Assembly (NCBI GenBank): GCA_017744365.1
Contig: JAGIBL010000001.1
Coordinates: 62,001 to 126,000 of the forward strand
DNA length: 64,000 nt
Direction of reading: 5' to 3'
Source of the DNA: Nocardioidaceae bacterium
Lineage (GTDB): Bacteria; Actinomycetota; Actinomycetes; Propionibacteriales; Nocardioidaceae
Below are positions 1-64,000 of the stretch, in pieces (within the stretch, counting starts at the first letter, position 1; each line of letters begins with the position of its first letter). The position numbers and the translations under genes were made by a program. The notes below the pieces were generated by a model. That model saw only the letters and a list, made by a program, of their open reading frames with translations. It ran no database searches and had not been told where the DNA came from.

Positions 1-777
1 AAGGGCCAGCGTGGCCTCATCGTCTCGCCGGCCAAGGCGGGCAAGACGATGATCATGCAGTCGATCGCGAACTCGATCACCACCAACAACCCCGAGTGCC
101 ACCTCATGGTCGTGCTCGTCGACGAGCGCCCGGAGGAGGTCACCGACTTCGAGCGCTCGGTCAAGGGCGAGGTCATCTCCTCGACCTTCGACCGCCCGGC
201 CAGCGACCACACCACGGTCGCCGAGCTGGCCATCGAGCGCGCCAAGCGGCTGGTCGAGCTCGGCCACGACGTCGTGGTGCTGCTCGACGGCATCACCCGC
301 CTGGGCCGCGCCTACAACCTGGCCGCCCCGGCCAGCGGCCGGATCCTGTCCGGTGGTGTCGACTCGGCCGCGCTGTACCCGCCGAAGCGGTTCTTCGGTG
401 CCGCCCGGAACATCGAGGACGGCGGCTCGCTGACCATCCTCGCCACCGCGCTCATCGAGAGCGGCTCGAAGATGGACGAGGTCATCTTCGAGGAGTTCAA
501 GGGCACCGGAAACCTGGAGATCCGGCTGCGCCGCGACTTCGCGGAGAAGCGGATCTACCCGGCCATCGACGCGGTGCAGTCGAGCACGCGTCGCGAGGAG
601 CTGCTGATGAGCAAGGAGGAGCTCTCCATCATCTGGAAGCTCCGCCGGGTGCTCTCCGCGCTGGACGGCCAGCAGGCCCTGGAGCTGCTGCTCGAGCGGC
701 TGAAGAAGTCGCAGAACAACATCGAGTTCCTGATGCAGGTCCAGAAGACCACTCCTGGGACAAACCAGGACGGCTGA
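1..777 (+). CDS. rho: Transcription termination factor Rho, C-terminal part (5' truncated by window edge)
   Basis: Hexameric RNA-dependent ATPase that terminates transcription. The reading frame is open from base 1, so the N-terminal and RNA-binding domains lie outside. What is present is the ATPase core: the P-loop (SPAKAGKT) within the first 20 codons, a Walker B strand ([10 protein letters not shown]), and the Rho-specific segment [17 protein letters not shown]. The C-terminus ends in a short polar tail (TTPGTNQDG). Lying upstream of rpmE and prfA is the standard actinobacterial order. The family assignment is certain; nothing can be said about the usual actinobacterial N-terminal insertion. 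Confidence 0.97.
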
Positions 778-805
778 GCGGGGCGCTGGCTATGCTGTCC
801 GCCAC

Positions 806-823
806 GGGCGTTGGGGAACGCCC
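806..823 (+). promoter_or_regulatory. Perfect hairpin in the leader of the response-regulator gene
   Basis: GGGCGTT, a GGGG loop, then AACGCCC make a perfect 7-bp stem between rho and the receiver gene. No T-run follows, so it is a poor intrinsic terminator. TATGCT at 791-796 resembles a -10 box, which would put the hairpin in the 5' leader of the next gene. A structural or regulatory role is inference. Confidence 0.3.
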
Positions 824-853
824 ATCACGAACACCAGAACGAGGGGGGTCGCC

Positions 854-1222
854 ATGGCGCGCATCGTGATCGCCGACGACGACGCTGACATCCGCGAGCT
901 GGTGGTGTTCAAGCTTCGTCACGCCGGCCACGAGGTGCAGCCGGTCGCCGATGGTGCCGCTGCCGTGGAGGCCTGCCTGGCCAACAAGCCGGACCTGCTG
1001 ATCCTGGACGTGATGATGCCCGGGATGAGCGGCCTGGAGGCGGCCCGCGCGATCCGGGAGAACCCGGCGATGGCCGGCGTCCCGATCATCATGCTCACCG
1101 CCCGGGCGCAGGAGTCCGACGTGGAGCAGGGCTTCGACGCCGGCGCGGACGACTACGTGGTCAAGCCGTTCAGCCCGCGCGAGCTGGCCACCCGCGTCGC
1201 CGCGGTCCTCGGCGAGGACTGA
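854..1222 (+). CDS. Stand-alone response regulator receiver protein (CheY-like)
   Basis: Single receiver domain of 122 residues with no output domain. The acidic pocket (IADDDAD near residues 6-12), phosphoacceptor Asp52 (ILDVMMPG), Thr82 and Lys104 (VKPF) are all present, so it should be phosphorylatable. The start is preceded by a strong purine run (GAGGGGGG, 841-848). No kinase is adjacent; the nearest, the PAS kinase at 17.6 kb, is also without a partner, but pairing them would be a guess. It interrupts the usual rho-rpmE neighbourhood. It probably acts by protein-protein contact or as a phosphorelay intermediate. Confidence 0.9.
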   Translation: MARIVIADDDADIRELVVFKLRHAGHEVQPVADGAAAVEACLANKPDLLILDVMMPGMSGLEAARAIRENPAMAGVPIIMLTARAQESDVEQGFDAGADDYVVKPFSPRELATRVAAVLGED

Positions 1223-1321
1223 TTTCGCTCAGCGCCCCGCGGCTGGCACAATCATTCGTTGGCTCCGGTTCACGTCTGCGCCCGCAGGCGACCCGGCGGC
1301 CGTGATCGGAGAAGAGGAACC

Positions 1322-1543
1322 ATGAAGAAGGACATCCACCCGGACTACGTGGTGACCGAGGTGACCTGCACCTGCGGCAACACGTTCACCACCCGCAGCA
1401 CCTCGGCGAACGGCTCCCTGCACGCCGACGTGTGCTCGAACTGCCACCCGTTCTACACGGGCAAGCAGAAGATCCTCGACACCGGCGGCCGCGTTGCCCG
1501 CTTCGAGGCCCGTTACGCCAAGAAGGCTGCCGACAAGAAGTAG
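1322..1543 (+). CDS. rpmE: 50S ribosomal protein L31, zinc-binding form
   Basis: A 73-residue ribosomal protein of the large subunit. The start MKKDIHPDY is the canonical L31 N-terminus and is preceded by a GAAGAGGA ribosome-binding site; a possible upstream TTG start would add an unrelated Arg-rich extension and is rejected. The zinc ligands are intact: CTC near residues 16-18 and CSNC near 37-40, followed by HPFYTGKQ. This is the C+ form, whose zinc-free paralogue is normally induced on zinc starvation; no such paralogue is in the window. The Lys-rich tail is typical. Confidence 0.97.
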
Positions 1544-1621
1544 CTTTCCCGAACGCCGGTCGCGCCCCCGTGGTGTGGCCGGCGTTCTGCCTTGTCCGCC
1601 CGCCCTCACCAGGAGCCCCGC

Positions 1622-2695
1622 ATGTTCGACGCCGTCGACGCCCTGATCGCCGAGCACACCGAGCTCGAGCACACCCTGGCCGACCCGGCGGTGCACGCGG
1701 ACCAGGCCCGGGCACGCAAGCTCAACCAGCGCTACGCCGAGCTCTCCGCGATCGTGCGCACCTACCGGGAGTGGCAGCAGCTCGGCGACGACGTCGAGGC
1801 CGCCCGCGAGCTGGCGGCCGAGGACGAGTCCTTCGCTGAGGAGGCGGAGAGTCTGGCCGAGCGCCGGGTCGCCACCGAGGAGCGGCTGCGGCACCTGCTG
1901 ATCCCGCGCGACCCGAGCGACTCCAAGGACGCGCTGCTCGAGATCAAGTCCGGCGAGGGTGGCGAGGAGTCGGCGCTCTTCGCCGGCGACCTGTTCCGGA
2001 TGTACAGCCGGTACGCCGAGCAGCACGGCTGGTCGACCCAGGTGCTCGACAGCACCGAGTCCGACCTCGGCGGCTACAAGTCGGTGACGGTGGCGGTCAA
2101 GGCCAAGGGGACTCCGGCGCCGGGCGAGGCACCGTACGCGCTGCTCAAGTTCGAGGGCGGCGTGCACCGGGTGCAGCGGGTGCCGGTCACCGAGTCCCAG
2201 GGCCGGGTGCACACCTCGGCGGCCGGCGTGCTGGTGATGCCCGAGGCCGAGCAGGTCGACGTCACCATCGACGAGAACGACCTGCGCATCGACGTCTTCC
2301 GGTCCTCGGGACCCGGCGGACAGAGCGTGAACACCACCGACTCCGCGGTGCGGATCACCCACCTGCCCACCGGCATCGTGGTCTCCTGCCAGAACGAGAA
2401 GTCGCAGCTGCAGAACAAGGAGTCCGCGATGCGGATCCTGCGCGCCCGGCTGCTGGCCGCGGCCGAGGAGGCCGCCAACGCCGAGGCGAGCGAGGCCCGC
2501 AAGAGCCAGGTCCGCACCGTCGACCGCTCGGAGCGGATCCGCACCTACAACTACCCGGAGAACCGGATCTCCGACCACCGCACCGGCTTCAAGGCCTACA
2601 ACCTCGACCAGGTGCTCGACGGTGCGCTCGACCCGGTGATCGAGTCCAACGTGGCCGCGGACATGGCGGCGCGTCTCGAGGCGTTGGGTGACTGA
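1622..2695 (+). CDS. prfA: Peptide chain release factor 1 (RF1)
   Basis: Class I release factor of 357 residues, terminating at UAA and UAG. The stop-codon recognition motif is PVT (188-190), the RF1-type P-x-T rather than the SPF of RF2. The peptidyl-tRNA hydrolysis motif GGQ lies at 232-234 in [17 protein letters not shown]. The start has an AGGAG site 6 nt upstream (1611-1615). It overlaps the next gene, prmC, by 8 nt. The Gln of its GGQ motif is the substrate of that methyltransferase, so the pair is a functional unit. Confidence 0.97.
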
Positions 2696-3536
2696 CGCTC
2701 GAGCGCTGCTGCGCGAGGCCGAGGTGACGCTCTCCGGCGCCGGCGTGGAGAGTCCCGCGTACGACGCCGCCGCACTGCTCGCGCACGTGCTCGGCGTCTC
2801 CCGCGGCGCGCTCGCCCTGGCGGGCTCGGTGGAGCCCGGCGCGCAGGCGAGGTTCCAGGCGCTGGTCGCCCGCCGCGCCGAGCGCGAGCCGCTGCAGCAT
2901 CTCACCGGCAGTGCCGCCTTCCGGCACGTCGAGCTGGCCGTCGGCCCGGGGGTGTTCACCCCGCGGATGGAGACCGAGCTGCTGGCCGGCTGGGCGATCG
3001 AGACGGCACGTCTCGTCTCGGGACGGGCTCCGGTGGTCGTCGACCTGTGCACCGGCTCCGGCGCGATCGCGCTGAGCGTGGCCGACGAGCTCCCCGGCGC
3101 CGAGGTGCACGCCGTCGAGCTGGACCGCGACGCCTTCGCCTGGGCCAGCCGCAACCTCGCCGGGAGCGGCGTCGATCTGCGCGAAGGGGACATGGCGGAC
3201 GCCTTCGCCGACCTGGACGGCACCGTGGACGTGGTGGTCTGCAACCCGCCGTACATCCCGTTGACCGCGTACGACGGCGTCGCGCCCGAAGCCCGCGACC
3301 ACGACCCGGCGCTGGCGCTCTGGTCGGGCGAGGACGGCCTGGACGCGATCCGGGTGCTCGAGCGGACCGCCGCCCGGTTGCTCCGGCCCGGGGGAGCGGT
3401 GGGGGCCGAGCACGCCGACCTCCAGGGGGAGGCGGCACCGGGCGTCTTCGCCCGGGCCGGCCGCTGGTCCGACGTACGGGACCACGAGGACCTGGCAGGT
3501 CGTCCGCGCTACCTCACGGCCCGGCTGGCACGATAA
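2688..3536 (+). CDS. prmC: Release factor glutamine methyltransferase
   Basis: SAM-dependent methyltransferase that N5-methylates the GGQ glutamine of release factors. It has an N-terminal helical release-factor-binding domain, a Rossmann SAM site ([14 protein letters not shown], about residue 120) and the catalytic NPPY motif ([10 protein letters not shown], about 185). The GTG start overlaps the prfA stop, which indicates translational coupling. At 282 residues it is of normal length for the family. Confidence 0.95.
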
Positions 3537-3540
3537 GCGC

Positions 3541-4227
3541 GTGTCCACCCGTTACGACGCCACCGACGAGACCCAGCGCGAAGCCGGCCTGGCCGCCGCG
3601 ACCACCGCGGTCCGCGCCGGGGAGCTGGTCGTCCTGCCCACCGACACGGTCTACGGCGTCGGCGCGGACGCCTTCGACCCGGCCGCGGTGCAGCGGCTGC
3701 TGGACGCGAAGGGCCGTGGCCGCGAGATGCCGCCGCCGGTGCTGATCTCCAGCGGCGGCACCCTGGACGCGCTGGCCAGCCAGGTGCCGGAGTGGGCGCG
3801 GCTGCTGGTGGAGAAGTACTGGCCCGGCCCGCTGACCATCGTGGTCCGCGAGCAGGGCTCGCTGCAGTGGGACCTCGGCGAGACGAAGGGCACCGTCGCG
3901 GTCCGGGTGCCGCAGGACCCGGTGGCGCTGGACCTGCTGGCCCGCACCGGCCCGCTCGCGGTCAGCTCGGCGAACCTGAGCGGCCGCCCGGCCGCCACCG
4001 ACGCGGACCAGGCCGCGGAGATGCTGGGCGACAAGGTCGAGGTGATCCTCGACGGCGGCCCGACCAGCGACGACCGGCCCTCGACGATCGTGGACTGCAC
4101 CGGGGACCAGCCGCGGCTGCTCCGTGCCGGGGCGATCCCGGTCGAGGAGCTGCGCACGGTGCTGGAGGGCGCCGAGGTCGCGCTCGACGACCTGACCGCA
4201 CCCGAGGATCCCGCCGCCGGTGCGTGA
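3541..4227 (+). CDS. tsaC: L-threonylcarbamoyladenylate synthase (YrdC/Sua5 family)
   Basis: Makes threonylcarbamoyl-AMP from threonine, bicarbonate and ATP, the first step of the t6A modification of ANN-decoding tRNAs. The YrdC fold is evident from GELVVLPTDTVYGVGADAF near residues 26-44, the Lys/Arg-rich nucleotide site (KGRGREMPPPVLIS) and AVSSANLSGRPA. At 228 residues it lacks the C-terminal Sua5 domain, so it is the short TsaC type with a 30-residue acidic tail. The start is GTG, 4 nt after prmC, and the 3' end overlaps wecA by 8 nt. Confidence 0.93.
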   Translation: MSTRYDATDETQREAGLAAATTAVRAGELVVLPTDTVYGVGADAFDPAAVQRLLDAKGRGREMPPPVLISSGGTLDALASQVPEWARLLVEKYWPGPLTIVVREQGSLQWDLGETKGTVAVRVPQDPVALDLLARTGPLAVSSANLSGRPAATDADQAAEMLGDKVEVILDGGPTSDDRPSTIVDCTGDQPRLLRAGAIPVEELRTVLEGAEVALDDLTAPEDPAAGA

Positions 4228-5347
4228 GTACCTGCTGGTCTTCCTGGCCGCCGCGGTGGCCAGCTACCTGCTCTGCGTCTTCGCCCGCGAGCTGGCGATG
4301 CGCTTCGGCGCGGTCGCGCAGGTCCGCGACCGCGACGTGCACGCGATCCCGATCCCGTACTTCGGCGGGATGGCGATGCTCGGCGGCCTCGGCGCCGGGA
4401 TCCTGGTCGCGCGGCACCTGCCGTTCCTGGGCCTGTCCAACCCGCAGGTCTTCCACGACGCCGGGGTGGTGCTGGTCGGCGGTGCGATCATCTGCGGCGT
4501 CGGCGTGCTCGACGACCTGCTCGAGCTCGACGCGCTGACCAAGCTGGGCGGGCAGATCGTCGCGGCCGGCTACCTGGTGCTCAACGGCGTGCAGCTGTAC
4601 TCGCTGAACCTGCCCGGGACCGGGCAGTTCGTGCTGGACCCGACCCAGGCGATGCTGCTCTCGCTGGTGCTCATCGTCGGCACGGTGAACGCGATCAACT
4701 TCGTCGACGGCCTGGACGGGCTGGCCGGCGGGATGGTCTGCATCGGCGCGGTCGCGTTCTTCGCGTTCTCCTACCGGCTGGCCGACGCCAACGGACTCTC
4801 GCTCGCGACCACGGCGGCGATGCTGAGCGCGGCGCTGGCCGGTGCCTGCATCGGCTTCCTGCCGCACAACTTCTACCCGGCGCGGATCTTCATGGGGGAC
4901 TCGGGCTCGATGCTGCTGGGCCTGGTGCTCTCCGGCTCGACGCTGGCGCTGACCGGGCAGTTCGCCGGGGTGCAGCTGAACCCGACGAACGGGTACGACG
5001 CGGGGAACTGGCTGCCGATCCTGCTGCCGATCCTGCTCCCGGTCGCGCTGCTGGTGGTCCCGTTCGTGGACCTGGCGCTGGCCGTCGTACGACGGACCCG
5101 GCGCGGCCAGGCGTTCTACCACCCCGACAAGGAGCACCTGCACCACCGGCTGCTCGAGTTCGGCCACAGCCAGCGCCGGGCGGTGGTCATCATGTGGCTC
5201 TGGTCGGCGCTGATCGCCTTCGGGGCGGTCCTGTTCACGCTCTACACGAACCCGATCAGCGTCGTCGTGATCGGCGTCGGGGCGGTGGTCACTCTCGGGC
5301 TGACCTTCGTGGTGCCGCGGCTGCAGCGGCCCGGAACCCCCGTCTGA
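4220..5347 (+). CDS. wecA: Undecaprenyl-phosphate GlcNAc-1-phosphate transferase family (WecA/MraY superfamily)
   Basis: Polytopic membrane enzyme that loads a sugar-1-phosphate from a UDP-sugar onto undecaprenyl- or decaprenyl-phosphate, beginning wall polymer (arabinogalactan/teichoic acid linkage unit) synthesis in actinobacteria. Around ten membrane segments are visible. Superfamily motifs: LDD at 97-99, NAINFVDGLDG at 157-167, the catalytic FMGDSGS at 224-230, and the sugar-specificity loop HLHHRLLEFGHSQRR. The HIHH-type loop is WecA-like rather than MraY-like. The GTG start overlaps tsaC by 8 nt. Its position directly before the ATP synthase operon is conserved in actinobacteria. Confidence 0.93.
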   Translation: MREYLLVFLAAAVASYLLCVFARELAMRFGAVAQVRDRDVHAIPIPYFGGMAMLGGLGAGILVARHLPFLGLSNPQVFHDAGVVLVGGAIICGVGVLDDLLELDALTKLGGQIVAAGYLVLNGVQLYSLNLPGTGQFVLDPTQAMLLSLVLIVGTVNAINFVDGLDGLAGGMVCIGAVAFFAFSYRLADANGLSLATTAAMLSAALAGACIGFLPHNFYPARIFMGDSGSMLLGLVLSGSTLALTGQFAGVQLNPTNGYDAGNWLPILLPILLPVALLVVPFVDLALAVVRRTRRGQAFYHPDKEHLHHRLLEFGHSQRRAVVIMWLWSALIAFGAVLFTLYTNPISVVVIGVGAVVTLGLTFVVPRLQRPGTPV

Positions 5348-5370
5348 ACGATCCAAGATATGACTTGACG

Positions 5371-5425
5371 TCCAGGCCAACCCCTGGATTAGGCGCCTCC
5401 CGGACCTTGTGCTAGTTTTCACAAG
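5371..5425 (+). promoter_or_regulatory. Two inverted repeats in the ATP synthase operon leader
   Basis: TCCAGG-ccaacc-CCTGGA (5371-5388) and CTTGTG-N8-CACAAG (5406-5425) are perfect 6-bp inverted repeats. TAGTTT (5413-5418) inside the second would serve as a -10 box about 48 bases before the atpI start, making that repeat a candidate operator. TTGACG (5365-5370) is a possible -35 but its spacing to TAGTTT is wrong. The promoter role is inferred. Confidence 0.35.
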
Positions 5426-5465
5426 CAACCACCCGCCGCCCAGACGACCCAAGCCAGAGGCCGCC

Positions 5466-5948
5466 ATGACGACGAACGCATCGCCGCAGAAGCCCCCCAC
5501 GGGTGGGCTCGCCGTGCTCGTCGGTGCCGCCTCGTGGGGCCTGGGAACCGCCGTGCTCGGCGTGATCGCCGGGTTCGTCATCGGCACCGAAGCCGGTGTC
5601 GGTGCTCTGGTCGGGGGCCTCGCGGCGATCGCGGTGCTCGCGACCGGAACCTGGGTCGTCCTGCGCGTGGCCGCGGCCGCTCCGGTGGCCGGACTGCTCG
5701 CGGCTCTTGTCGTCTACACGGCACAGGGCCTGCTGCTCCTGTTGACGCTGGCGATCCTCGCGAGGGTGACTGACGGCGACCAGACCGAGGCCGCGGCCTT
5801 CGCCGTCATTGCGGTCACGGTCGTCTGGACATCCATGTTCGCGGTCTACGTCCGGCGCGAGCGGATTCCCATCTTCGACCTCTCTGCCCTGGCTCCTGAT
5901 TCGCCCGCGCAGCCCCCGCAGCACGGGCCTGGGCCGGAAGAGAGGTGA
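5466..5948 (+). CDS. atpI: AtpI-like ATP synthase accessory membrane protein
   Basis: A 160-residue membrane protein with four hydrophobic segments (about residues 13-35, 42-65, 68-95 and 105-125) and a charged C-terminal tail. It occupies the atpI position at the head of the atp operon. AtpI proteins help c-ring assembly or Mg2+ supply in other bacteria; they are poorly conserved, so the call rests on topology and position. The ATG at 5466 is chosen over an upstream TTG because the extra 19 residues are Pro/Arg-rich and not membrane-like. Confidence 0.75.
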   Translation: MTTNASPQKPPTGGLAVLVGAASWGLGTAVLGVIAGFVIGTEAGVGALVGGLAAIAVLATGTWVVLRVAAAAPVAGLLAALVVYTAQGLLLLLTLAILARVTDGDQTEAAAFAVIAVTVVWTSMFAVYVRRERIPIFDLSALAPDSPAQPPQHGPGPEER

Positions 5949-6063
5949 CCGCCATGGCCTGCTATCGTCCGGAGCGACTTGGCGTGCCTCGACCTGGTCA
6001 GTGTCGGCGCGCACTCGCTCACCCCAGCCGTGATTTTTCCTCGCAGAACAGACAGGAGACAGC

Positions 6064-6864
6064 GTGAGTTCGCTCAGCGTCGTGGTTCCGACCGAGGAGT
6101 TCAACACTCCCGGTCCGGCGGACTTCAAGCTGCCCGGCGTCTTCGACATCGCCGGCGAGGCGGTCACGAAGCCGATGCTGTTGGTCATCCTCTCCGCGGT
6201 GATCGCCTTCGGCCTGTTCTACGCGATGTCGCGTCGCGCTGCGGTGGTTCCTGGCCGCCTGCAATTCGCCGGTGAGAGCGTCTACGACTTCGTCCGCAAC
6301 ACCATCGCGCGGGACACCATCGGCTCGCACGATTATGCGAAGTTCGTGCCCCTGCTGTTCACGATCTTCCTGTTCGTGCTCATCAACAACTTCTTCGGGA
6401 TCATCCCGCTGATCCAGTTCCCGACGATGTCGCACATCGGGTACACCACGGCGCTGGCCGGGATCACCTGGGTGGTCTACAACGCGGTCGGCATCGCTAA
6501 GCACGGTTTCTTCGGCTACCTGAAGCACCAGACCGTGCCGGCGGGCATCTCCGGCCCGATCCTGCTCGCGCTGGTGCCGCTGGAGTTCTTCTCCAACATC
6601 ATCGTCCGGCCGTTCACGCTGGCGCTTCGTCTGTTCGCGACCATGTTCGCCGGCCACCTGCTGGTGATCCTGTTCTCCCTCGGTGGCGAGTACCTGCTGC
6701 TGCACTACTCGCCGCACCCGGTCGGCATCGGCGCCGGTGTCATCTCCTTCGTCCTCGCCGTCGGTGTGAGCTTCCTGGACATGCTGATCATGTTCCTGCA
6801 GGCATACGTCTTCACGCTCCTCTCGGCGATGTACATCTCCGGCGCAGTCTCCGACGAGCACTGA
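6064..6864 (+). CDS. atpB: F1Fo ATP synthase subunit a
   Basis: Membrane stator of the proton channel. It has an extended N-terminus and five or six membrane helices. The essential arginine facing the c-ring is Arg189 in [19 protein letters not shown], matching the invariant Arg of helix 4 in other subunits a. The GTG start has an AGGAG site at 6054-6058. At 266 residues it is of normal actinobacterial length. Confidence 0.96.
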
Positions 6865-6934
6865 TCTCCACAACTTCACATCGAGCAGCACACGATGGCG
6901 CACCGTGCGCCCTCACAACCGAAAGGAAACCCCC

Positions 6935-7706
<772 letters not shown>

Positions 7707-7707
<1 letters not shown>

Positions 7708-8510
7708 TGTCGCTGCGAGGCGCATCGGCCGACGCCCAGGCAGCACTGCGCCAGCAGCTGGACGCGGTTGCCGCCACGGACCAGGCCGCGGTCGCCGAGG
7801 ACCTGTTCGGTGTCGCCGCCGTGCTCCGGGCCGAGCCCGGGCTGCGGCGGGTCGCCACCGACCAGTCGCTCGACGCGGCCGCCAAGGCGGGCCTGGTCCG
7901 GCAGGTGTTCGCCGGCAAGCTGTCCTCGGCCGGGCTGGACCTGGTCGCGGCAGCGGTCGAGCGCCGCTGGACCGCGACCCGGGACCTGGCCGACGTGCTC
8001 GAGGACCTGGGCGTGGTCGCGCTGGTCAAGTCGACCGGCGGGGACGCCCGCCGGCTCTCCGACGAGCTGTTCGCCGTCGCCGAGCTGGTCAACTCCGAGG
8101 CCGACCTGCGCAACGCGCTGTCCGACCCGGCCCGCTCGGCGGCCGACAAGTCGGCGCTGCTGCGCAACCTGCTCGACGGCAAGGCGCTGGGCGCGACCGT
8201 CCGGCTCACCGAGCTGGCGCTCAACGGCAGCCACCGCACCGTGGTCGCGGCGCTGACCGAGTACCAGAAGGTCGCCGCGGCCGTGCAGGAGGAGAGCGTG
8301 GCCCGGGTCCGCACGGCCCGCCCGCTCACCGACGGTGAGCAGCAGCGCCTCACCGACGCCCTCGGGCGTCAGTACGGCCGGGCGATCCACCTCAACGTGG
8401 TCGTCGAGCCGGACCTGATCGGCGGCCTCCGGGTCGAGGTCGGCGACGACGTGATCGACGGCAGCGTGTCCAGCCGCCTCGACGACGCCCGCCGCCGGCT
8501 CGCTGGCTGA
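7707..8510 (+). CDS. atpH: F1Fo ATP synthase subunit delta
   Basis: Stator subunit joining the peripheral stalk to the top of F1. At 267 residues it is longer than the roughly 180 of E. coli; actinobacterial delta subunits are commonly this size. The conserved C-terminal signature is present ([17 protein letters not shown], then [22 protein letters not shown], ending in RRLAG). The N-terminal half appears to be a duplicated helical domain. It is coupled to atpF by a one-base overlap. Confidence 0.93.
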
Positions 8511-8556
8511 CCACACACAAACTTTTTCGAGAAGCACGAGAGATAGGGACCAGGAA

Positions 8557-10197
8557 ATGACGGAGCTTTCGATCCGTCCGGAGGAGATCCGGGACGCGCT
8601 GCAGCGCTTCGTGGCGGACTACCAGCCCGAGGCCGCCAGCAAGGAAGAGGTCGGCACCGTGGCCGAGGCCGCGGACGGCATCGCCCGGGTCTCCGGCCTG
8701 CCGTCGTGCATGGCCAACGAGCTCCTCGAGTTCGAGGACGGCACCCTCGGCATCGCCCTGAACCTCGACACCCGCGAGATCGGTGTCGTCATCCTGGGTG
8801 ACTTCGACAAGATCGAGGAGGGTCAGTCGGTCAAGCGCACCGGCGAGATCCTCTCGGTGCCCGTGGGCGACGGCTACCTCGGCCGCGTGGTCGACCCGCT
8901 CGGCAACGCGATCGACGGCCTCGGCGACATCGCGACAGAGGGCCGCCGCGCGCTCGAGCTCCAGGCCCCCGGCGTGATGGCTCGCAAGTCGGTCCACGAG
9001 CCCCTCGCCACCGGCATCAAGGCCATCGACGCGATGACCCCGATCGGCCGTGGCCAGCGCCAGCTCATCATCGGCGACCGCGCCACCGGCAAGACCACGG
9101 TCGCGATCGACACGATCATCAACCAGAAGCAGAACTGGGAGACCGGCGACCCGAACAAGCAGGTCCGCTGCATCTACGTGGCGATCGGCCAGAAGGGCTC
9201 GACCATCGCCTCGGTGCGCGGCGCCCTCGAGGAGGCCGGCGCGCTGGAGTACACCACCATCGTCGCGGCCCCCGCCTCGGACAGCGCCGGCTTCAAGTAC
9301 CTGGCGCCGTACACCGGTTCGGCCATCGGCCAGCACTGGATGTACGACGGCAAGCACGTGCTGATCGTCTTCGACGACCTGACCAAGCAGGCCGAGGCCT
9401 ACCGGGCCGTGTCGCTGCTGCTGCGCCGCCCGCCGGGCCGCGAGGCGTACCCGGGTGACGTCTTCTACCTGCACAGCCGGCTCCTCGAGCGTTGCGCGAA
9501 GCTCTCCGACGACCTGGGTGCCGGCTCGATGACCGGCCTGCCGATCATCGAGACCAAGGCCAACGACGTCTCGGCGTTCATCCCGACCAACGTCATCTCG
9601 ATCACCGACGGCCAGATCTTCCTGCAGTCGGACCTGTTCGCGGCCAACCAGCGCCCGGCTATCGACGTCGGTATCTCCGTCTCCCGTGTGGGTGGCGCGG
9701 CGATGACCAAGGCGATGAAGGCCGTCACCGGCTCCCTCAAGGTCGACCTCGCGCAGTTCCGCGCGATGGAGGCGTTCGCGATGTTCGCCTCCGACCTCGA
9801 CGCGGCCTCGCGGCAGCAGCTCGACCGCGGTCAGCGGCTGATGGCCCTGCTCAAGCAGCCGCAGTACTCGCCGTACCCGGTCGAGGAGATGACTGCCTCG
9901 CTGTGGCTGGGCACCACCGGCCGCCTGGACATCGTCCCGGTCGCCGACGTGCTCCGCTTCGAGCACGAGTTCCTCGACTACCTGCGCCGCTCGCACGGCC
10001 AGGTCCTGGACACGATCCGGGAGACCCTGAAGTTCGAGGACGGCACCGAGCAGGCGCTCGAGGCGGCCTACAACTCCTTCCTCGACCAGTTCGAGACCTC
10101 CGAGGGCGAGTCGATCAAGCCCGGCACCGAGACCCACGAGGCCCTGCCGGCCGACGAGGTCGAGCAGGAGCAGATCGTCAAGCAGAAGCGAGCGTGA
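8557..10197 (+). CDS. atpA: F1Fo ATP synthase subunit alpha
   Basis: Non-catalytic nucleotide-binding F1 subunit of 546 residues. The P-loop is GDRATGKT at 173-180, with the subunit-alpha signature [20 protein letters not shown] and the arginine-finger region [15 protein letters not shown] downstream. It carries a C-terminal extension past the helical domain ([24 protein letters not shown]). Such an alpha extension suppresses ATP hydrolysis in mycobacteria; whether this shorter one does is unknown. Confidence 0.97.
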
Positions 10198-10204
10198 GCT
10201 AGCA

Positions 10205-12587
<2,383 letters not shown>

Positions 12588-12588
<1 letters not shown>

Positions 12589-12992
12589 TGGCGTCGGGAG
12601 ACGTCCTTCAGGTCGAGCTGGTCGCGGCCGACCGGCTGGTGTGGTCGGGCGAGGCGACGATGATCATCGCCCGCACCACCGAGGGTGACGTCGGCGTGCT
12701 GCCCAACCACGCGCCGATGCTCTCGCTGATGGTGGACGGCGTCGTCGACGTCACCACCACGGAGAACGAGACGTGGGTCGCGGCCGTCGACGCCGGGTTC
12801 CTCTCGGTGGCCGACAACCGGGTCTCGATCCTGGCCGAGCACGCCGAGATGTCCCACGAGATCGACCTGGAGAAGGCGCGGGCCGACCTCGACCGGGCGC
12901 ACAAGGCCGGCGAGGACGACGGCGAGCACGCCGCGGCCGCGGCGGCAGCGTGGGCCGAGGCCCGCCTCCGCGCCGTCGAGCTGGCCAAGTAG
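12588..12992 (+). CDS. atpC: F1Fo ATP synthase subunit epsilon
   Basis: 134-residue F1 subunit coupling rotor to Fo and restraining hydrolysis. The beta-sandwich domain (LQVELVAADRLVWSGEA, TTEGDVGVLPNHAPMLSLM) is followed by a C-terminal helical hairpin that is unusually Ala-rich (HAAAAAAAWAEARLRAVEL). The ATG overlaps the atpD stop by one base; an earlier start would be Arg-rich out-of-register sequence and is rejected. It closes the ATP synthase genes proper. Confidence 0.95.
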
Positions 12993-13006
12993 GGACGAGG
13001 CGGTAG

Positions 13007-13471
13007 ATGGCGGCATGGCAGTGGCTGTTGGACTCAGCCGGTGTCGTGCTGCTCCTGTTCGTCCTCTACGGGTTCTGCCTGGTGGTACGCCGCCGGGTGC
13101 TGTCCCGCCACGGAGGCACCTTCGAGCTCTCCGCGCGAGCTTCTGGCCGCGTCCGGTCTGCCCAGGCCGGGCGCGGTTGGGTTCTCGGGCTCGGTCGCTA
13201 CCACGACGAGCAGCTCCAGTGGTTCCGGATCTTCTCCGTCTCACCCCGGCCGCGCCGGTCCTGGACGCGCGCACAGCTGCGGATCACCGGGCAGCGTGAG
13301 CCCGAGGGCCAGGAGGCCTTCGCCCTGTACGCCGGCCACCTGGTCGTCGAGTGCAGCACGCCGTCGGGGCTCGTCGAGCTGGCGATGAGCCCGAGCGCGC
13401 TCACCGGGTTCTCGGCCTGGCTGGAGGCGGCCCCGCCGGGGACCGACTGGGACCAGCCGCGGCGGCACTGA
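13007..13471 (+). CDS. DUF2550 family membrane-anchored protein
   Basis: 154 residues: an N-terminal membrane helix (about 8-27, DSAGVVLLLFVLYGFCLVV), a basic stretch RRRVLSRHGG, then a soluble beta-rich domain with GWVLGLGRYHDEQLQWFRIF. This is the DUF2550 pattern, a family found almost only in actinobacteria and typically next to atpC, as here (14-nt gap). Function is unknown; orientation predicts the domain is cytoplasmic. It ends 3 nt from the convergent adenosyltransferase gene. Confidence 0.85.
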   Translation: MAAWQWLLDSAGVVLLLFVLYGFCLVVRRRVLSRHGGTFELSARASGRVRSAQAGRGWVLGLGRYHDEQLQWFRIFSVSPRPRRSWTRAQLRITGQREPEGQEAFALYAGHLVVECSTPSGLVELAMSPSALTGFSAWLEAAPPGTDWDQPRRH

Positions 13472-13474
13472 TCC

Positions 13475-14053
13475 CTACTGCTCCCGCTCTCCTCCGGGCA
13501 CCCAGAGCACGTCGCCCTGCTCGCGGTTGGTGTAGCGGGCCAGGATGAAGACCAGGTCGCTGAGCCGGTTGAGGTAGGTGATGGCGAGCTTGTTCATCAC
13601 CTCGCCGTACTCGGCGTACGCCGCCCAGGCCTCCCGCTCCGCCCGGCGCACCACCGTGCGGACCACGTGCAGCTGGGCCGCCGCGGGCGTGCCGCCGTTG
13701 AGGATGAAGCTGCGCAGCGCGGGCAGGTCCTCGTTGTACTGGTCGCACCAGCCCTCGAGCCGGTCCACGTAGGACTGCTCGATCCGCAGCGGCGGGTACT
13801 CGGGGTCGGGCACGACCGGGGTGCACAGGTCGGCGCCCACGTCGAACAGGTCGTTCTGCACCCGGGTCAGCACCGTGACCACGTCCGCGTCCAGCCCGCC
13901 GGTGGCCAGCGCGACACCCAGGTGGGCGTTGGCCTCGTCGACCACCGCGTAGGCCTCCAGCCGCGGATCGGTCTTCGTGGTGGTGCTCATGTCGCCGAGC
14001 CGGGTCTGCCCCGCGTCGCCGGTGCGGGTGTAGATGCGGGTGAGGTTGACCAT
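13475..14053 (-). CDS. pduO: PduO-type ATP:cob(I)alamin adenosyltransferase
   Basis: Transfers 5'-deoxyadenosyl from ATP to cob(I)alamin, making the coenzyme B12 used by acyl-CoA mutases. The N-terminal ATP motif TRTGDAGQTRLGD, the RRAEREAW helix and the C-terminal YLNRLSDLVFILARYTN (PduO signature) are all present in 192 residues. Chosen start MVNLTRIYT is the standard N-terminus. It lies 1.4 kb from the gene for ethylmalonyl-CoA mutase, a likely client, though transcribed on the opposite strand. Confidence 0.93.
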   Translation of the reverse strand: MVNLTRIYTRTGDAGQTRLGDMSTTTKTDPRLEAYAVVDEANAHLGVALATGGLDADVVTVLTRVQNDLFDVGADLCTPVVPDPEYPPLRIEQSYVDRLEGWCDQYNEDLPALRSFILNGGTPAAAQLHVVRTVVRRAEREAWAAYAEYGEVMNKLAITYLNRLSDLVFILARYTNREQGDVLWVPGGEREQ

Positions 14054-14092
14054 GCCCCGAGCGTAGTCGGGCCCTCTCGATAGCCTCGACCC

Positions 14093-15391
14093 GTGGAGAG
14101 CTTCCGGGTCAGCGCGCAGGGACCGCTCGCGCGACCCCTGGAGGGGACCGTGCACGTGGGCGGCGCCAAGAACTCCGCACTCAAGCTGATGGCGGCCGCG
14201 CTGCTCGCGCCGGGCACCAGCGTGCTGCACAACGTGCCGGACATCCTCGACGTGGCGGTGATGAGCCAGCTGCTGGAGCGGCTGGGCTGCATCGTGACCG
14301 TCGGCGACCCGTCCCCGGAGTCGGGGAGCGGCACCGTCGCGGTCGAGGTTCCCGAGGAGATCGCCTGGGAGGCGCCGTACGAGCTCGTACGACGGCTGCG
14401 CGCCTCCATCGCGGTGCTCGGACCGCTGGTGGCGCGCTGCCACCGGGCCAGCGTGGCGCTGCCCGGCGGGGACGCGATCGGCTCCCGAGGCCTGGACATG
14501 CACATGGCCGGGCTGCGCGAGCTCGGCGCCCAGGTCCGGGTCGAGCACGGACAGGTCGTGGCCGAGGCGCCCGAGGGCCTGCGCGGCGCGGCCCTGTGGC
14601 TGGACTTCCCGTCGGTGGGGGCGACCGAGAACCTGGTGACGGCCGCGGTGCTGGCGCAGGGGACCAGCGTGCTCGACAACGCGGCGCGGGAGCCGGAGAT
14701 CGGCGACCTGTGCCGGATGCTGGTCGCGATGGGTGCCCGGATCGACGGGATCGGCTCCTCCACGCTCACCATCGAGGGCGTGGACCGGCTGTCCCCGGTG
14801 GAGCACACCACCGTGACCGACCGGATCGTGGCGGGCACCTGGGCGTTCGCGCCGGCGCTCGCGGGCGGCCGGGTCCGGGTCGAGGGCGGTGTCGGCGGGC
14901 ACCTGGACCTGGTGCTCGACAAGCTCGGCAACGCCGGCGCCGCGGTGGAGGTGGACTCGACCGGGTTCGCGGTGAGCGTGGACCGCCGGCTGCGGGCCTT
15001 CGACGTGGTCACGCTGCCGTACCCGGGCTTCCCGACCGACTTGCAGCCGTTCGCGCTGGCGCTGGCCTCGGTCAGCGAGGGCACCGCGATGATCACCGAG
15101 AACGTCTTCGAGTCCCGGTTCATGTTCGTCCAGGAGCTGGCCCGGCTCGGCGCCGACGTGCACACCGACGGCCACCACGCCGTCGTACGCGGGGTGCCGG
15201 CGCTGTCCGGCGCCCCGGTGGTCGCGCACGACATCCGGGCCGGTGCCGCGCTGGTGCTCGCCGGGCTGGCCGGTCACGGGGTCACCACGGTGGCCGAGTC
15301 GCAGCACATCGATCGCGGCTACCCGCGGTTCGCGGAGGCGCTGACGTCGGTGGGCGCGGACGTGGCCCGGATCACGGAACCGGGCGAGTGA
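14093..15391 (+). CDS. murA: UDP-N-acetylglucosamine 1-carboxyvinyltransferase, Asp-type (fosfomycin-insensitive variant)
   Basis: First committed step of peptidoglycan synthesis: adds enolpyruvate from PEP to UDP-GlcNAc. Length is 432 residues. Lys26-Asn27 ([12 protein letters not shown]) form the PEP site. The mobile catalytic loop reads [13 protein letters not shown], so the usual Cys that fosfomycin alkylates is Asp127. The Cys-to-Asp form is known from mycobacteria and Chlamydia and gives intrinsic fosfomycin resistance. The GTG start lies 39 nt from the divergent adenosyltransferase start. Confidence 0.95.
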
Positions 15392-15443
15392 GACAGTCCA
15401 CAACCCGTACCCATGGGTAGCCGACCGGCCTACTCTTCGCTCT

Positions 15444-17444
15444 ATGAGCGCTGAGAAGGACCGTCCCTGGGTGATGCGGACCTACGCCGGGCACAGCTCG
15501 GCGGCCGAGTCCAACAAGCTCTACCGGACCAACCTCGCCAAGGGCCAGACCGGCCTCTCGGTGGCGTTCGACCTGCCCACGCAGACCGGCTACGACCCGG
15601 ACTCGCCGCTCGCGCGCGGTGAGGTCGGCAAGGTCGGCGTGCCGATCCCGCACCTCGGCGAGATGCGGCGGCTGTTCGCGGACATCCCGCTGACCGAGAT
15701 GAACACCTCGATGACGATCAACGCCACCGCGATGTGGCTGCTGGCCCTCTACCAGGTCGTCGCGGAGGAGCAGAACGTCGGCGTCGACCCGAAGGAGGTG
15801 CACGCACGGCTCGCGGGCACCACCCAGAACGACATCATCAAGGAGTACCTGTCCCGCGGGACCTACGTGTTCGGGCCGGAGCACTCGCTGCGGCTGACCG
15901 CGGACACGATCGCGTACACGGTCAACAACATCCCCAAGTGGAACCCGATCAACATCTCCAGCTACCACCTGCAGGAGGCCGGCGCGACGCCGACGCAGGA
16001 GCTGGCGTTCTCGCTGTGCGCGGCGATCGCGGTGCTGGACGCGGTCAAGGACTCCGGCCAGGTCTCCGCCGACGACTTCGAGAAGGTCGTCGGCCGGATC
16101 TCGTTCTTCGTCAACGCCGGTGTCCGGTTCGTCGAGGAGATGTGCAAGATGCGCGCCTTCGTCGAGCTCTGGGACCAGCTGACCGCGGAGCGGTACGGCG
16201 TGCGCGACGAGAAGATGCGCCGGTTCCGGTACGGCGTGCAGGTGAACTCGCTCGGCCTGACCGAGGCGCAGCCCGAGAACAACGTGCAGAGGATCGTGCT
16301 GGAGATGCTCGGCGTGACCCTGTCCAAGAACGCCCGTGCCCGGGCGGTGCAGCTGCCCGCGTGGAACGAGGCGCTCGGCCTGCCGCGCCCGTGGGACCAG
16401 CAGTGGTCGCTGCGGCTGCAGCAGGTGCTCGCCTTCGAGTCCGACCTGCTCGAGTACGAGGACATCTTCGACGGCTCGCACGTGATCGAGGCCAAGGTGG
16501 CCCAGCTGGTCGCCGACGCCCGCGCGGAGATGGACCGGATCCAGGCGATGGGCGGCGCGGTCGCCGCGGTCGAGTCCGGCTACATGAAGCAGGAGCTGGT
16601 CTCCAGCCACGCCGCCCGCCGGGCGCGGATCGAGAACGGCGAGGACATCGTCGTCGGGGTGAACAAGTTCGAGACCACCGAGCCGTCGCCGCTGACCGCG
16701 GACCTCGACGCCGCGATCCAGACGGCCGATCCCGAGGCGGAGCGGCAGGCGATCGCCTCGGTGGAGGCGTGGAAGGCCGAGCGCGACGAGGCCTCGGTGC
16801 GGGCGGCCCTGGACGCGCTGGCCGAGGACGCCAAGACCGGCGCGAACCTGATGACCGCGACCCTGAACGCTGCCCGCGCGGGCGCGACCACGGGGGAGTG
16901 GGCCGGGACGCTGCGTGAGGTCTTCGGGGAGTTCCGGGCGCCCACCGGGGTGGCCGGGGCCGTCGGCGTCGCCGAGGCCGGCGCCGAGCTGACCGCGGTG
17001 CGGGAGCGGGTGCGTACGACGGGCGAGGAGCTGGGCGGCCGGCTCCGGCTGCTCGTCGGCAAGCCGGGGCTGGACGGGCACTCCAACGGCGCCGAGCAGG
17101 TCGCCGTCCGGGCCCGCGACGCCGGCTTCGAGGTGATCTACCAGGGCATCCGGCTGACCCCGGAGCAGATCGTCGCGGCCGCGGTGGCCGAGGACGTGCA
17201 CTGCGTCGGGCTCTCGATCCTGTCCGGTTCGCACATGGAGCTGGTGCCGGACGTGCTGAACCTGATGCGCGAGGCCGGGCTGAACGACGTCCCGGTGATC
17301 GTCGGCGGCATCATTCCGGACTCGGACGGCAAGAGGCTGGTCGAGATGGGCGTGGCCGCGGTGTTCACGCCCAAGGACTTCAGCCTCACCCAGGCGATGG
17401 ACGGGATCGTGGACGCGATCCGGAACGCCCACGACCTGGCCTGA
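15444..17444 (+). CDS. ecm: Ethylmalonyl-CoA mutase (MeaA-like, B12-dependent)
   Basis: Coenzyme-B12 radical enzyme of 666 residues with mutase barrel and cobalamin domain in one chain. Substrate residues equivalent to Tyr89 and Arg207 of methylmalonyl-CoA mutase are Tyr14 (RTYAGHSSA) and Arg138 (KEYLSRGTY), so a free carboxylate is bound. RTYAGHS and the very short N-terminus are typical of Ecm/MeaA rather than methylmalonyl-CoA mutase. The B12 motif is D544-x-H546-xx-G549 (GLDGHSNG), with LSILSGSH and VIVGG. Converts ethylmalonyl-CoA to methylsuccinyl-CoA, downstream of Ccr and epimerase found at 39-41 kb. Confidence 0.88.
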   Translation: MSAEKDRPWVMRTYAGHSSAAESNKLYRTNLAKGQTGLSVAFDLPTQTGYDPDSPLARGEVGKVGVPIPHLGEMRRLFADIPLTEMNTSMTINATAMWLLALYQVVAEEQNVGVDPKEVHARLAGTTQNDIIKEYLSRGTYVFGPEHSLRLTADTIAYTVNNIPKWNPINISSYHLQEAGATPTQELAFSLCAAIAVLDAVKDSGQVSADDFEKVVGRISFFVNAGVRFVEEMCKMRAFVELWDQLTAERYGVRDEKMRRFRYGVQVNSLGLTEAQPENNVQRIVLEMLGVTLSKNARARAVQLPAWNEALGLPRPWDQQWSLRLQQVLAFESDLLEYEDIFDGSHVIEAKVAQLVADARAEMDRIQAMGGAVAAVESGYMKQELVSSHAARRARIENGEDIVVGVNKFETTEPSPLTADLDAAIQTADPEAERQAIASVEAWKAERDEASVRAALDALAEDAKTGANLMTATLNAARAGATTGEWAGTLREVFGEFRAPTGVAGAVGVAEAGAELTAVRERVRTTGEELGGRLRLLVGKPGLDGHSNGAEQVAVRARDAGFEVIYQGIRLTPEQIVAAAVAEDVHCVGLSILSGSHMELVPDVLNLMREAGLNDVPVIVGGIIPDSDGKRLVEMGVAAVFTPKDFSLTQAMDGIVDAIRNAHDLA

Positions 17445-17497
17445 CCGTTTTGGAGGTTTCTCACTAGTCCCGTTGGTCCCGTTCGTCCGTTCCACCC

Positions 17498-17525
17498 TTT
17501 ACGTGCGCTCTGAGATGGTTAGCAT
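17498..17525 (+). promoter_or_regulatory. Candidate sigma-70-type promoter for the PAS histidine kinase
   Basis: TTTACG (17498-17503) and TAGCAT (17520-17525) are separated by 16 bases and lie 48 bases before the kinase start. Hexamers and spacing are acceptable for a housekeeping actinobacterial promoter; no experimental support. Confidence 0.35.
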
Positions 17526-17572
17526 GGTGAGGTTGGGCGGGGGCCCGGCAGGGGACATGGGGGTACTGGGTC

Positions 17573-18664
17573 GTGATGACTCCGGGCTCGGGATTGGGGA
17601 CGCGTCCGTCCGATCTGGGCGGACTGCTCGAGGCTGCCCCGGACGCGATGGTCGTCATCGACGCCGGCGGCGTCATCCAGCTCGTCAACGCCCAGACGGA
17701 GATCGTCTTCGGCTACGCCCGTGAGGAGCTGCTCGGCGAGCGCGTCGAGATCCTGGTGCCGGCCGCGCTCCGCGAGCTGCACGGGCACCACCGTGCCGAC
17801 TACCTCCGCGAGCCGCACGTGCGCGCGATGGGCTCCGGGCTGGACCTGCGGGCCCGCCGCAAGGACGGCTCGGAGTTCCCGGTGGAGATCTCGCTGGCGC
17901 CGCTGCGCACCGACCACGGGCTGCTGATCTCGGCGGCGGTGCGCGACATCAGCGAGCGGCTGCGCGCGCAGGAGGAGAACGACCGGATCAAGGACGAGTT
18001 CTTCGCCACCGTCTCCCACGAGCTGCGCACCCCGCTGACCTCGATCCTCGGGTACGCCGAGCTGATGGCCGACCTGGAGACGCTCTCGCCGCAGGGCAAC
18101 CGGTTCCTCTCGGTCATCACCCGCAGCGCCGAGCGCGAGCTGCGGCTGGTCGACGACCTGCTCACCCTGGTGGCGATCGAGCAGCGCGGCCTGGACATCC
18201 AGCCGGTCCCGGTGGACCTGCAGTCGATCGTGCGGGACGCGGTGGAGGCGGCCCGGCCGCGCGCCGAGGAGGTCGAGATCGAGCTGGGCCTCGAGGTGCC
18301 CGGCCGGCCCATCGAGATCGAGGCCGATGCCGACCGGATCGGCCAGGCCGTCGACAACCTGCTCTCCAACGCCCTCAAGTTCACCCCCGTCGGCGGCTCG
18401 GTCGGAGTCCGGCTCAGCGCCCGCGACGGCTGCGCCGAGGTCGAGGTCGCCGACTCCGGGCACGGCATCGACGAGGCCGACTCCAACCGGATCTTCGAGC
18501 GGCTGTACCGATCCGGCGCCGCGGTCGCCCAGCAGATTCCCGGCGCCGGTCTCGGGCTGACCATCACCCTGGCGATCCTCAAGGCCCACCACGGCAGCAT
18601 CCAGGTGGTGAAGTCCGACGAGACCGGGACGACCTTCCGGATGACGCTGCCCCTGGCTCGCTGA
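17573..18664 (+). CDS. PAS-domain sensor histidine kinase (cytoplasmic)
   Basis: 363 residues with no membrane segment: PAS domain (about 15-130, ending in AAVRDISERLRAQEEND), HisKA with phosphoacceptor His149 (FFATVSHELRTPL), and HATPase with N-box DNLLSNALKFTP, G1 DSGHGI and G2 GAGLGLTI. The complete boxes predict an active kinase sensing an intracellular signal through the PAS domain. No response regulator is adjacent. GTG at 17573 and ATG at 17576 are both possible starts. It is convergent with tctA, 13 nt away. Confidence 0.92.
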   Translation: MMTPGSGLGTRPSDLGGLLEAAPDAMVVIDAGGVIQLVNAQTEIVFGYAREELLGERVEILVPAALRELHGHHRADYLREPHVRAMGSGLDLRARRKDGSEFPVEISLAPLRTDHGLLISAAVRDISERLRAQEENDRIKDEFFATVSHELRTPLTSILGYAELMADLETLSPQGNRFLSVITRSAERELRLVDDLLTLVAIEQRGLDIQPVPVDLQSIVRDAVEAARPRAEEVEIELGLEVPGRPIEIEADADRIGQAVDNLLSNALKFTPVGGSVGVRLSARDGCAEVEVADSGHGIDEADSNRIFERLYRSGAAVAQQIPGAGLGLTITLAILKAHHGSIQVVKSDETGTTFRMTLPLAR

Positions 18665-18677
18665 GCCCTGCTCATGC

Positions 18678-20210
18678 TCACCCGACCCCGGCGGCCTCCC
18701 GCTCACGCTCCGGCTGCTCGGCCACCACGGCACCGCGCGGCAGCAGCCGTCGTACCAGGGGCCAGGCGAGCACCAGCGCGACGATCGCGTAGACCACCAC
18801 CGCGACCGGCTCGTTGACCAGGCCGGAGACGTCGCCGTTGCTCAGCTGGAACGAGCGGCGCAGCTGCTCCTCGATCCGCGGGCCGAGGATGGCGCCCAGG
18901 ATGAGCGGCAGCACCGGCAGGCCGAACCGGCGCATCGCGAAGCCGAGCACACCGAGCACCAGCAGGATCGTCAGGTCGAACGACTGCAGGTTGACCGCGT
19001 AGGCGCCCAGGCTCGCGAAGAACACGATGCCGGCGTACAGGTAGGGGCGCGGGATCTGCAGCAGGCGGGACCAGGCCGGCGCCAGCGGCAGGTTGATGAG
19101 CACCAGCAGCAGGTTTCCGATGAACAGGCTGGCGATCAGCCCCCAGACCAGCTGCGGCTCCTTGTCGAAGAGCAGCGGCCCGGTCTGGATGTTGTAGTGG
19201 CTGAACGCGGCCAGCATCACCGCGGCGGTGGCGTTGGTGGGCAGGCCCAGGGAGAGCAGCGGGACCAGCGTGCCCGCGGCGGAGGCGTTGTTCGCCGCCT
19301 CCGGGCCGGCGACGCCCTCGATGGCGCCCTTGCCGAACTCCTCGGGGTGCTTGGTCAGCCGCTTCTCGGTGACGTAGGAGAGGAACGTCGGGATCTCCGC
19401 GCCACCGGCCGGCAGCGCGCCGAACGGGAAGCCGAGCGCGGTGCCGCGCAGCCACGGCTTCCAGGAGCGCTTCCAGTCCTCCTTGCCCATCCAGGGCTGG
19501 CCCACGGGGATCACCTGTCCCGACGTACGACGCAGGTGCGCGGCCACCCAGAGCGCTTCGCCGACGGCGAAGATCGCCACCGCGACCACCACCACGTCGA
19601 GGCCGTCGGCGAGCTGGGCCTGGCCGAAGGTGAGCCGGGGCTGGGCGGTGGCCGGGTCCAGCCCGACCAGGCCGACCGTGAGGCCGAGGGCGAGAGCGCA
19701 GAACCCGCGCAGCCTCGACCGGCCGAGCACCGCGGTGACCGCGAGCAGGGCCAGCACCATGATCGCCAGGTAGCTGGGCGAGCCCAGGCTGACCGCGAAG
19801 TCGACCATCACCGGGGCGGTGAACACCAGGAGCATCGTGCCGATGGTGCCGGCCACGAACGAGCCGATCGCGGCGGTGGCCAGAGCCTGCGCGGCCCGGC
19901 CGGCCTTGGCCATCTTGTTGCCCTCGATCGCGGTCACCACCGAGGAGGACTCGCCGGGGGTGTTCAGCAGGATCGAGGTGGTCGAGCCGCCGTACATGCC
20001 GCCGTAGTAGATGCCGGCGAACATGATGAACGCACTGGTCGGCTCGAGTGCGTACGTCGCCGGCAGGAGCAGCGCGACGGTCATCGCGGGACCGAGCCCC
20101 GGCAGCACGCCGACGGCGGTGCCGAGCAGCACGCCCACCAGCGCCCAGAGCAGGTTGCCCGGCGTCGCCGCGGTGGCGAAGCCGTCCATCAGGGAGGAGA
20201 GCACGTCCAT
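18678..20210 (-). CDS. tctA: Tripartite tricarboxylate transporter, large permease TctA
   Basis: Large membrane subunit of a tripartite tricarboxylate transporter, 510 residues with about 11-12 membrane segments. Family hallmarks are [17 protein letters not shown] near residue 40, [20 protein letters not shown] near 90, and the repeat-half motif [13 protein letters not shown] near 260. The ATG overlaps the tctB stop by one base. The C-terminal tail is Glu/Arg-rich. It acts with TctB and the TctC binding protein to take up citrate-like substrates. Confidence 0.95.
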
Positions 20211-20737
20211 CAGAGCACTCCTTCCAGCACGCCGGCGGGCAGGTGGATGCCGAGGCCGGAGTAGAAGCCGTAGAAGGTGGCCAGCGACATCGCCAGGGAG
20301 ATCGCCACGTCGCGCAGGTAGCGGCGGCTGCCCAGCGCCCAGGAGGTGCCCCAGAACAGGATTGCGCCGGAGAGCACCCAGCCGAGCCGGTCGATGAGCA
20401 CGATGTTGGCGACGAAGGCGGCGAGCAGCGGCAGCACCACGCGCCACTCGGTCGGGCTGGTGAGGTCGACGTCCTCGCCCTCCTCGGCCTCGCCGTGGCC
20501 GCCGCGGAGCACGTCGACCGCGAGCGCGACCGCGCAGACGACCAGCATGGTGCCGACCACGATCGGCAGCGCGCGCGGGCCGAGCGGGTCCGCCTGGGAG
20601 TACGGCGCGTCCAGCCGGGTGGCGTCGAGGAGGACCAGCCCGCCGGCGGCGCCGAGCAGGGCGACCATGCCCAGCTCGGCGCGGCCGTGCAGCCACTTCG
20701 GCAGCCATCCGGGCGCGCGGGAGGAGAGCGTGCTCAC
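20210..20737 (-). CDS. tctB: Tripartite tricarboxylate transporter, small permease TctB
   Basis: 175 residues with four predicted membrane helices (about 22-40, 58-75, 100-135 and 143-162), matching the small TTT subunit. Sequence conservation in this family is low, so the call rests on topology plus position between tctC and tctA. An acidic loop [10 protein letters not shown] separates helices 2 and 3. The GTG start overlaps the tctC stop by 4 nt. Confidence 0.9.
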
Positions 20738-21732
20738 GCCAGCCCCAGCGCCTTGAGGGTGTCAGCGACCCGGGCGTCCTGCTCGTGCAGGAACGTGGCG
20801 AAGTCGTCGCCGGTCTCGAAAGCGTCGGTCCAGCCGTTGTCGGTCAGCGCCTTCTCCCAGCCCGCGGAGTCGTGCATCTTCTCGAGGGCGTCGATCCAGG
20901 CCTGCTTGGCGCTCTTGCTGATGCCCGGAGGAGCCACGATGCCGCGCCAGTTGGTGAAGACCAGGTCGATGTCCGACTCCTTCAGCGTGGGCGCGTCCGG
21001 GACGGCCTCCAGGCGCTCCTCGCCGGTGGTGGCCAGGACGCGCAGCGAGCCGGACGCGATCTGGTCCAGGAACTCGCCGGCGCCGGAGGTGGCGAAGTCG
21101 ATCTTGTTGCCGAGGATGGCCGGGAGCAGGTCGCCGCCGCCGTCGTAGGTGACGAAGTTGACCTTCTTCGGGTCGATCCCGGCCGCGTCCGCGAGCTGCA
21201 TCGGGAGCAGGTGGTCCGGGCCGCCGGGGGACGAGCCGCCGCCGACGGTCAGCGAGCCGGGGTCCTTCCTCCAGGCCGCGACCAGGTCGCCGACCGTCTT
21301 GAACGGGGAGTCCTTGGAGACGATGATCGCGCCGGGCTCCTCGATCAGCCGGGCGATCGGGGTGGTGTCCTTGAGCGAGGCCTTGGTCTCGTTGGTGTAG
21401 CTGGCGCCGACCACGCCGAGGCCCATCATCATGCTGAGCTCGCCGTTGCCCTTCTCGTTGACCAGGCGGGCCAGCCCGACGGTGCCGCCGGCGCCCTCGA
21501 GGTTGAAGACCTCGACGTCGTCGGCGATCTTCTCGCTCTCGATCACGGCGGCCGCCGTACGGGCGGTGGTGTCGTAGCCGCCACCGGGGGAGTTGGGCAC
21601 CATGATCTGGTCCCCCGAGATCGAGTCGGCCTTGCCGCCGGAGCCTCCGTCGTCGGTGACTCCGCAGGCGGAGACGGCCACCGCGAGGACGGCGGCGACG
21701 GCGGTCAGGCGCAGTGGGTGAGTCCAGCGCAT
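20734..21732 (-). CDS. tctC: TTT substrate-binding lipoprotein TctC
   Basis: Extracytoplasmic binding protein of 332 residues. The N-terminal lipoprotein signal ends in the lipobox AVSAC with Cys23 as the lipidation site, followed by a Gly/Asp/Ser linker. The TctC/Bug fold shows in [32 protein letters not shown] and the second-lobe [14 protein letters not shown]. The carboxylate-binding loop is the conserved [18 protein letters not shown] site precedes the start. First gene of tctCBA, divergent from its likely regulators. Confidence 0.94.
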
Positions 21733-21786
21733 CGTGTTGCCTCTTTCGTTGCGGGTGAGCGAGCGGCCTCACTCTCCGGCCGGGGT

Positions 21787-21800
21787 GTGACCGCCGTCAC
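21787..21800. promoter_or_regulatory. Inverted repeat between tctC and the CitA-like kinase gene
   Basis: GTGAC-CGCC-GTCAC is a perfect 5-bp inverted repeat in the 144-bp divergent region. It is the obvious candidate binding site for the CitB-type regulator that this locus encodes, but short GC palindromes also occur by chance. Confidence 0.3.
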
Positions 21801-21876
21801 CGTTGCGGACTCAGTGAACGTTGTGTTCGTTTCGTCAACAGCCTCCCCAGGATCGCGCGGTGGCATGCTCAGGCCC

Positions 21877-23469
21877 ATGGACGGGATGCGGCGCGGCAGG
21901 GTGTCCCTCGCGGGCCAGCTGCTCGCGCTGCAGCTGCTGATCGTCCTCGCCGTGCTGGTCGTGGTCGGGATCATCAGCGTGGTGCAGTCGACCCGGGGCG
22001 TGGAGCGGACCGAGGGGCGCGAGGCCAGCAAGGCGGCCGAGAACCTGGCGGCGCAGCAGCTGGTCCGCGACCACGTGCTCACCGCCGACCCGGGCGCGGA
22101 CCGGTCGCTGGCCGCGGCCGGCGAGGCGAACCGCACCGTCTCGGGATCGGACTTCGTGGCGATCGCGCGGCGCGACGGCACCGTGCTCGCCTCCTCGGAC
22201 CCGTCGGTGACCGGGCACCGGCTCCCGCTCGGGCGCAGCGACGTGACCGACGGGCGCCGCTGGGTCGGAGTGGTCACGGTGCAGGGGCGCGAGCTGATCG
22301 TCGCGCACGTGCCGGTGCTGCACGAGAGCGGCGCGATGATCGGCATCGTCGCCATCGGCCGGGACGCGCCGGGCCGGTGGGAGCAGATCCGGCACGCGCT
22401 GCCCGACCTGGCCGCCTACCTCGGCGTCGCCAGCGCGCTCGGGGTCGTGGGCTCGTTCCTGCTCTCGCGGCGGATCAAGCGGCAGACGCTCGGGCTGGAG
22501 CCGCCGGAGATCGCCGGCCTTGTCGAGCAGCGCGAGGCGATGCTGCACGGCATCAAGGAAGGGGTGATCGCGCTGGACCCGGCCGGCCGGGTGACCCTGG
22601 TGAACGACAGCGCGCTGGAGCTGCTCGGCCTGCCGCCCGATGCGGTGGGCCGGCGGCTGACCGAGCTCGGGGTCGAGGAGCAGGTCAGCGAGGTGCTGAC
22701 CGCGACCCAGCCCGAACCGGACCGGCTGGTGCTCGTCGGGGCCCGGGTGCTGGCCTTCAACCGGATGCCGATGCGCGCGCACGGCGACGTGATCGGGTCG
22801 GTCACCACGATGCGCGACCGCACCGAGCTGTCCTCGCTGGAGGAGCAGCTGGGCACCACCCAGGCGACCACGGACACGCTGCGCGCGCAGACGCACGAGT
22901 TCGCCAACCAGATCCACACCATCTCCGGGCTGCTGCAGCTGCAGGAGTACGACGAGTTGGCCCGGTACGTCGACGGCGTGCGGCTGAGCCGGACCCAGCT
23001 GTACGACGAGGTGACCGCCCGCGTGGAGGACTCCACGCTGGCCGCCCTGCTGATCGCCAAGGCCAGCCTCGCGGCGGAACGCGGCGTCTCGTTCGCGGTC
23101 GACCCCGGCTCGCAGCTGGGCCGGGTCGACGGCCAGCTCGGCCTGGACCTGACGACGGTGGTCGGCAACCTGGTCGACAATGCCCTGGACGCGGTCGCGG
23201 GACGGCCGGTCGCCGCGGTGGAGGTGCTGCTCCTCGAGGATGCCGACCGGGTCAGCATCGAGGTGCGCGACTCGGGGCCGGGCGTGCCCGAGGGCGACCG
23301 GGAGCTGGTCTTCCAGCAGGGGTACTCGACCAAGGCGGACGCCACCGGCCATGGCCGTGGGCTGGGGCTGGCGCTGACCCGCGCGGTCTGCCGGCGCCGG
23401 GGCGGGGACGTGGTCGCGCTCGGGTCTCGCTTCGTGGCAACCTTGCCGACCGGAGGGGATGCCGTGTGA
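21877..23469 (+). CDS. CitA/DcuS-type sensor histidine kinase
   Basis: Membrane kinase of 530 residues. Two membrane helices (about 14-35 and 180-197) bracket an extracellular sensor domain that can bind carboxylates; a cytoplasmic PAS domain (about 215-320) follows. The phosphoacceptor is His340 in THEFANQIHTISGLL, the HEFxN pattern of the CitA/DcuS group. The HATPase has VGNLVDNALDAV, DSGPGVP and GHGRGLGLAL. Start could also be the ATG at 21865 or 21886. The adjacent response regulator overlaps by 4 nt and tctCBA is divergent, so a role in sensing external tricarboxylates is likely. Confidence 0.92.
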   Translation: MDGMRRGRVSLAGQLLALQLLIVLAVLVVVGIISVVQSTRGVERTEGREASKAAENLAAQQLVRDHVLTADPGADRSLAAAGEANRTVSGSDFVAIARRDGTVLASSDPSVTGHRLPLGRSDVTDGRRWVGVVTVQGRELIVAHVPVLHESGAMIGIVAIGRDAPGRWEQIRHALPDLAAYLGVASALGVVGSFLLSRRIKRQTLGLEPPEIAGLVEQREAMLHGIKEGVIALDPAGRVTLVNDSALELLGLPPDAVGRRLTELGVEEQVSEVLTATQPEPDRLVLVGARVLAFNRMPMRAHGDVIGSVTTMRDRTELSSLEEQLGTTQATTDTLRAQTHEFANQIHTISGLLQLQEYDELARYVDGVRLSRTQLYDEVTARVEDSTLAALLIAKASLAAERGVSFAVDPGSQLGRVDGQLGLDLTTVVGNLVDNALDAVAGRPVAAVEVLLLEDADRVSIEVRDSGPGVPEGDRELVFQQGYSTKADATGHGRGLGLALTRAVCRRRGGDVVALGSRFVATLPTGGDAV

Positions 23470-24128
23470 TCGACGTGCTGATCGTCGACGACGACTTCAT
23501 GGTGGCGAAGATCCACCAGGGCTTCGTCGAGCGCACACCGGGCTTCCAGGTCGTCGGCGTCGCGCACACGGGCGCGGAAGCGCTGGCGCTCACCGAGCAG
23601 CTGCAGCCGGACCTGGTGCTGCTCGACGTGTACCTGCCCGACGTCCTCGGCCTCGACCTGCTCCAGCAGCTGCGCGAGGCGGCGCCGGAGCTGGACGTGC
23701 TCGTCATCAGTGCCGCGCGCGAGGCGGAGACCGTACGACGGGCGCTGCGCGGCGGGATCGTGCACTACCTGATGAAGCCGTTCTCCTACGAGGACCTGCG
23801 CGACCGGCTCGAGCACTACCAGCAGACCTACGTCGCGCTCGAGGGCGCCGAGCCCGAGCAGGCCGACGTGGACCGGGTCTTCGGGCTGACCCGGTCCGAG
23901 GCTCGATCACTGCCCAAGGGGTTCAGCGCGGAGACCCTCCGGCTGGTCTCGGACGCGCTCGCCGGGACCGCCGGCGACGTCTCGGCGGCGGAGCTGGCCG
24001 GGCGGCTCGGAGTGTCGCGGGTGAGCGCGCGCCGGTACCTGGAGCACCTGGTGGCGTCCGGGAAGGCGGAGGTGTCGTTGCGGTACGGCGAGGTGGGGAG
24101 GCCGGAGCGGCGTTACGCGTGGCGATGA
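23466..24128 (+). CDS. CitB/DcuR-type response regulator
   Basis: 220 residues. Receiver with acidic pair VDDD (7-10), phosphoacceptor Asp54 (LLDVYLPD) and Lys in MKPFSYEDL; then a linker and a C-terminal helix-turn-helix (SAAELAGRLGVSRVSARRYLEHL). This HTH layout (LARRxGVSRxTARRYLE) is characteristic of CitB/DctR regulators. The GTG start overlaps the kinase stop. Probable activator of tctCBA. Ends 4 nt from the convergent HNH gene. Confidence 0.92.
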   Translation: MIDVLIVDDDFMVAKIHQGFVERTPGFQVVGVAHTGAEALALTEQLQPDLVLLDVYLPDVLGLDLLQQLREAAPELDVLVISAAREAETVRRALRGGIVHYLMKPFSYEDLRDRLEHYQQTYVALEGAEPEQADVDRVFGLTRSEARSLPKGFSAETLRLVSDALAGTAGDVSAAELAGRLGVSRVSARRYLEHLVASGKAEVSLRYGEVGRPERRYAWR

Positions 24129-24132
24129 GGCG

Positions 24133-25383
24133 TCACGGGCCTGGTGGTTCCTCGGGCGGACCGAGGTCCTGGGTGCCGTAGTGGTCCTTGAGGAACCGGT
24201 AGCCGTGGGGTGATCGCCACAGGTAACGCCCCGGTTCGAGCATCTGGTAGGTCCAGGTGGTGAAGGTCTTGGCGCGGTGATGGCCTCGGCACAGTGGAGC
24301 GAGGTTGAGGGTGCTGGTGCGGCCGCCGCGGATCCACTCGACGATGTGGTCGAGGTCGGCTCGGCGGGCGTTCTTGGTGCAGCGGGGGAACGCGCAGGTG
24401 CGATCGCGCAGGATCACGTGTTCGCGGATGCGGTCGGTGGGCTGGTAGGCCAGGGTCTCCAGCGGGACGTTGAGGTCGATGACGGGCTTGATGGTGATGC
24501 GGGTTTCGGGGGCGCGGCACCAACGGGCGATCTGCTCGGTGGTGAGAAGTTGGTTGGGGGACTCGACGTGGGTGATGCCGTTGTTGTTGAGGGCCTCGTG
24601 GGGCACGTGGACGTAGAGCACGACCTCGCGCGTCGGAGCGGGGAGGTCGAGGGGCTGATCGCCGCGGGCGAGGTGTCCCAGCGCCAGGGAGCGGCGGACG
24701 TCGAGGGACTCCTCAGAGCCGAAGGCTTTGAGCTGCTCGGCGCCGGCTTGGAGGGCCTTGTCGAGGTCGAGGGCGTCGGCGAGGTCGAGCTCGCCGTGGA
24801 TGAGGCTGGTGCCGTGGAAGGAGATCTGCTGGTGGTCGATGGTGAGGTGGCGGCCGTCGGCGGCGCGTGCTGCGATCTCCAGTGCGGTCTGGGGCATGAA
24901 GGCGGCGATGGCCTGGTCGATGAGCCGGTCGACCTGACCGAGCGAGACGCGGTGGGCGTAGGGGGCGATCTGGGCGTCGACGTAGGCGGCGGCCTCGGGG
25001 GAGAGCAGGATCGTCTTGTCCGCGATCCGCTCGGCGCGCCAGGCCTGCAGGCTGCCGCCTTGGACGCGTGCCCACACCCGCGGGAGCCGGTGGCACAGCT
25101 CCAGGGCGTGCGCGACGAGGTGGCGGCCGCGCTCGGAGGAGAGGCCCAGGGCGGTGGCGAGCTCGTGCAGGCAGAACTCCGAGACCAGCGGCGCACCCTC
25201 GCCGGCCAGCGGGAGAGGGGAGTCGCCCCAGGCGGCGTAGACATCGTCCTCGGAGACCTCGTGCAGCTGCGCCCACGCCAGGGCTCCGGCGAGGATCCGC
25301 GCTTCGGCCGCGTCGGCCTCGGCGCGGTCACGCCGTACGGCGGCCAGAACGGCTGTCGCGTCGAGGGTCTGCGTCGAGGTCAT
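24133..25383 (-). CDS. HNH endonuclease with DUF222 (13E12-repeat family)
   Basis: 416 residues. The N-terminal 300 residues form the helical DUF222/13E12 region (LHELATALGLSSERGRHLV, RAERIADKTILLSPEAAAYV). The C-terminal HNH nuclease has zinc knuckles CAFPRC and CRGHH around the catalytic DLDHIVEW and STLNLAPLC. This family is multicopy and mobile-like in actinobacteria and its biological role is unclear. The surrounding 24.1-26.1 kb has a lower GC content than its flanks and contains a damaged gene, suggesting acquired DNA. Confidence 0.92.
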   Translation of the reverse strand: MTSTQTLDATAVLAAVRRDRAEADAAEARILAGALAWAQLHEVSEDDVYAAWGDSPLPLAGEGAPLVSEFCLHELATALGLSSERGRHLVAHALELCHRLPRVWARVQGGSLQAWRAERIADKTILLSPEAAAYVDAQIAPYAHRVSLGQVDRLIDQAIAAFMPQTALEIAARAADGRHLTIDHQQISFHGTSLIHGELDLADALDLDKALQAGAEQLKAFGSEESLDVRRSLALGHLARGDQPLDLPAPTREVVLYVHVPHEALNNNGITHVESPNQLLTTEQIARWCRAPETRITIKPVIDLNVPLETLAYQPTDRIREHVILRDRTCAFPRCTKNARRADLDHIVEWIRGGRTSTLNLAPLCRGHHRAKTFTTWTYQMLEPGRYLWRSPHGYRFLKDHYGTQDLGPPEEPPGP

Positions 25384-25392
25384 GCCTCCAAC

Positions 25393-26132
25393 CTAGAGGG
25401 CGGCACCGACATTTCTTCGTGCGCGAGAAACCCCTAGAAATAAGGAGAATCGCCTACCGTCGGTGAGCCCGACGAGCTCGCGAATCTCGTGGCGCACCAC
25501 CTGCTCGACGCAGTACGTACGGTCGTTATCCGCCGTGAGGCGCGGGGAAGAACAGGTTGGCGACGGCGAGAGCCTCCGAGACCGCACGTCGATATGGGGA
25601 GGTCTCCCCATGACTCGTGATGTCCGTCAGCTCTGGGATGCGCGCCGTACGAATCTGCGTGTTGATGTCGCCCTTCCCGTCATGCAGCACGAAGGTATGG
25701 ACCGACTTGTCGGCACCGACGAGGACGCCGAACTCCTGGTCGACGTCGTCCTCGAAGAGCTGTGCGAGCACCACCGATGCAGGATCAATGCCGAGATCAG
25801 GCGGCACCTCCCGAAGCCGCGCGAAGACGAGTTGGTCGGAGCGTCTCAACTTCAGCGTGAGGAATTCAGCGTGAGGGGACTCTGGGAGCGTTCGACCTGC
25901 AATCCCCCAGCCGAGCTCCTCGTACGACGTGCGGTCCCACGGATGATCGGTCGTGTACTCGCCCCAGTCCTGGTGCTTGGAGGAGCGCGTCATCGCCTCG
26001 AAGTGACTCGATGCTTCGACCGTCCAGACAAGGCGTGCCTGAGGAGACGGGGTCGCTCGGGCGTCGTTGCCTCGGTGGCCGCTCAGGCAGAAGAGGTAGC
26101 GACCCTCTTCGGCAGGGTCGTCCCAAGTTCAT
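25393..26132 (-). pseudogene. Probable hypothetical gene broken by two single-base insertions
   Basis: Three minus-strand segments in consecutive frames read as one protein of about 245 residues. Segment 1 starts MNL at 26132. Dropping one G of the GGG run at 26122-26124 joins it to DDPAEEGRYLFCLSGHRGNDA and on into the open frame at 25993. Near that frame's stop, dropping one G of GGCGG (about 25529-25533) joins LFFPAPHG to DNDRTYCVEQVVRHEIREL. Upstream of 25993 the frame has no ATG, GTG or TTG start, yet is coding-like. It could be a decayed gene or two sequencing errors. The product is not recognised. Confidence 0.5.
25526..25993 (-). CDS. Hypothetical protein (intact central frame of the broken gene)
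   Basis: 155 residues from an internal ATG. Codon use is GC3-rich and the composition is protein-like (YEELGWGIAGRTLPESPH, FGVLVGADKSVHTFVLHDG). No membrane segment, no motif recognised. Because the same frame continues convincingly upstream without a start codon, this is probably a fragment of a longer protein and not a gene in its own right. It lies between the HNH endonuclease and nucS, both on the same strand. Confidence 0.5.
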   Translation of the reverse strand: MTRSSKHQDWGEYTTDHPWDRTSYEELGWGIAGRTLPESPHAEFLTLKLRRSDQLVFARLREVPPDLGIDPASVVLAQLFEDDVDQEFGVLVGADKSVHTFVLHDGKGDINTQIRTARIPELTDITSHGETSPYRRAVSEALAVANLFFPAPHGG

Positions 26133-26153
26133 GAAGCACGCCAGTCAGCGTAG

Positions 26154-26837
26154 TCAGAACAACCTTTCGGTCGGGTCGTCCAGCCCGCGGAGGGCGTCGT
26201 AGTCCACCAGGGCGCAGACGATGCCGCGGTCCTCGGCGAGCACCCGGGCCTGCGGCTTGATCTCCTGGGCGGCGAAGATGCCGGTGACCGGGCCCTTGGC
26301 GACCAGCAGCGGCTCCCGGTTGAGCAGCTCCAGGTATCTGGTCAGCTGCTCGACCCCGTCGATCTCCCCGCGCCGCTTGATCTCCACCGCCACCGAGTGC
26401 CCCGCGGCGTCGCGGCACATCAGGTCGACCGGGCCGATGGCGGTGGGGTACTCGCGCCGTACGAGCGTCAGGCCCTCGGCCAGCGTGGCCGGGTGCTCGG
26501 CGAGCAGCTCCTGGAGGTGCTTCTCGACGCCGTCCTTCTGCAGCCCCGGATCCACGCCGAGCTCGTGCGAGGTGTCGTGCAGGATCTCCTCGATGAGGAT
26601 CCGCAGGGTGTCGTCGGTCTTGCTGGTCACGACCCACTCGACCTGGCCGTCGTCGTTCTTCCCCTCGCGCACCGAGCACGGCGGGCTCATCCAGTTCAGC
26701 GGCTTGTAGGAGCCGCCGTCGGAGTGCACCAGCACCGACCCGTCGGCCTTGAGCATCAGCACCCGGGTCGCCATCGGCAGGTGGGCGGAGAGGCGCCCGG
26801 CGTAGTCGACCTGGCAGCGGGCAACGACGAGTCTCAC
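26154..26837 (-). CDS. nucS: Mismatch-specific endonuclease NucS/EndoMS
   Basis: Makes double-strand cuts at mismatches; it replaces MutS/MutL in most actinobacteria. 227 residues: an N-terminal dimerisation domain ([21 protein letters not shown]) and a C-terminal RecB-like nuclease with Asp in GPVDLMCRD, the ExK motif in [17 protein letters not shown], and Gln/Tyr of LTRYLELL. The C-terminus ERLF resembles the short motif that docks NucS onto the sliding clamp. The start is GTG. Strong marker of an actinobacterial host. Confidence 0.95.
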
Positions 26838-26857
26838 GCGCGGAGCCTATCGAGGCC

Positions 26858-27304
26858 CTAGACCGGATCCGTCCCGGGCACGCCACTGTTGCTGACGTGG
26901 TCGGTCCAGGACCGGCCGTCCCACCAGCGCAGCTCGTGGCGGCCGGTCGGGTCGGGGTGCCAGGCTCCGGCGGACGGTGCCGGCGCACCCGCGACGGAGG
27001 AGAGCACGGCGTGGAGCTCGGTGAGCAGGCGGTCGAGGTTCTTGTTGTTCCGGCCCCAGTCGACGAGCCCGAACTTGAGGCCGGAGTGGAACGTCGCGAG
27101 GGTGCCCGCGGCTGACGGCTGCAACCCGACGGTGACGTTCTCGCCCCAGCTCGTCATCGACATCCCGGTGCTGAACCGGATCAGCCCGGTCGCCGGGTCC
27201 TGGGTCACGTCCATCCCGGCGCGCCAGGCGGCCTCGGGGAGCGCGGCGGCCACCGCGTTCGGCGGCGCCGGCAGCTCCACGGTCCGCGTGCGGTTGCTGG
27301 CCAT
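26858..27304 (-). CDS. DUF2510-containing protein of unknown function
   Basis: 148 residues from the ATG at 27304; an ATG 30 nt upstream is an alternative. The N-terminal 115 residues form an unrecognised alpha/beta domain (VELPAPPNAVAAALPEAAWRAG, TVGLQPSAAGTLATFHS). The C-terminus is a DUF2510 Trp-rich motif, GAWHPDPTGRHELRWWDGRSW, followed by a short tail. DUF2510 is common in actinobacterial membrane and secreted proteins, but no membrane helix or signal peptide is seen here. Function unknown. Confidence 0.8.
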   Translation of the reverse strand: MASNRTRTVELPAPPNAVAAALPEAAWRAGMDVTQDPATGLIRFSTGMSMTSWGENVTVGLQPSAAGTLATFHSGLKFGLVDWGRNNKNLDRLLTELHAVLSSVAGAPAPSAGAWHPDPTGRHELRWWDGRSWTDHVSNSGVPGTDPV

Positions 27305-27390
27305 GCCCGGAGCGTAGTGTGACGCGTCTGGCATTTCAGGTGCTGGGAGACCCCTTACCCGTGGGTAACGAGCGTGTCATCATCGGCCGC

Positions 27391-28611
27391 ATGACCTCAG
27401 CCCACGAGCAGATCAACGCGACGCTGGTCCTCCCGTACCTGAACCACGCCGTGCGCATGTACGAGCAGAAGTACGCCTCCCGCGCCGACATCGACGCCGC
27501 GATGCGCTTCGGCTGCGGCTACCCGCGCGGTCCGCTCACCACGTTGGACGAGATCGGGCTCGACGTCGTACGCGACCAGCTCGCCGCGCGGTACGCCGAG
27601 ACGAGCGACAACCTGCACAAGCCGGCCGACCTGCTCGAGTCGCTGGTCGCCGAGGGACGCACCGGCAAGGCCGCGGGCCGGGGCTTCTACTCGTACGACG
27701 GGGGCGAGATCGTCGCCGACGACGAGACCCCGGGCGCCGACGACAAGCCCTCGTTGCGCCACGAGATCGCCAAGGTCGGCGTCGTCGGCACTGGCACCAT
27801 GGCCGCCGGCATCGTCCAGGTGTTCGCCCAGGCCGGGTACGACGTCGTCTTCGTCGGTCGCAGCGACGAGAAGGCGTCGGCCGTCGTCGCCGGGATCACC
27901 AAGTCCCTCGACAAGCTGATCGAGAAGGGCAAGCTCACCGAGGACGACAAGTCCGACGTGGTCGAGCGGCTGATCGCCTCCACCGAGCGCGAGGCCCTGG
28001 GTGACGTGGACATCGTCGTCGAGGCGATCGCCGAGGACCTGGACGTCAAGCTCGAGCTCTTCGCTGACCTCGACCGGATCTGCAAGCCGGGCGCGATCCT
28101 GGCGACCACGACCTCGTCGCTGCCGATCACCCAGCTGGCCAACGCCACCGGTCGTCCCGAGTCGGTCATCGGCATGCACTTCTTCAACCCGGCTCCGGTG
28201 ATGAAGCTCGTCGAGGTGGTCACGACCGAGCTGACCGCCGACGACGTCGACGAGACCACCAAGGCACTCTGCGCCAGCGTCGGCAAGGTGGCCGTCTCCT
28301 GCGGCGACCGGGCCGGCTTCATCGTGAACGCGCTGCTGTTCCCGTACCTCAACGACGCCGTCAAGCTCTCCGAGACCGGCGTCGTGATCACCGAGATCGA
28401 CGAGGCGATCAAGGCCGAGGCGGGCTTCCCGATGGGCCCGTTCCAGCTGCTCGACGTGGTCGGCAACGACGTCTCCCTGGCCATCCAGAAGGAGCTCTTC
28501 GCCGAGTTCAAGGAGCCCGGCTTCGCGCCGGCCGCCGCGCTGGAGAAGGTCGTCGCCGACGGCCACCTTGGTCGCAAGACCAAGCGCGGGTTCCACGACT
28601 ACTCTGCCTGA
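27391..28611 (+). CDS. 3-hydroxyacyl-CoA dehydrogenase with duplicated C-terminal domain (C-N-C order)
   Basis: NAD-dependent 3-hydroxybutyryl/3-hydroxyacyl-CoA dehydrogenase, 406 residues. Domain order is unusual: residues 8-102 are a 3HCDH C-terminal domain (LPYLNHAVRMYE, GCGYPRGPLTTLDEIG), then an NAD-binding Rossmann domain (GTGTMAAG, 133-140; catalytic His in MHFFNPAPVM), then a second C-terminal domain (FPYLNDAVKLSE, GFPMGPFQLLDVVG, GRKTKRGFHDY). A typical enzyme has only the last two (about 285 residues). It could supply crotonyl-CoA precursors for the Ccr pathway at 39-43 kb. Ends in the 28610 repeat. Confidence 0.9.
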   Translation: MTSAHEQINATLVLPYLNHAVRMYEQKYASRADIDAAMRFGCGYPRGPLTTLDEIGLDVVRDQLAARYAETSDNLHKPADLLESLVAEGRTGKAAGRGFYSYDGGEIVADDETPGADDKPSLRHEIAKVGVVGTGTMAAGIVQVFAQAGYDVVFVGRSDEKASAVVAGITKSLDKLIEKGKLTEDDKSDVVERLIASTEREALGDVDIVVEAIAEDLDVKLELFADLDRICKPGAILATTTSSLPITQLANATGRPESVIGMHFFNPAPVMKLVEVVTTELTADDVDETTKALCASVGKVAVSCGDRAGFIVNALLFPYLNDAVKLSETGVVITEIDEAIKAEAGFPMGPFQLLDVVGNDVSLAIQKELFAEFKEPGFAPAAALEKVVADGHLGRKTKRGFHDYSA

Positions 28612-28832
28612 TTGCCTCGCTGCGCTTCGGCTGCCCGAGCGCCTTGGGCGGTCCGTCTTCCCTCCTCGCTGGCTCGCAGGCTCGCTTCGCTCGTCAGTCC
28701 AGACGGACCGGGCGCTCGGGCGCGTGATTGCCTCGCTGCGCTTCGGCTGCCCGAGCGCCTTGGGCGGTCCGTCTTCCCTCCTCGCAGGCTCGCTTCGCTC
28801 GTCAGTCCAGACGGACCGGGCGCTCGGGCGCG
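28610..28832. repeat. Tandem intergenic repeat with palindromic arms (two copies)
   Basis: Copy 1 is 28610-28724 (115 bp) and copy 2 is 28726-28832 (107 bp). They are identical apart from an 8-bp deletion (TGGCTCGC) in copy 2. In copy 1 GCCCGAGCGCC (28633-28643) and GGTCCGTCT (28650-28658) pair with AGACGGACC (28701-28709) and GGCGCTCGGGC (28711-28721), forming a long hairpin. It separates convergent genes and overlaps the last two bases of the dehydrogenase stop codon. A bidirectional terminator role is plausible; no T-run is present. Confidence 0.85.
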
Positions 28833-28853
28833 CGAGCCTCGGCGTACGACGTC

Positions 28854-30260
28854 TCAGGACGAGCGGCGCAGCAGCAGCGCCGCCGTCCCGAGCGTGCACG
28901 CGAGGGCCAGCGCGGCCGCGGCCACCAGGGCGTGGTGCATCCCCGCGGTGAAGGCCTGCGGCGCGACGCCGTACGGGCCCTCGGCTGGGACGAAGGTGCC
29001 CAGCCAGGCGATGCCGACGGCCACCCCGGTCTGCCGGAAGGTGTCGTTCGCGCCCGAGGCCAGCCCGCTCTGCGAAGGCGGCAGCGCCTGGAGGGCCAGC
29101 GCGCTGCCGGTCGGGTTGACCAGGCCGGTGCCCGCGCAGGTGATGAGGAAGCCCGGCAGGATCGCGGCCCAGCCCGAGCCGGCCTCGGTGGTCATGCTCA
29201 TCACCAGCAGGCCGAGGGCCACCAGCCCCAGGCCGGCGACCGCAAGTGCGGCGGGGGAGACCCGGACCATGAGGCCGGCGGTCATCCCCGAGACGACGAA
29301 GATCAGCGCGGTCCCGGGCAGGTAGGCCAGCCCGGTCTGCAGCGGCGAGAGCCCGACCAGGCCCTGCAGGTAGAGGGTCGTGTAGAGGAACGCCGCGAAG
29401 AACGACGCGGAGATGCCGAAGACGAGCACCTGCGGCCCGGTGAACCGCGGCTGGCGGAACAGCGCGAGCGGCAGCATCGGCGCGGAGGAGGACGCCTCGA
29501 TCACCACGAAGGCGACCAGCAGCACGACGGCCCCCGCGAACGCGAGCACCACGTCGGTGCTGCCCCAGCCGTCGGCGTTGCCGCGCAGCAGCGCCAGCAC
29601 CAGCAGGAACAGCCCGCCGACGAGCGCGGCCTGGCCGGGAAGGTCGAGGCGCCGGGCGTGCGGGTCGCGGCTCTCGGCCACGCCGCGGGCGAGCAGCGCG
29701 GTGGCGAAGCCCAGCGGCACGTTGATCCAGAAGATCGAGCGCCACCCGGCGGTCTCGGTGAGCAGGCCGCCGACGAACGGGCCGATCGCGAACGAGGCGC
29801 CGATGGCCGCTCCGAAGACGCCGAGCGCCTTCGCGCGCTGCTCGGGGCTGGGGGTGACCTCGGAGATCAGCGCGAGCGCGGTCGCGAACAGCACCGCGGC
29901 GCCGAGGCCTTGCACGGCACGCGCGGCGACGAGCACGGAGACGCCGGCGGCGAGGGCGCACGCCGCCGAGGCCAGCGTGAACACGCCGAGGCCGGCCAGG
30001 AAGGTGCGCCTGCGGCCGCACCGGTCGGCGATCGAGCCGGCCGAGAGCACCACCGCGGCCAGCGGCAGCGTGTAGGCGTCGACCACCCACTGCAGCCCGG
30101 ACAGCCCGGTGCCCACGCCCGCGGCGATGTGGTCGAGTGCGGTGTTCACCACGCTGATGTCGAGCATCAGCATCACGGTGGCCAGGCAGGCCGCGGCGAT
30201 GGTCCGGTTCGTGCCGCGGGTCGCCTCGAGGGCCACGGGCGGGGAGGTCGTCACAGTCAT
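28854..30260 (-). CDS. DHA2-family (EmrB/QacA) MFS drug efflux transporter, copy 1
   Basis: 468 residues, about 14 membrane segments. Motif A is GSIADRCGRRRTFLAG, motif C ALGVFGAAIGASFAIGPFVGG, and MLMLDISVVNTAL in helix 1 is the DHA2 D1 motif. Proton-driven export of drugs or metabolites is expected; substrate unknown. It is a close paralogue of the next gene in the same orientation, 69 bp apart, so a tandem duplication. No adjacent TetR/MarR regulator. Confidence 0.93.
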   Translation of the reverse strand: MTVTTSPPVALEATRGTNRTIAAACLATVMLMLDISVVNTALDHIAAGVGTGLSGLQWVVDAYTLPLAAVVLSAGSIADRCGRRRTFLAGLGVFTLASAACALAAGVSVLVAARAVQGLGAAVLFATALALISEVTPSPEQRAKALGVFGAAIGASFAIGPFVGGLLTETAGWRSIFWINVPLGFATALLARGVAESRDPHARRLDLPGQAALVGGLFLLVLALLRGNADGWGSTDVVLAFAGAVVLLVAFVVIEASSSAPMLPLALFRQPRFTGPQVLVFGISASFFAAFLYTTLYLQGLVGLSPLQTGLAYLPGTALIFVVSGMTAGLMVRVSPAALAVAGLGLVALGLLVMSMTTEAGSGWAAILPGFLITCAGTGLVNPTGSALALQALPPSQSGLASGANDTFRQTGVAVGIAWLGTFVPAEGPYGVAPQAFTAGMHHALVAAAALALACTLGTAALLLRRSS

Positions 30261-30329
30261 GGTGATGATGGTGGGAGAGCCGGGCGCGGCTCACCATCCC
30301 AGCGATCTGGGGAGTTCGGGGGCCAGGAA

Positions 30330-31757
30330 TCAGGCGGGTTCGGCCTCGACGACGGCCTCGACCTCGCGGTCCCGGCCGAGCAGCAGCAGCGCCGTCCCGG
30401 CCGCGCACACCAGGGCCAGGATCGCCCCGGCGGCGAACGCGCTGTGCACGCCGTCGACGTACCTGGCGGGGTCCCGGAACGGGCCCTCGGCCGGCACGAA
30501 CGTGCCCAGCCAGGCGATGCCGACGGCCACCCCGGTCTGCCGGAAGGTGTCGTTCGCGCCCGAGGCGAGCCCGCTCTGCGAGGGCGGCAGCGCGTCCAGG
30601 GCGAGCGCGCTGCCGGTCGGGTTCACCAGGCCGGTGCCGACGCTGGCCACCAGCAGGCCGGGCAGGATCGAGGCCCAGCCGGAGTCGACGTGCGTCGTCC
30701 AGGTCATCACGAGCAGTCCCGCGGAGATCAGCACCAGCCCGAGGGAGGCGAGCAGTGCGGGCTTGAACCTCTGCATCAGCACCGCGGTCGCGCCCGAGAC
30801 CAGGAAGACCAGGAACGTCCCGGGCAGGTAGGCCAGACCGGTCTTGATCGGGGAGAGCCCGACCACCTGCTGCAGGTAGAGCGTCGCGTACAGGAACGCC
30901 GCGAAGAACGACGCCGCGATCCCGAAGACCAGCACCTGCGGGCCGGTGAACCGGGGCTGCCGGAACAGGGGCAGCGGCAGCATCGGCTCGGCGGAGCGGT
31001 GCTCGACGAGCACGAAGCCGAGCAGCAGCACCGCCGCCCCGGCGAAGGAGAGCACCACCTTGGTGCTGTCCCAGCCGTCCGGGTTGCCGCGCAGCAGCGC
31101 GAAGATCAGCAGGAACAGGCCGCCGATGAGCAGCAGCTGACCGGGTACGTCGACCTTGCGCGCGTGCGAGTCACGGCTCTCGGTCACCCGGGTCGCCATC
31201 GCCAGCGTGAGCAGGCCGATCGGGATGTTGACGAGGAAGATCGCCCGCCAGCTGATGCCCTGGGTCAGCGCGCCGCCGATGAACGGGCCGATCGCGAACG
31301 AGGCGCCGATGGCGGCACCGAAGATGCCGAGCGCGGTGGCGCGCTGCTCGGGCGTCGGGGTCGCCTCCGAGATCAGCGCCAGGGCGGTGGCGAACAGGAT
31401 CGCGCCGCCGATGCCCTGGAGCGCCCGCGCGGCCACCAGCGTCTCGATCCCGGGTGCCGCGCCGCACAGGGCCGAGGCGGCGGTGAAGATCACCATCCCG
31501 GCCATGAACAGCCGCTTGCGCCCGAAGCGGTCGGCGATCGAGCCTGAGGTGAGCACCACCGCGGCCAGCGGCAGCGTGTAGGCGTCGATCACCCACTGCA
31601 GCCCGGTCAGCCCGGTGTCGAGCCCGCCGGAGATGTCGCTGAGCGCGGTGTTCACGACGCTGATGTCGAGCATCAGCATGACCGTGCCGATGGTCGCGAC
31701 CGCGATCGCGATCGGTTCGGAGCGCGCCGGGGCGGTGTCAGTGGCCATGCCGGTCAT
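30330..31757 (-). CDS. DHA2-family (EmrB/QacA) MFS drug efflux transporter, copy 2
   Basis: 475 residues, same topology and motifs as copy 1 (MLMLDISVVNTAL, GSIADRFGRKRLFMAG, GAAIGASFAIGPFIGG). The two share the exact stretch QSGLASGANDTFRQTG, and a 65-bp DNA segment is identical between 28996-29060 and 30502-30566, which points to recent duplication or gene conversion. Start could be the ATG at 31757 or 31748. Transcribed first, so copy 1 may depend on its promoter. Confidence 0.93.
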   Translation of the reverse strand: MTGMATDTAPARSEPIAIAVATIGTVMLMLDISVVNTALSDISGGLDTGLTGLQWVIDAYTLPLAAVVLTSGSIADRFGRKRLFMAGMVIFTAASALCGAAPGIETLVAARALQGIGGAILFATALALISEATPTPEQRATALGIFGAAIGASFAIGPFIGGALTQGISWRAIFLVNIPIGLLTLAMATRVTESRDSHARKVDVPGQLLLIGGLFLLIFALLRGNPDGWDSTKVVLSFAGAAVLLLGFVLVEHRSAEPMLPLPLFRQPRFTGPQVLVFGIAASFFAAFLYATLYLQQVVGLSPIKTGLAYLPGTFLVFLVSGATAVLMQRFKPALLASLGLVLISAGLLVMTWTTHVDSGWASILPGLLVASVGTGLVNPTGSALALDALPPSQSGLASGANDTFRQTGVAVGIAWLGTFVPAEGPFRDPARYVDGVHSAFAAGAILALVCAAGTALLLLGRDREVEAVVEAEPA

Positions 31758-31802
31758 GGAACGCCCGGGGTTCCGGAACCGGCAAGCGCCAGAATGCCCG
31801 GT

Positions 31803-32453
31803 TCAGTCCACCCCGAGGCCGCCCTCGCGCGCCGTCACGATCGCGGCCGAGCGGTCCGGGGCACCGATCTTGTTGAGCACGTTGGCGACGTGGTTGCGCA
31901 CCGTCTTCGGGCTGAGCACCAGCCGCCGCGAGATGGTGGCGTTGTCGAAGCCGCGGGCGACCAGGTCGAGCACCTCGCGCTCGCGGTCGGTGAGCTCGGG
32001 GAACGGCACCCGCGCGGCCGTCCGGCCCGAGGTGACCGCGGCCATCGCCCGGGCGGCCACCTTGGGACCCAGGATCATCTCGCCGTTGGCGACCGCGCGC
32101 AGGGCGCGCTCGACCTCCGCGGGGGAGGCGCCCTTGAGCAGGTAGCCGCGGGCGCCCGCGCGCATCGAGGCGACCACCGACTCGTCGTCCTCCTGCATCG
32201 TCACCACGAGCACGGCCACCTCCGGGTGCCGGCGGACCACCTCGCGGGTGGCCTCGATGCCGGAGTCCTCGCCCAGGTGCAGGTCCATCAGCACCACCGC
32301 GGGACGGGCGGTCCCGATCACGTCGTACGCCGCCGCGGCGGACTCGGCGTCGCCGACGACCTCGACGTCCTCGAGCGAGTCCAGCAGCGCCGCCATGCCG
32401 AGCCGGAACACCGGGTGGTCGTCGACGACCACCACGCGGATCGCCTCAGACAC
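31803..32453 (-). CDS. NarL/FixJ-family response regulator
   Basis: 216 residues from a GTG. Receiver with VVDDH, phosphoacceptor Asp57 (VLMDLHLGED) and Lys in LLKGAS; C-terminal LuxR HTH (LTDREREVLDLVARGFDNATISRRLVLSPKTVRNHVANV). The GTG start overlaps the upstream kinase stop by 8 nt, so the two proteins form a two-component pair. Targets unknown; the efflux genes downstream on the same strand (45 bp away) are candidates. Confidence 0.93.
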   Translation of the reverse strand: MSEAIRVVVVDDHPVFRLGMAALLDSLEDVEVVGDAESAAAAYDVIGTARPAVVLMDLHLGEDSGIEATREVVRRHPEVAVLVVTMQEDDESVVASMRAGARGYLLKGASPAEVERALRAVANGEMILGPKVAARAMAAVTSGRTAARVPFPELTDREREVLDLVARGFDNATISRRLVLSPKTVRNHVANVLNKIGAPDRSAAIVTAREGGLGVD

Positions 32454-34500
32454 GGGCCACCTCCAGCGGCAGCTCCGCCCGTACGACGGTGCCACCACCC
32501 TCGCGCGCGAAGACCGACAGGGTGCCGCCGAGCTCGTCGGCGCGCTCGCGCATCGACCGGCTGCCGACGCCGGGCACCGCGTCCGCGGCGATGCCGATGC
32601 CGTCGTCCTCGACCGCGACGACCAGCCGGTCGCCGTCGACCCGGGCGAGCACCCGGCACCGGTCCGCGGCGCTGTGCCGGCGGGCGTTGACCAGGGCTTC
32701 GCTGGCGATGCCGTACGCCGCCGCGGCCAGCGTCGTGGGCAGGCCGTCGGGCACGCTCGTGCTCGCGTCCACCGGGAGGCCGTCCTCGGTGTACCGGGCG
32801 GCCAGCTCGTGCAGCGCGGGGGCCAGGCCGAGCTCGTCGAGAACGGGCGGCAGCAGGCTGTGCGAGAGGGTGCGCACCTCGGCGACCCGCTGGTCCAGCT
32901 CGGCCTGCAGCCGCTCCAGGATGTCCGCGGCAGCGGCGTCGTCGCGCCCGAGCAGGTTGCGGGCGCCCTGCAGGCCCAGCCGCAGCCCGGCCAGCGACGG
33001 GCCCAGGCCGTCGTGGATCTCGCGCCGGATCACCCGGCGCTCCTCGAGCCGGGCCTGGGTCAGCCGGGCCCGGGCGTCCTCCACCTGGCGGGCCTGCGCG
33101 CGCACCACCAGGGCGGCCGCGGCGACCGCGCCGAAGTCGGTGACCAGCTGGGTGCCGCGCGGTCCGAGCGCCTCGCCGGCCGGGGTGGTCACCTCGACCG
33201 AGCCGACGGTCTCGCCGCGGTGCAGCAGCGGGACCACGGTCGGCGCCGAGGTCGGGGTGCCCCAGCGGACGTCGGTGAGGCCCTCGGCACGCACCGCCAC
33301 CGACTCCAGCCGCAGGCCGGCGGCGAGGTCGCGGGCCAGGCTGGTGAAGACGTCGTCCAGGTCGGCCGCGACGCCGAGCTTGCTGCCGAGTCCGAGCACC
33401 AGCCGGGACGGGTCCGCGGCGGCGGTGCCGTAGACCAGCGTGCTGACCCGGCGCCCGAGCCACAGCCGCGCCGGCTGGACCGCCACCGCGACCACGCCGG
33501 CGCCGGCGAGCTGGGCGAACCCGTCGCCGGGGACGATCTGCGCCAGCGTCAGGGTCACGCCCAGGTAGACCACGAGCAGGGCGAGGGTGAGCGCGGCGGC
33601 CAGGATGGCGCGGCTGATGGCCAGGTCCAGCCCCCACATCCGGCCGCGGAGCACGGCGGTGAGGATCGCGGCCGGGAAGAGTGCCTGCGCGGCCAGGTGC
33701 AGCGCGGGGGTGAGGTTGAGGACGTCGAAGAAGTCGTAGGAGCCGCCGAAGATGTCCACGGTCAGGCCACCGTTCGGCTCGAAGGCGACCGGCAGGGTCA
33801 GCGGCAGGAAGGAGAGCGACATCACCAGGGTGCCGACGGCCAGCCAGCCCAGGCCGTTGCGCTCGGCCGCCGGGCCGAACCGGTGCCGCCACTCGACGAC
33901 GCCGGCGGTGAGCACGCCGAGCACGACGACGGCGATGTAGAGCGGCCGGTCCCAGTCGCCGTCCACGGTGTAGCGCTGGACGAGGGTCACGATCGACAGC
34001 GCGGCGCCGAGGCTCACGCCGGCGACCTCCCAGCCCAGCGGGTGGTCCCGGATCAGCCACGGGACCACGATGAACAGGGCCAGCGTGCCCGGCACCCAGG
34101 CGGTGTTCTCGAGCCCGGTCACCCAGTCCAGGTCGGGGGCGCCGGGGTACTTCTGCGCGAAGACCATCCAGGCGTAGCCGAGTGCCGAGAGGCCACCGCC
34201 GATCGAGGTGATGCCGAGGATCCACGGCACCGGGTGCTGGCGGCGCGAGAGCGTCACCGCGGCGACCGATCCGTAGACCATGGCGACCATGGCGTCGACC
34301 AGGAAGAACCAGAAGATCACGTCCACGCGCGGGCGGGCGGTGATGACCAGGCCGGCGCTGAACAGGGCGATGCCCCAGGCGACGACGGCGATCGCCGTCG
34401 CCACCCGGGGCATCCCACGAGCAGGGAGGTTCGGGGTTGCTGTGTCCATCGTGGGCGCAGCGTAGATGCCCGGAACGTCCCACCGCTCGCGATTCGACAT
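32446..34500 (-). CDS. NarL-type membrane sensor histidine kinase
   Basis: 684 residues. About ten N-terminal membrane helices (to about residue 340), then a GAF-like domain (about 365-455), then a HisKA_3 domain with phosphoacceptor His496 (RREIHDGLGPSLAGL) and HATPase (GIASEALVNARRHS, EDDGIGI). The multi-helix sensor is of the type seen in LiaS/NarX-like actinobacterial kinases. An ATG at 34449 is an alternative start. The upstream membrane-protein gene ends 8 nt before, suggesting one operon of membrane protein, kinase and regulator. Confidence 0.9.
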   Translation of the reverse strand: MSNRERWDVPGIYAAPTMDTATPNLPARGMPRVATAIAVVAWGIALFSAGLVITARPRVDVIFWFFLVDAMVAMVYGSVAAVTLSRRQHPVPWILGITSIGGGLSALGYAWMVFAQKYPGAPDLDWVTGLENTAWVPGTLALFIVVPWLIRDHPLGWEVAGVSLGAALSIVTLVQRYTVDGDWDRPLYIAVVVLGVLTAGVVEWRHRFGPAAERNGLGWLAVGTLVMSLSFLPLTLPVAFEPNGGLTVDIFGGSYDFFDVLNLTPALHLAAQALFPAAILTAVLRGRMWGLDLAISRAILAAALTLALLVVYLGVTLTLAQIVPGDGFAQLAGAGVVAVAVQPARLWLGRRVSTLVYGTAAADPSRLVLGLGSKLGVAADLDDVFTSLARDLAAGLRLESVAVRAEGLTDVRWGTPTSAPTVVPLLHRGETVGSVEVTTPAGEALGPRGTQLVTDFGAVAAAALVVRAQARQVEDARARLTQARLEERRVIRREIHDGLGPSLAGLRLGLQGARNLLGRDDAAAADILERLQAELDQRVAEVRTLSHSLLPPVLDELGLAPALHELAARYTEDGLPVDASTSVPDGLPTTLAAAAYGIASEALVNARRHSAADRCRVLARVDGDRLVVAVEDDGIGIAADAVPGVGSRSMRERADELGGTLSVFAREGGGTVVRAELPLEVARV

Positions 34501-34508
34501 GCTGGCTC

Positions 34509-35207
34509 TCAGGCCAGCTCGTCACGGTCGCCGAAGGCGAATCCGAGGCCGATCACCAGGACCATGAGCGGGCCGGTGAAGCCGGCCATGTACTGCAACG
34601 GCGAGATCCCGACGAGCAGCGTCAGGCCGCCCAGGATCGCGCCGACCCAGCCGATCCAGCGCGGAGCGGCGGCCTGCTTGAGCGCGGCGACGGCGATCGC
34701 CACGCCCGCCAGCCCGGCGCCGACCCACAGCCACGGAACGGTGCCGATCCAGTGCCCGTAGAAGACGGCCGCCTCGGGCACCAGCTCGTCGTCGGCGGCG
34801 TTGACGCCGAAGATGAACTCGGTGTCGAGCGCGGTGCCCATCAGCCCCGCGACCGCGGCCAGGACCAGGCCGAGCGCGGCCACGTCCGGGATCAGGCTGC
34901 CGGCCCGGGTCTGGGCCGCGAGCCGGCGGCGGACCCCGGCGGCGAACGGGACCAGCAGGACGGTGGCGAGCAGCATGAAGGTGTGCAGGGTCAGCAGCGC
35001 CGGGGTCTGGTCGGCCAGCTTCTCGACGATCGCCGGCGCGTCGCCCGCGATCTTCTGGTCGTAGACCGCGTTCGCCGCCGTGGAGGCGCCGATGCCGATC
35101 ATGCCGAAGAGCCCGGCCAGTGCTCCGGCCTTCGCCCAGCCACGGCCGGTGGTGGTCGCGGAGTGCGAGGTGGCGGCGCTCCGTGCGGGGGTGGTCGCCG
35201 TAGACAT
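34509..35207 (-). CDS. Integral membrane protein of unknown function
   Basis: 232 residues with about six membrane helices after a Ser/Thr/Ala-rich cytoplasmic N-terminus. No family recognised with confidence. The order (GALAGLFGMIGIGAST, then an extracytoplasmic loop VYDQKIAGDAPAIVEKLADQ, then LHTFMLLATVLLVPFAAGV) recalls small DUF4386-like proteins. An AGGAA site precedes the start. Placed immediately upstream of a sensor kinase on the same strand, it may be an accessory sensor, by analogy with LiaF; this is inference. Confidence 0.7.
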   Translation of the reverse strand: MSTATTPARSAATSHSATTTGRGWAKAGALAGLFGMIGIGASTAANAVYDQKIAGDAPAIVEKLADQTPALLTLHTFMLLATVLLVPFAAGVRRRLAAQTRAGSLIPDVAALGLVLAAVAGLMGTALDTEFIFGVNAADDELVPEAAVFYGHWIGTVPWLWVGAGLAGVAIAVAALKQAAAPRWIGWVGAILGGLTLLVGISPLQYMAGFTGPLMVLVIGLGFAFGDRDELA

Positions 35208-35336
35208 GGCGAGGTTCCTTTCGGTCAGGTTCGTTGACGTTGACCGGAACTCTGCTGCGCCCGGTGTCCCGGGCGGCAGGGCCTCGTGTCCCGACCTGTC
35301 GGGCACTTGTGCGGGGGCCTCTGCCAGGCTTGCCCG

Positions 35337-36140
35337 GTGAGTGAGCTGCACACCACGTCGTACGGCGACAGCGGGAGCCGGGTCGTCTTCCTGCACGGGC
35401 TGTTCGGGCAGGGCCGCAACTGGACCCAGATCGCCAAGACCCTGGCCGCCGAGCACCGGGTCCTCCTGGTGGACCTGCCCGACCACGGCCGCTCGGCCTG
35501 GACCGATCGCTTCGACTTCGTCGAGGTGGCCGACCGGATCGCCACGCTGCTGGACCCGGCCGACCCGGTCGCGCTCGTCGGGCACTCGCTGGGCGGCAAG
35601 ATCGCGATGGTGCTGACGCTGCGGCACCCCGAGCTGGTCGAGCGGCTGTGCGTGGTCGACATCGCGCCGATCGACCACCAGAACGTCAGCGAGTTCGCCG
35701 GCTACATCGAGGCGATGCGCGGGCTGGACCTGGACACGCTCCAGCAGCGCGGGGACGCCGACCGCGCCCTGGAGCACGCGGTGCGCTCGCCCACGGTGCG
35801 CTCGTTCCTGCTGCAGAACCTGCGCCGCGACACCCTGCCCGACGGGCAGAGCACGTGGCGCTGGCAGTTCAACCTCGAGGGCCTGCGCCGGGACCTCGCC
35901 ACCATCGGTGGCTGGCCGGCCGCGGACCTGGCCGGGCTGGCGCCGTACGACGGGCTGGTGCTGTGGGTCGACGGCGAGCACTCCGGCTACATCACCGACG
36001 AGGCGATCCCGGCGATGGACGCGCTGTTCCCGCGCAACCGGCGGGTGACCATCAAGAACGCGGGCCACTGGGTGCACTCCGAGCAGCCCGAGACGTTCGT
36101 GCTGGTGCTGCGGAGGTTCCTGGACCAGCACTACTCCTGA
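35337..36140 (+). CDS. Alpha/beta-fold hydrolase
   Basis: 267 residues from a GTG. The oxyanion motif HGLFGQGRNW, nucleophile elbow GHSLGGK (Ser about residue 87), acid near DGEHSGYI and catalytic His in NAGHWVHSEQPE complete a serine-hydrolase triad. The pattern HGLFGQGRNW...GHSMGGK is that of YbfF/abhydrolase-11 esterases. The substrate is not evident. Ends 4 nt from the convergent CGNR gene. Confidence 0.9.
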   Translation: MSELHTTSYGDSGSRVVFLHGLFGQGRNWTQIAKTLAAEHRVLLVDLPDHGRSAWTDRFDFVEVADRIATLLDPADPVALVGHSLGGKIAMVLTLRHPELVERLCVVDIAPIDHQNVSEFAGYIEAMRGLDLDTLQQRGDADRALEHAVRSPTVRSFLLQNLRRDTLPDGQSTWRWQFNLEGLRRDLATIGGWPAADLAGLAPYDGLVLWVDGEHSGYITDEAIPAMDALFPRNRRVTIKNAGHWVHSEQPETFVLVLRRFLDQHYS

Positions 36141-36144
36141 GCGC

Positions 36145-36681
36145 TCACTCCTGGGTGCGGCGGGCGCGGTAGGCCGCGACCGCGTTGCGGTTGCCGCAGG
36201 CCACCGAGCAGAACCGCTTGGAGCGGTTCCGGGACAGGTCGAGCACGATGCCCTCGCAGTCGTCGTCGGCGCAGATGCCGAGCCGGGACATCTCGTCGGA
36301 ACGGATCACGTCCACCATCGCCATCGCGGTCTCGACCACGATCCACTCGGCCAGGGGGGTGTCCGGGGCGACGGCGTGGATGTGCCAGTCCAGGTCGCCG
36401 TGCCGGACCAGCTGGGGGACCGCCTGCGCGTCGGCCAGCATGGCGTTGACCATGCGCACCGCGTCGTCGCGCTCGGCGGTGAGCAGTGCCCGCAGCCTGC
36501 CGCGCAGGCCACGGACCGCCTCCAGCTCCTCGCGGGTGCGCCGGTGCGTGCCGGTGTAGCCGTGGCGCTCGTAGAACGAGTCCAGGTCGGCGACCGTGGT
36601 CATCGTGTCCGGGTCGTCCGCCGAGTTCGCCAGCTCGACGGCGGCCGCGAGCGACGCCTCGGTGTCATGGGCGAAAACCAT
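36145..36681 (-). CDS. CGNR zinc-finger family transcriptional regulator
   Basis: 178 residues: an N-terminal ABATE-like ligand domain (DTEASLAAAVELANS) and a C-terminal zinc finger with C-x4-C...C-x3-C (ICADDDCEG, FCSVACGNRN) and the RYRARR-like DNA-contact helix. CGNR proteins are presumed regulators of adjacent transport or resistance genes. Its start lies 39 bp from the divergent EamA gene, which is the likely target, and both start codons flank one promoter region. Confidence 0.88.
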   Translation of the reverse strand: MVFAHDTEASLAAAVELANSADDPDTMTTVADLDSFYERHGYTGTHRRTREELEAVRGLRGRLRALLTAERDDAVRMVNAMLADAQAVPQLVRHGDLDWHIHAVAPDTPLAEWIVVETAMAMVDVIRSDEMSRLGICADDDCEGIVLDLSRNRSKRFCSVACGNRNAVAAYRARRTQE

Positions 36682-36682
36682 G

Positions 36683-36712
36683 TTGACACCTTACCAACTC
36701 GTCTCCTAGCGT
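36683..36712 (+). promoter_or_regulatory. Promoter of the EamA gene, probably giving a leaderless mRNA
   Basis: TTGACA (36683-36688) and TAGCGT (36707-36712) are 18 bases apart; the expected start of transcription is at about 36719-36721, the A of the ATG itself. No ribosome-binding site precedes that ATG. Perfect -35, good -10 and lack of a leader fit the leaderless class frequent in actinobacteria. Confidence 0.55.
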
Positions 36713-36720
36713 CATGTGTC

Positions 36721-37710
36721 ATGAAGACCTTGACCCATGACACCGCTGCGGTCGGCCTGGGCATGGCGGCTCTCTCCGCGGCCTCCTTCGGCCTCTCGGG
36801 CGCGCTCGCGACCGGTCTCATGGGCGCCGGCTGGAGTGCCGGGGGCGCGGTCACGGTCCGGGTCGCCATCGCCGCGCTGGTGCTGCTCGGCCCGGCCCTG
36901 GTCGCGCTCCGCGGTCGCTGGTGGCTGCTGCGCGCGCAGTGGCGCACGATCGCGGTCTACGGCCTGGTCGCGGTGGCCGGCTGCCAGCTGGCCTACTTCA
37001 ACGCGGTCCTGCAGATGGAGGTCGGGCCGGCGCTGCTGATCGAGTACACCGCCCCGGTCGCGGTGCTCGGCTGGCTCTGGCTGCGGCACGGCCAGCGGCC
37101 CGGCCGGCTGACCGTGCTCGGCTCGGTGCTCGCCGCGGCCGGCCTGGTGCTGGTGCTCGACCTGGTCAGCGGCGCGGACGTGAGCGTCGCCGGGATCGGC
37201 TGGTCGCTGGGTGCCATGGTCGGCGCCGCGGTCTACTTCGTGCTCTCCGCCGAGGAGACCCCGCTGCCGCCGATCGTGCTGGCCGCCGCCGGACTGCTGC
37301 TGGGCGCGGTCGCGCTGGGGCTCGCCGGACTGGTCGGGGCCGTGGACCTGCGCGGCTCGACGGCCGAGGTGCACTACGCGGGCTTCGACGCGCCGTTCTG
37401 GCTGCCGCTGGCCGGTCTCGGCGTGGTCGCCGGGGCGCTCGCGTACGTCGTCGGCATTGCCGCCTCGCGCCGGCTGGGCTCCCGGCTGGCGTCGTTCGTG
37501 GCGCTGCTCGAGGTGCTGTTCGCGCTGGTGTTCGCCTGGGCGCTGCTCGACCAGCTCCCCGGAGCCGTCCAGCTGCTCGGCGGCGTGCTGGTGCTGGCCG
37601 GGGTCGTCGTGGTCAAGCTCGGCGAGCGGGAGACGGACGTCCCGCTCGCCGAACCGGGTCAGCCCTTGTCGCCGAAGCCCTTGACCACGTCGGTGAGCGC
37701 GCCCAGCTGA
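36721..37710 (+). CDS. EamA/DMT-family transporter
   Basis: 329 residues with ten membrane helices formed by two EamA repeats (first half around FGLSGALATGLMGAGWSAGG, second around PFWLPLAGLGVVAGALAYVVG). Such transporters export amino acids or metabolites; RhtA-like features include the EYTAPVAVLGWLWLRHGQRP loop. The substrate is unknown. Its 3' end overlaps the convergent coiled-coil gene by 52 bp. Probably controlled by the divergent CGNR protein. Confidence 0.88.
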   Translation: MKTLTHDTAAVGLGMAALSAASFGLSGALATGLMGAGWSAGGAVTVRVAIAALVLLGPALVALRGRWWLLRAQWRTIAVYGLVAVAGCQLAYFNAVLQMEVGPALLIEYTAPVAVLGWLWLRHGQRPGRLTVLGSVLAAAGLVLVLDLVSGADVSVAGIGWSLGAMVGAAVYFVLSAEETPLPPIVLAAAGLLLGAVALGLAGLVGAVDLRGSTAEVHYAGFDAPFWLPLAGLGVVAGALAYVVGIAASRRLGSRLASFVALLEVLFALVFAWALLDQLPGAVQLLGGVLVLAGVVVVKLGERETDVPLAEPGQPLSPKPLTTSVSAPS

Positions 37711-39098
37711 GCGACGATCGCGTCGCGCCGGTGGGACATCTTCTCGACCTCGGCGTTGATCTTGGCCAGGGCCTCCTCGGCCTCCGCGCGGCCGTTGTGG
37801 CGCAGCGTGTCCGCCTGCTTCTTCGCGGCGCTGACCAGCTGCTCGGCCTCGCGGCGGGCCTTGGCCAGCAGGCCCTCGGCATCGGCGTGCGCCTGGTCCT
37901 TGTGGGCGTTCGCGGCTGAGGTCGCCTCGCGGGCGCGCTCCTCGGCGGCGTTGGCCCGGGCCTCGGCGTCGGCCACGAGGCGCTGCGTCTCGGCGATCGC
38001 GCTGGCGTGGTGCTCGGCCGCCTCGCGGGCCAGCCGCTCCTTCTCCACCGCGAGCGCCCGGCGGGCCTCGGTGACCTCGCGGTCGGCCGCGGCGCGCTGC
38101 TGCTCGGCCTCGCGGGTGGCGGTGGTCTTGAGGGTGTTCGTCTCCTGCTGGGCGGCCAGCCGGAGCTGGTCGGCCTCGCGCCGGGCGGCGGCGAGCAGGT
38201 CCTCGGCGTCGGCCTGGAGCCGGCGGCGCTCGCCCTCGACCTCGGCGGTGGTGCGGGCCCGCACCTCGTCGAGCTCGCCCAGCTGGACCACGCGCATGTC
38301 CTCGGCGTCGCTCTCGGCCTTCGCGGTGATCGCGGTCGCCTCGTGCTCGGCACGCGCCCGGATCGCCGCGGCCTCCTTGCGGGCCTCGGCGAGCACGTCG
38401 GCGGCCTGCTCCTCGGCGAGCCGGAGCAGCTCGCTGGCCTTGCCGCCCAGGCCGGCGTACGACGGGGCCTCGACCTCCGAGACGCGGCTCTGCAGCTGGG
38501 AGGCGGTCGCCTCGGCCACCCGGAGCCGCTCGTGGGCCTCGTTGAGGCTGGCCACCAGGCCGGCCCGCTCGGCGGCCACGGTGCGCAGGTGCTTGTCGAC
38601 GGCGTCCTTGTCGTAGCCGCCGCGCCGGACCAGCGGCAGGTTCGGGGCGGGGGAGCCCGCCGGGATCACCGGGGCCTTGGCGGCGGGGGCGGGAGCCGGG
38701 GCCGGTGCAGCAGCCGGGCGCGCGGGGGCGGCGGGGGCCTTGGTCACGGGCTCCGCTGCCTTCTCGGCTGCCTTCTCGGGAGCCTTCTCCGCGACGGGCT
38801 TCTCGGGTGCCGGCTCCGCTGCCTTCTCGGGGGCCTTCTCGACCGGCTTCTCGACCGGCTTCTCGACCGGCTTCTCCGCGACAGGCGCCTTCTCGGGTGC
38901 CTTCTCGGGTGCCTTCTCGGGCGCCTTGGCCGGAGCGGGAGCGGGGGCGCGGTCGGCCGCGGGCACCTGGGCCGGGCCCGGGTCCGCGCCGGACTCGGCG
39001 GCGATGTCGCCGGCGGTCTTCACCTTGGGCAGCACCTGGGTCGGCTCGTCGGCCCCGTCCTCGGCGTCGAAGATGGACAGGCTGGCGTCTTCAGTCAT
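37659..39098 (-). CDS. DivIVA/Wag31-like coiled-coil protein with Pro-Glu-Lys-Ala repeat linker
   Basis: 479 residues. An acidic N-terminus is followed by a low-complexity linker (about 40-150) of APEKAPEKAPEK and VEKPVEKPVEK repeats; then a DivIVA-type entry motif LPLVRRGGYDKDAVDKHLR (about 165-185) and a continuous Ala/Glu/Arg coiled coil to the end (ARREADQLRLAAQQE). The RGYDxxxVDxxL signature is the membrane-targeting start of DivIVA proteins, here internal and not N-terminal. A scaffold or cytoskeletal role is likely. The linker DNA is a degenerate array of GCCTTCTCG-type repeats. Confidence 0.8.
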   Translation of the reverse strand: MTEDASLSIFDAEDGADEPTQVLPKVKTAGDIAAESGADPGPAQVPAADRAPAPAPAKAPEKAPEKAPEKAPVAEKPVEKPVEKPVEKAPEKAAEPAPEKPVAEKAPEKAAEKAAEPVTKAPAAPARPAAAPAPAPAPAAKAPVIPAGSPAPNLPLVRRGGYDKDAVDKHLRTVAAERAGLVASLNEAHERLRVAEATASQLQSRVSEVEAPSYAGLGGKASELLRLAEEQAADVLAEARKEAAAIRARAEHEATAITAKAESDAEDMRVVQLGELDEVRARTTAEVEGERRRLQADAEDLLAAARREADQLRLAAQQETNTLKTTATREAEQQRAAADREVTEARRALAVEKERLAREAAEHHASAIAETQRLVADAEARANAAEERAREATSAANAHKDQAHADAEGLLAKARREAEQLVSAAKKQADTLRHNGRAEAEEALAKINAEVEKMSHRRDAIVAQLGALTDVVKGFGDKG

Positions 39099-39220
39099 CT
39101 GGTCCCTCACAGTGAACGGGCATCGGCGGAACGTCTCCCAGGTCCCCCGGCGTACGGGTGCCAGTCTGGCGGATGTCCCCGCCGATCCCAACCCGCCGTA
39201 CGGTTGACAAGACGAAAAGA

Positions 39221-39252
39221 CCGGATTCGCCTTGCTCAGCAGGCGAATCCGG
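39221..39252 (-). terminator. Intrinsic terminator after ccrA
   Basis: CCGGATTCGCC (39221-39231) pairs perfectly with GGCGAATCCGG (39242-39252) around a 10-nt loop. Read on the minus strand the stem is followed by TCTTTTCGTC, so it terminates ccrA transcripts; the plus strand also has CCCTTTT after the stem. The core CGAATCCGGCC resembles the 22-bp repeat family at 44.8 and 61.3 kb. Confidence 0.8.
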
Positions 39253-39291
39253 CCCTTTTCCGGCCTTCGGTCGGATCTTCGGGAGCGTCCC

Positions 39292-40632
39292 TCAGACGCC
39301 GCGGAAGATGTTGATCTTGTCGAGGTGCTTGGCGCGCAGCTCCTCGTTCCGCACGCCCAGGCCTTCCTCGGGAGCCAGGCAGAGGACCCCGACCTTGCCC
39401 TGGTGGGCATTCTTGTGCACGTCCAGCGCCGCCTGGCCGACCTCCTCGAGCTGGTAGGTCTTGGACAGCGTCGGGTGGATCTTGCCCTGCGCGATGAGGC
39501 GGTTGGCCTCCCACGACTCGCGGTAGTTGGCGAAGTGGCTCGAGATGATCTTCTTCAGGTTCATCCACAGGTAGCGGTTGTCGTACTCGTGCATGTAGCC
39601 CGAGGTCGACGCGCAGGTGGTGATGGTGCCGCCCTTGCGGGTGACGTACACCGAGGCGCCGAAGGTCTCCCGGCCCGGGTGCTCGAAGACGATGTCGATG
39701 TCCTCGCCGCCGGTGAGCTCGCGGATGGCCTTGCCGAAGCGCTGCCACTCCTTCGGGTTCTGCTGGGTGCCCTCGTCGTTCCAGAACTTGGGGGCGAGCT
39801 CGGAGCGGTTGATCACCATCTCCGCGCCCATGTTGCGCACGATCTGGGCCTTCTCCTCGTTGGAGACCACGCAGACCGGGTTGGCGCCGCCGTTGAGGGC
39901 GTACTGGGTGGCGAAGCCGCCGAGGCCGCCGGAGGCGCCCCAGATCAGCACGTTGTCGCCCTGCTTCATGTTGCCGCCGTTGGCGGAGACGAGCTGCCGG
40001 TACGCCGTGCAGTTCACGAGGCCGGGGGAGGCGGCCTCCTCCCAGGTGAGGTGCTCGGGCTTCGGCATGAGCTGGTTGGCCTTGACCATCGCGACGTCGG
40101 CCAGGCCGCCGAAGTTGGTCTCGAAGCCCCAGATCCGCTGGGACGGGTCCATCATCGTGTCGTTGTGGCCGTCGGGGGCCTCGAGCTCGACCGAGAGGCA
40201 GTGCGCGACGACGCGGTCGCCGGGCTTCCACTTGGTCACGCCCGGTCCGACGGCCAGCACGACGCCGGAGAGGTCGGAGCCGACGATGTGGTACGGCAGG
40301 TTGTGCCGGGCGCCGAACTCGGACTCGCGGCCGTAGCGCTCCAGGAAGCCGAAGGTGGAAACCGGCTCGAAGATCGAGGTCCACACGGTGTTGTAGTTGA
40401 TCGCGCTCGCCATGACGGCGACGAAGGCCTCGCCCGGGCCGAGCTCGGGCAGCGGCACCTCGTCGATGTGCAGCGACTTGCGCGGGTCCTTGTCGCGGCT
40501 GGCCATGCCCTCGAACATGTCCACGTCGGCCTTGTGGACGGTGGCCGCGCGGTAGGACTCGGGCAGGGCGAGGTTGGCGAAGTCCTCCGGCGTGCTGGCG
40601 TCGGACTGGATCGCGTCGAGGATGTGCTGCAC
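39292..40632 (-). CDS. ccrA: Crotonyl-CoA carboxylase/reductase
   Basis: Reductively carboxylates crotonyl-CoA with NADPH and CO2 to (2S)-ethylmalonyl-CoA, the key step of the ethylmalonyl-CoA pathway and a source of polyketide extender units. 446 residues, zinc-free MDR fold. Ccr-specific features: long N-terminus (ESYRAATVHKADVDMFEG), ASAINYNTVWTSIFEPV, VGSDLSGVVLAVGPGV, and the cofactor motif WGASGGLGGFATQYAL. The GTG start has AGGAG 7 nt upstream (40640-40644 on the complement). The next enzyme, Ecm, is at 15.4 kb and the epimerase gene is directly upstream. Confidence 0.95.
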   Translation of the reverse strand: MQHILDAIQSDASTPEDFANLALPESYRAATVHKADVDMFEGMASRDKDPRKSLHIDEVPLPELGPGEAFVAVMASAINYNTVWTSIFEPVSTFGFLERYGRESEFGARHNLPYHIVGSDLSGVVLAVGPGVTKWKPGDRVVAHCLSVELEAPDGHNDTMMDPSQRIWGFETNFGGLADVAMVKANQLMPKPEHLTWEEAASPGLVNCTAYRQLVSANGGNMKQGDNVLIWGASGGLGGFATQYALNGGANPVCVVSNEEKAQIVRNMGAEMVINRSELAPKFWNDEGTQQNPKEWQRFGKAIRELTGGEDIDIVFEHPGRETFGASVYVTRKGGTITTCASTSGYMHEYDNRYLWMNLKKIISSHFANYRESWEANRLIAQGKIHPTLSKTYQLEEVGQAALDVHKNAHQGKVGVLCLAPEEGLGVRNEELRAKHLDKINIFRGV

Positions 40633-40724
40633 GTCAGGGCTCCTGAGTGAGAGGGGGCTATGGCGCTTTGCGGGCGGACGTTACCCGCGAGTCGGTTCGT
40701 GTGGTCGGTCTTGTGCCCGAAGTC

Positions 40725-41183
40725 TCAGTGGGCGTCCTTCGACGGCTCGACCAGCTCGACGAGCACGCCGCCGGCGTCCTTGGGGTGGATGAAGTTGATC
40801 CTGCTGTCCGCGGTCCCGCGCTTCGGGGCGTCGTACAGGAGCCGGAGGCCGCGCTCGCGCAGGATCGCCGAGACCTGCTCGACGTCGGTGACGCGGTAGG
40901 CCAGCTGCTGCAGGCCCGGCCCGGAGCGGTCCAGGAACTTCGCGATCGTGGACTCGTCGTCGAGCGGGGCGAGCAGCTGGATGCAGGAGCCGGAGTCGCC
41001 GACCGCGACCATGGCCTCCCGGACGCCCTGCTCCTCGTTGGTCTCCTGGTGGGCGACCTTCATCCCGAAGGCGGTCTCGTAGAACGTGATCGCCTCGTCG
41101 AGGTCCGGTACGGCGACGCCGACGTGGTCGATGGCGATGAAGAGGTGCGCGGGGATCTCCAGGGAGGCGGTCATGCCCGACAT
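40725..41183 (-). CDS. mce: Methylmalonyl-CoA/ethylmalonyl-CoA epimerase (VOC fold)
   Basis: Interconverts the 2R and 2S forms of methylmalonyl- or ethylmalonyl-CoA. 152 residues, two VOC beta-alpha-beta halves. Motifs: IDHVGVAVPDLDEAI, SCIQLLAP, RGLRLLYDAPKRGT, INFIHPKDAGGVLVELVEP. The first His, the Gln and the final Glu of the metal site are present; the third ligand position reads GLQQLAY rather than GLHH, which I believe is common in actinobacterial forms. ATG at 41174 is an alternative start. Lies between ccrA and the divergent thiolase, so both substrates are plausible. Confidence 0.88.
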   Translation of the reverse strand: MSGMTASLEIPAHLFIAIDHVGVAVPDLDEAITFYETAFGMKVAHQETNEEQGVREAMVAVGDSGSCIQLLAPLDDESTIAKFLDRSGPGLQQLAYRVTDVEQVSAILRERGLRLLYDAPKRGTADSRINFIHPKDAGGVLVELVEPSKDAH

Positions 41184-41305
41184 CTTCGACCAGGGGCGTC
41201 CGGGGGCTCAACGAGGTGTGACAACCCTGACACCGGCCGCTGGACGGACCCCCTCCCGAGAACGCGAGGCGCTCGGTAGTGTCGGTGAGGATCCGTTAAC
41301 TCATC

Positions 41306-41311
41306 AGGAGG
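41306..41311 (+). promoter_or_regulatory. Consensus ribosome-binding site of the thiolase gene
   Basis: AGGAGG sits 7 nt before the ATG, the best Shine-Dalgarno match in the neighbourhood. It fixes the thiolase start and suggests high expression of the four-gene operon it opens. Confidence 0.7.
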
Positions 41312-41318
41312 ACCTCCC

Positions 41319-42509
41319 ATGTCCGTCAACGTCATCGTCGCTGGCGCCCGTACGCCGATCGGCCGCCTGCTCGGTGGTCTGAAGTCCCTCTCGGCCGCCG
41401 AGCTCGGTGGCGTCGCCATCAAGGGCGCCCTGGAGAAGGCCGGCGTCGCGCCCGAGCAGGTCGACTACCTGATCATGGGCCAGGTCATCCAGGCCGGAGC
41501 CGGCCAGAACCCCGCTCGCACCGCCGGCATCGCCGCGGGCCTGCCGTGGGACATGCCGTCGATCACCATCAACAAGGTGTGCCTGTCGGGCCTCAACGCC
41601 ATCGCCATGGCCGACCAGCTCATCCGCGCCGGCGAGCACGAGATCATCGTGGCCGGCGGCATGGAGTCGATGACCAACGCCCCGCACTTCCTGCCGAAGT
41701 CCCGCGAGGGCTTCAAGTTCGGCGACGTCAAGCTGGTCGACTCGATGGCCTACGACGCCCTCTACGACCAGGCCACCCAGCAGGCCATGGGCGGGCTGAC
41801 CGAGCAGATCAACGCCGAGGGCGTGAAGCTGACCCGCCAGGAGCAGGACGAGTTCGCCGCCACCTCGCACCAGAAGGCCGCCGAGGCCTGGAAGAACGGC
41901 GTCTTCGACGACGAGGTCGTCCCGGTCTCCATCCCGCAGCGCAAGGGCGACCCGATCGTGGTCGCGGCCGACGAGGGCGTGCGCGGCGACACCACCGCCG
42001 AGTCGCTCGGCAAGCTGCCCCCGGCGTTCTCCAAGGAGGGCACCATCACCGCCGGCTCGGCCTCGCAGATCTCCGACGGCGCCGCCGCGGTCGTGGTGAT
42101 GAGCAAGGCCAAGGCCGAGGAGCTGGGCCTGGAGTGGCTGGCCGAGATCGGCGCGCACGGCATGGTCGCCGGCCCCGACTCGAGCCTGCAGCTGCAGCCT
42201 GCCAACGCCACCAAGAAGGCCCTGGACAAGGAAGGCATCACCGCCGCTGACCTCGACCTCGTCGAGTTCAACGAGGCGTTCGCCGCCGTGGGCATCGAGT
42301 CCACCCGCGCGCTCGGCCTGGACGAGTCGAAGGTCAACGTCAACGGCGGCGCGATCGCGCTCGGCCACCCGGTCGGCATGTCCGGCACCCGGGTCGTGCT
42401 GCACCTGGCGCTGGAGCTCAAGCGCCGCGGTGGCGGCGTGGGCGCGGCCGCGCTGTGCGGTGGCGGCGGCCAGGGCGACGCGCTGATCGTGCGCGTGCCC
42501 AAGGCGTGA
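41319..42509 (+). CDS. Acetyl-CoA C-acetyltransferase (thiolase)
   Basis: Condenses two acetyl-CoA to acetoacetyl-CoA, or cleaves 3-ketoacyl-CoA. 396 residues. Catalytic residues are complete: acyl-acceptor Cys88 ([11 protein letters not shown]), His350 ([10 protein letters not shown]) and Cys380 ([11 protein letters not shown]), with the NEAF motif (VEFNEAFAA). The biosynthetic AtoB/PhaA type fits best. It heads an operon with meaB, an SDR and a VOC protein, coupled to meaB by a GTGA overlap, and is divergent from the epimerase and ccrA. Confidence 0.94.
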
Positions 42510-43468
42510 CGCGTAGATCCACTCAGGACGTCCCCGGACTGGTCGAGAAGGCCAGGTCCGGGGACGCCCGTTCTGTGGCCCGGCTGATCTCGCTGGTCGA
42601 GGACGCCTCGCCCTTGCTGCGCGACGTGATGGCCGGGCTCGCCGGTTCCGGCGGACGCGCGCACATCGTCGGCATCACCGGCTCCCCGGGCGTCGGCAAG
42701 TCCACCTCCACCAGTGCGCTGGTGGGCGCGCTGCGCCAGCGGGGCAAGCGGGTCGGCGTGCTCGCGGTCGACCCGTCCTCGCCGTTCTCGGGTGGCGCCC
42801 TGCTCGGCGACCGGATCCGGATGCAGGACCACGCCCTCGATCCCGAGGTCTACATCCGCTCGATGGCCTCGCGCGGTCATCTCGGCGGGCTCTCCTGGGC
42901 GGCCCCCCAGGCGCTGCGGGTCCTCGACGCGGCCGGCTGCGACGTGATCCTGGTCGAGACCGTCGGCGTGGGGCAGAGCGAGGTCGAGATCGCCTCGATG
43001 GCCGACAGCACCCTGGTCCTGCTCGCGCCCGGGATGGGCGACGGCATCCAGGCGGCCAAGGCCGGCATCCTCGAGATCGGCGACCTCTACGTCATCAACA
43101 AGGCGGACCGCGACGGCGCGGACCAGGTACGCCGGGAGCTGCGCTCGATGCTCGCGCTCGCCGAGCGGCCCGAGGGATCCTGGAAGCAGCCGATCCTCAA
43201 GACCGTCGCCCAGACCGGGGAGGGGATCGAGGAGGTGCTCGACGCGCTCGCGGACCACCACGCCTTCCTGGAGTCCTCCGGTGAGCTCGAGGCGCGCCGG
43301 GTGCGCCGGGCGCGCGAGGAGATCGAGGCGATCGCGGTCACCGCGCTGCGCGAGCGCTGGGGCGACGTGCACGCGCGCACCGAGCTGGACGACCTGGCTG
43401 CGCGGGTGGTGGCCGGTTCCACCGACCCGTACGCCGCCGCCGACGAGCTGCTGGCTCTGTATTCATGA
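42506..43468 (+). CDS. meaB: MeaB/ArgK-type G3E GTPase, B12-mutase chaperone
   Basis: GTPase that gates B12 delivery to acyl-CoA mutases and protects or reactivates them. 320 residues. Walker [13 protein letters not shown] (about 53-64), [15 protein letters not shown], the switch region [18 protein letters not shown] and the base-specificity motif NKAD. The GTG start overlaps the thiolase stop by 4 nt. Clients in the window are ecm (15.4 kb) and the isobutyryl-CoA mutase large subunit (47.4 kb); neither is adjacent. Confidence 0.94.
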
Positions 43469-44283
43469 GGATCGTCGTCACCGGCGCGGGCCCGGACTCG
43501 ATCGGGCTGGCCACGGCCGTGGCTCTGCGCGACCTCGGCCACGAGGTGGTCGTCACCACCCGGTCGGTCCCGGTGGACGGGTTCGCCTGGCACCCGCTGG
43601 ACCTGGCCTCGCGCACGTCGGTCGCCGCCTTCGCGAGCTGGTTTGGTGCGACGTACGACGGACTCGACGCGCTCGTGAACAACGCCGGCATCCACCTCGA
43701 CCTGCGCTCGACGTGGAAGCAGCCGCAGCTCGTGGACGGCCACGAGATCCACTGGCGCACCAACTACCTCGGCACCGCCGACCTGACCCGGGCGCTGCTG
43801 CCGCTGCTGCTCTCCGCGCCCGACCCGCGGGTGGTGCACGTGGTCTCCAAGCTGCACGAGCGCGGCCGCAACGAGGCGTTCTTCTCCGCGTTCGGAGACG
43901 GCTACGACTCCTGGGTGGCCTACGGGACGTCCAAGCTGGCCCTGGTCCACGACGCCGCCTCGCTCGCCGTACGGCACCCGGGTCTGCGTGCGTACTCGCT
44001 GCACCCCGGCTCGGTCTACACCCACATCGCCGATCGCGGCCTGGAGACCGCGCCGCTGCTCGGGCGGCTGCGGGCGCTGGCCGCGCCGCTGGAGCGGCGG
44101 ATGCTCGCCACGCCCGCGCAGGGCGCCGAGACGAGCGTGCACTGCGTGACCGCGCCGGACGCGACCTCCGGCTACTACCGCCGCAGCGCGCCTGCCGAAC
44201 CGGCTCCGCAGGCTGGCGACGAGGCCGCGCGTGCGGCACTCTGGGCCCGCACGTCGGACTGGCTGGTGGAGGAGGCTCGATGA
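43465..44283 (+). CDS. Short-chain dehydrogenase/reductase family protein
   Basis: 272 residues. Atypical cofactor loop VTGAGPDSIGLATAVAL instead of TGxxxGIG, then NNAG (VNNAGIHLDL) and the catalytic Tyr-x3-Lys in AYGTSKLALVH. Closest in style to retinol-dehydrogenase-like SDRs. Substrate unknown. The ATG overlaps the meaB stop by 4 nt and its own stop overlaps the next ATG by 4 nt, so it belongs to the thiolase-meaB operon; an acyl-CoA-linked reaction is a guess. Confidence 0.85.
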   Translation: MRIVVTGAGPDSIGLATAVALRDLGHEVVVTTRSVPVDGFAWHPLDLASRTSVAAFASWFGATYDGLDALVNNAGIHLDLRSTWKQPQLVDGHEIHWRTNYLGTADLTRALLPLLLSAPDPRVVHVVSKLHERGRNEAFFSAFGDGYDSWVAYGTSKLALVHDAASLAVRHPGLRAYSLHPGSVYTHIADRGLETAPLLGRLRALAAPLERRMLATPAQGAETSVHCVTAPDATSGYYRRSAPAEPAPQAGDEAARAALWARTSDWLVEEAR

Positions 44284-44765
44284 CCGTCGCGACGGGACCG
44301 GTCACGCAGGTGTGCTGGGTGACCGAGGACATCGAGGCCACCGAGCGGCTGCTCACGCAGTCCTTCGGCGTCGCCGCCTGGACCCGGCTGCCGGACATCC
44401 ACTTCGACCCCGAGCACTGCACCTTCCGTGGCGAGCCGGCCGACTTCGTGGTGCACGTGTCCCTGGCCTATGCCGGCGACCTGCAGCTCGAGCTGATCCA
44501 GCCGGTGCGCGGGGAGTCGATCTACACCGAGTTCCTGTCCCGCTCCGGGCCCGGCCTGCACCACGTCTGCTTCGAGGTCGACGACATGGCGGTCGCCCTG
44601 CGGGCCGCCGCCGCGGAGGGACTCCCGGTGCTCCAGGCCGGCTCGATGATGGACGGCGCCATGGACTTCGCCTACGTCGACGGCGCCGCCCACGGGGTCC
44701 CGTACGTCGAGCTCGCCCGCCTCGGCCCCGACATGCGCGCCTTCTACGCCGCCCTTCCCCGTTGA
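44280..44765 (+). CDS. VOC (glyoxalase-fold) family protein
   Basis: 161 residues with VOC repeats: VTQVCWVTEDIEATERLL at the N-terminus, GDLQLELIQPVRGESIYTEFL in the middle, GPGLHHVCFEVDDMAVAL and a final GVPYVELARLGPDM. Ligands typical of the family appear as Glu in QLELIQP, His in GLHHV and Glu in VPYVELA, but the first His is replaced (VCWVTED). Last gene of the thiolase-meaB-SDR-VOC operon. A second acyl-CoA epimerase or an isomerase is possible; function not assigned. Followed by the 22-bp repeat palindrome. Confidence 0.82.
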   Translation: MTVATGPVTQVCWVTEDIEATERLLTQSFGVAAWTRLPDIHFDPEHCTFRGEPADFVVHVSLAYAGDLQLELIQPVRGESIYTEFLSRSGPGLHHVCFEVDDMAVALRAAAAEGLPVLQAGSMMDGAMDFAYVDGAAHGVPYVELARLGPDMRAFYAALPR

Positions 44766-44769
44766 CCCG

Positions 44770-44969
44770 CGAATCCGGCCTTCTGGCCTGCCGAATCCGG
44801 CCTTCTGGTCGCGCGAATCAGGCCTCCTGGTCGCGCGAATCCAGCCTCGTGGTGCATCGACACGCCCGGTCGCGCGTGTCGGTGGGCCAAAACCCCGGTT
44901 TCGGTGGGCCAGAAACCAGGTGTCGGCGGGCCAAGACCCTGGTTTCGGCGGACCACAAGGCCGGTTTCG
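44770..44969. repeat. Nested palindrome of 22-bp repeats, element 1 (4 forward, 4 inverted)
   Basis: Forward units start at 44770, 44792, 44814 and 44836 (type CGAATCCGGCCTTCTGG...). A 24-bp centre (44858-44881) is itself palindromic, CGACACG...CGTGTCG. Inverted units start at 44882, 44904, 44926 and 44948 (type GTGGGCCAxAAxCCxGGTTT). The 22-bp spacing is exact on both sides. It occupies most of the 289-bp gap after the VOC gene. The same design recurs at 61251-61404. Confidence 0.85.
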
Positions 44970-45054
44970 ACAGCACCAGCGCGCCTCCCGGATCACATCA
45001 GTCTCACCTGTTACAAACGGGAGACGTGTGTGACCGCGATGAGGAGTGGGGACG

Positions 45055-45234
45055 ATGACCGGCGTGCTGAAGAAGGGCTTGGTGCTCCTCGTCGTCGTTT
45101 TCATCGGGTTCTACATGTTCAACGACCCCAACGGGCTGGCGCAGACGACCAAGGACGCGAGCGCCGGGCTCTGGGACGGGCTCACCAACCTGTTCGGGGC
45201 GATGATCGACTTCCTCGACGCCATCAAGTCCTAG
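45055..45234 (+). CDS. Small single-pass membrane protein of unknown function
   Basis: 59 residues: KK start, one membrane helix (about 7-23, GLVLLVVVFIGFYMFND), then an amphipathic segment TKDASAGLWDGLTNLFGAMIDFLDAIKS that could lie on the membrane surface. A GAGGAG site (45041-45046) lies 8 nt before the ATG, supporting expression. Followed at 22 nt by the PH-domain membrane protein, likely co-transcribed. Function unknown. Confidence 0.75.
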   Translation: MTGVLKKGLVLLVVVFIGFYMFNDPNGLAQTTKDASAGLWDGLTNLFGAMIDFLDAIKS

Positions 45235-45256
45235 CCGGGACTCGGCCGTAGCCGCC

Positions 45257-45784
45257 ATGCCTCTCCTGCCGCGGTTCCTCACCGACCCCCAGATCGGGCG
45301 GCACCTGCTGCGCGACGAGGGCGAGGTCATCGTCGACGAGGTCCGCAAGCACTGGGTCGTCTACCTGCTGCCGAGCGCGGTCGCGGGCGTCGGGCTGTTC
45401 TTCCTCGTCCTCTTCTTCCTGGCCGACCCGGACGTCGCCTGGCTTCCGCTCGTGATCGCCCTGGCGCTGCTGGCCTGGTCGGGCTGGAAGGCGCTGGCCG
45501 CGAACCTGGACCGTTTCGTGATCACGAACATGCGGGTCTTCCGGGTCAAGGGCGTGCTGGCCCGCTCGCTGGCGACGATGCCGCTGGGCCGGATCCTGGA
45601 CATCACCGTGGTCAAGCCGATGACCGGCCGGGTGCTCGGGTACGGCCACTTCACCTTCGAGTCCGCCGCCCAGGACCAGGGCCTGCGCGACATCCGGTTC
45701 GTGGGCGCCCCCGACCAGCGCGATCTGGCCATCCAGCGGGTCGTCCAGCGAGCAGGTCTGCGCGGGGCTCCGCGGGTCAACTAG
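45257..45784 (+). CDS. PH-domain (YdbS/bPH2-like) membrane protein
   Basis: 175 residues. Two adjacent membrane helices (about 33-56 and 61-82) followed by a bacterial PH domain (NLDRFVITNMRVFRVKGVLARSLATMPLGRILDITVVKP, then GYGHFTFESAAQDQGLRDIRFV). This is the YdbS-like bPH2 topology. In other bacteria such proteins sit in the membrane and bind phospholipid or partner proteins; role here unknown. Ends 10 nt before the MarR gene. Confidence 0.85.
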   Translation: MPLLPRFLTDPQIGRHLLRDEGEVIVDEVRKHWVVYLLPSAVAGVGLFFLVLFFLADPDVAWLPLVIALALLAWSGWKALAANLDRFVITNMRVFRVKGVLARSLATMPLGRILDITVVKPMTGRVLGYGHFTFESAAQDQGLRDIRFVGAPDQRDLAIQRVVQRAGLRGAPRVN

Positions 45785-45794
45785 GGTCCGCGTC

Positions 45795-46280
45795 GTGCTT
45801 CCCTTCGACCCGATCGACGAGGCCGCCCGGCAGTGGGCACTGCGCTGGGAGGGAGTGCCGCAGATGCACGCGGTCACCTCGCTGATGCGCGTGCAGCAGC
45901 TGGTGCTCGGCCGGCTCGACGGCATCCTCAAGCCGCACGGCCTGACCTTCGCCCGCTACGAGGCGCTGGTGCTGCTCACCTTCTCCTCGGCCGGATCCCT
46001 GCCGCTGGGCAAGATGGGGGAGCGGCTGCAGGTGCACCCCACCTCGATCACGTCGATCATCGACCGGCTCGAGTCCGCGGGCCTCGTCGTACGGCGGCGG
46101 CACCCGGACGACGGCCGTGCCGTGCTGGCCGAGATCACCGACGAGGGCCGCGCCCTGGTGCAGCAGGCGACCGCCGACCTGGTCGGGGCCGACTTCGGCT
46201 TGGACGCGCTCTCCGAGGAGTCGCTGCGCGCGCTCTCCGAGCTGCTCCGCCCGGTGCGGAAGGCAGCCGGGGACTTCTGA
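45795..46280 (+). CDS. MarR-family transcriptional regulator
   Basis: 161 residues from a GTG. Winged helix with recognition region LPLGKMGERLQVHPTSITSIIDRLESAGLVVRRRHPDDGRAV, the MarR signature ending in the DDGR wing. Dimerisation helices flank it at both ends. The start lies 10 nt after the PH-domain gene, so it is probably in one operon with the two membrane genes and may autoregulate them. Ligand unknown. Confidence 0.92.
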   Translation: MLPFDPIDEAARQWALRWEGVPQMHAVTSLMRVQQLVLGRLDGILKPHGLTFARYEALVLLTFSSAGSLPLGKMGERLQVHPTSITSIIDRLESAGLVVRRRHPDDGRAVLAEITDEGRALVQQATADLVGADFGLDALSEESLRALSELLRPVRKAAGDF

Positions 46281-46299
46281 GCCGCTCCGAGGCGCGACC

Positions 46300-46527
46300 T
46301 CACCCCGCCATCCCGGTGCCCGGCTCGAGGGTGGCGCGGAGGTGGCGCTGGTGCTCCCGGGAGAGCACCAGCGCGCCCGCGCGTACCTGGGAGTCGACCT
46401 CGACGATGAACAGGTCGGGCTCGTGCGTGACGAGATGCTCCAGGATCGCGACGGTGGGGGCCGGGAGCTGCCCGCGCGCGATCCGGAGGACCTCCTGGTG
46501 GAGCGCCGCCGGATCGCGGGCGTTCAT
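46300..46527 (-). CDS. Small hypothetical protein coupled to hsp20
   Basis: 75 residues ([51 protein letters not shown]). The ATG overlaps the hsp20 stop in an ATGA, so it is translated from the same mRNA. Mostly helical then beta; no known family recognised. The overlap and GC-rich codon use support a real gene. Perhaps a stress-related accessory. Confidence 0.65.
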
Positions 46528-46964
46528 GACGCGTCGATGGCCCGTGGCTCGGCCGACTCGTCGGCGCCGACCTGGCGGATCTCGATCTTCCGCGGCTTGG
46601 CCTTCTCGGCGACCGGGATGGTCAGGCGCAGCACGCCGTCGGCGTACGTGGCGTCGATGCGCTCCAGATCCAGGTTGTCGCCGAGGACCAGCTGCCGGCT
46701 GAACAGGCCGCGACTGCGCTCGGTGGCGAGCATCTCCCAGTCGCCGTTCTTGGCGAGCCGCTCGGCGCGGACGGTGAGCACGTTCCGCTCGACGTCCAGG
46801 TCGATGCTCTCCTTGGCCACGCCCGGCAGGTCGAACTCCAGCACGAAGGCGTCGCCCTCGCGCCAGGCATCCATCGGCATCACGGCCGGCCGGTTGGTCG
46901 TGCCGAGGATCTGCTGGGTGAGCCGGTCGAAGTCGCGGAACGGGTCTGCGGTGCGCAGCAACAT
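46524..46964 (-). CDS. Hsp20/alpha-crystallin small heat-shock protein
   Basis: 146 residues holding unfolded proteins. The alpha-crystallin domain runs about 30-125 ([40 protein letters not shown], then [23 protein letters not shown]). It has the DLPG-V and GVLRLTIP signatures and a C-terminal tail with no clear I-x-I. AAGGAGG precedes the ATG. Divergent from a MerR regulator across an AT-rich region holding an inverted repeat, which suggests heat or stress control by that regulator. Confidence 0.94.
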
Positions 46965-46992
46965 GAGAACTTCCTCCTTCGTTCGTCTTCGT

Positions 46993-47009
46993 GCCAGATC
47001 TTTTCTGGC
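46993..47009. promoter_or_regulatory. Inverted repeat between hsp20 and merR
   Basis: GCCAGA-TCTTT-TCTGGC is a perfect 6-bp inverted repeat in the 80-bp divergent region, next to an unusually AT-rich stretch (47011-47030). It does not match the HAIR sequence bound by HspR. It is a reasonable candidate operator for the MerR protein. Confidence 0.4.
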
Positions 47010-47044
47010 GGGTATAGGTTTTATATAGCCACTGATTGACGAGG

Positions 47045-47347
47045 ATGCAAGGGGTGATCGCCGTGCAGGATCCGGCCCGCGGGCTGTTCGCCATCTCGGT
47101 CGCCGCCGAGCTCTCCGGTACGACGGTGCAGAACCTGCGCGCCTACGAGCGCCGCGGGCTCCTCGATCCCGAGCGGACCCCGGGCGGGACCCGGCGCTAC
47201 AGCCAGGACGACGTCGACCGGCTGAGCCGGATCCGGGCGCTGCTGGACGCGGGCCTCAACCTCGCCGGGATCGAGCAGGTGCTCGACCTGGAGGCCGAGG
47301 TCGCCCGCCTGGAGGGCCTGCTGGAGGACGATCCTCGGACGTCCTAG
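47045..47347 (+). CDS. MerR-family regulator, HspR-like
   Basis: About 100 residues. Mer[54 protein letters not shown], then a short C-terminal helix ([25 protein letters not shown]). No metal-binding Cys, and the body is short, as in HspR. Start is uncertain between TTG 47036, ATG 47045 and GTG 47054. Divergent from hsp20, its probable target. Confidence 0.88.
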
Positions 47348-47380
47348 CACCTTTTAGTTTGACGTCCTACTATCGAGAGC

Positions 47381-49063
47381 ATGAACGCTCGTGAACGCTG
47401 GCAGCAGCGCTACGCCGCCTCCCGCCTGCGCGACGCCGACTTCACCACCCTGTCCGGGATGGTCGTCGAGCCGGCTTACGGGACCGACGAGGGCGAGTGG
47501 CCGGGCGAGTTCCCGTTCACCCGCGGCCTGTACGCCGCAGGCATGCGCGGCCGGACCTGGACGATCCGCCAGTTCGCCGGCTTCGGCAACGCCCAGCAGA
47601 CCAACGAGCGCTACAAGATGATCCTCGGCCGCGGTGGGGGCGGGCTCTCCGTCGCGTTCGACATGCCCACCCTGATGGGCCGCGACTCCGACGACCCCAA
47701 GAGCCTCGGCGAGGTCGGTCACTGCGGCGTCGCCATCGACTCGGCCGCGGACATGGACGTGCTGTTCGCCGACATCCCGCTCGGCGAGACCACCACCAGC
47801 ATGACCATCTCGGGCCCGGCGGTGCCGGTCTTCTGCATGTACCTGGTCGCCGCCGAGCGCCAGGGCGTCGACCTCGGCAGCCTCAACGGCACCCTGCAGA
47901 CCGACATCTTCAAGGAGTACATCGCGCAGAAGGAGTGGCTGTTCGCGCCCGAGCCGCACCTGCGCCTGATCGGCGACCTGATGGAGTACTGCGCCGAGAA
48001 CATCCCGGCCTACAAGCCGCTCTCGGTCTCCGGCTACCACATCCGCGAGGCCGGCTCGACGGCCGCGCAGGAGCTTGCGTTCACCCTGGCCGACGGCTTC
48101 GGGTATGTCGAGCTCGGGCTCTCCCGGGGACTGGACGTGGACGTGTTCGCGCCCGGCCTGAGCTTCTTCTTCGACAGCCACCTGGACTTCTTCGAGGAGA
48201 TCGCGAAGTTCCGCGCGGCCCGGCGGATCTGGGCCCGCTGGATGCGCGACGTGTACGGCGCGAAGACCGAGAAGGCCCAGTGGCTGCGCTTCCACACCCA
48301 GACCGCCGGTGTCTCGCTGACCGCCCAGCAGCCGTACAACAACGTCGTCCGCACCGGGATCGAGGCGCTGGCCGCGGTCCTCGGCGGGACCAACTCGCTG
48401 CACACCAACGCCCTGGACGAGACGCTGGCCCTGCCCAGCGAGCAGGCCGCCGAGATCGCGCTGCGCACCCAGCAGGTGATCATGGAGGAGACCGGCGTGA
48501 CCAACGTCGCCGACCCGCTGGGCGGCTCCTGGTACGTCGAGGCGCTCACCGACCAGATCGAGGCCGAGGCGAACAGGATCTTCGACAAGATCCTGAGCAT
48601 GGGTGGCTCCTCGCTCACCTCCGCCGACCACGCCGGTCTGGCCGCGGCGACCGCGCGCGGGGAGAACCCGGTGACGAAGGGGCTGCTCCGTGGCATCGAG
48701 GACGGCTGGTTCATGAGCGAGATCGCCGAGGCCGCCTTCGTCTACCAGAAGGCGCTGGAGAAGGGCGACAAGAAGGTCGTCGGCGTCAACACGCACCTGG
48801 ACTCGGTGACCACGGACCTGGAGATCCTCCGCGTCTCCCACGAGGTCGAGCTGGAGCAGGTCCGGGTGCTGCGCGAGCGTCGTACGACGCGGCAGCAGGC
48901 GGCCGTGGACGAGGCGCTGGCGCGGATGGTCGCGGTGGCCCGCACCGAGGAGAACCTGGTCCCGCCGATGCTGGACGCCGTGCGCGCCGAGGCCACCCTG
49001 GGCGAGATCTGCGACGCCTTGCGTGCCGAGTGGGGCGAGTACCGGGAGCCCGCACGTTTCTGA
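47381..49063 (+). CDS. icmA: Isobutyryl-CoA mutase large subunit (B12-dependent, lacks cobalamin domain)
   Basis: 560-residue mutase barrel ending before any B12 domain. The residues that discriminate substrates are Phe65 (WTIRQFAGFG; Tyr in methylmalonyl-CoA mutase, Ile in 2-hydroxyisobutyryl-CoA mutase) and Gln183 (KEYIAQKEW; Arg in methylmalonyl-CoA mutase), the IcmA pair. It should equilibrate isobutyryl- and n-butyryl-CoA, linking valine breakdown to butyryl/crotonyl-CoA. It needs a separate small B12 subunit (IcmB), not in the window. TACTAT (47368-47373) eight bases before the ATG and no ribosome-binding site suggest a leaderless mRNA. MeaB lies at 42.5 kb. Confidence 0.9.
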   Translation: MNARERWQQRYAASRLRDADFTTLSGMVVEPAYGTDEGEWPGEFPFTRGLYAAGMRGRTWTIRQFAGFGNAQQTNERYKMILGRGGGGLSVAFDMPTLMGRDSDDPKSLGEVGHCGVAIDSAADMDVLFADIPLGETTTSMTISGPAVPVFCMYLVAAERQGVDLGSLNGTLQTDIFKEYIAQKEWLFAPEPHLRLIGDLMEYCAENIPAYKPLSVSGYHIREAGSTAAQELAFTLADGFGYVELGLSRGLDVDVFAPGLSFFFDSHLDFFEEIAKFRAARRIWARWMRDVYGAKTEKAQWLRFHTQTAGVSLTAQQPYNNVVRTGIEALAAVLGGTNSLHTNALDETLALPSEQAAEIALRTQQVIMEETGVTNVADPLGGSWYVEALTDQIEAEANRIFDKILSMGGSSLTSADHAGLAAATARGENPVTKGLLRGIEDGWFMSEIAEAAFVYQKALEKGDKKVVGVNTHLDSVTTDLEILRVSHEVELEQVRVLRERRTTRQQAAVDEALARMVAVARTEENLVPPMLDAVRAEATLGEICDALRAEWGEYREPARF

Positions 49064-49082
49064 CGTCCGCAACAATGGCCCC

Positions 49083-49988
49083 ATGACGCAGGAACCCTTC
49101 TCCCGTCCCGGTGCCGTCGACCTCTCGGGCCTCTCCGCCACCGCCCCCGCGGGCGCGGCCGGCGTGAGCGGCGCGTACACGGTCACGGTCGACGAGCAGA
49201 GCTTCCAGTCGCTGCTGGAGAGCTCGATGAGCGCCCCGGTCATGCTCGCGTTCTACAGCCCCAGCCGCTCCCCGGAGAGCGTCCAGCTCGCCGACGACCT
49301 GCAGGTGCTCTCCAACGAGTTCGAGGGCCGGTTCCTGCTCGGCCGGGTGGACATCGACGCCACCCCGCAGATCGCCCAGGCGATGCAGATCCCGTCGGTG
49401 CCGCTGGTGGTGCTGGTCGCCCAGGGCCGCCCGGTGCCGTTGATCCAGAACGCCGCCCCGCGGGAGGAGCTGCGCGCGGCGATCACCCAGGTGCTCCAGC
49501 AGCTCACCGCCGGTGGCTTCACCGGCCGGCACCAGCCGCGCTCGGCCGGCGTCGACGAGGAGGGCGAGGAGCTGGTCGACCCGCGCTACGCGCCGGCCCA
49601 GGACGCGCTGGCGAACAACGACATCGAGGGCGCGATCGCCGAGTACACCAAGCTGCTCGACGGCAATCCGGCCGACGCCGAGGCGGCCGCCGGCTTGGCG
49701 ATGGCCCAGCTGCTGCAGCGGACCCAGGGCGCCGACCTGAACGCGGCCCGGGAGGCCGCCGCGGCCAACCCCGACGACGTGGACGCCCAGACGCTGGTGG
49801 CCGACCTCGACCTGCTCGGAGGGCACGTCGACGACGCCTTCAACCGGCTCATCAACCTCGTCCGTCGTACGGCTGAGGAGGACCGGGACAGGGCCCGCAC
49901 CCACCTGATCGCGCTCTTCGGCGCGGTCGGCAACGCGGACCCGCGGGTGCAGCGGGCGCGACGGGACCTCGCTTCCGCGCTGTTCTGA
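49083..49988 (+). CDS. Thioredoxin-fold protein with TPR tail (CnoX/YbbN-like), redox site lost
   Basis: 301 residues. N-terminal thioredoxin fold (about 45-150: YTVTVDEQSFQSLLESS, VMLAFYSPSRSPESVQLADDL, IPSVPLVVLVAQGRPV). The CxxC site is replaced by SPSRSP, so no disulfide chemistry. C-terminal TPR-like repeats (PADAEAAAGLAMAQLLQRT, AFNRLINLVRR). This is the CnoX/YbbN chaperedoxin architecture; a holdase or chaperone function is inferred. Follows icmA at 19 nt and is probably co-transcribed; conserved in actinobacteria downstream of other genes too. Confidence 0.85.
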   Translation: MTQEPFSRPGAVDLSGLSATAPAGAAGVSGAYTVTVDEQSFQSLLESSMSAPVMLAFYSPSRSPESVQLADDLQVLSNEFEGRFLLGRVDIDATPQIAQAMQIPSVPLVVLVAQGRPVPLIQNAAPREELRAAITQVLQQLTAGGFTGRHQPRSAGVDEEGEELVDPRYAPAQDALANNDIEGAIAEYTKLLDGNPADAEAAAGLAMAQLLQRTQGADLNAAREAAAANPDDVDAQTLVADLDLLGGHVDDAFNRLINLVRRTAEEDRDRARTHLIALFGAVGNADPRVQRARRDLASALF

Positions 49989-50002
49989 GTGAGCGGGCTC
50001 AC
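49989..50002. promoter_or_regulatory. 14-bp palindrome upstream of narK
   Basis: GTGAGC-GG-GCTCAC is perfect and directly follows the stop codon of the preceding gene. It could be a weak terminator stem or an operator for the nitrate operon; no T-run follows. Confidence 0.3.
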
Positions 50003-50063
50003 GGTTCTCACACCGAGGGGACCGTGTCCGCGAGATCCGTTTTACCTTCGCGACATCGCGGGC

Positions 50064-50090
50064 GTGATGACCGCGAAACATGCCGGTGAC
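50064..50090 (+). promoter_or_regulatory. GlnR-box-like sequence upstream of narK
   Basis: GTGAT-n6-GAAAC-n6-GTGAC matches the actinobacterial GlnR consensus gTnAc-n6-GaAAc-n6-gTnAc in three successive half-sites with exact spacing. The next half-site position reads ACGGT and is poor. It lies 39 bases before the narK start. GlnR activates nitrate and nitrite assimilation under nitrogen limitation, which fits the operon behind it. Confidence 0.6.
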
Positions 50091-50128
50091 ACCTTCACGG
50101 TCACGATCCGTGACGCGAAGGAGTCCCG

Positions 50129-51688
50129 ATGTCCGCCACCGAGACCACGACTGGCCCGGTCACCACCACGACGGTGGTCCCCGCTGCCCCGCGCAGCGGC
50201 TGGATCGACCACTGGGAGCCGGAGGACCCGGCGTTCTGGGAGTCGACCGGCAAGAAGGTCGCCCGGCGCAACCTGGTCTTCTCGATCTTCGCCGAGCACC
50301 TCGGCTTCTCGGTCTGGCTGCTGTGGAGCGTCAGCGCCGCCCTGCTCGCCAAGGCGGGCTTCGGGTTCACCCCGCAGCAGCTGTTCTGGCTGGTCGCGGT
50401 GCCGAACCTGGTCGGCTCGCTGCTCCGGCTGCCCTACACCTTCGCGGTGCCGAAGTTCGGTGGCCGCAACTGGACCGTGGTCAGCGCCCTGCTGCTGCTC
50501 GTCCCGACGCTGCTGTTCGCGCACTTCGTGCAGCAGCCGGACACGCCCTACTGGGTCTTCGTGGTCATCGCCGCGACCGCCGGCGTCGGCGGCGGCAACT
50601 TCGCCTCCTCGATGGCGAGCATCAACTTCTTCTTCCCCAGTGACAAGAAGGGGGCCGCGCTCGGTCTGAACGCGGCCGGCGGCAACGCGGGCGTCGCCGT
50701 GATCCAGTTCTTCCTGCCGATCATCGTCGGCGGCGCCGGCGCCTTCGGGCTGGTCAAGGCCAGCCAGAGCGGCATCGTGCTCCAGCGGGCCGGCTACCTG
50801 TACGCCGCGCTGGCGATCCTCGCGGCCGGCTGCGCCTACCTCTTCATGAACAACCTGCGGGCGGCGTACTCGAAGCCGCGTGAGCAGCTCGCCGTGCTCA
50901 GGTACAAGCACACCTGGGTGATCTCGTTCCTCTACATCGGCACCTTCGGCTCGTTCATCGGCTTCTCGGCCGCGATGCCGCTGCTCATCAAGATCAACTT
51001 CTTCCGCTCGCCGATCCCGACGGCCTCGATCGGCATCAACTTCGCCTACTACGCCTTCCTGGGTGCGCTGGTCGGCTCGGTCGCGCGGCCCTTCGGCGGC
51101 TGGCTCGCCGACAAGTACGGCGGCGCGAAGGTGACCCTGGGCGCGTTCGTGGCGATGATCCTGGGCACGCTCGGCGTCATCGCGATCCTGGCCCAGCTCA
51201 AGACGGTGCCGACCGCGCCCCCGGAGAAGCTGGCCGCCTGGGCGAAGGACCCGTCGAGCTTCCCCGGCTTCCCGCCCGCGGTCGTCGACGCGGTGAACGC
51301 CAACTCCGACCTGTTCCCGTGGTTCCTGGTGGCCTTCCTGTTCATCTTCGCGGCCACCGGCATCGGCAACGGCTCGACGTACCGGATGATCCCCGCGATC
51401 CAGAAGACGTACGCCGCGAACGTCGGCGAGGCCGGCTCGACCGAGCGCATCCTGGCCGAGGCGAAGGCGCCCAACGAGGCCTCCGCGGTGCTCGGCATCG
51501 CCGGTGCGATCGGCGCCCTGGGCGGCTTCCTGATCCCGATCACGTTCTCCTCGCCCTGGGTCAAGGACCCGGTCGCGGCCACGCACAGCGCGTTCGTGAT
51601 CTTCGCCGGGTTCTACGTGGTCTGCCTGGCGGTCACCTGGGCGTTCTACCTGCGGCCGCGCGCGGTGATGGCGAAGGCGCGCGTGTGA
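50129..51688 (+). CDS. narK: MFS nitrate/nitrite transporter NarK
   Basis: 519 residues, about 12 membrane helices. Nitrate-signature motifs GGGNFASSMASINFFFPSDKKGAALGLNAAGGNAGV and, in the second half, GIGNGSTYRMIPAI. The N-terminal 40 residues (WIDHWEPEDPAFWESTGKK) are the cytoplasmic extension typical of actinobacterial NarK/NasA. AAGGAG (50118-50123) precedes the ATG. First gene of the assimilation operon; its stop overlaps the nitrate reductase GTG by 4 nt. Confidence 0.94.
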   Translation: MSATETTTGPVTTTTVVPAAPRSGWIDHWEPEDPAFWESTGKKVARRNLVFSIFAEHLGFSVWLLWSVSAALLAKAGFGFTPQQLFWLVAVPNLVGSLLRLPYTFAVPKFGGRNWTVVSALLLLVPTLLFAHFVQQPDTPYWVFVVIAATAGVGGGNFASSMASINFFFPSDKKGAALGLNAAGGNAGVAVIQFFLPIIVGGAGAFGLVKASQSGIVLQRAGYLYAALAILAAGCAYLFMNNLRAAYSKPREQLAVLRYKHTWVISFLYIGTFGSFIGFSAAMPLLIKINFFRSPIPTASIGINFAYYAFLGALVGSVARPFGGWLADKYGGAKVTLGAFVAMILGTLGVIAILAQLKTVPTAPPEKLAAWAKDPSSFPGFPPAVVDAVNANSDLFPWFLVAFLFIFAATGIGNGSTYRMIPAIQKTYAANVGEAGSTERILAEAKAPNEASAVLGIAGAIGALGGFLIPITFSSPWVKDPVAATHSAFVIFAGFYVVCLAVTWAFYLRPRAVMAKARV

Positions 51689-53784
51689 CCGACACTCATT
51701 GCCCGTACTGCGCCCTGCAGTGCGCGATGACGCTCACTCCCTCTGTCGAGGAGGGAGTGAGCGTCGCGCCCCGGCAGTTCCCGACGAACCGGGGCGGCCT
51801 GTGCCAGAAGGGCTGGACGAGTGCGGCGGTGCTGCGCGCCCCGGACAGGATCACCACGCCGCTGGTGCGCTCGGCGCAGGGTGTGCTCGAGGAGGCGACC
51901 TGGGAGGAGGCGCTCGCGTACGTCGCTGCCCGGGTGCGCTCGCTGCAGGCCGAGCACGGCCCGGACAGCATCGGCGTCTTCGGCGGCGGCGGCCTGACCA
52001 ACGAGAAGGCCTACCAGCTGGGCAAGTTCACCCGGACCGTGCTGCGGACCAAGCACATCGACTACAACGGCCGGTTCTGCATGTCCTCTGCGGCCGCCGC
52101 CGGCAACAGGGCCTTCGGGATCGACCGCGGGATGCCGTTCCCGGTCTCCGACGTCGACGCCACGGGGGCGGTGCTGCTGCTGGGCAGCAACGTGGCCGAC
52201 ACGATGCCTCCGTTCGTGCAGCACCTGGCCGGGGTGCGGGAGCGCGGCGGGCTGATCGTGGTCGACCCGCGGCGCTCGGCGACGGCGGCCCTGACGGATG
52301 AGGCTGGGCTGCACCTGCAGCCGCTCCCCGGCACCGACCAGGTGCTGCTCCTCGGCCTGCTCCACCTCGTGGTGGCCCAGGGGCTGGCCGACGAGGAGTA
52401 CCTGGCCGCGCGGGTGCACGGCTGGGACGAGGTGATCCGCTCGGCCGCCCTGTGGTGGCCCGGACGGGTGGCGACGACCACGGGTGTGCCCGAGGCGTCC
52501 CTGCGCCGCGCTGTCGAGGTCCTGGCCGCGGCCGCGCCGTCGCGGGGCGGCCGGGGCGCGATGATCCTCACCGGCCGCGGCGCCGAGCAGCACACCGGCG
52601 GCACCGACACGGTGACCGCGGCGATCAACCTGGCCCTGGCGCTGGGCCTGCCCGGCCGTGCGGCGAGCGGGTACGGCTGCCTGACCGGGCAGGGCAACGG
52701 GCAAGGCGGCCGGGAGCACGGCCAGAAGGCCGACCAGCTCCCCGGCTACCGCTTGATCGAGGACCCGGCGGCCCGCGCCCACGTGGCCGGTGTCTGGGGC
52801 GTGAGCCCGGAATCCCTTCCTGGCAAGGGCGTTCCGGCCGTCGAGCTGCTCGGCAAGCTGGGCGGCGAGGTCAAGGCGCTGTTCGTGCACGGGGCCAACG
52901 TGCTGGTCAGCGCACCGGACGCGACCGCGGTCCGGCGACGGCTGGAGAGCCTGGACCTGCTGGTCGTCTGCGACTTCGTCCCGAGCGAGACGGCGCGTCT
53001 CGCCGACGTGGTACTGCCGGTCACCCAGTGGGCCGAGGAGGAGGGCACCATGACCTCCCTCGAAGGACGGATCCTGCGCCGCCGCCGGGCGATCGACCCG
53101 CCCGGCCAGGCCCGCAGCGAGCTGGCGATCCTGCGCGACCTCGCGGCTGCGCTCGGCAGCGACGTGCACTTCGACACCGAGCCGGCCCTGGTCTTCGACG
53201 AGCTCGCCCGGGCCAGCGCGGGCGGCGTTGCCGACTACTCCGGCCTCTCGCACGCTCTTCTCGATGCGACCGAGCGACCGCTGCACTGGCCGGCGCCGGC
53301 CGGGTCGAGCGGGACGCCGCGGCTGTTCGCCACCCGGTTCGCGCACGCCGACGGGAAGGCCCGGATGGTCCCGGTCAGCCCGGGCGCGCCCGCGGACGAC
53401 CTGCGCGCGGAGGCGCCGGTCTACCTGGTCACCGGCCGGGTGCTCGCGCAGTACCAGTCCGGCGCGCAGACCAGGCGGGTCGAGGCGCTCAACGACGTCG
53501 CGCCGGCGCCGTACGTGGAGCTGCACCCGCACCTGGCACGGCGGCACGCGATCGAGGACGGCGACGACGTGGCGGTCACCTCGGCGCGCGGCACCGCGGT
53601 CGCCCGGGCCCGGATCACCGGCACGATCCGGCCCGACACCGTGTTCATGCCCTTCCACTGGCCCGGCGACGGGATGGCCAACGCGGTCACCAACGACGCC
53701 ACCGACCCGGTCTCCGGGATGCCCGAGTTCAAGGTGTGCGCGGTCTCGGTCGCGCGCGCGGACCTGCTGGAGGTGACCGCATGA
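51685..53784 (+). CDS. nasC: Assimilatory nitrate reductase, molybdopterin catalytic subunit
   Basis: Reduces nitrate to nitrite in the cytoplasm. 699 residues with no Tat signal. The 4Fe-4S site is Cys6-x2-Cys9-x3-Cys13-x26-Cys40; the likely Mo ligand is Cys132 in NGRFCMSSA. Molybdopterin-guanine-dinucleotide motifs include GSNVADTMPP, TGQGNGQGGREHGQKADQLPG and the C-terminal FMPFHWPGDGMANAVTNDATDP. Coupled to narK and to the next gene through GTGA and ATGA overlaps. Called Nas type rather than formate dehydrogenase because no Sec/Cys loop of Fdh type and because of the operon. Confidence 0.93.
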   Translation: MTDTHCPYCALQCAMTLTPSVEEGVSVAPRQFPTNRGGLCQKGWTSAAVLRAPDRITTPLVRSAQGVLEEATWEEALAYVAARVRSLQAEHGPDSIGVFGGGGLTNEKAYQLGKFTRTVLRTKHIDYNGRFCMSSAAAAGNRAFGIDRGMPFPVSDVDATGAVLLLGSNVADTMPPFVQHLAGVRERGGLIVVDPRRSATAALTDEAGLHLQPLPGTDQVLLLGLLHLVVAQGLADEEYLAARVHGWDEVIRSAALWWPGRVATTTGVPEASLRRAVEVLAAAAPSRGGRGAMILTGRGAEQHTGGTDTVTAAINLALALGLPGRAASGYGCLTGQGNGQGGREHGQKADQLPGYRLIEDPAARAHVAGVWGVSPESLPGKGVPAVELLGKLGGEVKALFVHGANVLVSAPDATAVRRRLESLDLLVVCDFVPSETARLADVVLPVTQWAEEEGTMTSLEGRILRRRRAIDPPGQARSELAILRDLAAALGSDVHFDTEPALVFDELARASAGGVADYSGLSHALLDATERPLHWPAPAGSSGTPRLFATRFAHADGKARMVPVSPGAPADDLRAEAPVYLVTGRVLAQYQSGAQTRRVEALNDVAPAPYVELHPHLARRHAIEDGDDVAVTSARGTAVARARITGTIRPDTVFMPFHWPGDGMANAVTNDATDPVSGMPEFKVCAVSVARADLLEVTA

Positions 53785-55271
53785 GCGAGCGCGTGGTCGT
53801 GGTCGGGGCCGGGATGGTCGGCCACCGGTTCGTCGACGAGCTGGTCCGCGGCGACCGCGAGGAACGCTTCGCGATCACGCTCGTCGGCGAGGAGGAGTAC
53901 GAGCCGTACAACCGGATCCTGCTCTCCGAGGTGCTGGCCGGGCGCGCCGACCTGCGCGCGCTGACCCTGCCGCTGCCCGCCGCCGAGCGCGTCGACTTCC
54001 GTCGCGGGGTGAGTGCGGTCGGGATCGACCGCGATGCCGGCGAGGTGCTGCTCGGGGACGGTTCGCGCACGCCGTACGAGCGTCTGGTGCTGGCCACCGG
54101 AGCGCGGGCCTTCGTGCCGCCCCTCGACGGCCTGGAGAGCGAGCCGAGGCACGTGCACGTGCTGCGCACCCTCGACGACTGCCGCAACGTCGCCGCGCGG
54201 GCGATCAACGCCAAGCACGCCGTCGTCCTCGGTGGCGGCCTGCTCGGCCTGGAGGCCGCCTGCGGGCTCCGGCGCCGGGGTGTGCCGGTCACCGTGATCG
54301 ACCTGGACAGCCACCTGATGGCCACCCAGCTCGACGGCGGCCCGGCGCGGGTGCTGGCCGGCCGCCTCCGTGCGCTCGGGGTGGACGTGCTCACCGGCGT
54401 CAGCGTCGCCGAGGCGATCAGCGCGTACGACGAGCTGGTGGCCGTGCGGCTCATCGACGGCCGGGTGCTCGCCGCGGACCTGATGCTGGTCTCCTGCGGC
54501 GTCCGCGCGAACACCGCGCTCGCCGCGGGTGCCGGGCTCACCGTCGACCGCGGCATCGTGGTGGACGACGCGCTGACGACCGCCGACTCGCGAATTCACG
54601 CCATCGGCGACTGCGCGCAGCCGCCCTCGGGGATGACCGGCCTGCTGGCGCCGGGATGGGCGCAGGCGTCCCAGCTCGCGGCCACCCTGCTCGGCCGTGA
54701 GCCGCTCGAGCCCACCGAGGCCGCGGAGCGTCCCGAGCCCATCACGCTGAAAGCCGCCGGGGTCGACCTGGTCACCATGGGCGTCCGCCCCTCGCGCGCC
54801 GCCGCCGACGACCGGGTGCTCACCGTCAGTGACCCCGACGCCGGCCGGCACGTGGACCTGGTCCTGCGCGAAGGCGCTCTCGTCGGCGTCACGGTGCTCG
54901 GGTTCCCCGAGGTCTCGCCGGCGCTGACGCTGGCCTATGACCGGCAGACGCCGGTGCCGCTGGACCCGCTGAGCCTGCTCGTCACCGGCGGGGGTGGCGC
55001 GGTCGAGGAAAGCCCGTCGCCGATGCGGATGCCCGGCACCACCACGGTGTGCCGGTGCAATGGCGTCACCAAGAAGCAGATCGTCTCGGCCTGGGAGGAC
55101 GGTGCCCGCAACGTCGACGCGGTCGCCGCGAACACGCGGGCCACCACCGGGTGCGGCGGCTGCCGCGAGGTGGTCTGCGGACTCGTCGACTGGCTCAACG
55201 CCAGCGACCCGGCCGAGAGCGTTAGCACGGCTGTAACAGAGCGAAACACGCCCGTTGAAACGACTACCTAA
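53781..55271 (+). CDS. FAD/NAD(P)-dependent electron-transfer subunit with BFD [2Fe-2S] domain
   Basis: 496 residues. Two Rossmann folds (VVVVGAGMVGHRFV for FAD, AVVLGGGLLGLEAACGL for NAD(P)H), then a C-terminal BFD domain (VCRCNGVTKKQIV and TTGCGGCREVV) with a C-x-C...C-x2-C cluster site. It is like the N-terminal half of NirB but without siroheme domains, so it most likely carries electrons from NAD(P)H to the nitrate reductase, as NasB does in Bacillus. Overlaps the reductase stop by 4 nt; nirB begins 10 nt after. Confidence 0.88.
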   Translation: MSERVVVVGAGMVGHRFVDELVRGDREERFAITLVGEEEYEPYNRILLSEVLAGRADLRALTLPLPAAERVDFRRGVSAVGIDRDAGEVLLGDGSRTPYERLVLATGARAFVPPLDGLESEPRHVHVLRTLDDCRNVAARAINAKHAVVLGGGLLGLEAACGLRRRGVPVTVIDLDSHLMATQLDGGPARVLAGRLRALGVDVLTGVSVAEAISAYDELVAVRLIDGRVLAADLMLVSCGVRANTALAAGAGLTVDRGIVVDDALTTADSRIHAIGDCAQPPSGMTGLLAPGWAQASQLAATLLGREPLEPTEAAERPEPITLKAAGVDLVTMGVRPSRAAADDRVLTVSDPDAGRHVDLVLREGALVGVTVLGFPEVSPALTLAYDRQTPVPLDPLSLLVTGGGGAVEESPSPMRMPGTTTVCRCNGVTKKQIVSAWEDGARNVDAVAANTRATTGCGGCREVVCGLVDWLNASDPAESVSTAVTERNTPVETTT

Positions 55272-55281
55272 GGTGCCCCAC

Positions 55282-57819
55282 ATGTCCCAGAAGCTCACCG
55301 TCGTCGGGGGAGGCATGGTCGCGCATCGCCTGATCGAGGCGCTGCTCGACCGCGACACCGAGCAGGCCTGGCAGATCGACCTGTTCTGCGAGGAGCCGGT
55401 CGCGCCGTACGACCGGGTCGCGCTGACGTCGTACTTCTCCGGCAACAGCCCCGAGGACCTGCTCCTCGGGGACGCCGACCTGGCGGCCGACCCGCGGGTG
55501 ACGGTGCATCTGGGGGGCACCGTGACCGCGCTGGACACCGAGGCCCGCACGGTCAGCACCGCGGCCGGGGTGCACGGGTTCGACGCGCTGGTGCTGGCCA
55601 CCGGGTCGTCGGCGTTCGTGCCACCGGTCGCGGGGAGCGACCTGCCCGGCGCCTTCGTCTACCGGACGGTCCAGGACGTGCAGGACCTGGAGGCCTGGGT
55701 GCTCGCCCGCCAGGGCCGCCCGCTGACCGGCGTCGTGGTCGGCGGCGGCCTGCTCGGGCTGGAGGCCGCGGGCGCGCTGCACGGGCTGGGCGTACGTGCG
55801 ACCGTCGTCGAGTTCGCGGACCGGCTGATGCCGCTCCAGGTCGACGAAGGCGGTGGTGCGGCGCTGCGCCGGATCATCGAGGGCCTGGGCGTGGAGGTCC
55901 GGACATCGGCCGCGTCCGCGGCGCTGCATGCCGGTGCCGGCGGCGAGGTGGCCGCGATGGAGCTCGCGGACGGCACCAAGATCGAGGCCGACGTCGTCGT
56001 CTTCGCGACCGGTGTGCGGCCCCGCGACGAGCTGGCCCGCGAGGCCGGCCTGGTCATCGGCGAGCGCGGCGGCGTCGTCGTGGACGACGGCTGCGCGACC
56101 GTCGTCCCGGAGGTCTACGCGGTCGGCGAGGTCGCCTGCATCCAGGGCCGTACCTGGGGCCTGGTCGGGCCGGGCAACACGATGGCCGAGGTGGTCGTGG
56201 ACCGGCTGCTCGGCGGCGAGGCCACCTTCCCGGGCGCGGACACCAGCACCAAGCTCAAGCTGCTCGGCGTCGACGTGGCCTCGTTCGGCGACGCGTTCGC
56301 GGAGACGCCGGGCGCGCTGGAGGTCGTCTACGCCGACCCGGTCGCCGGGGTCTACAAGAAGCTGGTGGTCTCCGACGACGCGAAGACGCTGCTCGGCGGC
56401 ATCCTGGTCGGCGACGCCTCGTCGTACGCGTCCCTGCGCCCGATGCTCGGTGCCGAGCTCGGCTCCGACCCGAACGCCTGGCTGCTGCCGGAGGGCTCGG
56501 GCGCGCCGGTCACCGGTCAGCTCCCCGACGCGGCGACGGTCTGCTCCTGCAACAACGTGACCGCCGGCACGATCCGGTGCGCGGTGACCGACGAGGGCTG
56601 CACCGACCTCGGCGCGGTCAAGGCGTGCACCAAGGCCGGTACGTCGTGCGGCTCGTGCCTCCCGTTGGTGAAGAACCTGGTCAACACCGAGCTCGAGAAG
56701 TCCGGCGTCGAGGTGAGCAACGCCCTCTGCGAGCACTTCGCGTTCAGCCGGGCGCAGCTCTTCGACATCGTCTCGGTGACCGGGCTGCGGAACTTCTCCG
56801 AGATCATCGCCTCGCACGGCACCGGTCGCGGCTGCGACATCTGCCGCCCGGTGGTCGCCTCGATCCTGGCCTCGCTCGGCACCGGTCACGTGCTCGACAA
56901 GGACCAGGCGCGGCTGCAGGACACCAACGACCACGTGATGGCGAACCTGCAGAAGGACGGCACCTACTCGGTGGTGCCGCGGGTGCCGGCCGGCGAGATC
57001 ACCCCGGAGGGCCTGATCGCGATCGGCCAGGTGGCGCACGACTTCGGGCTGTACACGAAGATCACCGGCGGTCAGCGGATCGACCTGTTCGGCGCGCGGC
57101 TCGAGCAGCTGCCCGCGATCTGGAAGCGGCTGGTCGACGCCGGCTTCGAGTCCGGCCACGCCTACGGCAAGTCGCTGCGCACGGTGAAGTCCTGCGTGGG
57201 CTCGACCTGGTGCCGGTACGGCGTGCAGGACTCGGTCGGGATGGCCGTCGAGCTGGAGCTGCGCTACCGCGGACTGCGAGCGCCGCACAAGCTCAAGCTC
57301 GGTGTCTCCGGCTGCGCGCGGGAGTGCGCCGAGGCGCGCGGCAAGGACGTCGGGGTGATCGCCACCGACAACGGCTGGAACCTGTACGTCGGCGGCAACG
57401 GCGGCTTCACCCCGCGGCACGCGGTGCTGTTCGCCGAGGACCTGGACACCGAGACCCTGGTCCGGACGATCGACCGGTTCCTCATGTACTACGTCCGCAC
57501 CGCCGACCGGCTGCAGCGCACGGCTCCCTGGGTGGAGGCGCACGGCATCGAGGCGATCCGCGAGGTGATCCTGGAGGACTCCCTCGGCATCTGCGCCGAC
57601 CTGGACGCCGCGATGGCCGCGCACGTGGGCAGCTACTGCGACGAGTGGGCGGCGACGCTGGCCGACCCGGACAAGCTCGCCCAGTTCGTCTCGTTCGTCA
57701 ACGACCCGGAGGCGAGCGATCCGGACCTGGCCTACGTCGAGGAGCGCGGGCAGCGTCGCCCGGCCACGGCGTCGGAGCGGACCCTGATCGCTGGACCCAC
57801 CTTGGAGGTGCGCGCATGA
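55282..57819 (+). CDS. nirB: Nitrite reductase (NADH) large subunit
   Basis: Reduces nitrite to ammonium by six electrons. 845 residues: FAD and NAD Rossmann domains (TVVGGGMVAHRL, VVVGGGLLGLEAAGAL), two BFD-like [2Fe-2S] regions (CSCNNVTAGTI...GTSCGSCLP, then GRGCDICRP), and a siroheme/4Fe-4S sulfite-reductase-type core with Cys-x5-Cys (SCVGSTWCRYG) and Cys-x3-Cys (SGCARECAEA). The ATG after AAGG is preferred; an upstream TTG would add nine residues. Overlaps nirD by 4 nt. Confidence 0.96.
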   Translation: MSQKLTVVGGGMVAHRLIEALLDRDTEQAWQIDLFCEEPVAPYDRVALTSYFSGNSPEDLLLGDADLAADPRVTVHLGGTVTALDTEARTVSTAAGVHGFDALVLATGSSAFVPPVAGSDLPGAFVYRTVQDVQDLEAWVLARQGRPLTGVVVGGGLLGLEAAGALHGLGVRATVVEFADRLMPLQVDEGGGAALRRIIEGLGVEVRTSAASAALHAGAGGEVAAMELADGTKIEADVVVFATGVRPRDELAREAGLVIGERGGVVVDDGCATVVPEVYAVGEVACIQGRTWGLVGPGNTMAEVVVDRLLGGEATFPGADTSTKLKLLGVDVASFGDAFAETPGALEVVYADPVAGVYKKLVVSDDAKTLLGGILVGDASSYASLRPMLGAELGSDPNAWLLPEGSGAPVTGQLPDAATVCSCNNVTAGTIRCAVTDEGCTDLGAVKACTKAGTSCGSCLPLVKNLVNTELEKSGVEVSNALCEHFAFSRAQLFDIVSVTGLRNFSEIIASHGTGRGCDICRPVVASILASLGTGHVLDKDQARLQDTNDHVMANLQKDGTYSVVPRVPAGEITPEGLIAIGQVAHDFGLYTKITGGQRIDLFGARLEQLPAIWKRLVDAGFESGHAYGKSLRTVKSCVGSTWCRYGVQDSVGMAVELELRYRGLRAPHKLKLGVSGCARECAEARGKDVGVIATDNGWNLYVGGNGGFTPRHAVLFAEDLDTETLVRTIDRFLMYYVRTADRLQRTAPWVEAHGIEAIREVILEDSLGICADLDAAMAAHVGSYCDEWAATLADPDKLAQFVSFVNDPEASDPDLAYVEERGQRRPATASERTLIAGPTLEVRA

Positions 57820-58214
57820 CCGTACGAATGGGAGGGGGTGGCTGGGTGTCCGTGTGCACCAAGAAGCAGCTGATCCCCGAGCGTGGTGTCGCGGTGCTGG
57901 TCAAGGACCAGCAGGTGGCGCTGTTCCGGGTCACCAACGCCGAGGGCGAGGAGTTCGTCTACGCGGTCGGGCACCGCGATCCCTTTGCGGATGCCAACGT
58001 GATCGCCCGCGGCATCGTCGGCTCCGTGGGCCAGGGTGAGGATCAGCGCGATACCGTCGCCTCACCCATGTACAAGCACGTCTTCGACCTGCGCACCGGC
58101 GAGTGCCTCACCGACCCGTCGGGGCGGCTGCCGGTCTACCGGACCTGGATCGCCGGCGGCGTGGTCTACGTGCATCCGGAGCCGGTGGACGTCCCCGCGC
58201 TGGTGGCCTCGTAG
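57816..58214 (+). CDS. nirD: Nitrite reductase (NADH) small subunit
   Basis: 132-residue Rieske-like subunit. WVSVCTKKQLIPERGVAVLV, FRVTNAEGEEFVYAVGHRDPF and SPMYKHVFDLRTGECL follow the NirD fold, but the Rieske Cys/His cluster ligands are absent, as in most NirD proteins, so it is structural rather than a cluster carrier. The ATG overlaps the nirB stop. An 8-nt gap separates it from nnaR. Confidence 0.93.
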   Translation: MTVRMGGGGWVSVCTKKQLIPERGVAVLVKDQQVALFRVTNAEGEEFVYAVGHRDPFADANVIARGIVGSVGQGEDQRDTVASPMYKHVFDLRTGECLTDPSGRLPVYRTWIAGGVVYVHPEPVDVPALVAS

Positions 58215-58222
58215 GCGATGCG

Positions 58223-59338
58223 ATGACCGCACTCACCCCGGTCCTCGCCGGCACCCGGATCCTGGTCACCGCGCAGCGGCGCGCCGACGAGCTCGCCGGC
58301 GCGCTGATCCGCCGCGGGGCGGAGGTGACCATCGCGCCGGCGCTCGGCGTGGTCTCGCACATCGACGAGGAGACGCTGCTGCGCCGGACGCGGGAGATCC
58401 TCGCCGATGGCGTCGACACCGTCGTGGTCACCACCGGCATCGGCTTCCGCGGCTGGATGGACGCCTGCGAGGCGGCGGGCGTGTACGACGAGCTGCTGGC
58501 CGCCCTGCGCGAGGTCCGGCTGGTCGCGCGCGGGCCCAAGGCACGCGGAGCGCTGCAGGGCCACGGGCTGGCCGCCGACTGGGTGGCCGAGTCGGAGACC
58601 TCGGCGGAGATCGTCGAGTTCCTGCTCGCCGAGGGCGTCGACGGCACCCGGATCGCGGTGCAGCACCACGGTGCCGGCGACCCGCACCTGGAGAAGATGC
58701 TCATCGACGGCGGCGCGACGATCGTGCCGCTGGAGGTCTACCGCTGGGGTCCGCCCGGCGATCCGGTGGCAGTGACCGAGACCGCGCAGCAGGTGGCCGC
58801 CGGGGTGTACGACGCGGTGATGTTCACCTCGGCACCCGCGGCCTCCGCCTGGCTCGCCGAGCTGGAGCGGCAGGGGGCCAGCGAGGTGGTCCGCGACCAG
58901 GCCTCCTCGGGCCGGCTGCTGCTGGCTGCCGTCGGCCCGGTGACCGCGGACCCGCTCGTCAACGCGGGGATGCGCACGGTGTACCCGGACCGGTCCCGGA
59001 TGGGCGCACTGGTGCGCCTGGTGATCCTGACCCTGGGCGACGAGGCGCACAGCGTGCACACGCCGTCGGGGGTGCTGCACGTACGCGCGTCCGCGGCCAC
59101 CCTCGACCACGACGTGCTGCCGCTCTCGCCGAACGGCCTGGCGATCCTGCGCTGCCTGGCGCGCCGGCCCGGCGAGGTCGTCAGCCGGGACCGGCTCCTC
59201 GAGGTCCTCCCCGGCGACTCCGCCGACCCCCACACCGCCGAGGTCGCGGTCGCCCGGCTCCGCGAGTCCCTCAGCAGCCACGGCTCCCTGGTCCGCACGG
59301 TCATCAAGCGGGGGTACGTGCTCCAGACATCGGCGTAG
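58223..59338 (+). CDS. nnaR: NnaR-type regulator: HemD-like domain fused to winged helix
   Basis: 371 residues. N-terminal 255 residues resemble uroporphyrinogen-III synthase (GTRILVTAQRRADELAGALIRRGAEV, VVTTGIGFRGWMDA, VMFTSAPAASAWLAEL); the C-terminal 95 are an OmpR-type winged helix (LSPNGLAILRCLARRPGEVVSRDRLLEVLPG, HTAEVAVARLRESL, IKRGYVL). This is the architecture of NnaR, which co-activates nitrate/nitrite genes with GlnR in Streptomyces and mycobacteria. Its place at the end of the operon supports that. Whether the HemD part still makes siroheme precursor is open. Confidence 0.88.
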   Translation: MTALTPVLAGTRILVTAQRRADELAGALIRRGAEVTIAPALGVVSHIDEETLLRRTREILADGVDTVVVTTGIGFRGWMDACEAAGVYDELLAALREVRLVARGPKARGALQGHGLAADWVAESETSAEIVEFLLAEGVDGTRIAVQHHGAGDPHLEKMLIDGGATIVPLEVYRWGPPGDPVAVTETAQQVAAGVYDAVMFTSAPAASAWLAELERQGASEVVRDQASSGRLLLAAVGPVTADPLVNAGMRTVYPDRSRMGALVRLVILTLGDEAHSVHTPSGVLHVRASAATLDHDVLPLSPNGLAILRCLARRPGEVVSRDRLLEVLPGDSADPHTAEVAVARLRESLSSHGSLVRTVIKRGYVLQTSA

Positions 59339-59346
59339 CCGATGGA

Positions 59347-59409
59347 GCCGAGACGTCACGAATGCATCGGAGGAGCGAAGCGGGGGAGAGCGGCTCGGGA
59401 CGTCTCGGC
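59347..59409. terminator. Inverted repeat between convergent nnaR and lysR
   Basis: GCCGAGACGTC (59347-59357) and GACGTCTCGGC (59399-59409) are perfect 11-bp arms with a 41-bp spacer, filling most of the 93-bp gap between two converging genes. A bidirectional terminator is the simplest reading, though there is no T-run. Confidence 0.5.
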
Positions 59410-59431
59410 GAGCCACCCGCCCAGCGGTAGG

Positions 59432-60319
59432 TCAATCGCCTAGGGCAGCCACGATCGACCTGATCGCAGGCGAAGCGCCCTGCGAGCGTCGCCAGACCGC
59501 GATCACCTCGCGCTCGGGCACCGGGTCCTTGACCGCGAGGGCGCGGGTGTTCTCCGGGAGCGGGGAGCGGCCGAGCCGGGGGACCAGCGCGATGCCGAGC
59601 CCTGCCGAGACCAGGGCCAGGTGCGAGTCGAACTCCATCGACGTGTGCTCGATGTGCGGGAGCCGTCCGGTGCCGGCGTACATCCGGGAGAGCCACTGCC
59701 GGCATATGGTGCCCTCCGGGGTGGCGATCCAGCGCTCGTCGCGGAGGTCCTTCGGCGTCACCGCCCGGCGCTTGGCGAGACGGTGGGTCTCGTTCACGAT
59801 CACCTCGGCGATGTCGCGGTGCACCACCCGCCGGTCCAGGTGCTCGGGGATCGCGATCGGCACGTCGCCCCAGCGGTGCACCACCGCGACGTCGGCCTCG
59901 CCCGCGGCGACCTGGTCGATCGCGTCCCACGGCTCGGCCTCGACCAGCCGGATCCGGAGCAGCGGGTGGTCGGTGTGCAGGTCCGCGACGACCGGCCCGA
60001 TCAGGCCGCGCATCGCCGTGGAGAAGCCCAGCAGGGTGAACTCGCCGGTGATGTCGCCGGCGTGCGCGTGCAGGTCGGTCTCCAGCCGCTCGAGGTCACC
60101 GGCGATCCGGGTGCCCTCGGCGACGAGGATGCGACCCGGTCCGCTGAGCACCACCCCGCGACCGACCCGCTCCAGCAGGGCCACGCCGGACTGGCGCTCG
60201 AGGCGCTTGATCTGCTGGGAGACCGCGGACGGGGTGTAGCCGAGTGCTTCCGCCGCCGCGTGCACCGAACCGTGCCGGTGCACCGCCTCCAGGGACCGGA
60301 GCGAGGCCAGATCGATCAT
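59432..60319 (-). CDS. LysR-family transcriptional regulator
   Basis: 295 residues. N-terminal HTH (LASLRSLEAVHRHGSVHAAAEALGYTPSAVSQQIKRLERQSG) and periplasmic-binding-type effector domain (GEFTLLGFSTAMRGLIGPVVADL, ending GLGIALVPRLG). Divergent from an EamA exporter across 73 bp, the classic LysR arrangement; it probably controls that gene in response to the exported metabolite. Effector unknown. Confidence 0.93.
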   Translation of the reverse strand: MIDLASLRSLEAVHRHGSVHAAAEALGYTPSAVSQQIKRLERQSGVALLERVGRGVVLSGPGRILVAEGTRIAGDLERLETDLHAHAGDITGEFTLLGFSTAMRGLIGPVVADLHTDHPLLRIRLVEAEPWDAIDQVAAGEADVAVVHRWGDVPIAIPEHLDRRVVHRDIAEVIVNETHRLAKRRAVTPKDLRDERWIATPEGTICRQWLSRMYAGTGRLPHIEHTSMEFDSHLALVSAGLGIALVPRLGRSPLPENTRALAVKDPVPEREVIAVWRRSQGASPAIRSIVAALGD

Positions 60320-60392
60320 GAAGCGATGCTACACGGATTCGTGCAGATCAAATCGCTGGTGTTGATGGTCGACGGCCCGCAGAATCGACGGT

Positions 60393-61334
60393 GTGAACCT
60401 CCGCCACTCGCTGCTCGCCACCCTCGTCGCCGTGATCTGGGGTGTGAACTTCGTGGTCATCGAGTGGGGCATGCACGACGTGCCGCCGCTGCTGTTCGCG
60501 GCGATCCGGTTCACCGCGGTGGTGCTGCCGGCGATCTTCTTCGTGCCGCGTCCGCGGGCGCCCTGGCGGACGGTGGCCGCCGTCGGCACGTTCATGTCGC
60601 TGGGCCAGTTCGGCCTGCTCTACAGCGCGATGCACGCCGGCATGCCGCCCGGGCTGGCTGCCCTGGTGCTGCAGGCGCAGGTGCTGTTCACGGTGCTGAT
60701 CGCGGCCGGCTGGATCGGGGAGCGTCCGACCCGCCGGCAGCTGACCGGCATCGCGATCGGTGCGCTCGGCCTGGTCGTGGTCGGCGTCGGCCGCGGCGGT
60801 CACGTCCCGCTGGGCGCGCTGCTGCTCTGCCTGGCTGCCGCGCTGTCCTGGGGCGTCGGCAACGTGGTCTCGCGCCGGGCGGGCGTCTCCTCGGGACTCT
60901 CGCTCGCGGTCTGGTCCTCGCTGGTGGTGCCGGTGCCGTTGCTCGGGCTCTCCCTGCTGCTGGACGGGCCGGGTCGGGTCGGCGACGCGCTGGCCGGCTT
61001 CGGCTGGCAGGCCGGGCTGTCCACGCTGTACACCGCGGGACTGGCCTCGCTGGTCGGCTACTCGATCTTCAACGGGCTGCTCGCCCGCTACCCGGCCTCC
61101 TCGGTCACCCCGTTCGTGCTCATCGCGCCGCCGGTGGCCATGTTCAGCGCTTGGGTGTTCCTCGACCAGGTCCCCAACGCCGCCGAGAGCATCGGCGGGA
61201 TCGTCGTGCTCGCCGGGGTCCTGCTGACCGTCCTGCGCCCGCCCTCCCGTCGAATCAGGCCTTCTGGTCCGCCGAGTCCGGCTGTTTGGCCCGCCGAAAC
61301 CGGTCTGGTGGTCGCGGCGGACCAGAAGGCCTGA
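60393..61334 (+). CDS. EamA/DMT-family transporter with repeat-derived C-terminus
   Basis: 313 residues from a GTG, ten membrane helices in two EamA repeats (LLATLVAVIWGVNFVVIEWGM; LGALLLCLAAALSWGVGNVVSRRAG). Probable YdcZ/RhtA-like metabolite exporter. Membrane helix 10 ends at LLTVLRPP; the remaining 30 or so residues (SRRIRPSGPPSPAVWPAETG...) are translated from the 22-bp repeat array, and the stop codon lies inside a repeat unit. The tail is therefore likely non-functional. Divergent from the LysR gene. Confidence 0.88.
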   Translation: MNLRHSLLATLVAVIWGVNFVVIEWGMHDVPPLLFAAIRFTAVVLPAIFFVPRPRAPWRTVAAVGTFMSLGQFGLLYSAMHAGMPPGLAALVLQAQVLFTVLIAAGWIGERPTRRQLTGIAIGALGLVVVGVGRGGHVPLGALLLCLAAALSWGVGNVVSRRAGVSSGLSLAVWSSLVVPVPLLGLSLLLDGPGRVGDALAGFGWQAGLSTLYTAGLASLVGYSIFNGLLARYPASSVTPFVLIAPPVAMFSAWVFLDQVPNAAESIGGIVVLAGVLLTVLRPPSRRIRPSGPPSPAVWPAETGLVVAADQKA

Positions 61335-61404
61335 TTCGCGGGGCCAGGAGGCCTGATTCGCGGGGCCAGGAGGCCTGATTCGCGGGGCCAGGAGGCCTGA
61401 TTCG
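61251..61404. repeat. Nested palindrome of 22-bp repeats, element 2 (3 forward, 4 inverted)
   Basis: Seven contiguous 22-bp units: forward at 61251, 61273 and 61295; inverted at 61317, 61339, 61361 and 61383. The last three are identical to each other. The first forward unit and its extension (61251-61274) form a perfect 24-bp inverted repeat with 61315-61338, around a 40-bp spacer. The array begins inside the EamA gene and ends 15 bp before the convergent Nudix gene. Confidence 0.9.
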
Positions 61405-61419
61405 GCGGAGGAGGAGGAG

Positions 61420-62187
61420 TTACATGCCGCTCTCGGTGTACGACGAGCCCGGGTGCTCGGAGAGGTTCACCAGGGCGGCGACGATCCGGCGGGCGGTGAA
61501 GTCGGCGCAGCGCTCGTGGACCTGCTCGACGGTGCAGAACTCCGCGGAGCGGATCTCCCGGGCCTGCTTGACGATGCCCTCGACCAGGGACTCCGCGTGC
61601 ACGCCGCCGTCGAAGACCAGGCAGACCGCGTCGTCCCAGCCGCCCCACGCGGGCAGCCAGTCGGTGAGCACCAGGTTCCCCGCCTCGATGACCAGGCCGA
61701 GCTCCTCGGCGACCTCCCGGGAGACCGCGAGACGCGGCGACTCGCCGACCTCGACGACCCCGCCGGGCAGGTCCCAGTCCTTCTTGTACGTCAGCTGGCA
61801 CAGCAGCACCCGGTCGTCCGTGGACCGGATCAGCATCTGGCTGATTGCTCGCTTGCGCGGCAGGAACGAGTTCAGCAGCCGCCGGAAGCCGGTCGCCTCC
61901 TCGACGGGGACGTCGTCGGCCAGCCGCGCGTAGACGATCCGGTCAGCCCCGTCGACCACCCGGCGCGCGACGCCCTCGCGCATCAGCCCGGAGAAGGTGG
62001 CGATCCGCTGGGCGGTCTCGTCGTCGGGGTCGACCAGCACCTCGATCCGGTGGTGACCCGCGGCGAACCCCTCGATCATCACGCGCCGGATCGCCTCGAC
62101 GCTCGGACCGAGCCCCTCGGCCTGGAGGTCCTCGGTCCAGGACAGCCGGACCACACCGGGGGAGACGGGCGAGAGCTGGGCGGGCAC
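61420..62187 (-). CDS. GNAT-like domain fused to Nudix hydrolase
   Basis: 255 residues. The first 95 resemble a GNAT acetyltransferase fold (GPSVEAIRRVMIEGFAAGHHRIEVLVDPDDETAQRIATFSGLMREGVAR) but the acetyl-CoA loop is weak. Residues about 115-240 are a Nudix domain with an intact box GGVVEVGESPRLAVSREVAEELGL (G-x5-E-x7-REVxEELG). It should hydrolyse a nucleoside diphosphate linked to another group. Substrate unknown. Lies 9 nt downstream of glgB on the same strand, so probably co-transcribed. Confidence 0.85.
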   Translation of the reverse strand: MPAQLSPVSPGVVRLSWTEDLQAEGLGPSVEAIRRVMIEGFAAGHHRIEVLVDPDDETAQRIATFSGLMREGVARRVVDGADRIVYARLADDVPVEEATGFRRLLNSFLPRKRAISQMLIRSTDDRVLLCQLTYKKDWDLPGGVVEVGESPRLAVSREVAEELGLVIEAGNLVLTDWLPAWGGWDDAVCLVFDGGVHAESLVEGIVKQAREIRSAEFCTVEQVHERCADFTARRIVAALVNLSEHPGSSYTESGM

Positions 62188-62196
62188 GCCCCCACC

Positions 62197-64000
<1,804 letters not shown>

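Follow-up and report, generated by a model that had tools for sequence, protein, structure and literature searches.

The window analysed here is a stretch of 64,000 nucleotides from a Nocardioidaceae bacterium (assembly GCA_017744365.1, contig JAGIBL010000001.1). It contains two arrays of 22-bp units, termed element 1 and element 2, whose coordinates are collected in Table 1. Element 1 lies between two genes of the same direction. The upstream gene, which we take to encode a VOC/glyoxalase-like protein, ends with a TGA codon (44763-44765) followed by CCCG, and the first full unit of element 1 starts 4 bases past this stop codon. The next called open reading frame is at 45055. Element 2 is located between called convergent genes.

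Table 1. Coordinates of the two repeat elements and of the gene upstream of element 1 in the window.
Feature	Position	Strand	Description
Gene upstream of element 1	44280..44765	+	Stop codon adjoins element 1
CCCG before left arm of element 1	44766-44769		Probably a partial unit
Element 1, left arm	44770..44857	+	Four 22-bp units at 44770, 44792, 44814, 44836
Element 1, centre	44858..44881	none	24-bp imperfect palindrome CGACACGCCCGGTCGCGCGTGTCG
Element 1, right arm	44882..44969	-	Four inverted 22-bp units at 44882, 44904, 44926, 44948
Element 2, left arm	61251..61316	+	Three units at 61251, 61273, 61295
Element 2, right arm	61317..61404	-	Four inverted units at 61317, 61339, 61361, 61383

Architecture and copies of the arrays

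The original prediction had described element 1 as four forward units on a 22-bp period, a palindromic 24-bp centre and four inverted units on the same period. This description was correct in all its parts, with the qualification that the palindrome is imperfect. Unit spacing is exactly 22 in each arm, and the arms and the centre are all in register. The element had also been said not to be a CRISPR, and indeed the units are contiguous, their spacing of 22 equals the unit length and there are no unique spacers. Tandem Repeats Finder, applied to the window, scored the two arms of element 1 with 116 and 98 and the element at 61312-61404 with 161. The unit consensus in the source genome is CGAATC-CGG-CCTTC-TGG-CCCGC, with positions 1-6, 8-9 and 15-17 being the strongest. 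When the window alone was scanned loosely for the unit (3 mismatches), 27 matches were obtained against 29.8 expected. Since this is chance level, the excess over chance lies in the phase and clustering of the units. Elsewhere in the window, a 108-bp unit occurs twice in tandem at 28609-28832 (93% matches).

Further copies in the genome and in relatives had been proposed as a check, and these were found. Allowing one mismatch, the unit pattern matched 61 times in the source genome and its reversed control 2 times. A weight-matrix scan of the window and of 24 stretches around pattern matches revealed 118 unit-like hits, including a few singletons. In total, 26 arrays of at least two units were found in this genome, two of them being the flanks of a nuclease gene in locus L051. 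By layout, 10 are forward-then-inverted, one is inverted-then-forward and 15 are one-sided. Same-strand spacing was 22 in 78 of 78 cases in the source genome, in 189 of 190 in Nocardioides sp. TF02-7 and in 43 of 43 in zg-DK7169, counts that arise partly by construction, because a weak hit was retained only if another lay 22 bp away. The pattern of the 24-bp centre (at most one mismatch) was present in the source genome only in the centres of four arrays. Element 1 is a member of a dispersed DNA element family with about two dozen gene-less copies in this genome.

Within the genus, an exact single-unit pattern matched two of 24 genomes, the source genome and G029 with one hit. Across the family, 24 of 341 genomes matched a two-unit pattern in which one mismatch was allowed, and none matched the reversed control. 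Twelve of these genomes had at least three matches, six had two and six had one; the single matches may be due to chance. A three-unit pattern retrieved 64 stretches from the genome contig collection, located in TF02-7, zg-DK7169, N. jejuensis, three Pseudonocardia species, an Actinophytocola MAG and a doubtful Archangiaceae MAG. Array arms reach up to 11 units. The Archangiaceae MAG contig (L149, 3530 bp) carries eleven 22-bp units of a related pattern and may be mis-binned or a coding repeat. Another repeat, containing GGTTCATCAAGG and present in direct and inverted copies, was observed in TF02-7 (L103) between the arrays at 1553-1684 and 2767-2854.

Position at gene ends and folding

Gene orientation was called with a simple codon-position script, some calls of which may be wrong; on these calls, 14 of the 26 arrays of the source genome lie in convergent gaps, 12 in co-directional gaps and none in a divergent gap. 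Among the remaining gaps of these loci that measure 30 bp or more, 7 were convergent, 50 co-directional and 33 divergent (Fisher 1.2e-6). Of the 28 arrays of TF02-7, 11 lie in convergent gaps, 8 in co-directional gaps, 4 in divergent gaps and 2 within called genes; 3 at locus edges were dropped (p 1.5e-4). For zg-DK7169, 6 of 10 arrays were convergent, 2 co-directional and 1 divergent (p 0.003). P. autotrophica had 8 convergent and 6 co-directional among 15 arrays (p 3e-4), P. halophobica 8 and 9 among 18 (p 0.003) and P. kujensis 3 and 2 among 8 (p 0.05). Only one of five arrays was convergent in N. jejuensis (p 0.7). Many arrays begin beside stop codons. Where a one-sided array separates co-directional genes, it follows the direction of these genes in 23 cases and opposes it in 5; P. 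autotrophica and P. halophobica share loci in this count.

Two of the array sites were compared with those of congeners. At the site of element 1, the array was absent in 9 of 9 congeners with an orthologue of the upstream gene, and the six that keep the next genes too (G001, G004, G007, G021, G022, G023) have a short gap there. At a second site (L039), the source genome has an array of about 170 bp, and the convergent genes overlap at CTAG in G001, G003 and G011; no 22-bp array was seen at this site in the other congeners compared. Thus, whole arrays were added near stop codons. A target-site duplication was not visible at these two sites, the congeners being 60-82% identical in the flanking gene. 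At the orthologous L039 site of G027 (L204), the gap holds a short tandem repeat of different sequence (CCGGTGGTTGAGCCT-like).

The placement beside stop codons, the preference for convergent gaps and the prevailing gene sense of the one-sided arrays would all suit terminators or insulators at gene 3' ends, acting as RNA or as a bound roadblock and taken up around nuclease genes. The arrays in divergent gaps of TF02-7 and zg-DK7169 speak against such a role, as does the folding of half arrays. As RNA, element 1 folds better than shuffled sequences (z -5.88, 0 of 200 shuffles as low), which is expected of any inverted repeat. Half arrays alone had a mean fold z of -0.81 in the source genome (28 half arrays), -0.57 in TF02-7 (44) and -2.36 in zg-DK7169 (12), hence they fold about like shuffles in the first two genomes and moderately better in the third.

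The original prediction had further stated that the two halves still pair and that the fold seems to be conserved, and had named a lack of compensatory changes between them as a refutation. Conservation of the fold was not supported. The core bases (positions 7-14) of nested partner units agreed less than those of cross-array partners in all three genomes: 0.519 vs 0.582 in the source genome (10 arrays, 498 of 500 shuffles at least as high), 0.688 vs 0.747 in TF02-7 (15 arrays, 498 of 500 shuffles) and 0.420 vs 0.621 in zg-DK7169 (5 arrays, 500 of 500 shuffles). An avoidance of perfect arms would be expected if long perfect hairpins are harmful. At gathering score, Rfam 15 detected no family at either element; its only match in the window was an L31-Actinobacteria ribosomal protein leader at 1259-1301. 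The arm comparison, the half-array folds and the Rfam search argue against a structured RNA with a conserved fold. Of the originally suggested structured RNA, cruciform or nucleoid-binding element, the third, a protein-binding DNA element, fits better than a structured RNA. Likewise, arms that avoid complementarity, and half arrays with no clear folding advantage over shuffles in two of the three genomes, make the terminator or insulator explanation improbable.

A predicted nuclease gene between array halves

Fourteen intervals between a forward and an inverted run were listed. The genes in two of them, one in the source genome (L051) and one in TF02-7 (L122), were homologous, and tblastn over the array loci detected relatives between array halves also in G128 (L087) and P. 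kujensis (L120). The same gene family is therefore found between array halves in four genomes, with identities to the L051 protein of 56, 50 and 34% for TF02-7, G128 and P. kujensis, respectively. The nuclease gene of the source genome (G000) lies outside the window, at G000:C9:274669-275580. None of the other genes examined between array halves recurs (14 intervals, six proteins scanned), which argues against a transposon with any cargo. A search of viral contigs with the pattern gave 9 stretches, none of which encodes a relative.

Pfam matches comprised AbiEi_4 and DUF559/MTES_1575, with AbiEi_4 above its cut-off in two proteins and some scores under the curated cut-offs. The protein of the source genome scored 22.5 bits with DUF559 (cut-off 20.6) and 30.1 with MTES_1575 (below the cut-off of 38.2), and the TF02-7 protein reached 20.5 with DUF559, just under the cut-off of 20.6. 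PADLOC models of AbiEi matched three of three proteins (residues 24-194 of the source genome protein, E 1.9e-13). The alignment keeps the motif LD...AVEYD...H, which we take to be that of DUF559; the DUF559/MTES_1575 nuclease is presumably Vsr-like with a PD-(D/E)XK fold. By these matches, the gene product is a predicted endonuclease in which an AbiEi-like part is fused to a DUF559/MTES_1575 nuclease. A sequence search of the PDB with the nuclease gave no match, and a structure prediction from two input sequences was too poor for use (mean pLDDT 44).

Relatives were detected in 322 of 341 family genomes (E 1e-20; six candidates were scored per genome, of which 1 to 6 matched), and the source genome has seven copies (E 1e-3). 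Since unit patterns match only 24 of the 341 genomes, the nearly ubiquitous gene alone is not the cause of the spread, and the nuclease as sole cause of many arrays was rejected.

Bracketing by arrays was scored with custom scripts at 80 loci (L247-L326), the regions around high-scoring matches taken top-down with gaps, so that some genomes gave two or three. The threshold for flanks, 19.6, was the maximum of 76 controls shifted by 2.5 kb. Inverted flanks above it were present at 69 of the 80 loci, which are not independent (they are relatives of proteins first chosen for flanking arrays, and the genomes are not independent either), compared with 4 of 345 other like-sized genes in the same regions and 4 of 89 such genes lying between convergent genes. 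Direct flank matches exceeded the threshold at 12 of 80 loci. A null of flank pairs from different loci gave scores up to 300, presumably through orthologous sites in opposite orientation; none of the 80 loci was above its 99% point (248.6) and 67 were above its 95% point (21.0). The 99% point was thus of no use as a threshold, and the shifted flanks and the other genes served as controls instead.

Tandem repeats of 21, 22 or 44 bp were found at 72 of 80 nuclease loci, against 7 of 345 other genes and 2 of 89 in convergent gaps; flanks shifted by 2.5 kb showed a tandem repeat, whatever its period, in 9 of 76 cases. A strict tandem test placed a 21/22-bp array beside the gene at 44 of 80 loci, at 11 of them on both sides. 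The period was 21, 22 or 44 in 65 of 68 arrays near the gene, and 21 or 22 in 9 of 19 in the rest of the regions. Wherever arrays were called on both sides, they were inverted copies of each other (17 of 17 loci; 17-21 of 22 bases agree inverted, 11-15 direct). The nuclease gene lay between convergent genes in 65 of the 79 classed regions (one region was unclassed), the baseline being 105 of 816 gene pairs.

Six of the seven copies in the source genome have inverted flanks above 19.6, the exception being L330; at L332 the direct flank match (24.4) is higher than the inverted one (21.0). The bracketing repeats differ among these copies: by eye, those of L327, L328 and L329 are about 32-34 bp long, and L331 has a perfect 22-bp inverted pair. 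Distant relatives also occur on plasmids. Four of nine records were examined, and two from Arthrobacter and one from Tsukamurella had inverted flanks above 19.6, with direct scores also high in two (20.6 and 40.2). A nuclease fragment in a Nonomuraea plasmid record had no inverted flanks above 19.6. One Arthrobacter record has a repeat period of 31. In helical terms, periods near 21/22 amount to roughly two turns and those of 31-34 to roughly three.

Gene-less repeats at gene ends together with an enzyme gene flanked by repeats are also the life style of REP, BIME or REPIN populations moved by a RAYT transposase. The corresponding domain Y1_Tnp (PF01797) was found in 0 of 19 genomes, eight of them array-rich, and in 5 of 14 control genomes. 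For the 19 genomes searched this refutes RAYT-moved repeats, barring a RAYT too divergent for the model, and leaves that explanation hardly any probability.

Upstream of the gene, the motif TCCACA was present in gene sense within 220 bp in 73 of 80 cases and in 51 of 1315 control windows; these were random and hence mostly coding, and part of the excess may be a promoter effect. The fuller TTRTCCACA was found in 14 of 80 cases vs 1 of 2630 control windows. The consensus is roughly YYGTCCACAGG, mostly 60-120 bp before the start of the nuclease match, and resembles what we take to be the actinobacterial DnaA box. In zg-DK7169 (L134, about 7145), TTCTCCACAG stands in the centre of a gene-less array and may be left over from the promoter region of the nuclease.

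The gene-bearing copy of the source genome lies beside a gene presumably encoding a Crp-like regulator. At this site the nuclease is present in 9 of 24 genus genomes, and no relative was found there in the other 15. The best 21/22 self-match (of 44) was 31-41 at seven of the nine occupied sites, with the remaining two scoring 23 and 29; the 15 sites without the nuclease scored 21-29. Decay of the gene in congeners, considered because of stops inside the matches, was rejected, as open frames with the nuclease motif exist at 7 of 9 occupied sites; G001 is cut by a contig end and G020 gave none. In a tree of 81 proteins, 28 of them without a site label and 19 from the crp-like site, the seven site labels jointly need 6 changes, which is the minimum (shuffled mean 30.8). 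Taken singly, five labels need one change, crp needs three and the four-member s4 needs three, which is near chance (25 of 500 shuffles). The identities of the nucleases correlate with those of crp DNA (r 0.71), at a far lower level (0.44-0.84 vs 0.83-0.97). Because divergence tracks the neighbouring gene and lineages are mostly site-faithful, much of this history is vertical descent. It looks like long residence in which vertical descent with loss prevails and moves are rare, similar to what PMC8049555 describes for RAYT genes.

Unit sequences vary between loci. Across 47 loci their similarity rises with protein identity (r 0.31 over the entire protein, 0 of 999 permutations; 0.28 for the first quarter, 0 of 999; 0.18 for the last third, 2 of 999), a correlation that can arise from relatedness alone. 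In 14 genomes, gene-less arrays, defined as array loci without a relative by tblastn, matched the flanks of the nuclease of their own genome with an average of 18.93 of 22 bases and those of the other 13 with 16.45 (0 of 9999 permutations); one nuclease locus per genome was compared, and other loci may be the true source. The own genome was the single best match in six cases (G000, G128, G129, G154, G171, G271), tied in G319 and beaten in seven, with the own match below or at the average of the others in G246 and G253. Units that follow the nuclease lineage are unneeded for termination and count further against terminators.

The same data bear on a reading of the arrays as operators, by which the AbiEi-like part would repress its own gene from phased sites to either side of it and gene-less arrays would be remnants of lost nuclease loci, nothing having moved. 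The upstream TCCACA motif, the mostly site-faithful lineages and the seven of 14 cases in which the own genome is not the best match agree with it, and AbiEi proteins are described in PMC7319586 as autoregulating via 23-bp repeats. However, 31 of the arrays called among the 80 loci are directly downstream of the gene, and the 24-bp centre common to four gene-less arrays is explained by copying and not by independent losses. Congener gaps with kept neighbours are moreover too short for the gene at the element 1 and L039 sites. We regard the operator reading as unlikely.

Interpretation and comparison with known systems

The explanation that we favour, with modest confidence, is that element 1 is a gene-less, non-autonomous copy of a nuclease-linked array element, the arrays being binding sites and the gene-less arrays spreading in trans. 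In its full form, such an element would consist of an array of 21/22-bp units, a promoter region, the predicted endonuclease gene and an inverted array. The units point inward from both flanks and fill much of the gap between the stop codons of mostly convergent neighbours. AbiEi is described in PMC7319586 as binding two 23-bp repeats; according to the same source, the four repeats upstream of rv2827c can be occupied simultaneously. A unit of 21/22 bp is about one such site, and the arrays may thus be read as binding sites of the nuclease. Each monomer would bind a single unit through its AbiEi-like part, all on the same face of the helix, with 21/22 bp as two turns and 31-34 bp as three. The nuclease would act at or near the array ends, and repair would insert copies of the arrays at the 3' ends of genes, the nuclease gene being included or not. 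Most nuclease lineages in the sampled genomes stay at one site, and gene-less arrays have multiplied in some genomes, including the source genome. From the protein family and the geometry, we infer with fair confidence that the nuclease binds the units; that it also cuts and mobilises them, and how targets would be chosen, we propose with more reserve.

More tentative is a generalisation to a two-tier mobile system in Actinomycetota. Here, AbiEi-DUF559 lineages would each read their own repeat 'address', arranged in helical phase (two or three turns) as inverted arrays that span the gap between two stop codons. Each lineage would stay mostly at one gene end, and in some genomes gene-less addresses would be copied in trans to dozens of others. 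That the arrays occur both without a gene and around the nuclease gene points to a mobile element of an unrecognised kind, which would settle at gene ends and may also account for gene-end repeats in high-GC bacteria without RAYT genes. The strict geometry (inverted, phased, lineage-specific and beside stop codons) would let the DNA target be read from sequence, so that binding, cutting and spread are directly testable. No published description of such arrays was found in the literature searched, in which DUF559 appears in no title or abstract, and we know of no established role for AbiEi-DUF559 genes.

Several known systems share features with these arrays. MITEs and transposons with repeated ends, such as Tn7, whose ends carry 22-bp TnsB sites, also have gene-less copies with inverted, repeated ends, as seen here at 17 of 17 and 69 of 80 loci. 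Arms here reach the lengths given above, and no target-site duplication was seen at the two sites, where congeners are only 60-82% identical in the flanking gene. The AbiE type IV toxin-antitoxin system shares the AbiEi-like region, and its AbiEi has known 23-bp binding repeats (PMC7319586). Here, however, the AbiEi-like part is joined to a nuclease domain, the gene mostly lies between convergent genes and apparently not in an operon, and arrays are found on both of its sides. Free-standing homing endonucleases such as T4 seg and mob are likewise lone nuclease genes between conserved genes (PMC2988022), and presence or absence at one fixed site, as in the 9 of 24 genomes here, is a further likeness. 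They differ in that inverted tandem arrays bracket the gene here and gene-less arrays lie elsewhere; the T4 free-standing families described in that source are GIY-YIG and HNH.

The REPIN-RAYT system shares with the arrays an enzyme gene that is inherited at its site and flanked by the repeats, together with a dispersed extragenic population of non-autonomous repeats. RAYTs are described as single-copy and vertically inherited genes that still replicate REPINs (PMC8049555). In the arrays the enzyme is another one, an AbiEi-DUF559 nuclease and not a Y1 tyrosine transposase, and several enzyme copies per genome are possible, as in the source genome. The repeat is a phased 21/22-bp tandem array with a sequence that varies by lineage. 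If the favoured explanation is true, the arrays and their gene would form a counterpart of RAYT/REPIN that is built on a nuclease; in the more tentative two-tier form, a large family of orphan nucleases would thereby gain a function.
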